A stretch of DNA of 64,000 nucleotides. Source: Amyelois transitella (Eukaryota; Arthropoda; Insecta; Lepidoptera; Pyralidae). The stretch's first letter is position 1. Every line of letters starts with the position of its first letter. The stretch spans positions 12,501 through 76,500 of the forward strand of contig NC_083518.1 in NCBI RefSeq assembly GCF_032362555.1, in the 5' to 3' direction. Both the position numbers and the translations under genes were made by a program. Below the pieces are notes generated by a model. That model made no database searches. It saw nothing but the letters and a program-made list of their open reading frames with translations, and was not told the DNA's origin. Of this stretch, positions 1 to 64,000 are shown in pieces.

Positions 1-3000
1 ACCTAACCCGTCGTTGACCTAACCCGTCGTTGACCTAACCCGTCGTTGACCTAACCCGTCGTTGACCTAACCCGTCGTTGACCTAACCCGTCGTTGACCT
101 AACCCGTCGTTGACCTAACCCGTCGTTGACCTAACCCGTCGTTGACCTAACCCGTCGTTGACCTAACCCGTCGTTGACCTAACCCGTCGTTGACCTAACC
201 CGTCGTTGACCTAACCCGTCGTTGACCTAACCCGTCGTTGACCTAACCCGTCGTTGACCTAACCCGTCGTTGACCTAACCCGTCGTTGACCTAACCCGTC
301 GTTGACCTAACCCGTCGTTGACCTAACCCGTCGTTGACCTAACCCGTCGTTGACCTAACCCGTCGTTGACCTAACCCGTCGTTGACCTAACCCGTCGTTG
401 ACCTAACCCGTCGTTGACCTAACCCGTCGTTGACCTAACCCGTCGTTGACCTAACCCGTCGTTGACCTAACCCGTCGTTGACCTAACCCGTCGTTGACCT
501 AACCCGTCGTTGACCTAACCCGTCGTTGACCTAACCCGTCGTTGACCTAACCCGTCGTTGACCTAACCCGTCGTTGACCTAACCCGTCGTTGACCTAACC
601 CGTCGTTGACCTAACCCGTCGTTGACCTAACCCGTCGTTGACCTAACCCGTCGTTGACCTAACCCGTCGTTGACCTAACCCGTCGTTGACCTAACCCGTC
701 GTTGACCTAACCCGTCGTTGACCTAACCCGTCGTTGACCTAACCCGTCGTTGACCTAACCCGTCGTTGACCTAACCCGTCGTTGACCTAACCCGTCGTTG
801 ACCTAACCCGTCGTTGACCTAACCCGTCGTTGACCTAACCCGTCGTTGACCTAACCCGTCGTTGACCTAACCCGTCGTTGACCTAACCCGTCGTTGACCT
901 AACCCGTCGTTGACCTAACCCGTCGTTGACCTAACCCGTCGTTGACCTAACCCGTCGTTGACCTAACCCGTCGTTGACCTAACCCGTCGTTGACCTAACC
1001 CGTCGTTGACCTAACCCGTCGTTGACCTAACCCGTCGTTGACCTAACCCGTCGTTGACCTAACCCGTCGTTGACCTAACCCGTCGTTGACCTAACCCGTC
1101 GTTGACCTAACCCGTCGTTGACCTAACCCGTCGTTGACCTAACCCGTCGTTGACCTAACCCGTCGTTGACCTAACCCGTCGTTGACCTAACCCGTCGTTG
1201 ACCTAACCCGTCGTTGACCTAACCCGTCGTTGACCTAACCCGTCGTTGACCTAACCCGTCGTTGACCTAACCCGTCGTTGACCTAACCCGTCGTTGACCT
1301 AACCCGTCGTTGACCTAACCCGTCGTTGACCTAACCCGTCGTTGACCTAACCCGTCGTTGACCTAACCCGTCGTTGACCTAACCCGTCGTTGACCTAACC
1401 CGTCGTTGACCTAACCCGTCGTTGACCTAACCCGTCGTTGACCTAACCCGTCGTTGACCTAACCCGTCGTTGACCTAACCCGTCGTTGACCTAACCCGTC
1501 GTTGACCTAACCCGTCGTTGACCTAACCCGTCGTTGACCTAACCCGTCGTTGACCTAACCCGTCGTTGACCTAACCCGTCGTTGACCTAACCCGTCGTTG
1601 ACCTAACCCGTCGTTGACCTAACCCGTCGTTGACCTAACCCGTCGTTGACCTAACCCGTCGTTGACCTAACCCGTCGTTGACCTAACCCGTCGTTGACCT
1701 AACCCGTCGTTGACCTAACCCGTCGTTGACCTAACCCGTCGTTGACCTAACCCGTCGTTGACCTAACCCGTCGTTGACCTAACCCGTCGTTGACCTAACC
1801 CGTCGTTGACCTAACCCGTCGTTGACCTAACCCGTCGTTGACCTAACCCGTCGTTGACCTAACCCGTCGTTGACCTAACCCGTCGTTGACCTAACCCGTC
1901 GTTGACCTAACCCGTCGTTGACCTAACCCGTCGTTGACCTAACCCGTCGTTGACCTAACCCGTCGTTGACCTAACCCGTCGTTGACCTAACCCGTCGTTG
2001 ACCTAACCCGTCGTTGACCTAACCCGTCGTTGACCTAACCCGTCGTTGACCTAACCCGTCGTTGACCTAACCCGTCGTTGACCTAACCCGTCGTTGACCT
2101 AACCCGTCGTTGACCTAACCCGTCGTTGACCTAACCCGTCGTTGACCTAACCCGTCGTTGACCTAACCCGTCGTTGACCTAACCCGTCGTTGACCTAACC
2201 CGTCGTTGACCTAACCCGTCGTTGACCTAACCCGTCGTTGACCTAACCCGTCGTTGACCTAACCCGTCGTTGACCTAACCCGTCGTTGACCTAACCCGTC
2301 GTTGACCTAACCCGTCGTTGACCTAACCCGTCGTTGACCTAACCCGTCGTTGACCTAACCCGTCGTTGACCTAACCCGTCGTTGACCTAACCCGTCGTTG
2401 ACCTAACCCGTCGTTGACCTAACCCGTCGTTGACCTAACCCGTCGTTGACCTAACCCGTCGTTGACCTAACCCGTCGTTGACCTAACCCGTCGTTGACCT
2501 AACCCGTCGTTGACCTAACCCGTCGTTGACCTAACCCGTCGTTGACCTAACCCGTCGTTGACCTAACCCGTCGTTGACCTAACCCGTCGTTGACCTAACC
2601 CGTCGTTGACCTAACCCGTCGTTGACCTAACCCGTCGTTGACCTAACCCGTCGTTGACCTAACCCGTCGTTGACCTAACCCGTCGTTGACCTAACCCGTC
2701 GTTGACCTAACCCGTCGTTGACCTAACCCGTCGTTGACCTAACCCGTCGTTGACCTAACCCGTCGTTGACCTAACCCGTCGTTGACCTAACCCGTCGTTG
2801 ACCTAACCCGTCGTTGACCTAACCCGTCGTTGACCTAACCCGTCGTTGACCTAACCCGTCGTTGACCTAACCCGTCGTTGACCTAACCCGTCGTTGACCT
2901 AACCCGTCGTTGACCTAACCCGTCGTTGACCTAACCCGTCGTTGACCTAACCCGTCGTTGACCTAACCCGTCGTTGACCTAACCCGTCGTTGACCTAACC

Positions 3001-3050
3001 CGTCGTTGACCTAACCCGTCGTTGACCTAACCCGTCGTTGACCTAACCCG
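1..3050. repeat. 16-bp tandem satellite, 190 copies plus 10 bases
   Basis: The unit is ACCTAACCCGTCGTTG, repeated head to tail 190 times plus ten further bases, with no variant that I can see. It runs off the left edge of the window, so the full length is unknown. The unit contains CCTAA, the complement of the insect telomere repeat TTAGG, next to a CCCGTCGTTGA segment that is not telomeric. The array stops abruptly at 3050, where ordinary AT-rich DNA begins. Such homogeneity points to recent amplification or continuing homogenisation. It may be subtelomeric, interstitial or an assembly-edge satellite; the window cannot decide. Confidence 0.97.
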
Positions 3051-3184
3051 CCCTCCCGGGCAATCTTGTTTCTTTAGATTCTATTGAACGTGAAACTTCA
3101 TCGCGTGTTACTTTGGTTACAGTGCCATCTATTCTCGGAACGTTGTAAACTTTATTTTTCTTTTTTTCTTTTTTTTCTTGTTAG

Positions 3185-3285
3185 TTTAGTTAGTTGCAGG
3201 ATATACAGAGCCAACAGTCTTGTAAGCTTCTCCCTTAGTCGCCTTTTACGACATCCATGGAAATGAGCAACCTATTCTCATTTAA
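3185..3285 (-). mobile_element. SINE fragment (Metulj-like family)
   Basis: Blocks shared with the other SINE copies in this window are present: the 'agagccaacagtctt' block followed by 'cccttagtcgccttttacg' and 'acatccatgg'. The middle of the element is deleted. The family name is from memory. Confidence 0.7.
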
Positions 3286-4005
3286 AAATGTTTAAAGCGA
3301 AACCATATCGTGTTTTATTTTAGATCAGCGCCATCTATTTTTATTTACTAACTGTGACTTTATTTTCAGTAAGTTTCTTTTTTTTTTTTTTTGTATATTT
3401 TCTTTGTTTTTTTTTTTAAATAGTGTCATATCACTTTCCAGAAGGGATAGACAGAGGGATATCAGGGATAAAGGCTCTGTACTCTGCCTCTGTACTCTGC
3501 CATAAAAAGTCAATCCTTTTGTGTTTATGATCTGATCTGATATTTTTCTATTTGTATTACATTGTTGAAGCTCATATACGGATGTATACAAAGGAGGATT
3601 CCTTTGTGCCGCATTGACGCAATACACGCGTCCGATTGTGTTTTGTTTTTTCTTTTCCATTTACGAATTAAAGTCAAAATTTTATTCAAAAACAGCTCCG
3701 TATTTTTATTTTACAAATCCCAAAAATAATAAGCGACACTTCAAGACATACATATTCATTATTATAATTATACTCTTCATCGAGCAATATTCAGTATTAT
3801 ATAATCTCCGGTATTTTTAATCCCATTTGGAACTCTTCAAAAATTATATATTTAACTGATACATTCTAATTTTTTTTCTCCTATACCCAAGTGAAGGATG
3901 ATTTTAAAATTGTTACAGAATTAAACAATTTAACATTATTGATATTTTTATGGCTTTTTTACAAAGATGGCGTAATAAATAAAACAATTGGTTTACATGA
4001 ACAAA

Positions 4006-4011
4006 TTTATT
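4006..4011 (-). terminator. Candidate poly(A) signal for the RGS gene
   Basis: TTTATT on the plus strand is AATAAA on the minus strand, about 355 nt past the RGS stop codon. A second AATAAA lies at 4048-4053. Which one is used cannot be told from the sequence. Confidence 0.45.
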
Positions 4012-4366
4012 CGTTGACTCGTCATCGGCAAACTTAATTGGTCCACCTTTTATTGCTTCTAACTAGAAAGTGCATCGATAAGGAAACGGGAGAGGGTGAC
4101 GGCGAGGCGGGCGCCGCGTCGGCCGAGCCCGGCGCGGAGCGGCCGGTGGACCAGCGAAGTTGCCGCGGCGGCGGGCGCGCGCGCACCTACTCTTACACTT
4201 AACCTAACTATATACAAAATTAGTACCCGTTCAATTAAAGTATATCGAGGCTATATACAGAATAGAAAATATACTCGCGAGGACACTAGTATCCCGACGG
4301 GGTCTCGGTGGCTCTCGGACCGCGGCGCGCCCCACGGACACGCGCCGCGCGTCGCCGCGGTCGCCG

Positions 4367-7196
4367 TCACTGCGGCGAGGCCGCGGCGGGGGCGGGGGCG
4401 GGGGCGGGGGCCGGCGCGGGGGACGCCGCGGCCTCCGACGTGGACAGCCGCGCCAGCGCCTTGTACAGCGGCGAGTTGACGAACCGCGGGTACGAGTCCC
4501 GGTGCATCAGCGTGTAGATCTGCAGCTGCGCCTCGTCGAACGTGTGCGGCGTGGGCTCCACCATGTTGCGGTTCACCACCTCCCGCACCCGCGAATCCAA
4601 CGACACCTGCAAACAATCAATTGGATCAGTCTTCGTTCAACTAATGCACAGTACAGTCCTCGCATTATAACTACAGCTGACCTCTTTGGGCGAGAGTATG
4701 GAAATGTAGTCCTCGTAAATGAAACGCGCCTTCTCCTCGACGGCGTCAGGGTCGGTCTCCCGCTTGAGCTCCTCGCACGCGAGCCAGAACATGATGTTCT
4801 CCTCGCTGTATTCGCCACGAAGGAAATCTCTGAACACCTTGCGCCCGGCTGCAACAATGATACACATACATACAGAGTGTAATGTACATTCTAATATATA
4901 TAACTGCCGAAAAAAATTAATAAGCCCTCCGGGATAAGTAAGAATACACATGACATACAGACACTTGTTCTTGTAGTAAGTAAGAACAAGTGTCTGTATG
5001 TCCGAGGAGTCAATAAATCTAGATGCAAGGAAAACCAAAAACGACTGACCAGCACTTCGCATGAGGCGGTCGAACGACTGGCCCCAGCTCTGAATCTCCT
5101 CCAGGGTAGGGCTGCAACACAACACACGTAGTCAGTTAACTTTCCAAGTCAAAATTTTGTTATACCTACTATCCGACATGATTTAGTGGTAAAAGGAAGG
5201 TATAGAGTATGTGAAATTACATTTGATTATATGACTTTGAATTAAATTTGAAAGGTTATTCCGATTTCCATTAATTACAAACATGTAGGTACCTACATGA
5301 ATTTGAATGCATTTTTTTAATCGTAGTGCAGGTTTATTTTTTAAATACTGGATTAAATATAAAGTTGCAAGTATTTTAATACAGCTAATTTATTTTCTGC
5401 ACGTTATTATTTACTTAAGAGTATTTCAAAACAGCACGCTGCAAAAGAAAATTATAATGTAAATTAAAATTATTTATGGCGTTTGAGGCTTATAAGGATA
5501 CGGATAGCAGACTTCAGTGGGCCAGAAATTGTAAAAAAAGATCGCGTTGATTACTCTTCTTCCACGATATACAGTAGTCATCTCTTTTGATTGTTTGGTG
5601 CTGTTCTCCTAGCAAGTTGTGTACGATTTGGCAATAAACAATGGTACTCACGGCGCGTCGCCGTCGGCCAGCAGGGGATCCTGGGGCCCGGGCTCGCGCG
5701 GCTTCTTGCCCGGGCCGCCCTCCGACCCGCGCGCCGCCAGGCTGCAACACCAACAGTCCAATGTCACCACATTCACCTCTCTGCTCTTTGGCTACATATA
5801 CATCCTGAACTAACTATGTAATATGTGATAGTTTGCAAGACTTGACGGACGATAAAATCTAATATCTTACTTTTTTTATTTCATGAAATGCAAATGCTCT
5901 TGTTACTGCCTGGTAAGTACTCCTTTCTTGGCTGTTATGCTTCGAATCCTATCCTATTCTTATTATATACTTAGGGTTAAAGTTCACCTTACTAGGTGAA
6001 GTCATACGACATTCACTATTTCGTAATTTAAGTAGAAACATTTTCCAAGAATGGCCCCAAAAATATTCAAAATATCACAAATCACGATGATCTGACAAAG
6101 CTTAAGGTAAAACAGTTGAATATATAATTGAGCGACATCAGTCACTATTTGCTTTATATTTGGAATTGCTTTGCTGTACAAAATGTGAAGCAGGGTGCCG
6201 GGCGCGGGGGTGCGGGGGGCGCGGGGCCGGTGTTGGAGTTCACAACTCACCACTTTGCCCTGAAACAAACATAAATAAAATTATTATTTTGGCGACAATC
6301 ACAAATAACTGAATGTTTTATTCTGCGCTAGATCTCAATCTAGGATGCGTTTTGTATGAAGTACCTACCGTAAAATGTTCCTACTTTGCTCCTTTAAGGT
6401 TAATTATGCTCCAATTTTCTGAAATGTTTTGTCGCTTGATATGTCCCAAAAGGTGCGACATTAAATTCAATTGTGAACGCACCCAAAAATATTTATTTAT
6501 GAGTGAAGAAATATAACATAACTTCTCTTATAAATATGGTTTATTTTGATTTTTCAAATTTTTCGACACTTGTTACTATAAAAAAGGTAAAACGTAACAT
6601 TACTGGAGCATAGTTTTAAAAAGCAAGGCATAATATTGCTCAAAAAGCTTCTACAATGAAGATTGGTCGTGAAATGTACCTATAGGAGCATAGTTATGCA
6701 TAACATAACCATGGGTAACTTTTCTCCTTATTCGTAGTTTTATATATATTATGGAATGCTTAATTGCGCTGATTTAACTTCAAAAATGTGTTACATAATA
6801 TAATATTCTTCAAATAAATACTTCGGTGTCTATTCATCATTAATAATCAAAACAATATTCATAATTAATTTTTTTTGGAGCAAATATTGGAGTAAAGTTG
6901 AACCACTCTACGGTAGTCTATTTCTTGGCGAGATTTGTCGATAGATTAGACGTTTAGGCTGACAATGTCTACTCTCCTACGATGTAACAGATGACGGCCG
7001 CCAGGTTTCGCTAAAGTTTAGTCGATTTGTGGACGACGGTCATTTGTTTAGTTTAGACTAGCCTTAGCTCACCAAGTGTGGTGTAACAGCCGCACACTCA
7101 CCAACTACAGGAGCAGCAGCAGCACCAGCACAGACAGCACGGCTTGGCGGCGGGCGCGGGCCGGCAGCCGCGCGCCAGCGCTGACAAGCTGCACAT
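4367..7196 (-). CDS. Dhit: RZ-subfamily regulator of G-protein signalling (RGS19/RGS20, Double hit)
   Basis: GTPase-activating protein for G-alpha i/o subunits, acting at membranes. Coding exons, 5' to 3' on the minus strand: 7196-7102, 6259-6251, 5741-5652, 5111-5050, 4848-4682, 4606-4367. All junctions have AG/GT ends and the phases join into 220 aa, close to human RGS19 (217). Exon 1 encodes a cysteine string, CCLCWCCCCSCSW, the palmitoylated hallmark of the RZ subfamily. Next comes an EEIQSWGQSFDRLM segment, then the RGS box, with EYSEENIMFWLACEELK and HTFDEAQLQIYTLMHRDSYP. The C-terminus is rich in alternating Ala-Pro. The start codon lies directly after a splice acceptor, so a non-coding first exon upstream (higher coordinates) is expected; a donor-like site near 9237 is one candidate. 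The neighbour chn is divergent. The fly name is from memory; the subfamily assignment is firm. Confidence 0.93.
4952..5002. repeat. Perfect 21-bp inverted repeat with 9-nt loop in an RGS intron
   Basis: Arms 4952-4972 and 4982-5002 are exact reverse complements, with core ACAGACACTTGTTCTT. The hairpin lies in the intron between the exons at 5050 and 4848. It is unrelated to the MITE families seen elsewhere here. Confidence 0.85.
5112..7101. other. RGS introns
   Basis: Apart from the exons at 5652-5741 and 6251-6259, this is AT-rich intron sequence. I recognised no transposon or RNA gene in 5112-5651, 5742-6250 or 6260-7101. Confidence 0.55.
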
Positions 7197-7444
7197 CTGG
7201 AATGAGCCACAGCACTCACAAATAATATACTAAGCAATGTTCACCCCATCTCACACACAAAGGCATCATCTGGATTTCTTTGATAGACCTCCTCCAAACA
7301 ATTTCTACTTGAAAACTTTTCTTTGATAATAATATTTTAATTTTGCTCGTCAAAAAGCAGCTGCGTGGCGGATATGGTATTATGTAATGTGCACCAATTC
7401 AGAGGCAATGGGTTTATCTATACATTTTAGATTTAAGTGAAAGT

Positions 7445-7808
7445 AGGGTTGCCAACTTTTATTTACAAAAAAAAAACGTATAAAATTGTTTGAATGGGAA
7501 AGAATAATGTATTTGGAAGATAAAAAAGTATTTTTCAAATTTTATGGTTTTATTGCCTTAAAAACGTATTTTTGTGTGCTTTTATCACATGCTAACAATT
7601 TCTTGCAACCTTTAAATGTTTCGAAGGTTGTTTGAAATCAAAATTTAAATGTAAATAAATAAATAAATAATGAGTGTTTTGTTTTACGCACCACAGTAAA
7701 AGTTGGAAATAATGTATTTTCGCATACTTTATTTGTATGCAAAAGTATAAAGTATTATTATCAAAAATAAAGTAGAATACGTTATTATAAAGTATGGTTG
7801 GCAACCCT
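7445..7808. mobile_element. hAT-like MITE
   Basis: The ends are inverted copies, tagggttgccaac on the left and gttggcaaccct on the right. The interior is AT-rich and non-coding, about 364 bp. The termini resemble hAT transposons. Flanks carry an imperfect direct repeat (aagtgaaaag on the left, aagtgaaagg on the right) compatible with a short target duplication. Confidence 0.6.
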
Positions 7809-7932
7809 AAGTGAAAGGGTAGTGAAAATCATTATACAGTTTGTTCCCACTGGTAGCTAACATCATCTTTCGGTAACACTTTTCAATGAAGTATCGATTG
7901 ATTTACAAATTCAGAAATTAATTCAAAAAAGA

Positions 7933-8085
7933 GTAGGACAACTCCATTTCTTACTCATGGATGTCGTAAAGGCGACTAAGGGAAAAGCTTATGAACTAGG
8001 GATTCTTCTTTTAGGCGATGGGCTAGCATACCAAACTTTTCAAGACCGTTGGCTCTGTCTACCTTGCAAGGGATAATATACCGCA
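7933..8085 (+). mobile_element. SINE copy, partial
   Basis: Shares blocks with other copies: 'atggatgtcgtaaaggcgac', 'taaggg', 'aggcgatgggctagc', 'gttggctctgtctacc', 'caagggata'. A short remnant like the gtgccgggaa end of the family lies near 8325-8342. Confidence 0.75.
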
Positions 8086-8429
8086 GAATATGTTTTGCAT
8101 TAATTTGCCTCTGAGGCAATGCTACTACGAAAAGATTCAAAGCCTATTTCTGAGAGAACTTCATATCTCTTTATAACTACCGACTTAGATTTTCAGATTA
8201 TGGGTAGGAGATATTGGTATTGTATAAAATTACTTAGTTTAATAGTGGTTGTATCGCATAGGATCTACATGCCTACATGCCTATATCTGATAAATTTGCT
8301 TATTCTCTTAGGTGCTATTCTAATGTGCCGGGAAACACACGGTATGTTCGGTGCTGGGTTATTGTTGTGAATTGAAAATTGCTACTTCAAAGGGTATACT
8401 AGTTTTACAAAATTTGTCAAATGACTCGA

Positions 8430-9310
8430 TGCATATTGGTTGGGGAGGGGCGGGCGCGGCGCCGGCGCAAGGCGCGGCCGCTGCACCGCCAGCACAGCCC
8501 CGGGGGCAGTGGGTGAGGGTCACCGGCGCGGGCGGCAGCGGGGGCAGAGCGGCGCGCGGGTGCGCGTATTTATAGTTTGCGCGCTCTCATTGAGGCGACG
8601 AGTGCGCGTGTTTACAGGCCGCCGCTAAATCTGTGCGCCGTCCGCCGTCCGCGCTGATTGTAAACAAGCGACCACCGCGCTGGCCGCGGGCGTGTCTGTA
8701 CCGCCACGCGCTGCGCGTACCAGTTTTCGCCGTTTACCGCGCAGCAGAATAATGACAAAAATGTACTCTACATTGCAGATATCATGATCGATTACTACTA
8801 ATTGCACATTTTTTAAATCTCACGTCAATAATCATTCGTCACTTTAATGTGCTATCAATTGAGAGAAACGGCTACGTCATCGTCCATTGAACGATTTTGG
8901 CCGAGGCGACGACTGTGCGGTGTCGGCGCGGCCAGCGCGCGGGGCGGCGGCGATCGATGCGGCGTCGCTCACCTGCCGGCGGCGGGCGGTCGGGCTGAGC
9001 GGCGGCGGGCGGCTCGCCGGCCACGCCGGCGCTAGCGGGGGCGCGGGCGCGGGCGCGGCATGCGGCGAGCGCGCGGCCGGCGGCGGCTGCGGGCGCGGCG
9101 ACGGCGGCGAGGGCTGCACGGGGACGGGCCGCGGTCGGGGCGCGACTGACCATCGACCGCGCCGCGCGCCGCCCCCGCGCCCCGCCCGCCCTCGCGCGCA
9201 CGCGCACCGCCCGCCGCGCGCCGCCGTCGATACCTGCCGCGCTGCGTGCTCCGGCTGCGGCTCTACTTGACACCCCGCGGCTGTCGCATCCAGACCGACA
9301 CCTTTCACAC
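8430..9310. other. CpG-dense patches in the RGS-chn intergenic region
   Basis: Two strongly GC- and CpG-rich blocks, 8430-8740 and 8890-9270, stand out from AT-rich surroundings. They are open in several frames on both strands, as composition alone would give, so I call no coding gene. They lie upstream of the minus-strand RGS gene. A minus-strand donor (GCAG|gtatcg) near 9237 would suit a 5' UTR exon. Probably promoter or first-exon sequence. Confidence 0.4.
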
Positions 9311-10467
9311 ATTGCTATCTAATTGCATACACAAGAAAAATTTACCATTTGATATAGGGTTTTATTTATACATATTTTTAGTGTCAAACAAAAAAAAGTC
9401 TTCAGGGTAACAAATAAGGGCAACCATTCGGCGATGGCATGGCTACGGGAGGCGTAACGTTTATCTTCAGCCCCCTAGAAGGGGGGTGAGTAACACACAA
9501 CTAAAAGACACTAATAAGATTTTGTAGGGAGTCAAGAAAGGTGCGCTGTAAGAGAGGAAACTCGAGAGCAGCGCACTCCGAACATGAGTCGGCGACGATA
9601 ACCGGAAGGTTGGTAGAGCCGTGGGTGGTGGTGGGTGGTGTACCCTTTATATGATCGGCGGGGCGAGCGTGGCATGCATGACGACGTTTCAATCGCGCGA
9701 TAAACTGTCGCTGTCCCATGCCGCGTCATAATAAACAGCGGAACAGCGATAGTAGCTACATATATCGCGCGACAAAACGACGTCGCGCGTGCCACGCTAG
9801 CCCCGCTTGATATACACGCATATATATACACGTATGATATGACCACAAGATACAATGGCAATTTTTATTGCATTTGAAATTTAAAAACAGTAACGAATTG
9901 CTACCCTTTTGTCTCAAAGGAAGCTCTCAAGTTTGTATGCCTTTTCCAGAGCAGCTGGCATAGATTACGTTTTGTGTCCGCTACCAGGCCGCTAACTACC
10001 CGGCATGTAAACAAGCTAAGAATGATGAGACGAAGAAGGGCGAGGAGAAAACATCTTTAAAAATAAATGAACGTAATTTACATGATTTGTTTACTTATAG
10101 GTTTACTTATAGCTATGTAAAAAAGTTTTTACATCACCTGAATGAGGAACAAAGTGTTTTTCATAAAAATCTGTTGATGTAATCTATGCATAGCCGTCGA
10201 CAGGTGTGTGTAGTGGGGGGTGGGGGGAGAGGGGGACAGCGCGCGGCGGCCGGATCCGGAACCGGATATGCGCCGCACGCTGCTCCGCTCGCCGGACGCC
10301 GGACGGACGGCTGATGAAATGGTACATGTTGGAACTCTCGTTTGTCACTGAAACAAAAGCCATGAACACTTATTATTAGAAAATTTACATACAAATTCTC
10401 TCAAGCTCTTGTCTCAAAATGTGACCCTTTTTATATTTAAGTACTCGAAATTTTAAGATTTATTTCT

Positions 10468-10742
10468 TGTGTACATACATATAATCATGTTTATATTCCT
10501 TACGGGGTAGACAGAGTCAACAGTCTTGAAAAGACTTATAGGTCGCGTTCTGCTGTTTGGCTTAATAATAGAGTTGAGATCTAATAAGTGACAGGTTGCT
10601 ACTTGCTAGCACATCGCCTCAAAGAATAATCTTAAGTTATAAACTTTATCCTATCCCTTAGTAGCCTTTTACGACATCCGTGTGAAAGAGATAGAGTGGT
10701 CCTGTTCTTTTTTATATTGGTGCCGGGAACCACACGGCATTT
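10468..10742 (-). mobile_element. SINE copy, near full length
   Basis: Starts with a tacatacatataatcatg tail, continues through 'ggggtagacagagtcaacag' and ends 'gtgccgggaaccacacggca'. This is the same family as at 25481, 29909, 57492 and 58428. Confidence 0.85.
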
Positions 10743-11024
10743 ATTTATTTCTTAATCCTGCATATCTAAGACACCGATGAAATTCGGAAAAAATAGTAAC
10801 TGTCTGGATAGGGTTTTCAGGATTATTATCTTTGATATACAAAATACTCAAAACAAAAGTTACCTAATCTGATTATTATTATTGTGTTGTGACAAAATTG
10901 AGAATTGTATTGAAATCGATATTCCAGATTGACGCTCACTATACCGCGTGGGTTGTCGCAGCATTGAGCCCTCGCCTAGCGCATGGCGAGACATGCCCGT
11001 GGCGAGACACGGGAGCTACGCCGC

Positions 11025-11066
11025 GCTACGACCCGCGCTACGACCCGCGCTACGACCCGCGCTACG
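11025..11066. repeat. 12-bp tandem repeat, 3.5 copies
   Basis: GCTACGACCCGC is repeated exactly three times, followed by half a unit (GCTACG). It lies in a local CpG-rich patch. Confidence 0.9.
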
Positions 11067-11162
11067 CAGAGCTACGGGCTACGACATGCTACTGCGCATG
11101 CCTGCTATACTGCGATACTGGTGCTATGAGAGAGATGTGACTTCCAGTCCGCCGTCTGTCTG

Positions 11163-11198
11163 AGATACCCTCAATATCTGTAGTTATTGAGGGTATCT
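11163..11198. repeat. Short perfect hairpin, 14-bp arms
   Basis: AGATACCCTCAATA (11163-11176) and TATTGAGGGTATCT (11185-11198) are reverse complements around an 8-nt loop. Confidence 0.85.
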
Positions 11199-12229
11199 GA
11201 AATAGACGCTATAATTATTTCTCTCGGTCATGACATCAATAAATATAGTTTAAATATATAATAATTACGTCAACAAATTACATTTGACCTAAAATTCTAT
11301 TTTAAAAATTTTGTTGAAGTTAATCTAATTCACAAATTTGCGACGGACTGATGACGAAAAATTATTGTTCCCCTTTATAAAGTTGGAACCCCTTTTTCTA
11401 TATTAAAATAGGTGTAAGAACACAGGGTATTTTTCGTTTTAAGATAAAGGCAATAAACGAAATTTATGTACCTACTAGGGTACTTTAGGAAGCAGCAGTT
11501 GCTGTGTTCTAATACTGATAATTGTACAATTGTAATGTACAAGAACATCACTTTCAAATCACAGAGCTATCAAGTATCAAGTACAAGAGTACAAGTTATT
11601 CTAAGTTGGGATGGGGTGAGAACTTATTTTGAGAATAATTTAACTTAGGGATTTTTATTTAACAAAGTAAAAGTGAAGGTCATATGAAAGCTGTGTAGCA
11701 CTTCAGACCTAATCTGGCTTACAGGTAGGTTTTGGTCAAACTCACTCAAAATTGTTGACAAAACTAATACACCCTATAACGTATGTACTGATACTTTGCC
11801 GTGTGGTTGCTTGCACTTCAGAATGGTCCGTCATCTCTCTCCAATAGATCTCGTAAAGGCGACTTCGGGAATAATCCAATGTGAGTTAAGTTGCCATGAA
11901 AAGAATGCGGAGATCAGGCGGAAGCCTCTTCGTGTAAAAACCTGGCTTACCCAATCCAGGATTATTGTCAAAAAGCGCACCTCGGGCTATTTTTTAAGCG
12001 GTGAAACGCCAAGAGGAAGAAGACAAAATGTACTGAATTGATTAGCGCTGTAATGAAAATCTTACAAAATAATAGGTTAGTGCGTACTTGGTATGTCAAG
12101 TAAGCACTAAGTTTAAAATGATAAAATTAAACGGAAGCGCAATTTTCTTTTTAATATTCTGTAGATAATGTGATTTACATGTATCAGTTGACAATCGCAT
12201 GATCAAGGAAGACAAAGACCGTCGAAGGA

Positions 12230-12609
12230 ATGCAATAAAGCGGACAAAGAGGCCTCGCTGCGTGGCGTAGCCACGTACTCGGTCAATACGGTTGTGAATG
12301 GGTAGGGGAGGGCGGGCGGAGGCGATCGATGGGCGGCGGGCGGCGGGCGGCGGGCGGCGGCGGGTGGCTCAGTCGCGGACCGCGCGCCGCGCGATGCTGA
12401 TGCCACTCGCGCCCGCAGCCGTGCCGAGTATCGACCGCGCGCCCCCGCCGCCCCCCGCGCCCGCCGCCGCGCCCGACCAGCCGCCGACCGCCCGCACCGC
12501 CACCGCGAGGTAACCGTCGTGCCGAGCGCGACCACCGCAGCCAGGCGGCCGCTCTCTGCGGCGGGGGGGGCCGACACCCACCCCGACCGCTCTCGATCCC
12601 CGTGTCACA
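12230..12609 (+). other. CpG-rich patch, candidate 5' exon or promoter of chn
   Basis: This GC-rich block lies 1 kb upstream of the first chn coding exon. That exon begins at a splice acceptor (tgcag at 13551-13555), so a non-coding exon must lie upstream. A donor-like CCGCGAG|gtaacc at about 12509 would suit. This is inference only. Confidence 0.35.
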
Positions 12610-12899
12610 CTCTACTAGTTCATCTCCATTCAGATCAGCTTCACTGATGAACTTTCAGTCGGTCGATATCGTCCCCATTGGAATAATATTTCAACTCTGT
12701 ATTAAATACAGAAATCCAGTATTTCTACGAGTATCTATGTTGTAAATACCTATCACGTTAAAAAGGAAATGTCAAGGTTTATTCGCAAAGTCAGTAGGTT
12801 GTACGACAACTCATTATCACATTGCTACGAATATTTATTAGTCGTTAACCAACCTTTGTTAAGGGACTGCAAGACTATCATATTTGGTATTTATTAGTT

Positions 12900-13095
12900 T
12901 TATCCTACTAATATTATAAATGCGAAAGTTTGTGAGTATATCAATATGGATGTTTGTTACTCTTTCACGCAAAAACTACTGAACCGATTACGATGAAATT
13001 TATGTAGGTAGCTGAAGACCCAGAATAACATATAGGCTACTTTTTAACCCAAAGTTCCCGAGGGATTGATAATCATACATAAATTAAAGCGTGTT
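12900..13095 (+). mobile_element. Dispersed repeat, 'ACTACTGAACCGATT' family
   Basis: Shares long blocks with 40085-40285, including 'tgtttgttactctttcacgc' and 'aaaaactactgaaccgatta'. The type is common in Lepidoptera, from memory. Class uncertain (LINE tail or SINE). Confidence 0.7.
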
Positions 13096-13577
13096 TCTTG
13101 CAGGGAAAGGAGAGCCTTCCTCATTTCACTAGCCACGATTCCTTATACTTCTTTCACTAATATTATGCTTAATTTACGAGATTCAAAATAATTTACCTTT
13201 GTTTTGATTTCACTATTCGTATCATAATGATTAAAGTTTAAAACCCAATCGAGTCTTTAGCATTATGTAGCAAATTTGAATTTGACAATAACTTTGATTT
13301 CTTACCTTTTTACAACAATACGTAAGCAGCCCCGATATACAATACGTATGCACGTTTGGACATATCCGGTTGTAATGTACAACAAAGATATCGCTTAGCT
13401 AGTGTGTTTTGATTAGGTATCTATAATAGGAATAAGTATCTGAAGAGATTGTTCTCGGGAAGGTACTATTAGGTTATAGCTCTAATAAAATATACTGTAA
13501 CAATGTTAATTATATAAATCTTTAATTTCTATAAAAACAACATTAACAATTGCAGATTGTGACGCGAGTAAAGCGCG

Positions 13578-16500
13578 ATGGAGGGCGGCGCGGGAGTGGG
13601 CAGCGTGGCGTCGCTGACGATGGACTGCGAGGACATGTTCAAGGAGATCACCAAGAAGCTGTACGGCGAGGAGGCCAGCGTGGGGGTGGTGGGGGTGGAG
13701 TTCCCGGCCGCCGAGCGCGACCTGGACGACGACCTGCGCCCCGAGGAGCACATCACGGCCTGGGGACTCGCTGCGCTCATGCAGAATGGCTTCCCGCCTC
13801 CTGGAATACTACAGGTGCTACGCCTGATATTGTCAAACTATTTCAACATCCTGTACTAAAGCCAACTAATTTAAATCAGATTCCTAAACAACAAGTAACC
13901 CCTATAACCTATGTGTATTTCAATCGCAGCGTTACTATAACTAGAAATGTTATAATATTTATTTTTATACAACCTATCGTTTCAATTGCACATTCATGTA
14001 ATAGTCATGCCGAAAAGTGTAGGTATGTTAAATAGATTTAATTTCGCACATATACCACACAACAATGACGTGGTGTGTTAGGTAAAATATACTTATTTAT
14101 AATACGGTAATAAAATTTAACATGCTAATGCGTTAACGAACAAATTTATGCTGAATATGATGTTCAGGCCAACTTCGCCCCGCGCCTGGACCCGACCGCC
14201 GAAGACCGCTGGACGGCGGCGGAGGAGCCGCTGGCGTGGGCGCACTCGCGCATCGCCGCCTACAACCCCGCGCAGCGCCTGTTCAAGTGCGCGGACTGCG
14301 AGTGCGTGGGGTTCCTGGCGAGGGTCGCCGAGCACTGGCTGGGAACCCACTCCCAGGTTAAGATGCTTCTCTATATTGAAAGCTTGTAGGTATATGACAC
14401 ATATAGGATTACATCAGCTCTATCAGTACTGTCTGCCACTACTGATAGAAATTTACGTAATAAACATAAATTAGTCATGCCGTATCATAGGCTTAGCAAA
14501 GTCAGTAAGTCATTTATGGGGAACTGTATACGATTATATAGTAGGTTGCTGGAGTCTTTTCTTGATATGCCTAACCAAAAATTCATAGAGTCTGTGAAGA
14601 AAGTACTTTTTGGGAAGGCTTATTATAGGACTGATGATTACCCGAATGATAAAAATATCTGGCTTGCGCTTGGCACAGGAACCTCATAAAGAATTGTAGT
14701 TTGATTTGAACCAAAATCAAAATTCAGTACACTCTGTACATAAATCTATTTAAAATAGGTAATCCATAAAAAAAAAATTTATTTTTTATTAAAATCTCAT
14801 AATTAATCTGAACAATGTATTATCTCGTCCAAATTCCTATTCTAAGTTTAGATAGTTGTGAAGTTGACGTTGTTGAAGAAAATGCTGCAGTGCAGTTCAT
14901 CACCGCTTCTTCTGCACTGACGCTTTGGAAGCGGCAATAAACTTAAAGTAATTTATTTTTCGTCAACCAATGTTGTGAAACCAAAAGATATGACAATTAC
15001 TAAGTGGTATGAAGTATCCTATAATATAGAATAAAATTTTTGAACATCGCAATTATGATTTAAATGATTATGAAGCTTCGCAGTGATTGTAACAAATACG
15101 GTTGCTTCCCAGGCCCGCGCATTCCAGTGCCCGGTCCCCGGGTGCGGGTTCGCGTCCGGCTGGGCGCGCGGCGTGCGCCAGCACCTGGCGCGGGACCACC
15201 ACTCGGACCCCGCCGCCGCCGACCACCTGCTGCGGGACAACCCCGCACTCGACGACCTCACCCGCTATCTGCAGCGCCTCAAAAACAAGGTTGTTCCACA
15301 CACGTTATTCCAAACTACTAAGTATAGTATACAAAATAGCAAACCGAATGTTAGAAAACGTTGGATACATTGAAGTGGGTCTAGGCGGGCAGCCGCAGGC
15401 TTCCAAAAAAGTGGGCTCATATGGGCACAGGAAGAGACGACACCGAGCGGAGAATGTTGCCCCGCAGTAATTGTCCAGAGAGCTGATAGCATTGTCACGT
15501 TATATGACCATGCTTATTCTTTTTCCCAATATTTTTCCGGCCCTTTGGTCTAGGGATGCATATATCCACCTCTTCGAAAGAAAATAAAAAGTAAATTGCG
15601 CATGGAATTCTGCAGAGGAAACAACAACACAAATTGCTTATAGCAATTAGGTGATTGACAGCAAAATGTAGTTCGACTGAATGCTGTCTGCAAAAAGTCT
15701 TTTTAGAAAGTCTTATTAAATTTGTTACAATTTGGATTCAAGTAGAGAAAATTTGTTTTCTCATGTGTGTTTGATTTTAACCAAACTTTTTATTTTAGGT
15801 TGATGCTAGTCGAAATGAAAGACGCAATAGTAACGGCGGCAGTAATGAAAGCGTACAAACACAAGCTGAAGTTAGCGCCGCGGCAGCCGCAGCGGGCGCG
15901 GCGGCGGGCGGCGGCGAGGCGGGCAAACGGTACGCGTGCGGCTCGTGCCCGTACGCCACGGATCGCCGCGACTTGTTCACGCGACACGAGAACATTCACC
16001 GCGACGAGAAACCCTTCCACTGCTATCTCTGCCAGAAGCAGTTCAACCGGGCTGACCACGTCAAGAAGCACTTCTTGCGCATGCATCGCGACCAACCCTA
16101 TGATTTGAACCGCATCCGGCGCGCTCCGCCGCCCAAGCCGCAACCGGCGGTGGCGCCACCCGCGCCCGCACTGCACTATTACAGCAAGCCGCCGGGGGAG
16201 CCACCGCCCGCGGCTCCCGTCGTGGCCGCGGTGGCGACAGTCGCCCAGCTCGAGTACCGCTCGGCGCCCGCCCCGCCGCCCGCGGTCGCCCCCGCGCCGC
16301 CCGTCAAGCTGGAGCGCGCGCCGCTTGGCAAGGCGGAGGTCGCCGGATCTGCCTCGACGCCACATAAGGCCGCCGCCACGAGCCTGGCCCCTCCACCAGC
16401 CGCGCCCGGCACCGCTGCTGGTGTCCGTCGTAAGGTACCTATATACCTATATATTATTTGGTAATCATCCAATCCCAAATTAAAATAACTGCACTGTAGA

Positions 16501-17302
16501 AAAAGAAGAAATGTTTAGTTTTTCAACGCAAATATTCGTGATTATCGTGATAATAAACATAAACAATAATGATGGTTTACAGGGCGAGCGACGCTACGCG
16601 TGCTGTTATTGTTCGTGGTCCGGGGTGGACAACTGGTGCCTGAAGCGGCACCTCAACACGCACCTGAAACCGTTCGCGTGCGCATTGTGCGAGTACAAGG
16701 CGGCGCGCGCCGAGCGCCTCGCCACGCACGTGCACAAGGTTCACAACAAGAAGGCGTGTGCCAAGTGCCCCTATCTTGCCGACGACCAAGTGCAACTGCA
16801 ACATCATTTGCGAGACGCCCAGTTAGTATTCCCCCAGTTATCTTAATATGCCTTTGGAAGTTATAATTAGGTTTTTGTTGAAAAATTATTTAATTTTCGC
16901 AGTCACATCGAGAGTCGCAACTTAAAAGTACCGTCGAGTGTGGGTCGCACAACCAGCATTGCGTTTACAAGTTCAGCGACCGCGGGCGGCGGCGCGACCG
17001 CCGGTGTGGCGGCAGGCGCGGGCGGCGCCAGCGTGGAGGGCGGCGGTGCGGGCGGTGCGGGGGGCGCGGGAGTAGCGGCCCGGCGGCGGGAGCAGCGTGC
17101 GGCCGGCGCGGCGCGGCTCTTCGGCTATCTGGAGGCGTCGGACGGCTCGGGCGACGAGTACGAAGGCGCGCCGCTGGGCTCGGAGTTCGCATCGCCCGCG
17201 CCGCCGCCGCCCGCCGCCGCCGCGCAGCACTACACCCGCGACAAGGAGAATGCCGCGCCGCTGCACCACTCTGTGCATCACGATCATTGTCTCAGATACT
17301 GA
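13578..17302 (+). CDS. chn: Charlatan, REST-like C2H2 zinc-finger transcription factor
   Basis: Nuclear DNA-binding repressor and regulator in sensory-organ and neural development in the fly. Coding exons: 13578-13814, 14168-14356, 15113-15289, 15799-16434, 16583-16821, 16903-17302. Phases join into 625 aa, shorter than the fly protein as I remember it. The N-terminus has the family signature CEDMFKEITKKLYGEE. Seven fingers follow. Two divergent ones are FKCADC...H-x4-H (exon 2) and FQCPVPGC (exon 3). The canonical pair in exon 4 is YACGSCPYATDRRDLFTRH and FHCYLCQKQFNRADHVKKH. Exon 5 has three, CCYCSW, CALCEYKAARAERLATH and CAKCPYLADD, the last completed by exon 6. Linkers and tail are Ala/Pro/Gly-rich. 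A start at 13614 (MDCEDMF) is possible. Exon 1 follows a splice acceptor at 13555, so the 5' UTR is split. Intron 2 holds a LINE fragment. Confidence 0.94.
14477..14960 (+). mobile_element. 5'-truncated non-LTR retrotransposon, 3' end
   Basis: An open stretch at 14477-14689 resembles the C-terminal tail found after the reverse transcriptase in lepidopteran LINEs (FMGNCIRLYSRLLE, KVLFGKAYY). The 3' part at 14858-14960 (gctgcagtgcagttc, ctttggaagcggc) recurs inverted at 62045-62200, and its 'ctttggaagcggta' motif recurs at 28320-28450. The element lies in chn intron 2 and is dead by truncation. Confidence 0.6.
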
Positions 17303-17441
17303 AACGGTTTTATTACCTACGACTATAATATACGTTTCGAAGTTCTATATTTTACAATTATGATTAGGAACATTGATTATGTGATGGTCACTTCTTGTTA
17401 ATCTTTTCTTCTAAAGTTTTCACAGTTCCCGTGCGTGGAGA

Positions 17442-17486
17442 AGATTAACCCATGCAAGTAGTAGATCTACTTGCATGGGTTAATCT
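17442..17486. repeat. 19-bp perfect hairpin in the chn 3' UTR
   Basis: Arms 17442-17460 and 17468-17486 (core TTAACCCATGCAAGTA) are exact reverse complements around a 7-nt loop. It lies between the chn stop codon and its poly(A) signals, so it is probably transcribed. Confidence 0.85.
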
Positions 17487-17676
17487 ACCCCACGCGATCG
17501 GAACAATAGCAAATACATACATACACCTTTCAGTTTACATTTATTTTAGAAGCAATTGTAAGTACCTTTCTGTTAGGGATATGAATCATCTGTGTACATA
17601 ATAAATATAATGTAAGCTCTATTTATAAATTATAAAGTATGAAATTGTTAATTCCTTGTTTATGGGCGAGTTTAGA

Positions 17677-17682
17677 AATAAA
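17677..17682 (+). terminator. Candidate poly(A) signal for chn
   Basis: AATAAA 375 nt after the chn stop codon. An earlier AATAAA lies at 17600-17605. Confidence 0.5.
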
Positions 17683-17702
17683 CGCAATATTTTTAATGCC
17701 TT

Positions 17703-19480
17703 CGTTCATAATTGCATTTTTATTTGTGTTTGTTTAGCGTTTAGCGTTTAGCCAAACACAAATCTTTTACCGATCAAATAAGTACATATAATAATATTAA
17801 TGTTCTCTTATATGGTATGAATGTTCTCTTAAAACGGTTCAAACGATTTCTTTAAAAATGAGGGCATAAAATCTATTTAGCGAGGTCTCACAATACTGAA
17901 CTGCCGATAGTGTAAACAGAATGTTGTAGTGCATGTTTAGCGTGTGGGTATAGTAGTTCCAGCCCAGGGCTCCAAGAGGGAGAGCGACGACTCAAACTCA
18001 TCCACGATTTACATATATAACCGACTTCAAAAAAGGAGCAGGTTCTCAATTGGACCGTATTTTTTTATCGTTGATCCTTGTACCAAACGTGCTAAGTAGG
18101 TACCTCGTAATGTTCAACTTCAACCCTCTTTCCGGTTGCCACTAGCACCAATGAAGCGAATAGTGTATTACACCATTATTTATAACTAGCTGTGCCCGCG
18201 ACTCCGTCCGCGTGGAATAGTTATTTTGGATATCTTTGAAGCCCTCAAGGATGGATAATTTTCCCCGTTTTTTTCACATTTTTCATTATTTCTTCGCTCC
18301 TAATAGTTGAACCGTGATGTTATATAGCCTTCCCTCGATAAATGGCCTATTCAACACAACAAAGTGCTTTTTCCCTATATTAAATTTCTTTTAAACATAA
18401 GGGCTCGTGCAGATTGTAGCCGACTTCGTCCAACTTGGTTAAACGGCGCAGTTAAACGTGCCCACGACCAGTGGTTGTACGACCTGCATGCCAGACCAGT
18501 CTGAGCGACCGCCATTGTTGCCAACTTAGTAATTTAAGGCTGTCACAGACCTAACTATATATAAGTACTCAGTTAAGTATTTTTTGAGATACTCACAATT
18601 TTGTTAAAAAAATAAGATATTTGAATTACTATTCATAAAGATGAACTGAAACAAAGATTCAAAGTTTTTTTATGGAAGATTTAAAAATATATTTGTGATT
18701 CTATGTGGCGCTATCAATAAAATTTTTAAATTTGTTTGGCATCAAAATAGTGTAAGTAGTGTTCGAGATATTTACGATTTTGTAAAAATTTTGAGTGTTT
18801 ACGAGGTCTTAGATTGTAACGGACGACTTCAACGGTGACTAAATAGCTAGGAATGTGACGGTCTTTGAATTGTATGACTGGAAACACTGATAAACAATCA
18901 GTCGCTAGTTGCTCACTGGCACTGGTTTTGGTCAGACATCATAAAATGGTTTTAGGGGTTCAAAGTATAGATGAGCGAGAAAAAAGTAATTGAAGAAGAT
19001 TTTTTTAGTATATTAAGGACAATAAATTTTATGCCAGGTGTTATTTTTCGGTTATAAAAATTTTTAAGACCAATTTAGCTTCTTTTTGTCGGACAGAGTT
19101 GACAACACTACATGTCCCTCTTGTCAACTTTGACATTTTGCTCGCTTGCATTCGGCAGTTCTTTGGCATTTCAGTTGGTATTGTTTTGTTGTTGTTGAAC
19201 GTACGGTATCGGCTCGCAAGCAAACGTTTGGCCGTTATTTAATCCCTTAAAAAAACCTTATGTGATTTCTAAGTGATTACCTCTCAGCGGGTCTCTAAAT
19301 TCGATCGGTGTTTCGGAGAATGCAATAGAATCTAACAGTACGCTCGACAGTCTAGTGTTATTTTTATCACGATCACATCGAAGAATGCTATATTTGAATC
19401 GGCAGAAACAAGGAATTGAATTCAGTAAGCAAAGTCCACCGATGGAATCGTGCAAGTTTTGTGTTAGTTTATACTGAGTA
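17703..19480. other. chn-srGAP intergenic region and srGAP 5' end
   Basis: AT-rich DNA with a repeat at 18184-18400. The last 300 bases probably hold the srGAP promoter and 5' UTR. No TATA box is clear, and no other gene is recognised. Confidence 0.5.
18184..18400 (-). mobile_element. Dispersed repeat, 'AGCTGTGCCCGCGACT' family
   Basis: Begins 'ctagctgtgcccgcgactcc' and continues 'gaagccctcaaggatgg'. Similar copies lie at 27803-28075 and, inverted, at 56275-56540. Confidence 0.75.
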
Positions 19481-19503
19481 ACTTGAGGTGCAGTGCCACA
19501 GCA

Positions 19504-22500
19504 ATGTCAGGTTCCGGCGCGACGACGCCGACGTCGGCGGAGGCGCCGGAGACCCCGGCCGCCGGAGCCGCCGCGCTCGACGACCGCGACTTGGAGCCCC
19601 GCACGCCGATGAAGCGGTTAGGCTCAACCAGGAAACTTGCAGCTTTCACTAGTGAGTTTAGTCTATTTTGTTTTAAAATACCACCAATACATAGTGAGAG
19701 TAGCGGTGCCATGTCGACACACTATCACTGTCCAATAAAGATATTGGGCTTTGCACTCCTATAAGAAATTCCTTAAAAGATAGAGAATACTAAGATGTGG
19801 CATGTTTTTTCCAGTGATTATTCATACCTCCAGGCTATTCAAATAATATTTAAGTGAAAAGATTTGTTTTCGTTTCTGACAAAGGAAATTGTTTAAATAT
19901 TTGATTGGTTTTGATATAGTTTGGTAGGTGAAATGGTAAGACTAGATAGTCAAATCAAAAGTGTAAGTTGGTACCTATCTATGTATAAAAAATGAAAGTT
20001 ACCTAACTAATTACTACACAATTATACTATCAAAAATGTACATAGGTACAATTATGTTTGAATGTTAGTTAAAAAAAAATGAATGAAAACTTGTATTGTA
20101 AAATGAATAACTCCACATAATTGAAAGACTCTGGGGATGGCATGTTTGTCTGTAGAGCAGTATAGTCTTCATAAAGCAAAATCATTCACCAAAAGCTCTT
20201 ATCGGGTATAAGTTCAGTAAAAGTACTGTAATATACAAATAGGTACCTATACTTAGGTAAAACATCTTCACGATGAGTCGTTATGGAAAGAAGCACACAA
20301 CTCATAAATTTAAAAAACGATTTCACCTGGGTTTTCTTTATCCTTTAATTTAATTAAAAAACTCCTATTAAGCATTTTAATAATTATTAGCCGGCTTATT
20401 AAAATAGTAATTCAATATTTTATTTTCAATTGTGAACTTGACAACTAATGAACTTGAATATTCACTATGCTTTCCTCTTCAATGCTCAATTGTTTTTATT
20501 TACAGAAGCTTTTATTTTGTCATAGTCAAAAAAGGGAAAGATACTATAACACAATGGCTATGAAATGGTCACTGAACACTGGAAAAATTTAATACATACA
20601 TACATACATATAATCACGTCTATATCCCTTGCGGGGTAGACAGAGCCAACAGTCCTGAGCGGACTGATAGGCCACGTTCAGCTATTTGGCTTTAAGATAG
20701 AATTGAGATTATATTATTATTATTATAGATTAGATTGAAAAATTTAATTGATAAAATATTATAAAAGTATAATTAGGAAATTTTATGAAATTGGAAAAAC
20801 TATCAGATACATCTATGTCCCTTGTGGAGAAACAGGGTCAACAGTCTTAATAAGCCACATTCAGCTGTTTGGCTTTGCAATAGAAATGAGATTCAAATAG
20901 TGACTTTGTTGCTAACCCAGCGCCTTCAAGAGGAATCCTTAGTTTGTAAGCCTATCCCTTAGTCGCATTATACAATATCCATGAGAAGGATATGGAGTGC
21001 TTCTATTCTAAAGTGCCGGAAAACACAGGGCATTTAATCGTGTGTATTTGAACAGAAAATACAATAATTTGTCAATCAAGAGTGAAATTTTGGATATTAA
21101 GGTTTTTTTTTTGCCATGTGATGTGTTTTTCATTTAATAGTTCTGCTCTATTCCTTTCCCATGAATGTTGTAAAAGGCAACTAAGAGAATAGACTCATGC
21201 ATATAGTGCAGCTTTCACTAATATGGGCGAGGTTCCCCTGAAAAGGCTTCTGAGGTCAGACATAATTTCTTAGTGTAAAATCCTGCCTTACATTATGATC
21301 AATACGCATTCCCCAAGTTGCTCTCCAGAGCGGCGAGGGTGAGTCCGGGATCACCACCAGCAGGAATCAGATGTCCTTGCGGAGGTACCTACAGAATTAT
21401 CACGATGTTTTCCATCATTAACACAAGGCCGCAACGATAAAACTCCTTAAATTGCACTTAAGAGTTATTTGTTCATCCCGATTGGGGTCCAATAGCGAGC
21501 AAGTAGTCCTGCTCGTAGGTGGCGAGCAATGTCCCCATCCTGCGCCCACGCGCGCTCGGCGGCCGCTCCTCGCACTGCTACCTATAAACAGGATAAGAAA
21601 TTACGCCGCATCTATACCTTTCGAGGTACAGATTAAGTAGTACACTCATATGATTCCTTGATTCTTCTGAAATGTTGAACTAAATTTAACAAAACATATG
21701 TACAAGTCTTTAATAAAAAATAATAGTAAATTAAAATCATACAACCCTCAAGTGACACAGACAACAAACCAGCTAAGTAATCAAATTTTCATATATAACC
21801 TCTGTTCACAATATCATGCCTATCATGAATTAGTAATAGTACCTAGTAATGTATCACAATGTACAAGGAACAGCTTATCCTGGGCATTTTTGTTGCTTTT
21901 GCAACCACCAAACAAAAGATCGGACTTAAGAAGAAAAAAAAAACCTGTTCGAAAATTTACTAGGTAAAATGAGTTACAAAAAATATATACTGTTACTTAT
22001 TTTGGAGATCTGTGAATTCTGGTTAGGTTTTATTATGCGGAGCAGACCTAATATAGCAGTTTAGATTTTATTGTTTATAACTATCTACGTAATGAGTCCT
22101 AACTAATTTAGAAGTCATTTAAACAGTAAATAATATTTAATTATATTATAAAATTTGCTGAGAAAGCTCTTTCATTTGATGCCCCACACGACACGATAAG
22201 GAATTATTCTTTACTTTAAGTCCCCTATAGGGCGCTGTACCTACTGGGGCGGGCAATTTAACGTGGCGGGTAGCCTCTAACCCGCCGGCGATCAAAAGGC
22301 TTCTAACCACTTCTCATTTATCTAGTTATGGCAACTTGTTTATAGGTTATGAGGGAACAGATGAACATCCATGCCCACATACATACATACAGATCAAAAT
22401 CTTAACCCTCTTTTGGCTTCGTCCTAGTCGGGCAAAAGAAAGAAGGCCTTCCACATCGCACGAGCTGACCGAAAGATGAGTATCTGCTTCGCCATCTTTC

Positions 22501-25500
22501 ACGCATGTTTTAATCTAATGAATTCCCTTCCCAATACTTGGTATAAAATGATGATTAAATAAAAGTTTGCCTTATCACGGTCATCTTAATCTCGTTTGGG
22601 CTTTGGCGCAAAACGTCTCTTTCGCAAAATGTCCCCTGGTCGCAAAACATCTCTTTCGCAGAATGTCTCTTTCGCAGAACATCTCTTTCGCAGAATGTCT
22701 CTTTCGCAGAACATCTCTTTCGCAGGATGTCTCTTTCGCAGAATGTCTTTTTCGCAAAATGTCGCGCCAGGGACTTAGAATAAAATTTGATTCTCAAAGC
22801 AAAATCATTTATTACAATTATAGAGTAATTATGCAACCTTAAACTACTTAATTTTTGGGTCCAAAACAAACTTTGTCAATGTTTATTTTGATTAGCAATA
22901 CTTTATTAGCAATTAAGTACCTTACAGTATAAAAAATAAGTACATTTTTGTTTATTTTTCTTAATGAAAGATTTATTTTCTTAATCATTTACGAAAAAAA
23001 TAATTTATGTAACAAATTTTAATTAATAACAAAGGTTAATTTAAATGCGAAAATTAATTTTTTGAATCATTTATGAAAATGATAAAAATAATTTTATTCG
23101 CAATAATTAATAATTAACCAAAGTTAACTTTAGTACCACAATTAAGATATGCATTTTAATTATATTTTCTTTTTATCAATAATATATGTTAATCATTTAT
23201 AAAAATGATTAAAATATATTTTATTTGCAATACTTGGTAACTAAAGTAAATTACAATGCCAAAATTCGTTTATTTGACATTTTAATATTAAATTTATTTT
23301 TTTAATCATTTAAAAAATGATATAAAAATATTTTTATTTTTTATTTAACATATTTTAGTGCCATAATGAGAAGACAGTTATGTTTAAGGTCAACACGGGG
23401 GAGTGTTTCATATTTTTCTCAAAGTTTGTTTTGGACCCAAAAATTAAGTAGTTTAAGGTTGCATAATTACTCTATAATTGTAATAAATGATTTTGCTTTG
23501 AGAATCAAATTTTATTCTAAGTCCCTGGCGCGACATTTTGCGAAAGAGACATTCTGCGAAAGAGACATCCTGCGAAAGAGATGTTCTGCGAAAGAGACAT
23601 TCTGCGAAAGAGATGTTCTGCGAAAGAGACATTCTGCGAAAGAGACATTCTGCGAAAGAGATGTTTTGCGACCAGGGGACATTTTGCGAAAGAGACGTTT
23701 TGCGCCAAAGCCCTCGTTTGTAAGCAGATTCGACACAAACTAGTAACGGTCGTGACGCCACATGTGCGCCGCAACTGGCGCGCGGTTCCAGGCTCGCTTC
23801 CTGTATTACCTCGACTCCAGGACACATCACGCCTTTTTCAAACATTACAAGCGTTTTATTTCTCCTCTTATTAGAGTAATTAATACTGCGCCAATCAAAT
23901 GATGTACTATCTACTTTTTATGGGAAAGTACCTACCGGGATGAAAGTACTTTTATTAGTACTTCATCCCGGTAAAACTACTTAAAGTTCCCGTGGTATTT
24001 GCAAAATACCTGTATTCTTTAGTAGGTGGCGCTATATGAGCGCGTATAGATTGCTAAATGCGCGCGGGCGTAGCTGAAACCAATGTTCCTTTTCATAAGG
24101 ATGAACTCTTATTTTCATAAATGGAATGAAAAATGGACAATTACACGGGTAAGAAGGCAATCACCGCCGCGGACGGCGATGTGCGCACAAGCCAACTCAT
24201 CGCTATGTCTGCCATAATGAGTGGCAATGGACAATTAGTCAGTGCTTGGTCGTATCACGGAATGCTTTGTAATAAGTAACAACCCAATTAAAATTAATAG
24301 AAGGGTAATTTTGAGAATACGTAGTTCGACTGATTCGTTCAGTATCGACTGTTAAACGTTCCGTCGGTGTCATGGGCCTTTTTATAATTTGCGTGAGGAT
24401 AAATGAATGTAGCACTCATAACTGTATCGTTAGGGTTTATGCCTAATGATGGGGGATGATTTGATTCCAAATTTTTGAAGCCTTCATGAATTGTTTTAAA
24501 AACGTATTTTGACAAATTATTTTAGGTGTCTACCTATTTGGTAGAAGTTTTGTTATAAGATGATGGTTTGTTTGGCTCAAGTGCTCCCAGATCGTTTGTA
24601 ATGAGTATTCATGTAATGTTGTCTTTTACATGAATGAGGGCAAGTTTCATAATTACCACTGGGGACATTTAACTGGTGATATACACGAAAATGTTGGATG
24701 TATGTTTAATAGAAAAAAAACCTGGTCTGACTAAAAATTTAATGTTGTTAATGACTGCCACTGCTGCTGCTGTTGGCTGATGTCCCGGCGGCCACCTCGG
24801 GTTGGGAATATTCTCCACGAGATGCGTGTCGACAATGAAAGTTGTGAAGTGTCGGGGAGCCGCGTGTGGCGGACGGCGAGCGCGATGTGAATCACACGGC
24901 GGCTATATTTAGCCGGCGCCGCCGCCCGACCCTATCGCCGATACGTTTTCGTGAACAGCTTGTAAAACAGGAGATTTCAATTTTAATACGGACACTTTAT
25001 ACTGTATAACTATATATATTCAGACACCCCAGCTAATGTGGAAAAATTATAATAGCATGATAAGGGAAGCTAAACTCTCATAACAATCTCACTTGTTCCT
25101 CGTCCCGTAGTGTCAATAACACGTCCAGCAGCGATGTCACCTCAACGGTTGAAGCGGGCGAGCTCGCGATTGCATTACATGACAGCTCGTCGGTGTGGCC
25201 GGGCTAATTACAGTCAGTGGTAACAAGTACGTCGCAGTCGGCCTCAAGAGTCTGTTTGTTTACGGGAGCGCGAGGTGCGGACGGACGACCACCAACACGC
25301 GCTCATTTCGCCGCAACGCAATTCACAGGCTGTCATCGTTACTCTAACAGAAACATCTGCCTACCTGGACGTACGAAAAGAATATGAAACACCTGCAATG
25401 CCCAACTATTCTACCCTGAATCGAGAAAACAATGAGATCTTAAGGGAATCTCGACACAACGGACCGTAGCCACTGAATAGCATACATACTTACAACCATA

Positions 25501-28500
25501 TAGTCACGTCTTTATCTCTTGCGGGGTAGTCATCGCCAATAGTCTTGAAAAGACTGACGTTGGCTTAATAACAAAATCGAGATTCAAATTGTGACAGGTT
25601 GTAGTTGCCATAAAAAACAATCGCAAGTTTATAAGCCTATCCCTTAGTCGCCTTTTACGACATCCACGGGAAAGAGATGGGGTGATCCTATCCTTTTTTG
25701 TATTTGGTGCCGGGAACCACACGGTGCACTTAAAAGATTTTACGTTTATTGTCGTTTACACACAGTACGATCAGTAGACCAGAGAAGACAGTATTGGAAC
25801 ACAATTCAACTTATTACAACAAACTCTACACCACTTTTATTTTTCATTTTCTACGAATCCGAAGTACTTTTGAATGAGCTTCGATATCTTAAAATATATG
25901 ATTTATCAATATTATTCAAGAATTGAATTGTTTTCATCGACGAGAACGACATGTTCGTCCATTTATTTAAAGCTATTAAATTTTAATGGAATTTCGTAAT
26001 TAGTAGCGTCGCCCTGCAGGGCGCGGGCGCCGCTCGTGGGGTTGTTCCCGCCGCGCCGGGAATTAGGCGATGAGCCGCGCCCCGGGACCGCGTCACACGT
26101 CACTTCACATAACGCGTGGTCGCCGGCGGCCCCAAACGGCTAGGAGCGAATTTTGTAAAACAGAAAATATAACAATATTACTTCGTTGTATGTCGATGGT
26201 CAAAGTTTACTTCGGTTTTTCATGTATGTATAGAGATAAAAATTGCAACCTCAAGACAAACCTGTTTTTTCCACCACTTCTTAATTTAAATTGTAAACCA
26301 CATAAAGTGATTCAGCGGAATATGGCCTCCGAGTCTATTCTAGGCTGTTGGCTCTTTCTGTGTATACCTAGTACAACACCCAAAATCCAGTTTATATGCC
26401 GACGTTTATATACGAGCCAACAGTCTTGTTAAGACTAAAAGGCCACGTAAAGCTAGATGGCTTTATGTTGGAATTAAGATTTAAATAGTGACAGGTTAGC
26501 CCATCGCCTCCAAGAGGAATCCCAAGTTTATGGAGTTCTGTCCCCTAGTCGCCTTTTATGACATCCATGGGTAAGATATGGAGTGGTTCTATTGTAAAGT
26601 ACAGAAAACTACACGGCACCTAACAATCATACTAGTAATCTATTTTAGAGAACCCTTCCTAAAATCATACACCAGTAAAGAGTTTCTTCTATTGTCGACT
26701 GTAAGCGTAGTATTTGCATCCGTGCAATACAAAGGTCACGAATTCACGATGCACACGCTACTTTGATTTGAAATGACGCATGTTTATAGTGAATAAGCAA
26801 TAGCCGATAGAGCTGGTGCGATTGTAGGCAAATGCTGACGGCGGCTTCCGGCGCGGCGCGTGCGCAGCAAGCTAATGTCCCGCCGGGCGCGCCGGCCTGA
26901 TCCCACGCCCATCTCCTCTCGCAATCCAGTAATTCGGAGTGTCCGGTCTGCTCCTCTTGATTACTCGGCGAACCGTTTACCACATTATGTTGTCTGGATC
27001 GGCAGGCACATCATATACCTACACAACGGAAACAAAAACAATTTGCGCCCCCTCACGCTAAAAAAGAACTTGCCGTTACGTATGCGACACTACAGCTTTT
27101 GACGTCTAATTTCAAAACAAATGTATGCCAACCAACTAATAGACCATCTGTTGTGGTTGTTGTGGCAATTAATACATGTAGAAAATAAAAAATACCTTTC
27201 CTCAATGTCGGTATAATTTAAATCCCTCATTTCTTTGAATTGATTTGCTGATCCAATCGTGGTATACTATAAACAGCTGAAAGTCCAAGACATGTTGAAT
27301 CCTCACAGTGAATTTCATTTTGCTCACATTTGTAACTTATTGTTGAGAAAAATTGGTATCCTTGCAACTCAAATCTTCAATTCGTCATCTGAAGCAAACA
27401 ACACGCCAACAGTAAAGTCACCTTTGAAGTGTAGCCTCGAGCTGTTTCAGCAAATAAAAGAGTAGAGGTAGTAGTAGATATATGAAAGTGATGTGACGTC
27501 AATGAGTAATGCCTTGTATCCAATTTTGAAAATTAATTTCTTCTATTGTAAAGAGGCAGAGGCGGGCGGGAGGCGACCGCGGCCGCGTCTGTAGCTTGGC
27601 CGTCGTGACGTCGTCTGCAAACAAACATTGGAAGTCGTTGACCGCAGATGATAAAATTCTTCATGGCTTCGCGCAAAGCCTACCTAAACTCCATAACATT
27701 TTCCTTATTAGTTTAATTTCAATAATGTTTCCATTAAATAACCGAGCTCCATAGAAATATGCTACGAGTATTGCGTGTTACGTTAATCGATATAATTATT
27801 ATTGGCTAGCTGTGCCCGCGACTTCGTCCGCGTGGAATAGTTATTTTGGGCATCATTGAAGCCCTCAAGGATGAATAATTTTCCCCGTTTGTTTTTTCAC
27901 ATATTCCATTATTTATTTGCTCCTTATAGCTGCAGCGTGATGTTATATAGCCTAAAGCCTTCCTCCATGAATGGTCTATTTAACGCAAAAAAAAAAAACG
28001 CAATTCGAACCAGTAGTTCCTGAGATGAGCGCGTTCAAACAAACTCTTCACCTTTATAATATTAGTATAGATTAGTATTGTAATTTTGTTCCTAGGTACT
28101 TTAAAATCATCAGTACCTTCAAGACTGTTGGCTCTGTCTACCCCGTAAGGGATATAGACGTGACTATAAGTATGTTTGTACTTTAAAATTGATATGGCGT
28201 AATTTTTAGAGTTATGTTAGTTAGGTAACGCCTGTCTGAGTTAAATTTTACGAATAACTATCAAGGAATAGTTAAATAAGGCCTACTTAAAAAGGATGTA
28301 AACATTTGGTAAAACGGCCTCTGTGGCTGTAGTTTGTTCCGCCGCTTTTTCTACATTATGCGCTTTGGAAGCGGTAGTAGTTATAATTAGATTTAAGTGA
28401 CGTCAATAAGTGATAACCTTTATCCAATTTTGAAAATAAATCTATTCTATTCTATACGCGTAGCGCAACTCGCACTTTGTCAATTTTATTTTCCTTTCAC

Positions 28501-31500
28501 TGCTACTCTAAGTATCTTCCATCTATAGTTAAATCGTATGGAATGGAATTGTTGCATTTGTCCAAAAGGCCGAGTGCAGTAAGTAGGTGGGTGCGGCAGT
28601 GAGCACAATCGCGATGATAGCGCAGCCAGACCGGTTGGCGGCCGCGAGCCTTCACCCCGCGCCCGGCACCACCCGCCATTGCACGCCAGCAACCGATCTC
28701 TGCGCCGTGTACCACATCATACAGCTATTGTTGTCGTCTGCACCTTCAAATACAGTAGATGTTTACCTGCGTTATTACGCAGCATTTGTTGGAAGTCATG
28801 GAAACCGAGATGTAATGTTTTGATGAGACGTGAAGGGTGCGAGATGCGGGTGGGGTAGCAGCGGGCGCGGAGCGCGGGATGACGCCGGGAGGCTGCGCGG
28901 CAGGCGGCAGTGCGCCGCCGGCGCGCGAGGACGCTGCCATGTTCCACTGCATCGTGCAGCCGCGCCATGACTGGGGGCCGCCGGACCTCGCCGTCGCCCA
29001 CCCCGGTACACATTCACTCGTGAATTCCCACACCGATATATTATAATAGATAATACTGGCCACAAAACATACCACGTAGTGTTAAATGCACATAACTAAT
29101 TATAACTGCGCTTATTGGAAACGAAACTTTCGCAGCTTCTCATCGTTAGGACGGAGCGTTTTTATGATAAAGCGGAAAATAAGATACACAGTTGATAAAT
29201 GGATCTCGTGAATCATATGAAGATAAATCTGGACGGTCGGGAACGTTTTGAATTATTTTTTCAGGATGTGTTGTGTTTTGTAGCTAGCGTCGCGCCGCGG
29301 CAGCTGTGCGTCAGGTGCGAGGCGCACCGGGTACGGTCACAATGCATCGCCCGCCGCCAGGTAGACGCTCCGCTCGAACAGATACATTCGCAGAATTGTT
29401 AAATCAGCTTCACGCGTGTCGAATATCCGCCAACCTATAAAGTGCTTGGTGTCCTACAATATTCCAACATTACAGCACCTTTAAGTAATTAATTGAGTAG
29501 AGCAAATACAATTTGAACGTAGCATTCGCCGGCGCTCGCCCCTGTGGCGGCCCCCTCGCTCGGAGCCCCTGTCCGCTGTGGCGTTCACTAAAAGCGGCTG
29601 ACGGCTCCTTGTTTCGTATATATCGCCCTCGAGCTGCACCCGCGCTCTATATACACGCGGTTGAGTATAATTAAAATGATCGTTGCGTTCCGTTACGCAC
29701 AAAAAACACAATGCACACACAACGGGAACAATGCATCAAATGGTCCCCTCCACGGGAGCCGCGGCAAAAAATGTGCCATTATTATTTACCTATTGTGAAG
29801 ACAATAGTTTAGTATTAAACTAAATTTTTTCAACTCTGAATAATGCGCTGAGATTTAGATAAAGTCGCTTAACCTTTTTATTTTTTTTACATTTAAACTT
29901 TTAATATTGCCGTGTGATTCCCGGAACTTTAATAGAATAGGACTACTTCATCTCTCTTACCCGCGATAGGCTTACAAACTTAGGATGCCACTTGTAGGCG
30001 ATGAGCTAGCAACCTGTCACTATTTGGATCTCAATTCTTGATAGAATGATTAAAGCCAAACAACTGAACGTGGTTTTTCACTCTTTTTAAGACCCTTGGC
30101 TCTGTCTGCCCCGCAAGGGATATAGACGTGACTGTTTGTATGTATGTATGTATTTATATAGCAGCACTTAAATACCAAATGAATGCAAATACCAAAGCAA
30201 AGTGCGACAGCTATAATGTTATTTAGAAACAAAAATTTTCTTAGCAATTTCCTAAGTGCTATTTTACTTCGCTCCCGCAAGAATTTTCAGGAATACTATA
30301 TGATATTTCTGAAGGTGTATATGTATGTTCAGTTCTTGTAAAACCATTATATGAAAACCGCGTAACCGCGGCTCCAGCGATGTTGTGTCGGCGGTTGTTT
30401 ATATACCTAGCTCCAATCCGTAAAATCTTTGAAATCGCGTCTTAGATTCTTCGCTGCTATTGATTGAGCGCGTCAATTTCTTCGCGATGATTGACAGTAG
30501 TTGTTTGATTGCTCCCGCTACAATATTTATTGTTATTGTCATTGGAATATTTGAGATTTTAAATCCACTGTCACTACAAAATAAATGAGATTAATTTGAC
30601 TGATTTGACATAAAGCAATTGGTGTGTGTGATCGCAGACATCCGCATGCAGCTGTGCGAGCAGAACCGCGTGCTGGAGGCGCGCGCGGAGGCCAGCGCGG
30701 GCGTGGCGGCCGAGCTGCACGACTACTGCCGGCGCCGCGCCGAGCTGGAGCACGAGTACGCGCGCGCGCTCGACAAGCTGGCGCGCGCCGCCGCGCAGCG
30801 CCACAAGGACCAGCGCCACAAGCGCGAGCACTGGCCGCTCGTGGGCGCCGCCGCGTGCTGGCAGCGCGCGCTGGACGGCACGCGCGAGCTGGCGCGCGAG
30901 CACGGCGCGCTGGCCGACCTGTACGGCGGCGTGCTGGCCGCGCGGCTGCAGCGCGCCGCCGACGACGTGCTGCGGCTGCACCGCAAGTGCCGCGACGTGG
31001 TGCTGGAGCGGCACGAGGAGCTGGCCGGCGCGCTGGCGGAGGCGGGCGCGGCGGGCAAGGCGTGCGCGGCCGCGGCGGCCGACTGGCGCGCCGCCGCCGC
31101 CAAGCTGCGGCACGCGCACGACCAGCGCGAGCGCCTCGCCGCCGCCGACCCGCCGCGACCCAAGAAGTTGAAGGCGCTCGACAAGGAGCTGGAGAAGGTG
31201 AGTGAGCACCGAAATACACGGAGTCGCCGAGCCCGAGTTTTATTACTCTCCATGCGTTTTCATTACATCCATCCTAAGATAAGAGCCTATTCAATTAGAG
31301 AAAAAAATTCTTGTGCGATCTCAGTGATCTTGCATACACCAACCATAGTTTGAATCATGAGTACACATCCTGCCCCGTGTTGCAGCGGCGCGCGCGCCAC
31401 GGCGAGGCCCGCGGGCGCGCGCTGCGAGCTCGCGCGGACTACGTGCTCAGCCTGGAGGCCGCCAACGCCACGCTGCAGCGGTACTACCTCGACGACATCG

Positions 31501-34500
31501 CAGAGATCATGATGGTCAGTGTTTACTCACTTATTTTTCGTTAATTCGGATGAATTTTCTTGGCATTTGTTTTTCTTACACAGTTTTTATAAAAGGGTTA
31601 CCAAAATATATACCAATGCTCTTACGACGAGGGAAAACATCGTGAGGAAACCTGCACTGGCAACTGCAAGTGCTACCATGGATCCAATACGGGGTACGGA
31701 TTCAATACCTGCAAAAGTTGCGGAGATCAGATGGGAGACGCTTTCTGTCAAAACCGGACTCTCCCAATCCAGGATCCATGGTCAAAGGCATACGCCCGAT
31801 TCCTCTACAAAGTGATGAGGATGCAACCGGGACTGAAACCAGGAGGAAGAAGAATTTTTATAAAAAGTTCAGGATTTTTAAGTTATTTGAAATAGTAATC
31901 TGACGAGTCATTCATAAGTGAAGGTTTTCTCAAGATTCTTATGTAATTTTGGGTTTTGTTTTTCTGTAGTGAGAATCAAAACTGAGTTTTCTTTTCACTG
32001 AACAAATGTGTGCCTGTGCAGTGCATGGAGGTGGGTTTCGAGGCGGTGGTGTCGCGCGCGGTGCGGGCGGCGGCGGCGGCGGAGAGCGGCAGCGCGGCGG
32101 CGGCGGCGCGCGCGGCGGCCGCGCTGCTGGCGGCGGGCGAGCAGCTGGACGCGCTGGCGGAGCGGCGCCGCCTGCTGGACGCGCACGCCGCCGCCTTCGC
32201 GCCGCCCGCGCCCGTGCCCTACCTCGGCACGCCGCCCGAGCGCCTGGACGCCGAGCTGGCGGCCGCGCTGGCCGGCGCCGACCCGGACGCGGGCAGCGCG
32301 CGCGCCGCCGCTACCGACGAACTGCGCGCTAGGTATATCTATAACAGAACAGAAAATGTTCCTTTTATGGTTTAAGGAAATTAAATTAAATTCCTGCACG
32401 AAATAAAACTTTTAATTGATATTTTCTTTTAATTGTGTAAAATATGTAGAATATTTTAGGGTCTCTGGCAAAATGAATAAACTTTTGATACATCCCATCT
32501 ACCAAGGTTGACGCAGCTAGAAGCGGCCGCGCGTCAGCTTCGCGCAGAACTGCGAGAGAGCGCTAAAACTCTAGACGCGGCGGAGGAGGAGCTGGTGCGG
32601 CTGATGGAGGGCCCGGCCAGCGCGTGGAGCGGCGCGCGCGCAGACGACGAGGCGCCGCGCCGCGACCAGGAGGACTACTACCTCGGCAAGTTCCGGGCCT
32701 ACCTCGCGTGCGCCGGCCGCCTGGCTCGGGTCGAAGGTAACGCCGAATGTTCTTTTTTTCATTATATACACGAAGCCAAGGATTCCTACTTGATAAATAT
32801 AATAACTTTGTCCCGCTGCCAGGCCGCGCGAGCGCGGCGCGCGCGCGCGTGCCGGGCGCGGCGCCCCCCCCGCCCCCCTCGCCGCCCGGCCGCCCGCGGC
32901 GCGGCTTCCAGGCGCCGCTGGGCGAGCGCCTGCCGCTGGTGCTGACGTCGTGCGTGCGCGTCATCGCCACGTACGGCGCGCGCCACCAGGGCATCTTCCG
33001 CGTGTCGGGCTCGCAGCTGGAGATGCACGCGCTGCGCGCCGCCTTCGAGCGCGGCGCCGACCCGCTGGCGCGCGTGCGCGACGCGGCCGACATCAACTCG
33101 GTGTGCGGGCTGCTGAAGCTGTTCCTGCGCTCGCTGCGGCCGCCGCTGCTGCCGCCGCCGCTGCAGCCGGCGCTGCTGCGCGCGGCCGCCGAGCGCGAGG
33201 ACGCCGCGTTCGTGGCGGCGGCGCGCCGCGCGCTAGCCTCGCTGCCGCCGCCCGCCATGCGCGTGCTGCGGTACCTGTTCGCCTTCCTCGCGCACCTCAC
33301 GCAGTTCAGGTACTTATCCACATTATTAATAAGCATGAAGAGTTAATAAAAGTCAAAGGAACTGAGAAGGACATTATAAGGGTATGAATCACCGAGAAAG
33401 TATCGGAGCATTTTGTAAATAAACAGAATCGCAACATCCGTTCGTCTCCGTTCCGATTTCTCCTGTCTGTAGTGGTTTGTGTGTGTTGCAGCGCGCAGAA
33501 CATGATGGACGCGTGGAACCTGGCGATCTGCCTCGGGCCCACGCTGCTGTCCGCCTGGGGCGAGGGCGGCGCGCAGGTCGCGGCGCAGAACCTCGCCAAC
33601 GAGCTGGTGAAGCGGATCATCCTGCACCACCTGCTCATCTTCCCGCAGGTAGCGGACTAGTTGTTGTCGGCAGGTGCTGTGGTCGGCAGAACCTCGCCCA
33701 CGACCTGGTGAAGCTCAATCCAGGACATGGTCTAACGACGCGCCTCCCTCTTCAGAAAGTATAGAATATACCCGAGATTAACGTCGTGAAGAACAATAAT
33801 TTAAGCAAGCAAGCCGTCCTCTCGTGGGCTCGTGGTCTATCTGCGTCCAGATCAATCATGACTATAGCGGCCACCCTGACAACCCACCTGAAGAGGTTAA
33901 AAGCTATGACTTATTTCAAAGTCTGATTTGGCGATATGTAATTGGCATTTTTAAACCTCTCTTCTACTAATAAATCTGGTCAATAATTAGCTTTCACGAC
34001 CTTATTAAGTAGACACTGCAGACAACTTTCAAAGAATCAAAGGAAATCTTTCGAGAATGTGTTCGGTTGTAGATTTTATGTGACTAATATGATGATAATG
34101 ATAGTCAACGAATATTTATCGTTGTAGGACGTGGCGCCACACACTCTGTTCGTCCCGCCGGAGCCGGACGCGGGCGAGGGGGCGGAGGCGGAGCGGGACG
34201 AGGAGGAGGAGGGTGAGGAGGGGGAGGCGGCCGCCGGGGGGGAGGACGCCACCGACGGGGACGCGGGGCAGGGGGGAGACGACCGCGACATCAACGACGA
34301 CTTGTCGCTTTACGACGAAGATGATGATGACGATGACGGTATGATGACATGAGAGAAATTTAGTGTTTAGAAAAAAAAAAAAATAACTTTTTAGACATTC
34401 TTATTTTGTACATTTTCAGAATAAAAATTTATATTTTCAGATGAAATCAGTGAAGACGGAGAAAGTGGCGAGTGGCAGGAATCCAATAATATGGAGAATC

Positions 34501-36192
34501 ACAGGTTAGCCCTATTTCTCTTTCTTAATTTTTTTTTCTCAATTATATGGCTATACAGGGTGACATTTAAAACAACTGCATCCTTTTAAACATAGGCTAT
34601 ACCCATGCTTCTGAGCCGTTTGAGCCTATTTTTATTTAAATTAAACGTCATCATTTTTCACATTTAAAAAACCCTCAAAACTACGTCACACGCTTTATTA
34701 AAGACCAATACTACAAAAAGAAATTAAATAAACATGTAAATTGACCTCTGAATCTTACGCGTCGCTTTTCCGCCTGCCGGGGTGATATGACGTATTTAGG
34801 ATCGTGGATTTTGATACTTTTATTTTTTCGTACTTTCTGAAATATGAAGCGATATTTTTCTTTTAACGTTTTTAAATATCCTTTAGATGAGTACACTTAA
34901 CAGTTAAATTTATGCAGTTGAATTAGAAGTCACCCTGTATATACTTTTTAACAATTCTTTGTAGGATTTTTCTTCAATTCGTGTGAGGTTATATAAATGT
35001 TAATTATATTTTTCAGGGCCTCAAGTGAAGAGCGAAGTCAGGCCAGTGCGTCTTCGCAGCAACAGGTAATATATTAGTTATTCTACTCATATACAGGATG
35101 AATTTTAATTCAACTGCATAAATTTAACTGTTAAGTGTACTCATCTAAAGGATATTTAAAAACGTTAAAAGAAAAATATCGGTTCATATTTCAGAAAGTA
35201 CGAAAAAAAATAAAAGTATCAAAATCCACGATCCTAAATACGTCATATCACCCCGGGCGGCGGAAAAGCGACGCGTAAGATTCAGAGATCAACGATACAA
35301 TTCATTCAGCTGAGCGATCTCGACAACTCTGTATTTTACTTGATCTTGATACTAGAAAAATAATTTATTTTTCAGACATTTATTTACATGTTTAGTTTTA
35401 ATTTATTTTTGTAGTATTGGTCTTTGATAAAGCGTGTGACGTAGTTTTTGAGGGTTTTTTAAACGTGAAAATGATGACGTTTAATTTAAATAAAAATAGG
35501 CTCAAACAGCTCAGAAGCATGGGTATAGTCTATGTTTAAAAGGATGCAGTTGTTTTAAATGTCACCCTGTATTATGTCTCTTTCTCGGAGGAGTAGATAG
35601 GTTTTCTAGTGTGGCGACTTTGCTAACGTGTCACGCCATCAGCCAACCAATTACAGAATCTTGGTGACATCTCAAATACAGAGAGTTGTTAGGTGTTGTC
35701 AATGATGTGCGCTCGTTCCAGACGAGCGGCGAGGCGGGCGGGCGGCTCGCGGAGAGCACGCCCGACCTCGTGCTCGACCTCCCCGCACGCGGCCCCGCGT
35801 CCGCCGGCGCGCCCCCCGCCGTGAGCCCCGCCGTGTGTTCCGCCGTGTGCCCCGCCGAGTGCGCCGCGCCGGCCGCGGCCGAGCCCGACGCCGCCGACAC
35901 GTTCGCGCACAACCGCGACACGCTGCGCAAGCGGCCGCCGCGCGGGGAGCCGGCGCCGGCGGAGGCCGCGCCCGGCAGCCCGGTGCCGGCGCGCAACACG
36001 GCGCGCGTGGCCGCCAAGTTCGCGGAGCTCACGCTCACCGGCGGCTCGCTCAAGCCCGCGCTGGCCGCCAAGCCCGCGCTGCTGCGCCGCCCCACGCCGC
36101 ACCCGCAGCACGCGCGGCCCCCCGCCGCCCCCGCACACGCCCCCGTCGCCCCCGCCGCGTCCGCCGCGCCCGCGCACGACTCCACGGGCTGA
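19504..36192 (+). CDS. srGAP: SLIT-ROBO Rho GTPase-activating protein (srGAP) with F-BAR and RhoGAP domains
   Basis: Membrane-bending Rho-family GAP of the SLIT-ROBO pathway. Coding exons: 19504-19651, 30638-31197, 31386-31514, 32022-32332, 32507-32736, 32823-33309, 33492-33648, 34128-34338, 34441-34504, 35017-35065, 35722-36192. Phases join throughout, giving 938 aa. Exon 1 (MSGSGATTPTS...) is unlike vertebrate srGAP. Exons 2-5 form the F-BAR coiled coil: DIRMQLCEQN, CWQRALDGTRELAREH, ADYVLSLEAANATLQRYY. Exons 6-7 form the RhoGAP domain with arginine finger GIFRVSGSQ, DINSVCGLLKLFLR, MRVLRYLFAFLAHLTQF and NLAICLGPTLL. Exons 8-11 encode an acidic run and an Ala/Pro-rich tail. No SH3 domain was found, unlike vertebrate srGAPs. 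Homologues carry about 12 more residues (EYxxQVK) before the first F-BAR helix, so a small exon in intron 1 may be missing. An alternative start is at 19483. Confidence 0.9.
20592..20712 (-). mobile_element. SINE copy, partial
   Basis: A CATA-repeat tail, then 'cacgtctatatcccttgc', 'ggggtagacagagccaacag' and a block ending in 'agaattgagatt'. The far end is missing. Confidence 0.8.
20805..21033 (-). mobile_element. SINE copy, diverged
   Basis: Degraded full-length copy: 'tgtcccttgtggagaaacag', 'caaatagtgac', 'cccttagtcgc', and a terminal 'gtgccggaaaacacagggca'. Confidence 0.75.
22598..23713. mobile_element. Foldback DNA element with long inverted arms and internal 16-bp repeats
   Basis: The left arm starts gggctttggcgcaaaacg and the right arm ends with its reverse complement. 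Homology between arms covers about 290 bp (to about 22880, and from about 23424). The outer arm holds a 16-bp array, TCTCTTTCGCAGAAYR. The centre, about 540 bp, is AT-rich and non-coding. Both ends are flanked by TCGTTT (22592-22597 and 23714-23719), a likely 6-bp target duplication. Open frames here are repeat artefacts. Transposase source unknown. Confidence 0.85.
23933..23973. repeat. Short hairpin, 17-18-nt arms
   Basis: TACCGGGATGAAAGTACT (23933-23950) faces AGTACTTCATCCCGGTA (23957-23973). The arms differ by a single-base indel and the loop is 6 nt. Confidence 0.85.
24835..24960. promoter_or_regulatory. Candidate cis-regulatory island with a MEF2-type site
   Basis: A CpG-rich island inside AT-rich srGAP intron 1 holds the near-palindrome GGCTATATTTAGCC. 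Its core CTATATTTAG fits the MEF2 consensus. Location and composition suggest an enhancer or alternative promoter; function is inferred. Confidence 0.25.
25481..25725 (-). mobile_element. SINE copy, near full length
   Basis: A catacatac tail, then 'cttgcggggtag', 'cccttagtcgccttttacg', and the end 'gtgccgggaaccacacgg'. Confidence 0.85.
26405..26620 (-). mobile_element. SINE copy, partial
   Basis: Starts at 'gagccaacagtcttgttaag' without the CATA tail. It keeps 'caaatagtgac'-like and 'tcgccttttatgacatccat' blocks and ends in a degraded 'acacggcac'. Confidence 0.75.
27803..28075 (-). mobile_element. Dispersed repeat, 'AGCTGTGCCCGCGACT' family
   Basis: 'ggctagctgtgcccgcgact' to 'aatattagtatagatt'. 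Closely related to 18184-18400 and to the inverted copy at 56275-56540. Confidence 0.75.
28110..28172 (+). mobile_element. SINE tail fragment
   Basis: Only the last part of the family is present: 'aagactgttggctctgtcta', 'gggatatagacgtgac', ending near 'taagtatg'. Confidence 0.75.
29909..30155 (+). mobile_element. SINE copy, near full length
   Basis: Runs from 'gccgtgtgattcccgg' to a TATG-repeat tail (tatgtatgtatg). It includes 'aggcgatgagctagcaacct' and 'gttggctctgt'-like blocks with small changes. Confidence 0.85.
31600..31850. mobile_element. Dispersed repeat in srGAP intron 3
   Basis: Contains 'acgagggaaaacatcgtgag' and 'ctcccaatccagga' blocks. The latter recurs in a degraded copy at about 11905-12030. 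Class unknown. Confidence 0.5.
34556..34937 (+). mobile_element. TA-flanked MITE, copy A (srGAP intron 9)
   Basis: Ends are CAGGGTGAC and GTCACCCTG with TA on each side, as in Tc1/mariner-type insertions. The interior is non-coding. A block present in the other copies (the 'ctgaaaaataaattattttt' region) is deleted. Inverted relative to copy B across one short exon. Confidence 0.85.
35094..35569 (-). mobile_element. TA-flanked MITE, copy B (srGAP intron 10)
   Basis: Same family as 34556-34937, longer (476 bp) and in the opposite orientation. Ends are CAGGATGAA and GTCACCCTG. Confidence 0.85.
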
Positions 36193-36525
36193 CCGGGATA
36201 ATACGTTACGCACTGAACGTATATTTTTGTAAAACTCTGATGAGATGTATATTTTAGGATTCGTTTACGAATGTCGGTGTAATCTGATATTGTAACGGTG
36301 CATGATATTATATTTAAGTAAGCTGACGGGACTCGCGTCGATGTGAAGGATGGAGACGAAATTCGTAAAGTCCACATATATTTTTTAATAATGTACTCTG
36401 CCACCGGAATTTTACTGAACCCCGAAGTAAAAGTAGACAATTATCTTTGTCACTGTAACAAGGATATATTTTTAACAATATATTTTTTATAAGTGATTTC
36501 TGTAAATCTATAATCAACTTATTTT

Positions 36526-36531
36526 AATAAA
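36526..36531 (+). terminator. Candidate proximal poly(A) signal for srGAP
   Basis: AATAAA about 335 nt after the stop codon, immediately followed by a second AATAAA. Confidence 0.5.
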
Positions 36532-36650
36532 ATAAAATATCAGTGCCGGTGTTTATAATTGTTCGATTCAGTCAGGGCACTGACGAGGTTAGTCTTAATA
36601 TTATTGCGTATTCTTTATAATGCCCATTGATGAAGCATATCACTCACGCC

Positions 36651-36717
36651 AGCCTCAACACCTGACAATTAGTCTGAACTCACGTCAAGTTCAGACTGAT
36701 TGTCAGGTTTTGAGGCT
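36651..36717. repeat. 30-bp hairpin, two mismatches, 7-nt loop
   Basis: Arms 36651-36680 and 36688-36717 pair over 30 nt with two mismatches. The size is like a small pre-miRNA stem. It lies downstream of srGAP, between the proximal and distal poly(A) signals. Confidence 0.85.
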
Positions 36718-37475
36718 AGTTAATCGATCGCCATAAGAATCGTAGAAAACCATACAATATATTTCAATCATTTATTTTTGACATTGAATTCTATAAATTA
36801 TGAAAAATACGGAGACTTACAAAGTAAGTTAATGAATAACTTTAAAGTATGACAATGCCCCAATTTAAAATGATTACTTTTGCAGTCGACGCTCAGCAAG
36901 TGGTCCAACAGAGGGGCGCATCATTAACGTGTGGCTTTGAGTTCTGAGGCGTGTGTGTGTTGGTGCGTGCTGTCGTGTGCTCATGACGCGTTATTACTAG
37001 TAAAGAGGCTCAACCGTGCTCGATGTAGGAGTCCGCCCGAGTTGTATGTAATGTACTATAAATAACAAGGTTTTCACGTGCAAGTACGTTTTATTGTGAC
37101 GATTCTGCCGCGTTTTCACGGTCGTTGCCAGGACTTACTGTCCTTATAATGTTGAGCGCCGTCAGCTCGACGGAATGTTCGCCCACCGGCTTATTATTAT
37201 TTTTCTTCAACACCCGTGACAAAACACACTACCGCGTCCCTATTCTGTAGTGTGATGTTCAAACAAGGCGCGCGTTAAAACCTTTGCCATTTATAGTGTT
37301 TATAACGCAACGCAAAGTGTAGATTGTATGTATTGTTACATGAAGCCGCCGCATGGTGCTAGCGAGCCGGCGTATTTCTATGGCGCGGCTTGTCTGTCTG
37401 TCTGTATGTCGGCTCTCCGACTTGTGATATTGTAATCTCGAATGTGCTGTATGTACCTCCTGTAATGTCGTACAC

Positions 37476-37481
37476 AATAAA
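37476..37481 (+). terminator. Candidate distal poly(A) signal for srGAP
   Basis: AATAAA followed by a T-rich stretch. Use is uncertain. Confidence 0.3.
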
Positions 37482-37862
37482 CCAGTATTATTGAATTTTT
37501 GATGTTTTAATTTTTCTTTATTTTTAGAAGAGGATCATGAAATATATTTAGCTAAAAAATTTACCTTGTTTATTAACCTATTCCATTAGAAATTAAGGGA
37601 AAAAATTAAGGAATCTAAAAAATTAATGGTCAGGAATTTTGTTAAATTGCTGCTGTAGCTGCTTATCTTATCTTCCTTTGCCGAGATCTTTTACATCAAT
37701 TTTGGTCAAACAGGCAGTTAAAATGAGACACAACCTCATTCGTTAGTAGGTAGTACTGGCTGGAAAATAAGTGAAATAAAAAAAAGGAACAAAAATTGTA
37801 TGATTAGCGCCAAACCGAATTGAAGTTATTGTTTTATTATTAAGTCCAAATTATTGATTATA

Positions 37863-37980
37863 CAGGGTGACATTTAAAACAACTGCATCCTTTTAAACAT
37901 AGACTATACCCATGCTTCTGAGCTGTTTGAGCCTATTTTTATTTAAATAGAACGTCATCATTTTCACATTTAAATAAATA
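37863..37980 (+). mobile_element. TA-flanked MITE, copy C, truncated
   Basis: The first 115 bases of the CAGGGTGAC family, broken off where a second foldback element begins. Confidence 0.8.
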
Positions 37981-37984
37981 AATA

Positions 37985-38218
37985 ATAACAACTACCTCTG
38001 ATTAAAATTATAACAAAATTAAATTTATAAACAAAACAATTTAAATCGAGTAAATAGCGTGGGGTGCATTTACTTCATTTTCATAACTTTCTTGTCATAA
38101 ATATATGCTAATAGAATGATTTTAATATTTACTACATCAAGCTCCCCACGCTTTTTACTCCGATTTAAATTGTTTTGTTTATAAATTTAATTTTGTTATA
38201 ATTTTAATCGGAGGTAAT
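37985..38218. mobile_element. AT-rich foldback MITE
   Basis: Inverted arms of about 75 bp: a left arm through 'aaaattataacaaaattaaa' to 'agcgtgggg', and a right arm from 'ccccacgct' back to 'cggaggtaatt'. It adjoins or interrupts MITE copy C. Confidence 0.8.
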
Positions 38219-38904
38219 TGGCTATAAATGATTGTTCGACTTGCTACTACTGTTTTATAGTGCAATATAGCAATAAAAGCGTAGTTTTTTTATACAATTA
38301 TTTTTTGGAAGTTAACACTTCTAGTATAACTATATTACTAGAAAAGACTCGCAACCATGCGAGGTTTTTACAATTAACTTTCTTAAAGTTATATGTGGCC
38401 TGATTGGATTAATTCTCATAATATTCTCATAATGATGATTGTTAAACCCAGTTGAAAAGATTTTTATAGGGAAAAATCACTGTTAATAATATTTTTGACT
38501 ATCCAGCAAAAATAATAATTTTCGATTGTGGCCTTGCCAGGAATTAAACCACAAGATTAAGAACCAGATTGATACAAGAACAAAAATATTTCAAACATAC
38601 CTCCACTGCCTTTACAACCAGGAACGCAACAATGTTTATCTGAAGGCATCGTGGCACATTTGTTGTAAAATCTGTCTTTCACAAAAACAAACACAAACTT
38701 GGGAGTCGTATCTCAAATAATCAGGTACTTATTACAGGAGTCCTATCTCAAAAATATCTGCACAACACAGTGAACACAGTCAGAGTCCAATCTCAGATGA
38801 TAAAATCGCACGAATATCCGGAAGAACTCTTAAATTTGAAGGTATCTTGTAGGTCAGAATTTAGGAAATGACGTAACAAAAGACGCAGAATTTACAATAA
38901 AACA
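38219..38904. other. Intergenic DNA between srGAP and BOP1
   Basis: AT-rich sequence between two convergent genes. Nothing recognised beyond the BOP1 poly(A) region. Confidence 0.5.
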
Positions 38905-38910
38905 TTTAAT
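38905..38910 (-). terminator. Candidate poly(A) signal for BOP1
   Basis: ATTAAA on the minus strand, 27 nt after the BOP1 stop codon (38937-38939). This would give a very short 3' UTR. Confidence 0.45.
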
Positions 38911-38936
38911 GATGTAGATGTATATACAAGGCCCCG

Positions 38937-40660
38937 CTAGGTGTACATGGACAGCGTGCCGTCGGCGTTGGCGCTGAGCAGCCAGGGCTGCGCGGGGTGC
39001 CAGCGCAGCGCCAGCACGCGGGGCGGCCGGGCGCCGCGCGCGCGCAGCTGCTTCAGCGGCACCAGCAGCGGGTTCTGCAGCAGGTCGCTGGAGATGCAAC
39101 ATACACACGATGGCATCAATGACTAACTTATAAAAAAAACATGCGTACATAAATAATATTAAATATCCCACTTGCTTATTACACCTATGATGAATTTTAT
39201 CGGCTTTCGGACATTTGTCTTATCAGGTAGTACGAATTAACCATTATTGGAAAAAAAAATAGTGGTTATTTACTCCTTAGTACCGAACAACTTTTTTGAA
39301 AATTTATTTGATAAAGTTCAATACGATTACAAAGAATATTGAATTTTGCGAAAGAGATCATTATTAAACATTTGACTGTTTGCTGGTGTACAATCTCCCA
39401 CCTGTAGACTTGTCCGTGCGACACGACGATGTAGGGGTCGTCGCCGGCGCTGGCGAACAGCGGGTACCGCGCGTGGAACGCCACGCTGCGCACCGCCGAG
39501 CCGTGCAGCCGCAGCGTCTGGTACGGCCGCCCCGACAGCTCCAGGTCGAACCTGCGATACGAGTCGCCTCATTATATTTAACAAGAACTAGCAACATCTC
39601 CACTAGACCATAACTGATGGCTGGAATAAATCCTCAATACAAGCGCATAAAAAGATTAGACCAGACACGGCGAATCAGACATAATTAGATCCACAAAACT
39701 CGTGTAACACAGAAACAACTTACTTGGGTAAGTAATTTTTGGAATATTTGTAGGGAAACCTAATGTTCGGATCATGTTTACAGATTAAACTATCTGAGTG
39801 TGTAGGTTTCTTTACGAAATTTTTGTCAGGGTAATAACATCAGTTTATAAACAAGAATGTAATTGCATCACGTTGGAGCCTGGTACCCACCAGAGACACT
39901 TCCTGTCGTAGGAGCCGACGAGCAGGTTGTCGCCGGCGGGGTGCACGGCCAGCGCCGACAGCCACTGCGCGCCCGTCTGCAGCTTGCGCACCAGCTGCTG
40001 CTTCACCAGGTCGTACACGCGCACCACGCGCTGCGTCTGCAAGTAGCGTCTCATGTCACTCAACTCTATTCATCCGAAAATCTAATCCTACTACTATTAT
40101 CAAGGCGAAAGTTTGTATGGATGTTTGTTACTCTTTCACGCAAAAACTACTGAACCGATTACCATGAAATTTGGTATGTAGGTAGCTGAAGACCCAGAAT
40201 AACACATAGGCTACTTTTTATCCCAGAGTTCCCGCGGGATTGATGATAGGGTTTCCATGCGGACGAAGTCGCGGGCGGCCTCTAGTTCACTTATAATTTG
40301 GAAAAGGACAGCTTGTTGCCTTTCTTGGAAATATCATCACGGTAAGACCAGATTGATCGCTGTCTCACTGTATTTACCGTAAGCGTACACACGAGATGGA
40401 TACCTGCATACTACCCCATCACTCTTGCAGGCTGTTGTGACGTCACTCAAGAACAGAGGATACAATATTTGTAACACTGATCTTTTGGAGCGCGAGCTAC
40501 ACCATGTTAAGGAGGTATTTAGTGGTACAGAGGAGTGGTCGTAAGCTTTAGGAGGAACAGCAGCGGAGAGAGAGCACTGACCGCCACGAACAGCTGCGGG
40601 CGCGCGGGGTGGAACAGCGCGCACTGCACGGCGCCGCGCGCGCGGGCCAGCGGCAGCTGG

Positions 40661-40696
<36 letters not shown>

Positions 40697-40779
40697 ACTG
40701 ACCGCCACGAACAGCTGCGGGCGCGCGGGGTGGAACAGCGCGCACTGCACGGCGCCGCGCGCGCGGGCCAGCGGCAGCT

Positions 40780-40815
<36 letters not shown>

Positions 40816-40898
40816 ACTGACCGCCACGAACAGCTGCGGGCGCGCGGGGTGGAACAGCGCGCACTGCACGGCGCCGCGCGCGCGGGCCAGCGGCAGCT

Positions 40899-40936
<38 letters not shown>

Positions 40937-43900
40937 ACTGACCGCCACGAACAGCTGCGGGCGCGCGGGGTGGAACAGCGCGCACTGCACGGCGCCGCGC
41001 GCGCGGGCCAGCGGCAGCTGGGAGCCGCGGCGCGACAGCTGGTGCACGGCGACGCTGCGGGACGCCGCGTCCTGCAGCGTGACGCACACGTAGTCGCCGC
41101 GCGCGTGCCACGATATCTGAAAAAATTACATAGATATGTCACCGGAAAATAACAAGAGCCGCAAGTTTATAAACTTCCTCGGAAATTTATAAACTTTATA
41201 CTAGATAGATGCTTGAATCCTAATGGGGAGAGGTATATTGTTCCAACATTTAGTGGCCTGGTAGCGGAAGCTGCCCCTGAATGCAACTGTTTTTTGTCGA
41301 TAAGTAAGTAATGGGGGCCGACATGATCTCGCGTTATGCTTGGTGTTGAATTTTATCTTAGAGTGGAGAGTGGAGATAGGGATCCCGTGTCTTATAACTC
41401 CGAATAATAAACTAGCAAGGAAAAAAACCGTTTGGGAACCTATCGCGACAGTGCTACTGTTTTGTTTCGCGATACATGTGTAGGTGCTATAATAGTAAAG
41501 ACTTTTTTATAAGGTGGTACTAACTAACTATTGTGTGTGTTTGGACATTATTTATAAAGACTTTGGTGTACGTGGTGATAGTGCGTCTGGACTTTCGTGA
41601 ACTCTTATTTCGACATACACGTATTGCTTCATCGTGTTACCATGGTGCTTACGACATCTCGCGCAGAGAGTCCGTCGGCGGGCGCTGCCCAAGCTAATGT
41701 GGTGGCGTCGCCGCCGCCCACTCCGGAGGCTGTACAACCACCTGCACCTGCGCCGGAGGCTGTTCCAGTGCCTCCGATTGCTCCGATCATGATAACAACC
41801 GAGCAGCTGAGATTTTTAATGGAAAGGGTAAATGGCCCACCAACTGTAAGTAGTTCCTTAAATGGTAATTACGCAAAACGCACAACACGATTCGAAGGCG
41901 AGAAGTCTAGCAACGTGGAATCTTTTGCAGACGCCATAGAGGTCTATAAAGATTGTGTTGGAGTAAGCGACGAAAACGCCTTGCGTGGCTTGCCTATGTT
42001 ACTCACCGGGTTAGCAGGCGGGTGGCAGGGTGTGAAGGACCATACCCCAACCTGGTCTGCCTCAAACAAACGTTTGGACCAAGGTTGCCCCCACACAAAG
42101 TTTATAGAAAAATAATTGAAAGGGAACAGCGTAGTAACGAAGCTACCTTTTCATATGTCACATCAAAAGAATTTAATTTTCCAGAAGTGATGAGAGCGGA
42201 ATTAGAGAAAGATGTTAGAAGATGACATCATCAAAGATGCTTAGTAAGAGTGGGCTTCCCCAGTGGTGCTGATATCCAAGAAAAATGGAGAGGCTTTTGT
42301 GTCGACTACCGGAAATTAAACAGCGTCACCCGTACTGATAAGTATCCACTTCCTGTCATAGATTACATGTTGCACAGTACCAGAGAAGGCTGTGTCATGT
42401 CCACAATTGATTTAAAGGCTGGTTACTGGCAGATTATTGTCGCTCCGGAGGATAAACCAAAGACGGCATTCACCACACCTTTTGGTACATTCCAATTTCA
42501 CCGAATGCCGTTAGGCCTTAAAAACGCGCCAGCAACTTTTCAGCGATTGATCGATCGGATGAGGTCTGGTCTTAAATACGTATGTGTGCTGGCTTATTTG
42601 GATGATATTCTGGTAATATCACCAAATTTTAATCGTCACCGATCGTCGACCGTCTACGCCTGTTTAAAATGAAAGCCAATCGAGGTAAGTGTGTTTTTGC
42701 TAAGGAGCGGCTTACTTACTTGGGACATTAGGCATTGAACCAGATCCTCGAAAGGTGGAGGCTGTGCTGAAAATGTTGCCGCCGACGAACCTGAAGACAC
42801 TTAGAACCTTCTTACAGACGTGTTCGTGGTTTCGCTAATTTATTCCGCAATTCCCAGCGCCCGCGTTGAGTACCGCCCGCACGCCTCATTAAACAAATCA
42901 GTCTCTTTACAACGCGCGCACCGGTGCGGTATGCACATCTTATAAGGCGAGCAAGTTTTGTATTTCTTTTTATAAGTAACCAAAGTAAAGTTGTTATCCC
43001 GTAGTTGGCTTTTACTTTTCAATCTCGCCCCGCTATAATAGCAGACTACTCACATGCGTGATGGGCTTGAAGTGCGTGATGGCGAGCCTGATGCCGAGCG
43101 CCCACTCGTCGGCGCTCACGGCGTCCCACGTGATACACGACGCCGTGCGGGCGTCCACTATGAAACAAATTATTGTAAAAATATAACTTCATCTCTGTGA
43201 CAGAACGATACCTATGACGTAGATGCGAGAAAGACAGACTATAACCTGTGAATTTCACATCTGTCACAGAGATGAAAGTAGATTATAGCATACGTATAGT
43301 CACATTTATGCGGGGGTAGCCAAAACCAGTCTTGAAAAACCTTCAGCCGTTTGGTTCAAAGATAAAATAGAATAATTAGAATGAATATTTGTTTAATAGA
43401 CAAAAGTAGTAATCCGACTCACTGGTCATCTTCTGCGGCGGCGGCTCCATGAGCAGCTCGTCGGTGCGGCGCGCGACCGCGTGCGCGCCGATGTCGGCGC
43501 CCGGGTTCAGCAGCAGCAGCCGGCCGCCCGCCGCCGCGCCCACCACGCTGAGCGCACGCACGGGCGCCCACTGCACGCAGCGCACGCCGCCCGCCTCGCC
43601 CGCCAGCGCCGGCGCCACGGCGATGGTGCGCAGGCAGCGGCCCGTGCTTGTCTCCCATACTACGCGACAACATATGCCTTATTTTACTTTCAAATCGGAG
43701 GCCTCTTCACTTTACCGAAACCATCTCTGGATCAGACAGGAACGCAGAAATTTTGTCATCCGGTATACTACAATAACATACCTTAAATCCAAAATTTCAA
43801 GGCTATAAGTCAGTTAGTTCCGAAATTAAGCGAACGCAAAGTTTCGCATTTACCAACCCTAAGCCCAACCAAACTATTAAAAATATCGACTTACCGCCCT

Positions 43901-46900
43901 TATAAAAAATATTAAAAAATCGCAGAACTGAATCTGATGAAGAACATTCATTTGGTCTCAGCTGTATTAGATATACAAGGTGACATTTAAAACAACTGCA
44001 TCCTTTTAAACATAGACTATACCCATGCTTCTGAGCCGTTTGAGCCTATTTTTACTACGCTTTTATTTATTTAAATTAAAAATCATCATTTTCACATTTA
44101 AAAAACCCTCAAAAACTACGTCACACGCTTTATTAAAGACCAATACTACAAAAAGAAATTAAAACTAAACTTGTAAATAAATGCCTGAAAAATAAATTAT
44201 TTTTCTAGTATCAAGATCAAGTGAAGTACAGAATTGTCGAGATCGCTCAGCCTAATGAATTGTGTCGTTGACCTCTGAATCTTACGCGTCGCTTTTCCGC
44301 CGGCCGGGGTTATATGACGTATTTAGGATCGTGGATTCTGATACTTTTATTTTTTTTCGTACTTTCTGAAATAAGAACCGATATTTTTCTTTTAACGTTT
44401 TTAAATATCCTTTAGATGAGTACACTTAACAGTTAAACTTATGCAGTTGAATTAAAATTTACCCTGTTTTGAATGCCCCCTTCTACTTTTGGTACATAAA
44501 AATCATGACTGATGGGCATAGCATTCACCAAGATTGGTTGTACCGTGTGACGTTAGAGACGCCGTGTGGTTCCCACTGACCTCTGACTGTGCCGTCGTCG
44601 CCGGCCGACACCACGTACTGCCCGCTGGGGTCGAAGTCGGCCGCGCGCACCAGCCCCTGGTGCCCGCGCAGCACCAGCGACTCGCTCGTGGGGAACGGCT
44701 GCAGGTCGCGGGGGGAAGGCAGCTTCGGCACCAAGTCTTCCGGGCTGATAGTCAACTGCGAGGGACGGGGATAACATTCACGTGAGTAACTTTGGAATGA
44801 TAGCTAGGAATGCAAAATTATACTGAACAATGTGGTTCAAAACCATATGAAACAATGTACTGTCTATGAAAATTGAATAGTTATATAATAGTACTTTCAT
44901 TGACATATCTTCGTTACAATCGGCACCAAAATGGTGAAAAGTGAAATGAACATCGGCAATGAAGTCGGCGGGCAGGCAGAGCACTCACCCGCATCTTGAG
45001 CGCGCGCGGCGCCAGGTAGAGGTCGAGGCAGCGCAGGAAGCGCTCGCGCACGAAGCGCGGGAAGGCGGGCACCGCGCGCAGGCTGCCGTGCCGCGTCGGC
45101 AGGAACGTGTACTTCCGCTTCCACGGGGTCTCGCTCAGCTTCTCCCACTCCTTCATCTGTCAGTGCGAGGTACAGTTTTTACTCATTCTAAGTACTTTTA
45201 AACATATGACAAGAAATACAGAAGCAGTTTTATAGAAAAATTTATTGTTAAGAGTCCACCCACCTCGCTCTCGTCCAGCAGATACTCCGGCGGCGGGTTG
45301 TAGCTCTCGGCGTGCGCGGGCAGCGCGGGGATGAGAGAGAGAGAGAGAGTCCACCCACCTCGCTCTCGTCCAGCAGATACTCCGGCGGCGGGTTGTAGCT
45401 CTCGGCGTGCGCGGGCAGCGCGGGGATGAGAGAGAGAGAGAGAGAGTCCACCCACCTCGCTCTCGTCCAGCAGATACTCCGGCGGCGGGTTGTAGCTCTC
45501 GGCGTGCGCGGGCAGCGCGGGGATGAGAGAGAGAGAGAGAGAGAGTCCACCCACCTCGCTCTCGTCCAGCAGATACTCCGGCGGCGGGTTGTAGCTCTCG
45601 GCGTGCGCGGGCAGCGCGGGGATGAGAGAGAGAGAGAGAGAGTCCACCCACCTCGCTCTCGTCCAGCAGATACTCCGGCGGCGGGTTGTAGCTCTCGGCG
45701 TGCGCGGGCAGCGCGGGGATGAGAGAGAGAGAGAGAGAGTCCACCCACCTCGCTCTCGTCCAGCAGATACTCCGGCGGCGGGTTGTAGCTCTCGGCGTGC
45801 GCGGGCAGCGCGGGGATGAGAGAGAGAGAGAGAGAGAGTCCACCCACCTCGCTCTCGTCCAGCAGATACTCCGGCGGCGGGTTGTAGCTCTCGGCGTGCG
45901 CGGGCAGCGCGGGGATGAGAGAGAGAGAGAGAGAGTCCACCCACCTCGCTCTCGTCCAGCAGATACTCCGGCGGCGGGTTGTAGCTCTCGGCGTGCGCGG
46001 GCAGCGCGGGGATGAGAGAGAGAGAGAGAGAGTCCACCCACCTCGCTCTCGTCCAGCAGATACTCCGGCGGCGGGTTGTAGCTCTCGGCGTGCGCGGGCA
46101 GCGCGGGGATGAGAGAGAGAGAGAGAGAGTCCACCCACCTCGCTCTCGTCCAGCAGATACTCCGGCGGCGGGTTGTAGCTCTCGGCGTGCGCGGGCAGCG
46201 CGGGGATGAGAGAGAGAGAGAGAGAGTCCACCCACCTCGCTCTCGTCCAGCAGATACTCCGGCGGCGGGTTGTAGCTCTCGGCGTGCGCGGGCAGCGCGG
46301 GGATGAGAGAGAGAGAGAGAGAGTCCACCCACCTCGCTCTCGTCCAGCAGATACTCCGGCGGCGGGTTGTAGCTCTCGGCGTGCGCGGGCAGCGCGGGGA
46401 TGAGAGAGAGAGAGAGAGTCCACCCACCTCGCTCTCGTCCAGCAGATACTCCGGCGGCGGGTTGTAGCTCTCGGCGTGCGCGGGCAGCGCGGGGATGAGA
46501 GAGAGAGAGAGAGAGTCCACCCACCTCGCTCTCGTCCAGCAGATACTCCGGCGGCGGGTTGTAGCTCTCGGCGTGCGCGGGCAGCGCGGGGATGAGAGAG
46601 AGAGAGAGAGAGTCCACCCACCTCGCTCTCGTCCAGCAGATACTCCGGCGGCGGGTTGTAGCTCTCGGCGTGCGCGGGCAGCGCGGGGATGAGAGAGAGA
46701 GAGAGAGAGTCCACCCACCTCGCTCTCGTCCAGCAGATACTCCGGCGGCGGGTTGTAGCTCTCGGCGTGCGCGGGCAGCGCGGGGATGAGAGAGAGAGAG
46801 AGAGAGTCCACCCACCTCGCTCTCGTCCAGCAGATACTCCGGCGGCGGGTTGTAGCTCTCGGCGTGCGCGGGCAGCGCGGGGATGAGAGAGAGAGAGAGA

Positions 46901-49900
46901 GTCCACCCACCTCGCTCTCGTCCAGCAGATACTCCGGCGGCGGGTTGTAGCTCTCGGCGTGCGCGGGCAGCGCGGGGATGAGAGAGAGAGAGAGAGAGTC
47001 CACCCACCTCGCTCTCGTCCAGCAGATACTCCGGCGGCGGGTTGTAGCTCTCGGCGTGCGCGGGCAGCGCGGGGATGAGAGAGAGAGAGAGAGAGTCCAC
47101 CCACCTCGCTCTCGTCCAGCAGATACTCCGGCGGCGGGTTGTAGCTCTCGGCGTGCGCGGGCAGCGCGGGGATGAGAGAGAGAGAGAGAGAGTCCACCCA
47201 CCTCGCTCTCGTCCAGCAGATACTCCGGCGGCGGGTTGTAGCTCTCGGCGTGCGCGGGCAGCGCGGGGATGAGAGAGAGAGAGAGAGAGTCCACCCACCT
47301 CGCTCTCGTCCAGCAGATACTCCGGCGGCGGGTTGTAGCTCTCGGCGTGCGCGGGCAGCGCGGGGATGAGAGAGAGAGAGAGAGTCCACCCACCTCGCTC
47401 TCGTCCAGCAGATACTCCGGCGGCGGGTTGTAGCTCTCGGCGTGCGCGGGCAGCGCGGGGATGAGAGAGAGAGAGAGAGAGTCCACCCACCTCGCTCTCG
47501 TCCAGCAGATACTCCGGCGGCGGGTTGTAGCTCTCGGCGTGCGCGGGCAGCGCGGGGATGAGAGAGAGAGAGAGAGAGTCCACCCACCTCGCTCTCGTCC
47601 AGCAGATACTCCGGCGGCGGGTTGTAGCTCTCGGCGTGCGCGGGCAGCGCGGGGATGAGAGAGAGAGAGAGAGTCCACCCACCTCGCTCTTGTCCAGCAG
47701 ATACTCCGGCGGCGGGTTGTAGCTCTCGGCGTGCGCGGGCAGCGCGGGGATGAGAGAGAGAGAGAGAGAGTCCACCCACCTCGCTCTCGTCCAGCAGATA
47801 CTCCGGCGGCGGGTTGTAGCTCTCGGCGTGCGCGGGCAGCGCGGGGATGAGAGAGAGAGAGAGAGAGTCCACCCACCTCGCTCTCGTCCAGCAGATACTC
47901 CGGCGGCGGGTTGTAGCTCTCGGCGTGCGCGGGCAGCGCGGGGATGAGAGAGAGAGAGAGAGAGTCCACCCACCTCGCTCTCGTCCAGCAGATACTCCGG
48001 CGGCGGGTTGTAGCTCTCGGCGTGCGCGGGCAGCGCGGGGATGAGAGAGAGAGAGAGAGTCCACCCACCTCGCTCTCGTCCAGCAGATACTCCGGCGGCG
48101 GGTTGTAGCTCTCGGCGTGCGCGGGCAGCGCGGGGATGAGAGAGAGAGAGAGAGAGTCCACCCACCTCGCTCTCGTCCAGCAGATACTCCGGCGGCGGGT
48201 TGTAGCTCTCGGCGTGCGCGGGCAGCGCGGGGATGAGAGAGAGAGAGAGAGAGTCCACCCACCTCGCTCTCGTCCAGCAGATACTCCGGCGGCGGGTTGT
48301 AGCTCTCGGCGTGCGCGGGCAGCGCGGGGATGAGAGAGAGAGAGAGAGAGTCCACCCACCTCGCTCTCGTCCAGCAGATACTCCGGCGGCGGGTTGTAGC
48401 TCTCGGCGTGCGCGGGCAGCGCGGGGATGAGAGAGAGAGAGAGAGAGTCCACCCACCTCGCTCTCGTCCAGCAGATACTCCGGCGGCGGGTTGTAGCTCT
48501 CGGCGTGCGCGGGCAGCGCGGGGATGAGAGAGAGAGAGAGAGTCCACCCACCTCGCTCTCGTCCAGCAGATACTCCGGCGGCGGGTTGTAGCTCTCGGCG
48601 TGCGCGGGCAGCGCGGGGATGAGAGAGAGAGAGAGAGAGTCCACCCACCTCGCTCTCGTCCAGCAGATACTCCGGCGGCGGGTTGTAGCTCTCGGCGTGC
48701 GCGGGCAGCGCGGGGATGAGAGAGAGAGAGAGAGAGTCCACCCACCTCGCTCTCGTCCAGCAGATACTCCGGCGGCGGGTTGTAGCTCTCGGCGTGCGCG
48801 GGCAGCGCGGGGATGAGAGAGAGAGAGAGAGAGTCCACCCACCTCGCTCTCGTCCAGCAGATACTCCGGCGGCGGGTTGTAGCTCTCGGCGTGCGCGGGC
48901 AGCGCGGGGATGAGAGAGAGAGAGAGAGAGTCCACCCACCTCGCTCTCGTCCAGCAGATACTCCGGCGGCGGGTTGTAGCTCTCGGCGTGCGCGGGCAGC
49001 GCGCGGCGCGGCGCGGGGATGTGCTTGTGCACGCCGCGCGGCGTCTCCTCCGCGGAGCCCCACAGGTTGTAGAACTGCTTCTCCTGGTAACACATTGCCA
49101 GTGGTACAGGTGCTATATTATAATCAGGCAAATCTTGAAACGTTAACTGTCCGACCAAAGAGAACACAATCCTTAAACGATTGTAAGTACATAATGTTGA
49201 AGACATTAAGCGATACCTTTGTATCCTACGAGTATTTTATCCCGTATAATATTATAATTTTGTGCAGGACATACAATCAAAATATACTCCTTTATTTTTA
49301 TAGTTAAGCATTAGACCCGAATGTGTTCAATATCGGTTTGATATACACGAAGACCTGTAAGTTCAATGACTTCTCGCCATCTTCTACATAATAACAGACC
49401 TTCTTCCGCTGCCTCTCCCTGGCGATCTCCTTCCTGGTCTTGCTCCAGCCCATCTTGAGCGCGTGCACCAGCTTGGCCACGTGCCGCTGCTCGGCGCGCG
49501 ACGGCAGGAACGAGCGCTTGTGCTCCGGGAACGCGCGCACCGGCGCGGCCAGCACCTCGCGGGAGAACCACTCCACCCATGGCTGCCACATACATATTTA
49601 TATCGTCAACTTAATATTGTACAAATCATAATTCTTCTTCTTATATTTAAAAAGCTAATTCTTGGAGGAGTACAGTGGAGCGTCCCTTCATTCATTGCTT
49701 TTCTCTTTAAATGTTTTTAATTTAGTTTTGAATACACACAAACACAATTTCGACATACAAAAGTAAGAATCCTAATTAACAATTAGTAACTGGAACTAGG
49801 CACACACGGATAAGAGGCAAACAAACCTGGTACTCATCGTGGCGCGGGTCGGGCAGCATGCCCTGGCGGATGCGCTGTATGAGCTGCAGGTCCTCAGCGC

Positions 49901-52244
49901 TCAGCCTCACGTCCTGTCCCGTGGTCGGATCCTGGACTGTTCTCCAGAATTCTGGATCTTCGCATTTCCTGTACAATTTTACAAGTACTGTAAAGATCTT
50001 CTTACTACTCTCGAAAGTACTAATTTAAATTTAACCGGCCCACTCAGTACAAGACTGCGCCTCGGAAAGAATAGCCAAACAAAAGGAATGAATGTACAGA
50101 CAGCCGCCATCTTTGTTACCTGAGGAAGTCGTCAATGGCGTCGCGCTGCGGCGGGCGCATGATCCTGCGGCCGTCGAGGTCGTAGCCGACGTGCGGGTAC
50201 TCGCGGTACCACCACATCGGCACGTCCCCCGCCGGGTTGCGGCGGTCCTCCTCGTCCGACGTGTCGCCCGACTCGTACTCGTCTGCCGACACCAAAATAA
50301 CAGTGATGAGACATGTGGTTTACGAATAGACTACTCCATATCTATTCAATGTCAATTATTAAGCGATATGAATTATCCTATAATAATAATAATTAAAAAT
50401 TTTGAATTTGAATTCATCAACATCATAGCTAGCTACAACAATATTGGTCTTATTTTTTTGTAGCGGCGTCAAAGAAATTGCTCTATGAATAAATCAATAA
50501 CCTCATCAAATCAGTTAGTTTTTGCACACCAGAATTTGAAGAACCATATTTTCTACTTCTTACATTTTGTTATTCATGAGTAATCGAACAATAGGCAACA
50601 CAAACCAGAATATGAGAATTAACAATACAAGACACTCACCCTTCTCTTCAACAGGTTTGATAGTAACCCTGGTCTCCTTGATCTTCTCAGACAGCAAGTC
50701 CACACTGCTCTTACTGCCTTCTCCTTTCCCTTTCTGTTCAACCCTCTCCCTACTAGTTTCTTTCTGTTTTTGTTCAGCCTTCTCACTTGTTGGTTTTTTT
50801 CTTTTGCTGGTTTCAGGGTTTACAGCCTTCTGTCTCTTTTCTTTGTTGCTACTAATTGTATCTTTCTTCTCTTTCTTGTCAGCCTCGTCACTGGAGGCAG
50901 TGAGGCCGGCACTGGACTCAGCACCGCTGTCCACACTCTCTTGTGACTCTTCGCCATTATCACTTTCATCTTCATTACTATTATCATCATCTGAGTCTTC
51001 ATCTTCTTCTGAATCTGTTATATCCTGTTAAATTTATATGAAGTAATGTTCTCAAAAACAACTTTTTTCTATTGCTCTCTCACTTGTAAGCTTTAATTAT
51101 GTTTATCACTTTCAGGCAACATGTCTAAAACTAACCTATCAAATAGCCAACTTAAAAGTTTTGGATTATTTTTTAGTTAGTAATCACAAGGCAGCCAAGG
51201 CATGGGCTTATGTCGTGGGAAGCTTTTACTGAAGAGGATCATCCCCCACATAAGTAAGGCCACAAATGGGCAGCTAACTGGTGGAAAAAGTCCTTGGTGA
51301 AGGTGAGAGTGTGTCAGTAGATGGCCTTGGAATCAATGATGCATTAACTGCAGCATCCATAAAAAGAGAAAGAATGCCTATTCTTCTGCTGCCATCCAAT
51401 ATGCAGAAGTTTGAAATTTTAAAAACATAGGTTATTAAATTTGTACTTACTGAAGATTCCTCTGATCCACTACCTGCGCCATTTTCATCCCCAAGTGTAG
51501 AGTCAACATCATCATCAAACAGGACTTCCTGTTAAAAAAGACACATGTCTATTGAGACAACTTGTTAATAAGTAACAACTGAGTTTGGGCAAAGCAAGGA
51601 CAGACAAATATTGAATAACAACTCTGGACAAATCTGCAGTCATACTAGAATATTGAAACACAATATTGAATTCATACTTGATTAAACTAAATGGTTATTA
51701 TAGTTCTTAAATCTTAAGTATTGTCAACAGCATATCAAATTACACTGCATGGAACTGTGTGATGCAGATAGGTTAACATTCTGTTGACCACACATTAAAA
51801 GAAGACAAGAATACCATAAAACTCATGATCACATAAATATGGATTTTATTTCATGATACCCATTATTGTGGATGTGAGGATATAGCAGTTTGAGGAATAC
51901 AGTATTGCTGAAAATAATAGGCAAACGCGAGAAAATAATGGCATTACATCCTGTTCATGGTCCGAGCCGGAGTCACTCTCCCGCTCGCGCTCCGAGTCTG
52001 TGGAGTCTTCTCCGCCGTCCAGCTCACCACGGATCAACTCCTCATCTCTGGACCACCCACCCTAATAACAAAATACAATATATATATACATATATCGACA
52101 GTAAAGTTAACCAAAAACATTGCAAGACGTCGGTGAAAACAAGTTGGTACAAACCTCATCATCCGATTCATCTTTTGAAACGGTCGTTTGTTTATCCTCT
52201 GCAGTACTTTTTCTTTTTAATAAACCACGTCTAAATGGAGGCAT
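38937..52244 (-). CDS. Bop1: Ribosome biogenesis protein BOP1 (Erb1), PeBoW complex
   Basis: Nucleolar scaffold that with PES1 and WDR12 matures the 60S subunit. Exons 5' to 3': 52244-52155, 52061-51948, 51528-51451, 51024-50640, 50282-50120, 49968-49827, 49582-49400, 49083-48940, 45156-44989, 44755-44581, 43659-43423, 43157-43054, 41116-40943, 40036-39891, 39551-39402, 39087-38937. Phases join into 867 aa (human 746). The N-terminus is acidic, then Lys/Glu-rich. The BOP1NT region has [55 protein letters not shown] and [20 protein letters not shown]. The WD propeller follows: [68 protein letters not shown] and [17 protein letters not shown]. Intron 12 holds a Ty3-like fragment, intron 10 a MITE. 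Introns 8 and 13 hold minisatellites made of the adjacent exon ends. Confidence 0.95.
40085..40285 (+). mobile_element. Dispersed repeat, 'ACTACTGAACCGATT' family, in BOP1 intron 13
   Basis: Near full-length relative of 12900-13095, running from 'tcctactactattatcaagg' to 'gcggacgaagtcgcggg', antisense to BOP1. Confidence 0.75.
40571..41017 (-). repeat. Minisatellite of BOP1 exon-13 ends: four 75-nt blocks with splice signals
   Basis: Identical 75-nt blocks lie at 40582-40656, 40703-40777, 40822-40896 and 40943-41017; the last is the 3' part of the authentic exon 40943-41116. Each block reads [20 protein letters not shown] plus QLFVA in frame. Each is followed on the minus strand by a GT donor (gtcagtg), a (CT)n tract and then CCCAG directly before the next block. 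Spacers are 46, 44 and 46 nt. Downstream blocks therefore look like complete phase-0 exons, although the spacers are shorter than usual insect introns. Confidence 0.95.
41600..42840 (+). mobile_element. Degenerate Ty3/Gypsy-type retrotransposon fragment in BOP1 intron 12
   Basis: Antisense to BOP1. A gag-like open stretch at 41597-42115 contains [17 protein letters not shown] reverse-transcriptase stretch at 42250-42672 contains [39 protein letters not shown] and the catalytic YLDD motif. The two are in different frames, much between them is missing, and protease, RNase H and integrase are absent. No clear LTR pair was found. The element is dead. Confidence 0.85.
43186..43279. repeat. Inverted repeat with 18-nt arms in BOP1 intron 11
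   Basis: ACTTCATCTCTGTGACAG (43186-43203) pairs with 43261-43279 with one extra base, around a 57-nt spacer. Confidence 0.8.
43291..43375 (-). mobile_element. SINE fragment, diverged
   Basis: Degraded 'catacgtatagtcac', 'gcgggggtagcc' and 'agtcttgaaa' blocks match the head of the SINE family. Confidence 0.5.
43976..44466 (+). mobile_element. TA-flanked MITE, copy D (BOP1 intron 10)
   Basis: Full-length family member between the exons at 44581 and 43659, with worn ends (CAAGGTGAC and TTACCCTG). Confidence 0.8.
45246..48939 (-). repeat. Minisatellite of the BOP1 exon-8 end: 39 tandem 5' splice sites
   Basis: On the minus strand each unit holds the last part of exon 8 ([21 protein letters not shown]), the donor GAGCGAG|gtgggtgga and a CT tract of varying length. 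Thirty-nine donor copies are counted, the first belonging to the authentic exon 48940-49083. Successive spacings are 97 bp in 29 intervals, 95 in seven and 99 in two, differing only in CT number. One substitution is seen, near 47691 (Glu to Lys in the exon-like part). Compared with exon 8, each unit lacks 10 bases (CGCCGCGCCG) at its junction. None of the three sense frames contains a stop. Confidence 0.97.
49083..51450. other. BOP1 introns 3-7
   Basis: Short AT-rich introns between exons. The longer ones (50283-50639 and 51025-51450) show no repeat or RNA gene I can recognise. Ribosome-assembly genes often host snoRNAs, but I could not identify box C/D or H/ACA pairs with confidence. Confidence 0.4.
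51529..51947. other. BOP1 intron 2
   Basis: AT-rich; nothing recognised. Confidence 0.4.
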
Positions 52245-53012
52245 TATACTTTAAAACTAGATTAAAATTTTATAAACTAAATAACACATGTGTGCACAAT
52301 GCAGTTCAACCTGAACAACAAAACAAATACCACGTTGTTTTGACATTGACATTTTGTCTCTGCGTTTTTGACATTTACTTTTTTTTGGCCAGGATTTTTT
52401 TACATTGGACCATCTGGGTTTCTTTTATAAAAATAAATACAAACGGACATTGGTTTAATTGAAAGACAATTTTAAGGAACCGAATGAAAAAAAGAAGAGA
52501 CTCGATATATTTTTCGTTTATATTTCATCGTCGTCGTCGACCATATTTTCATTTAAATACGTCGTTCGTTTTAAAAAAAAGCAATAAAATCTCACAGAGG
52601 ACTTTTGTATATACTGAAATATAACTAAAATCTCAGCTCAGAGTGAAACATTTACTGTATTTTGTTTGGTGCATAATAATCTTAAAAAAGACTATCCTCA
52701 AAGATAACTTACTTTTAATCACTCCAAAAAAAAAGAGGCTGATTTTATGCACCAATGTAGGTACTTACTATACACCCATTTATGAAACAGAAATTCCTGT
52801 TAACACCACAAAATTAAGAATTGCCGTATTCTAGTTTATCCGATATTTATGACCTATATATACTTACTCAATTCGTGCTAACCTAGAACTCATTAACACT
52901 TGAGTTATACTAGCGCTAACCACAAATTATTCTGACAGTAAATGCTATATGTCGTGCTAGGGCTAGTAGAATAAAACAAAATTTAATTTCCATTAATATT
53001 TATCAAAAATTA
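52245..53012. other. BOP1 promoter region and IntS11 downstream DNA
   Basis: The BOP1 start codon is at 52242-52244, so its promoter and 5' UTR lie just above. The rest is AT-rich DNA beyond the IntS11 poly(A) signal. No TATA box, repeat or gene recognised. Confidence 0.4.
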
Positions 53013-53018
53013 TTTATT
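53013..53018 (-). terminator. Candidate poly(A) signal for IntS11
   Basis: AATAAA on the minus strand, 52 nt beyond the stop codon. Confidence 0.55.
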
Positions 53019-53069
53019 TTAAAAAAATAAACTTAGAATTATAAATTCAATTTGGATTTTTAATGGTTT

Positions 53070-54860
53070 CTATGATTCTTGAACCATAGATTGAAGTAGT
53101 CCAAGAATGTAGCTGCCTAAATCTTCATCTTGATTGGTCCAGGACACATAAATGCTTTTAGTACTCTCATCTCCTTCAATTTTAATCAACACAGACTCTA
53201 CAGATATGTTTCCCTCAGATATGGTGATGGTCCAGCCATCCAGCTTCCCCTCAAGAAGTGCTTTTAACTTCTCTGCTGTCTTGACAGCAGGGCCCGGGTC
53301 CTCGAACCTCACAGTGCTTGTGAAGCGTATAATATGCCTGTTGATACCAATCTCATCACAAACTTCATCAATATCCAGCAAAGAAAGTCGGTTGTCTTTC
53401 ACACAGAGAATACCATTCACGACCCGCCGCCGCTTGGGATCAGGGGGCAGAGCATTGTATTTGACAGCTTCTGCTTTCAGCAGTCTTAGAGAAACATCAA
53501 CAGGAATTTTTGTTGGAGTGTTAATGACACAAGTTTCACCATTTGCTGGCATAAAACAATCAATCTTAAATTCCTTCTCAATTTTATCTTTGAGGAACTC
53601 CATTTTTTGAGCCTCCCCATGCACCAGCAGCACATTCTTGGGCTCACAATATTGAATCAGCTGCATGATGCCTTTAGCATCAGCATGAGCAGAAAAAGAC
53701 ATGTATTCCACAGCCATTTTAACTTCCACAACTTGCCTGTTTTCAAATTCAACTTTCTTGGCTCCATTCAGAATCTTGTGACCGACTGTGCCTTGGACAC
53801 AGAACCCTGGCATTATCACCATATTCTGCTCATAGGGTGCCCACTTTTTGAAAATATTCAAAGACAACCCAGCATGCAACATGCCGGGGGTGGCGAAGAC
53901 CACCATTGCTCCTGGGTTGTCTATGTAGGATTTATCAAAAGGTTTTATATGTTTAAAGTCAAACATGTTTCTTTGAACAAAAGTTTTCCTTATCTTTTGA
54001 TTGGTCCATGTTATGAACATCTTGTAATAATTATTAGCTTTTTCAGTCAAGCCAAGTGCAAAATAAACTGGGTATTTCAAATTCATTCTCTCCCAGTATG
54101 TTTCTAACAAGATGCACAATTCCTGTGCTCTCCCCAGTGCAAACACTGGGATCAGTACTTTTCCTCCTTTCTCAACACACTCATGTACTTTCTTCAGGAA
54201 ATCTCTTTCACGGCAACGTTTTGAATCTCTAATGGTAGTGGCGTATGTTGACTCCGTAATCAACAAGTCTGGTCGACATTTGTCTATCCAAGCCGCACCA
54301 AGATGTCTATCTGGAGTCATGTTGTAGTCCCCGGTGTAAACCACAGACTGAGAGCCCACTCGGATCCAGAACATAGCAGCTCCCAATACATGTCCAGCAT
54401 AGTAGGCTTTGATTTCTAACTCATTATCAACCATGACAGACTGATGCAATGTCACAGCTGTTACTTTCTTGATACAATCTTTAATCATTTGAGATGTGAA
54501 GAAGTTTGCTTCTCCCTTTCTTTCGACCGCAACTTTTCTCATATCTTCAAGCAAAATAGGCGCTATGGCTTTAGTTGGATGCGTCATGTAGATGGGTCCG
54601 GTGTATCCAACCATTTCCGACATGTATGGCAGTGCTCCGCAATGGTCCAGGTGGAAGTGAGAGATGATGACGCAGTCGATCTGGCTGGTGATGGGGCCCT
54701 CCGGCACTATGTATGAGAAGTCCGGGAACCGCCGCTCATCGTTGTATCCCATGTGCATGCCACAATCTAACATGATATTTTTACCTCCCATGGAAAGTAA
54801 AATACAGCTTCGACCTACATCTTGGCCTGCTCCCAGAGGTGTAATCTTGATGTCGGGCAT
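53070..54860 (-). CDS. IntS11: Integrator complex subunit 11, RNA endonuclease (CPSF73-like)
   Basis: Catalytic subunit of Integrator. It cleaves nascent snRNAs and promoter-proximal transcripts in the nucleus, pairing with IntS9. One uninterrupted frame of 596 aa, about the length of human INTS11 (600). The metallo-beta-lactamase core has HFHLDH at residues 68-73, [10 protein letters not shown] with H157, YTGDYN with D178 and TEST with E203. The beta-CASP region has [19 protein letters not shown] (H392) and [10 protein letters not shown] (H414). All expected metal ligands are present, so it should be active. The start codon gives [18 protein letters not shown] as in other animals. Unlike its neighbours it has no intron and is much less GC-rich. 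It is divergent from Gmd, with 702 bp between start codons. Confidence 0.97.
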
Positions 54861-55562
54861 TGTAACTTCTTCAACCTTGTTTACACTTTACAGATTAGGT
54901 TATCTACTCAGTTTATGTTAGAAAGCAGTAACATTTAATGACGCGCATAACTTTTCCTTATTTAGCATGGCCTAAATGATTCCACTTGGTGTTTTTAATG
55001 ACCAAAGTTTTATAAGGCTATGTTTTCTTCAATGCCATTAAAATTCATGAAATCCTAACAATATCTTACGAAATTGCGGCCTTGACTTGGCAGGTACTAT
55101 AAGCTTGTACTGATAAGCAAGCAAAGCACAAACGTCTGATTGATAAGACTAAGAATGATTTCGAATGTGACTTTATGACAGTGGCACTAGAAGGACTTAT
55201 GACATTGACAGAATGATCATCTCATTTAATCATTCATTCATGAAATTGATTGAATTGAATTGAAAGCAAAATTGAACTAAAAGTCGAAAAAACTTCGAAC
55301 CGGCCCAGAATAAAAATCTTTTTGATGTTTAAATTTATATTTTAACAAGTTTGTGTTAATGAATCATTTTCAAGATATAAACATTCTATGTAGATGATTA
55401 TATATGAATTAAAACTAAGAACTAGCCACACCGTTTAACAAAAATCGTGTACAATACGTGGAATGTTGTGTATTGTTTGTGATAAGCTTATCACAAAGCA
55501 ACTCTCATAGCCAGCCGACGTCTCTGTTGTAAAAGTAGCATTTGTTTTATTGATTCCTTAAA
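54861..55562. promoter_or_regulatory. Shared region between divergent IntS11 and Gmd
   Basis: 702 bp separate two start codons facing away from each other, so this stretch must hold both promoters and 5' UTRs. It is AT-rich and TATA-poor with no repeat. A GTGATAAGCTTATCAC palindrome at about 55480-55495 contains paired GATA motifs. Confidence 0.5.
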
Positions 55563-59752
<4,190 letters not shown>

Positions 59753-59756
59753 GTGA

Positions 59757-59922
59757 GGGTGGTTCCCGGCACCAATACAAAAAAGAATAGGACCACTCCA
59801 TCTCTTTCCCATGGATGTCATAAAAGGCGACTAAGGGATAGGCTTACAAACTTGGGATTCCTTTCTAGGCGATGGGCTAGAAACCTGTCACTTTTTCAAT
59901 CTTAATTCTATCATTAAGCCTG
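59757..59922 (+). mobile_element. SINE in the Gmd 3' UTR, 3'-truncated
   Basis: Begins at 'ggtggttcccggcaccaata', four bases after the Gmd stop codon, and ends at 'ctatcattaagcc'. It supplies the start of the 3' UTR. The rest of the family sequence appears in a broken composite at about 60170-60385. Confidence 0.85.
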
Positions 59923-59950
59923 TTTAGTTAAAGATTATTTCCGGGATGAA

Positions 59951-59956
59951 AATAAA
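59951..59956 (+). terminator. Candidate poly(A) signal for Gmd
   Basis: AATAAA about 200 nt after the stop codon, just past the SINE. Another lies near 59970. Confidence 0.4.
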
Positions 59957-60169
59957 ACGCTGCGTTGGTTAAAATAAAGCAAAATATATTAAGAAATCTT
60001 ATAAGAACATGAAAATTATTAGTAACCTCCAACAACATAACAAAAAGCCAAAAATGACAATGACAATCGAATTACGCACTCTCTTTTTTTTAATTTGAAG
60101 TTCTTAGTGGCCTGTATATTTTATTGAATGAAAAAGGTTCGTAAACATTTTATACAAAGCCAAATAGCT

Positions 60170-60385
60170 GAACGTGGTCTTTTCAAGACGTGGAAGTCTT
60201 TTCAAGACTGTTGGCTCTGTCTACCCCACAAGGGATAGGCTAATAAACTTGTGAGCCTTCTTAAAGCCGATGGGCTAGCAACCTGTCACAATCTCCATTC
60301 CATCATTAAGCAATACAGCTTGGCCGTTCAGTCTCGGTCTACTCTGCAAGAAATATAGACGTGATTATACATATTTATGTGTGTG
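60170..60385 (+). mobile_element. Rearranged SINE pieces
   Basis: 'gctgaacgtgg', a repeated 'cttttcaagac', 'gttggctctgtctaccccac', then blocks from an earlier part of the family (gatgggctagcaacctgtca). The internal order is scrambled, as from two insertions. Confidence 0.7.
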
Positions 60386-60655
60386 ATTAAACTTCCTCAA
60401 CCTTAGCAAAGTGTACTTTTGGATATAATTCACATTTTTCTCCAGTTTGTTGAGAACACCATCACTCAATTCGAGTGGAGCGGGTCTTCATATACGGGAC
60501 AGACCAAAAAGCAAAAGGACTGCAATAAGATTCTAAATCGACGATATGTGATGTACCTATATTTATTTTAATCCACAAGAAAGTAAAATGTCTGAATGTT
60601 TTTTACAGAAACTTTGCACATTTTTACTCTTGTTACTTTATATATTAATTTTATA

Positions 60656-61135
60656 CAGGGTGACATTTAAAACAACCGCATCCTTTTAAACATAGACTAT
60701 ACCCATGCTTCTGAGCCGTTTGAGCCTATTTTTATTTAAATTAAACGTCATCATTTTCACATTTAAAAAACCCTCAAAAACTACGTCACACGCTTTAATA
60801 CAGACGAATACTACAAAAAGAAATTAAAACTAAACATGTAAATAAATGTCTGAAAAATAAATTATTTTTCTAGTATCAAGATTAAGTAAAGTACCTACAG
60901 AGTTGTCGAGATCGCTCAGCTGAATGAATTGTGTCGTTGACCTCTCAATATTACGCGTCGCTTTTCCGCCGGCCGGGGTGATATGACGTATTTAGGATCG
61001 TGGATTTTGATACTTTTATTTTTTTTCGGACTTTTTGAAATATGAACCGATAATTTTCTTTTAACGTTTTTTAATAACCTTTAGATGAGTAAAATTAACA
61101 GTTCAATTTATGCAGCTGAATTAAAAGTCACTCTG
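60656..61135 (+). mobile_element. TA-flanked MITE, copy E
   Basis: Full-length (480 bp) member of the CAGGGTGAC family with TA on both sides. Best-preserved intergenic copy. Confidence 0.85.
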
Positions 61136-61267
61136 TATATGGAATTAATTTTTACTTACAAGAATGTAGTATAGTATTTCGTAAAATATGCTTTCAGTTA
61201 AGATTAAAAATGCATAGAATAGTGCATGTCAATCGACAACACCGCACATAGCAATAGTGCCATATAG

Positions 61268-61411
61268 ATGTCATTGAGACAAATTCAAAATGGATTCAAA
61301 AATAAATCAATAGTTTCCAGATTAGCTACTGTTACTGCCCGAAAAGTGAATGATAGGATAGATATAAACACACGTTTAGAACCAGAAGGCAAAATCATAG
61401 ATAAAGGGTAA
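61268..61411 (+). CDS. Doubtful 47-codon ORF or first exon
   Basis: An ORF starts MSLRQIQNGFKNKSIVSRLA, goes on with a basic, Arg/Lys-rich stretch and ends in DKG. The stop codon overlaps a donor-like G|GTAAAA at 61407/61408, so it could instead be a first coding exon, with a mitochondrial-presequence-like composition. I do not recognise the protein and saw no following exon in the window. Confidence 0.25.
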   Translation: MSLRQIQNGFKNKSIVSRLATVTARKVNDRIDINTRLEPEGKIIDKG

Positions 61412-61438
61412 AATGATATTAATCAAGTGCAAAACTAA

Positions 61439-61527
61439 AAAGCTGAACGTGGCCTATCAGTGTTTTCAAGACTGTAGGCTATGTCTACCCCGCAAGGGAT
61501 ATCGACGTGACCATATGTATGTATGCA
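61439..61527 (+). mobile_element. SINE tail fragment
   Basis: 'gctgaacgtggcctatcagt' through 'accccgcaagggatatcgac' to a TATG-type tail. Confidence 0.8.
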
Positions 61528-62044
61528 AAACAAATGTATGCGATGCGACTGGTTGACCGAATACTTGAATAAGAATTGCTAAGACTGGGCAGCAGTAGGT
61601 ATATTTGGCAAATGTTCTTTATTATAATGCATTCTGTTCTGCGTGGTATGCGACTTGTTGTTTTTCCTCGCCTTCAGATTAGATTCGAAGTCTTCAAAAT
61701 TGTTAAGGTATCTGGGTTTCTATTAAAGAAACCACTTGTCGCGACTTAAATGTGAATATCACTCAGTGCCTTGGCGCCGTCGCTGACTCGATGACAGGCT
61801 TGTTTCAGTGAGAACGATCTTCAATCTAATTGATTATAATTATCTTGTCTATCGGAATGAATCATCGTCTGATTCTATTATATGTGTAAAGTATATGATA
61901 TTTATACTACGTACAGTCACCGGCTCACTACCACACCAAGTACCAGTACACGTCTGTCTGCGATTGCCGCTCGCAAGCAACTGTCAAAATTCAAATTCAA
62001 AATTTTTATTCATTATTATAGGATACTATTATATCACTTAATAA

Positions 62045-62200
62045 TTGTCGTATGGTTTAACAACATTGGTTGACGTCAAATAAATTACTTAAAAACTAAG
62101 TTTACTGCCGCTTCCAAGGCGTCAGTGCAGAAGAAGCGGTAACAAACTGCACTGCAGCATTTTCTTCAACAACGTCAACTTCACAACTTGTCAACTTGAC
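62045..62200 (-). mobile_element. LINE 3' tail fragment
   Basis: Reverse complement of the segment at 14858-14960, sharing 'gccgcttccaaggcgtcagt' and 'gcactgcagcattttcttca'. Confidence 0.65.
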
Positions 62201-64000
62201 ATTTATAATACCGACTTGTGTGTGTGAGACAGCGTCTTGTATCCATTACTAGATACAAACACTACAATATGTATCATGTCTCGAAGCACAACAACAGAGA
62301 GAATGCCGACCAATATATTTAAGCTGTATTATTCATGTCACAATGTATTAACTAATATTGCTAGATGTCTAAGTATTTTGAGGTTAATTTAGGTTTGTAC
62401 TGATGAAGTGTCGCTTGTACTGACAGCAGTACACTATCAACCTGCATTTAGCAACACAAGGTCTGCAAAATAGTCGATATTGTTTTAATATCACTGTCTT
62501 TGATACATGGTATTTTACGTGGAATGGAACTGTATTAACAAAACAACTAAAACTTCACTTTTTCTTTACTTATATCGAACTGTTTTCAATTTCCACAAAT
62601 AAACATAACAAACTTTTACTTGTTCCGTTCTTTTCCATAATATCTTTTTTTGTAGCCTACAACAAACACATATAGGTTGCATATTATCCAGACCTATGCT
62701 CTTGACAAATTTAGTTTCTAGTTGATTCGATTTCTATTAAATAGAGCCATGACAAGTGACTGTATGCAATTAAAACAATGCTGGTGCAATGGAGAGAGAA
62801 TATTTATACGTAGATTTAGTTGTTTAATACACGTTTTATTTTTGATATAAGATACCATCTTGTGCTTTGGAATACATACATTCCAGGCTGGTGAAAAATG
62901 TTTATTTCTTTTTGATTTTTTTTTAATAATACAAAACTTATAAGTATTGTACAGAAAATATTTAATTAGCTTATTATGGGAAGTTTATTACTTTCGTTGT
63001 TTATGTATGTTTTAACACGTTTAAACCTGTAATTACGTAATATAAGGAATAGCAAATTGTATTATTGTATATACTTGTCAGAATAAAAAGTAAATTGTAA
63101 ACATGTTGTAGTTATTTCATTTTCAAACATATTTTTTCCTTTAATATAATAACATAATTATACTCTTATTTCTCACTCGTGGGTGAAGTTGTCACCATAT
63201 CCTGCACAGAAACATATTATAATCTGTCATTATCTGCCCTTATCATATCAATATTATGGCAAATCCTAGAGATAACAAGCAATCAATAATCATTATCAGG
63301 ATCTGCTTTGGCCAGGACTGTCCCCATTTCAATCAGAATCTCTTACTGCTGTGACGGAATTAAGTTTCTCTTTTATAGGAGGATTTTTATTAATCTTAAT
63401 TTATATTTCAAATTGAAAACAGAAAATTAATAATGTGTAAAACTTATTTTGGGTCTGCTGGAAGAGATTTCTTTAGAAATTAGCAGAACCTATGTTACTT
63501 TTGTTTCTTGTGTTTATCATTCGCAATGTTTTTATGTAAAAAAATTAAAGAGATATTAAAAAAAAACAAAATTTCAGAAAATCAATGTTTTATTTACAAA
63601 ATATTAACAATTGTGATGTTTGAACTGTCTCTACATCGTATCTTGCTATAACAATGGGCAAGTACAATGGCTTGCTTGTTGAAGTTACGGGCTTGTATTT
63701 ATTACGACAAACAAACAAAACATCTTTTGAAACCATATGAGGGTATAATAATATTCCCAATCACGTTAAAATACATCGAGATTGTCGATTTACAATCGGT
63801 TCTTACACTAAAATTACAATTAAAAACAAAACTAAAATATCTACAAATTATTAAAATGTAATTAAATGCCCATCATTATGATCAATTTAAGTGTTTAAAA
63901 GGCTCATAGATAATTTAACAACTATCAATATTTGAAAATAAAACTACATCAAACTTTGTTTAATGATTGCCGGTAATTATTGTCACCACTACCACTAGCC
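62201..64000. other. Right-hand intergenic DNA
   Basis: AT-rich sequence with no gene or repeat I can name. Plus-strand TTTATT at about 63579-63586 could be the poly(A) signal of a minus-strand gene entering from the right, but no coding evidence supports it. Confidence 0.4.

Follow-up and report, generated by a model that had tools for sequence, protein, structure and literature searches.

Tandem duplications of exon-intron boundaries have been described in lancelets as "mirage" minisatellites, for which regular splicing is reported (PMC3087553, PMC3902484). The amphioxus examples given in these accounts include Adh3, the globins BflGb6 and BflGb9, TnC and PGBD5, with units of about 10-160 bp and both boundaries affected. 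Where human tandem repeats lie at exon-intron boundaries, 66% of the intron modifications are reported to be accompanied by a repeat-retaining transcript (PMC2812944). Related cases include intron gain by tandem duplication, as in the Rogers model, potato RdRp and human internal tandem repeats (PMC4974935, PMC2812944), and the tandem AGGT arrays of fission yeasts, said to contain a 24-bp exonic segment (cited in PMC4974935).

Here we describe a boundary array in intron 8 of the ribosome-assembly gene BOP1, found in a 64-kb stretch of an insect-like genome (the window; Table 1). As in the amphioxus mirages as published, tandem minisatellite-like copies cover an exon-intron boundary and repeat its splice signal, and the gene model allows the whole array to be read as intron. 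The BOP1 array differs from them in its host genome, in having 39 copies (BflGb6 is credited with 6 and 3), in the CT tract that joins its copies, in the recurrence of its design at other loci, and in being known from genome sequence alone. The sequence-only reading had held that no such case was described; this was wrong, because lancelet mirages, as reported, are tandemly duplicated exon-intron boundaries. The kind of structure is known from lancelets, and the new part is the recurrence of a CT-joined design at several loci, which extends the precedents found to an insect-like genome. Boundary-crossing duplication also supplies extra splice signals in reported intron gain (PMC4974935, PMC2812944), but here an existing intron of 3783 bp contains the duplicated exon pieces. 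The fission yeast arrays likewise carry splice signals in multiple tandem copies (PMC4974935), but those are described as exonic repeats spliced as an intron, whereas the BOP1 units span a donor of which a true exon copy also exists.

The BOP1 model is intact, with 16 coding exons, 867 amino acids and GT/AG ends at all 15 introns. Its protein contains the BOP1NT domain (PF08145, E 9.7e-99) and WD40 matches and is collinear with human BOP1 (8fkp_SS, E 4e-203), including over the exon 8/9 and exon 13/14 joins. One BOP1 locus was found in the genome, and a scan of viral_contigs with 177 BOP1 residues turned up a single weak match, 43 residues long at 38% identity. The gene had been called BOP1 and the source exon its eighth from the letters alone, and both assignments held; the array coordinates and copy number given there agreed with TRF and exact search within a few bases.

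Table 1. Coordinates of BOP1 features in the window and of arrays of the same design elsewhere in the genome.
Feature	Position	Strand	Basis or remark
BOP1 gene, coding part	38940..52244	-	Exon model; PF08145 and WD40; human BOP1 match
Second array, 119-121 bp units	40566..41024	-	Donors GCG/GTCAGTG at 40942, 40821, 40702, 40581
Exon 13, source of second array	40943..41116	-	Exon model
Exon 9 (numbered from start codon)	44989..45156	-	Exon model
3' splice site of intron 8 (3783 bp)	45157..45158	-	Exon model
97-bp array: exon-8 end, donor and (CT)8-10; 39 donors	45251..49003	-	TRF, exact search
Last donor, only CTCT ahead of unique intron sequence	45251..45263	-	Array tail
38 additional donor copies, same 9-mer	45262..48842	-	Exact search
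Authentic 5' splice site of intron 8 (first donor)	48938..48939	-	Exon model, exact search
Exon 8 (144 bp), array source	48940..49083	-	Exon model; 12 bp absent from array copies; matching length in human BOP1
Array, same design	C4:1562106		4 donors
Array, same design	C4:1653595		14 tracts; exon with acceptor-like AG, read by eye
Array, same design	C12:10294051-10294934		6 donors seen
Array, same design	C12:10378284		25 donors seen
Array, same design	C2:9229051		13 tracts; real exon edge not seen

TRF reports a single array of period 97 with 38.8 copies and 99% matches, and exact search finds CGAG/GTGGGTGGA 39 times on the minus strand; its GT lies at 48939 in the first copy and at 45263 in the last. 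The unit consists of exon end, donor and CT tract, as had been proposed. The 38 donor intervals measure 97 bp (n=29), 95 bp (n=7) or 99 bp (n=2), and these differences are confined to the CT tract, which is (CT)8, 9 or 10. Unit bodies are identical in 37 of 38 cases, with a single substitution in the remaining one. CT lengths vary between copies in irregular order, and as to higher-order units, a lag-5 recurrence of lengths other than 9 falls short of significance when lags 1-10 are all considered, as 2096 of 5000 shuffles score at least as high. Inner donors have CU on both sides, while the true donor has it on one side only. The true exon 8 copy is 12 bp longer than the array copies, and human BOP1 reads VPAPKLALPGHAESYNP in the stretch matching exon 8; judged from these sequences, exon 8 is the older form and the array the derived state. 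The exon-8 join showed no microhomology. The array is flanked by unique sequence, and the 97-bp unit, searched against the 327-Mb assembly, gave at least 39 matches, those returned all lying at BOP1 intron 8. Array size and copy identity together exclude a chance origin.

All 39 donor 9-mers are equal, yet only the first defines, with the exon-8 acceptor, the 144-nt exon. Splicing from this donor to 45157 would fit the human BOP1 protein match, in line with the earlier claim that it alone gives the standard protein. A live choice among all 39, as proposed from the letters, would have to contend with the regular splicing reported for lancelet genes with mirages; human boundary repeats, which often have alternative transcripts (PMC2812944), speak the other way. 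Joined to exon 9, the other 38 donors would yield in-frame products with inserted residues (13 donors), immediate stops (10) or shifts to a still-open frame (15).

We consider a mirage-type minisatellite the best explanation, with a probability of roughly 0.77: a tandem duplication of recent date, arising at a CT tract immediately downstream of the donor and tolerated because the donor nearest the exon still works. The duplication mechanism, first-donor use and selective neutrality are parts that we infer. The polymerase may have paused or slipped at the short CT tract near the start of the intron and re-primed upstream in the exon. The initial duplication would have comprised 82 bp of exon-8 end, 70 of which the array copies keep, together with the 5' splice site and some 13 bp of intron. 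Slippage or unequal exchange could then have raised the number to 39 copies. The CT tract itself seems to have lengthened where copies meet, since these joins carry (CT)8-10 and the unduplicated intron end only CTCT. Such an allele would survive because the first donor still adjoins the exon-8 acceptor and would splice to 45157, which would remove the entire array as intron. The frequency of repeat-retaining transcripts reported for human boundary repeats (PMC2812944) counts against a silent array.

The same design is present at exon 13 of BOP1, where about (CT)16-17 follows each of the first three donors and a short CT tract follows the last; GA/CT tracts of at least 5 units occur in the window only inside the two BOP1 arrays. 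It also recurs on C2, C4 and C12. Our first CT searches had GTNNGT built into the pattern. A search for GTHNGT with CT gave 38 matches, 20 of them inside three arrays, against 29 in the reversed control, and outside the arrays the donor pattern was not in excess. The control GANNGA with (CT)8 gave 7 matches and no array, and three random loci (24 kb in total) contained no splice-site array. In a survey of clustered (CT)8 tracts that was partial and blind to donors, six of the nine clusters seen consisted of exon end, donor and CT, and the other three had no donor within the stretch read. These three clusters, the lack of a donor excess outside arrays, the random loci devoid of such arrays and the occurrence of arrays that span acceptors weigh against the mirage-type account. 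Finding one design both at BOP1 exon 13 and elsewhere in the genome nevertheless suggests that the process recurs and was not a single accident.

It is tempting to go further and suppose that the genome amplifies 5' splice sites specifically, with a CT tract within about 5-16 nt of a donor triggering back-switching, time and again, into the GC-rich end of the exon and giving copy-variable arrays of exon end, donor and CT in protein-coding genes. Such U1/CU-tract arrays would lengthen introns fast and may tune splicing. If true, introns could grow, or new exons arise, by a route anchored at donors. We hold this proposal to be doubtful. The arrays themselves form a natural series of 4 to 39 equal donors for asking how the spliceosome selects one among identical donors, and they may be fresh examples of intron lengthening through exon-edge duplication.

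The array could instead be regulatory, its 39 U1 sites and CU tracts serving as decoys, or as platforms for PTB and U1, by which splicing is slowed or intron 8 retained and BOP1 output is tuned through copy number. PTB could plausibly bind the CT tracts. The crowding of identical donors and CU tracts into one intron, the CU flanks on both sides of inner copies and the second array in BOP1 all speak for a regulatory role. However, near-identity of the copies fits youth better than constraint, and the lancelet mirages are reported without a splicing effect (PMC3087553, PMC3902484). We regard regulation as unlikely. Still less probable is a coding or isoform array, in which inner donors, or whole units as mini-exons, would be spliced in and the protein lengthened. 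The sense strand is stop-free in all frames, but so are 11% of shuffled units; the 13 in-frame donors and the commonness of repeat-retaining human transcripts are compatible with inclusion, but the insert would land within the BOP1NT domain match. Similarly, an AG begins 0-11 nt past the CT tract in five of seven CT arrays, but the GT-to-AG stretches measure merely 20-55 nt, and no branch point was seen in them by eye. Exon-body lengths modulo 3 (0,0,2,1,1,1,0 over the seven arrays) show no preference, with divisibility by three, as for mini-exons, in three arrays, the BOP1 exon-8 array among them.

The near-identity of the copies would also suit an assembly artefact, in which a repeat of small true copy number was multiplied by the assembler or consensus. 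On the other hand, the irregular order of CT lengths, the one substitution, the unique flanks, the intact gene and the recurrence of the design at other loci all argue against this, and we think it the least probable of these readings.

Elsewhere in the window, a side reading of positions 1-3050 as a chromosome-end telomere was rejected, as the repeat, preceded by a run of N, begins 12.5 kb into the contig, and as two copies of it, used as query, matched 189 times in a single orientation; the 100 matches listed all lie at this place on C14.

The host gene was modelled with 16 exons and 867 aa, with GT/AG borders in 15/15 introns, and its product combines BOP1NT (PF08145, E 9.7e-99) with WD40 repeats; the alignment with human BOP1 (8fkp_SS, E 4e-203) covers all 627 residues searched and crosses the exon 8/9 and 13/14 joins. 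Intron 8 holds an array of 97-bp units, each made of the exon-8 end, its donor, and a CT tract, in which we found the same 9-mer GAG/GTGGGTGGA (slash, exon end) at 39 donors from 48939 to 45263 on the minus strand. The sequence-only reading had proposed 39 tandem 5' splice sites here, and this count is confirmed, the array being real in the assembly. Donor-to-donor intervals (n = 38) are 97 bp in 29 cases, 95 bp in seven, and 99 bp in two, a variation confined to (CT)8, 9 or 10, while the unit bodies are identical in 37/38, with a single substitution in the remaining one. A unit search of the 327,366,114-base assembly gave at least 39 matches, every one at this array, and a 324-residue BOP1 search of the genome gave 45, of which 38 are array copies, six are exons of BOP1, and one is a weak match to contig C12. 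Since 12 bp of the exon-8 copy are absent from the array copies, and the exon-8 peptide end has the same length as human BOP1 VPAPKLALPGHAES in the protein alignment, the array is derived and the exon preserves the older state. In the final copy GTGGGTGGACTCT leads directly into unique intron sequence, and the long CT tract therefore belongs to the copy-copy joins.

At exon 13, a second BOP1 array carries about (CT)16-17 behind donors 1-3 and a short CT tract behind donor 4; GA/CT tracts of at least five units are confined to these two arrays within the 64-kb window. Inside BOP1 intron 12, a reverse-transcriptase-like reading frame was seen by eye on the plus strand (window 41600-42900), which we take, from family features, to be retroelement remains.

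Positions of the BOP1 features and of splice-site arrays in the Amyelois transitella assembly (unprefixed, window, which is C14:12501-76500; C, contig, with C14 carrying BOP1; L, fetched locus in local coordinates)
Feature	Position	Strand	Description	Basis
Exon 8 (numbered from start codon)	49083-48940	minus		exon model
Intron 8		minus	3783 bp	exon model
Exon 9	start 45156	minus		exon model
Tandem array, exon 8	45251-49003	minus	period 97, 38.8 copies, 99% matches	
Exon-13 array donors	40942, 40821, 40702, 40581	minus	GCG/GTCAGTG	
Donor-array clusters	C2:9229051, C4:1562110, C4:1653595, C12:10294051, two BOP1 arrays			
CT-joined donor array	C4:1562106		4 donors, exon end, units 121-123 bp	fetched sequence
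CT-joined donor array	C12:10294051-10294934		6 donors, exon end, units 169-183 bp	fetched sequence
CT-joined donor array	C12:10378284		25 donors, exon end, units 122, 124 and, toward array end, 110	fetched sequence
Donor-spanning array	L039 2174-2989		51 bp, 16 copies	
Donor-spanning array	L040 6148-7870		195 bp, two TRF rows, Helicase_C exon	
Donor-spanning array	L041 9237-9628		111 bp, PRT6_C exon	
Donor-spanning array	L042 5205-5495		109 bp	
Acceptor-spanning array	L047 5359-5734		103 bp, peptidase M3 exon	
Acceptor-spanning array	L040 7890-8030		70 bp, 2 copies	
Acceptor-spanning array	L054 2161-3650		about 51 bp, about 30 copies	

The design recurs across the genome. For GTNNGT with (CT)8 no more than 6 nt downstream there were 142 matches, compared to 59 for the reversed control. 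The GTHNGT subset comprises 17 loci, three of them arrays, and the GTGHGT subset six loci, one an array; the GTGGGT type, among the matches listed, is that of BOP1 exon 8 and of one or more single sites. With 20 of the 38 GTHNGT matches lying within the three arrays and 29 matches for the reversed control, there is no excess of this motif outside arrays. The control GANNGA + (CT)8 gave seven genome matches with no array among them, and TGNNTG + (CT)8 gave 115, with no array among the matches listed except two already known, whose own donor context fits TGNNTG.

A donor-blind survey of purine + (CT)8 (216 matches genome-wide, the 100 listed reaching to C14:59097) covered every tract with G before it (51/51), 100 of the 106 in which A follows A, C or T, and those with GA before them as far as halfway through the C14 BOP1 array; tracts with C or T before them lay outside its scope (and, for that reason, C12:10378284), as did purine-followed tracts as a separate class (347 control matches). 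Counting two or more tracts within 1 kb as a cluster, we found nine among the matches listed, and 6/9 are exon end + donor arrays; at C2:9229051 the true exon edge lies outside the view, since the sequence read begins within the array. In 111 bases read at each of the other three (C27:5520467, C27:2061013, and C28:3786223), the unit as read shows no donor; C27:5520467 is a compound CT microsatellite, and at C28:3786223 CAG/GTTAGT stands shortly upstream, not visibly part of the unit. Across the seven CT arrays that were read (the six donor clusters plus C12:10378284), the first unit has its CT tract beginning at +10, +8, +8, +16, +6, +5, and +5 relative to the donor.

Reading by eye the loci fetched around donor + CT matches, we also found splice-site arrays that lack CT. 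The L054 array is an acceptor-side counterpart of the donor arrays; its unit carries an acceptor-like CACACCCAG/TGG beside an exon of WD40-like appearance on visual reading. The L039 unit combines GTGAGT with part of an apparent dispersed short repeat and includes only about 2 bp of exon. Among six exon peptides scanned, three reached the curated cut-off, that of L039 matched Hobbit slightly under it, a fifth gave only a weak, unrelated hit, and the sixth none. No splice site was seen in the arrays L040 1703-2655, L056 1-398, and L056 4413-4692, and short or simple repeats were omitted (e.g., L039 821-877, L039 5044-5126, L046 4248-4358, L047 3524-3616, and the poly-A of L052-L053). Three random loci (24 kb total) held no splice-site array and three short AT-rich repeats, all in a single locus; because the fetched loci are an unfair sample, we give no enrichment figure. 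In each of the four loci whose CT-joined donor array was read together with its neighbourhood (the window, L039, L040, and L041), a second splice-site array lay within about 6 kb; pairing within one gene is shown for BOP1 only.

The sequence-only reading knew of no described case, but lancelet mirages, minisatellites that repeat an exon-intron boundary, are a precedent: PMC3087553 describes boundary-spanning tandem repeats of unstable length in Adh3 and globin genes, spliced regularly though many copies have usable AG/GT signals, and PMC3902484 adds TnC and PGBD5. Boundary-crossing tandem duplication is also discussed as an intron source in PMC4974935 and PMC2812944. No insect case appeared among the open-licence papers listed, and the novelty is the recurrence across loci together with the CT joins.

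The array is derived, its joins are CT-rich, its copies are near-identical, and the design recurs. We favor, at a probability of about three in four, a mirage-type reading in which a derived boundary array expanded in tandem and is tolerated since the exon-proximal donor still works. A polymerase may have stalled or slipped at the donor-near CT tract and re-primed upstream, with later growth through slippage or unequal exchange; tolerance would follow from continued function of the exon-proximal donor. By eye, short letters are common to exon and intron at the C4:1562106 and BOP1 exon-13 joins, and the exon-8 join has no shared letters besides the CT tract. That inner donors or units are spliced in as isoforms seems very improbable. 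Among the 38 extra donors, 13 are predicted to keep the frame into exon 9, 10 to meet an immediate stop there, and 15 to shift the frame with no stop found as far as exon 16. The sense strand of the array is stop-free in all frames, which is uninformative because 11% of shuffled units are equally so. The isoform alternative is raised slightly by the human figure in PMC2812944, where a repeat-keeping transcript also exists for 66% of such intron changes, which argues against presuming the array silent.

Two other repeats were observed in the window. At positions 1-3050 the 16-bp unit ACCTAACCCGTCGTTG, which contains CCTAA and is presumably telomere-like, is repeated perfectly 190.6 times, immediately after a 2500-base N run and 12.5 kb inside the contig; a two-copy search gave 189 matches in a single orientation, the 100 listed being all on C14 here. 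A 16-bp repeat also forms two arrays, at 22607-22763 and 23532-23704, which are inverted to each other, as are their flanks, and resemble a foldback element.
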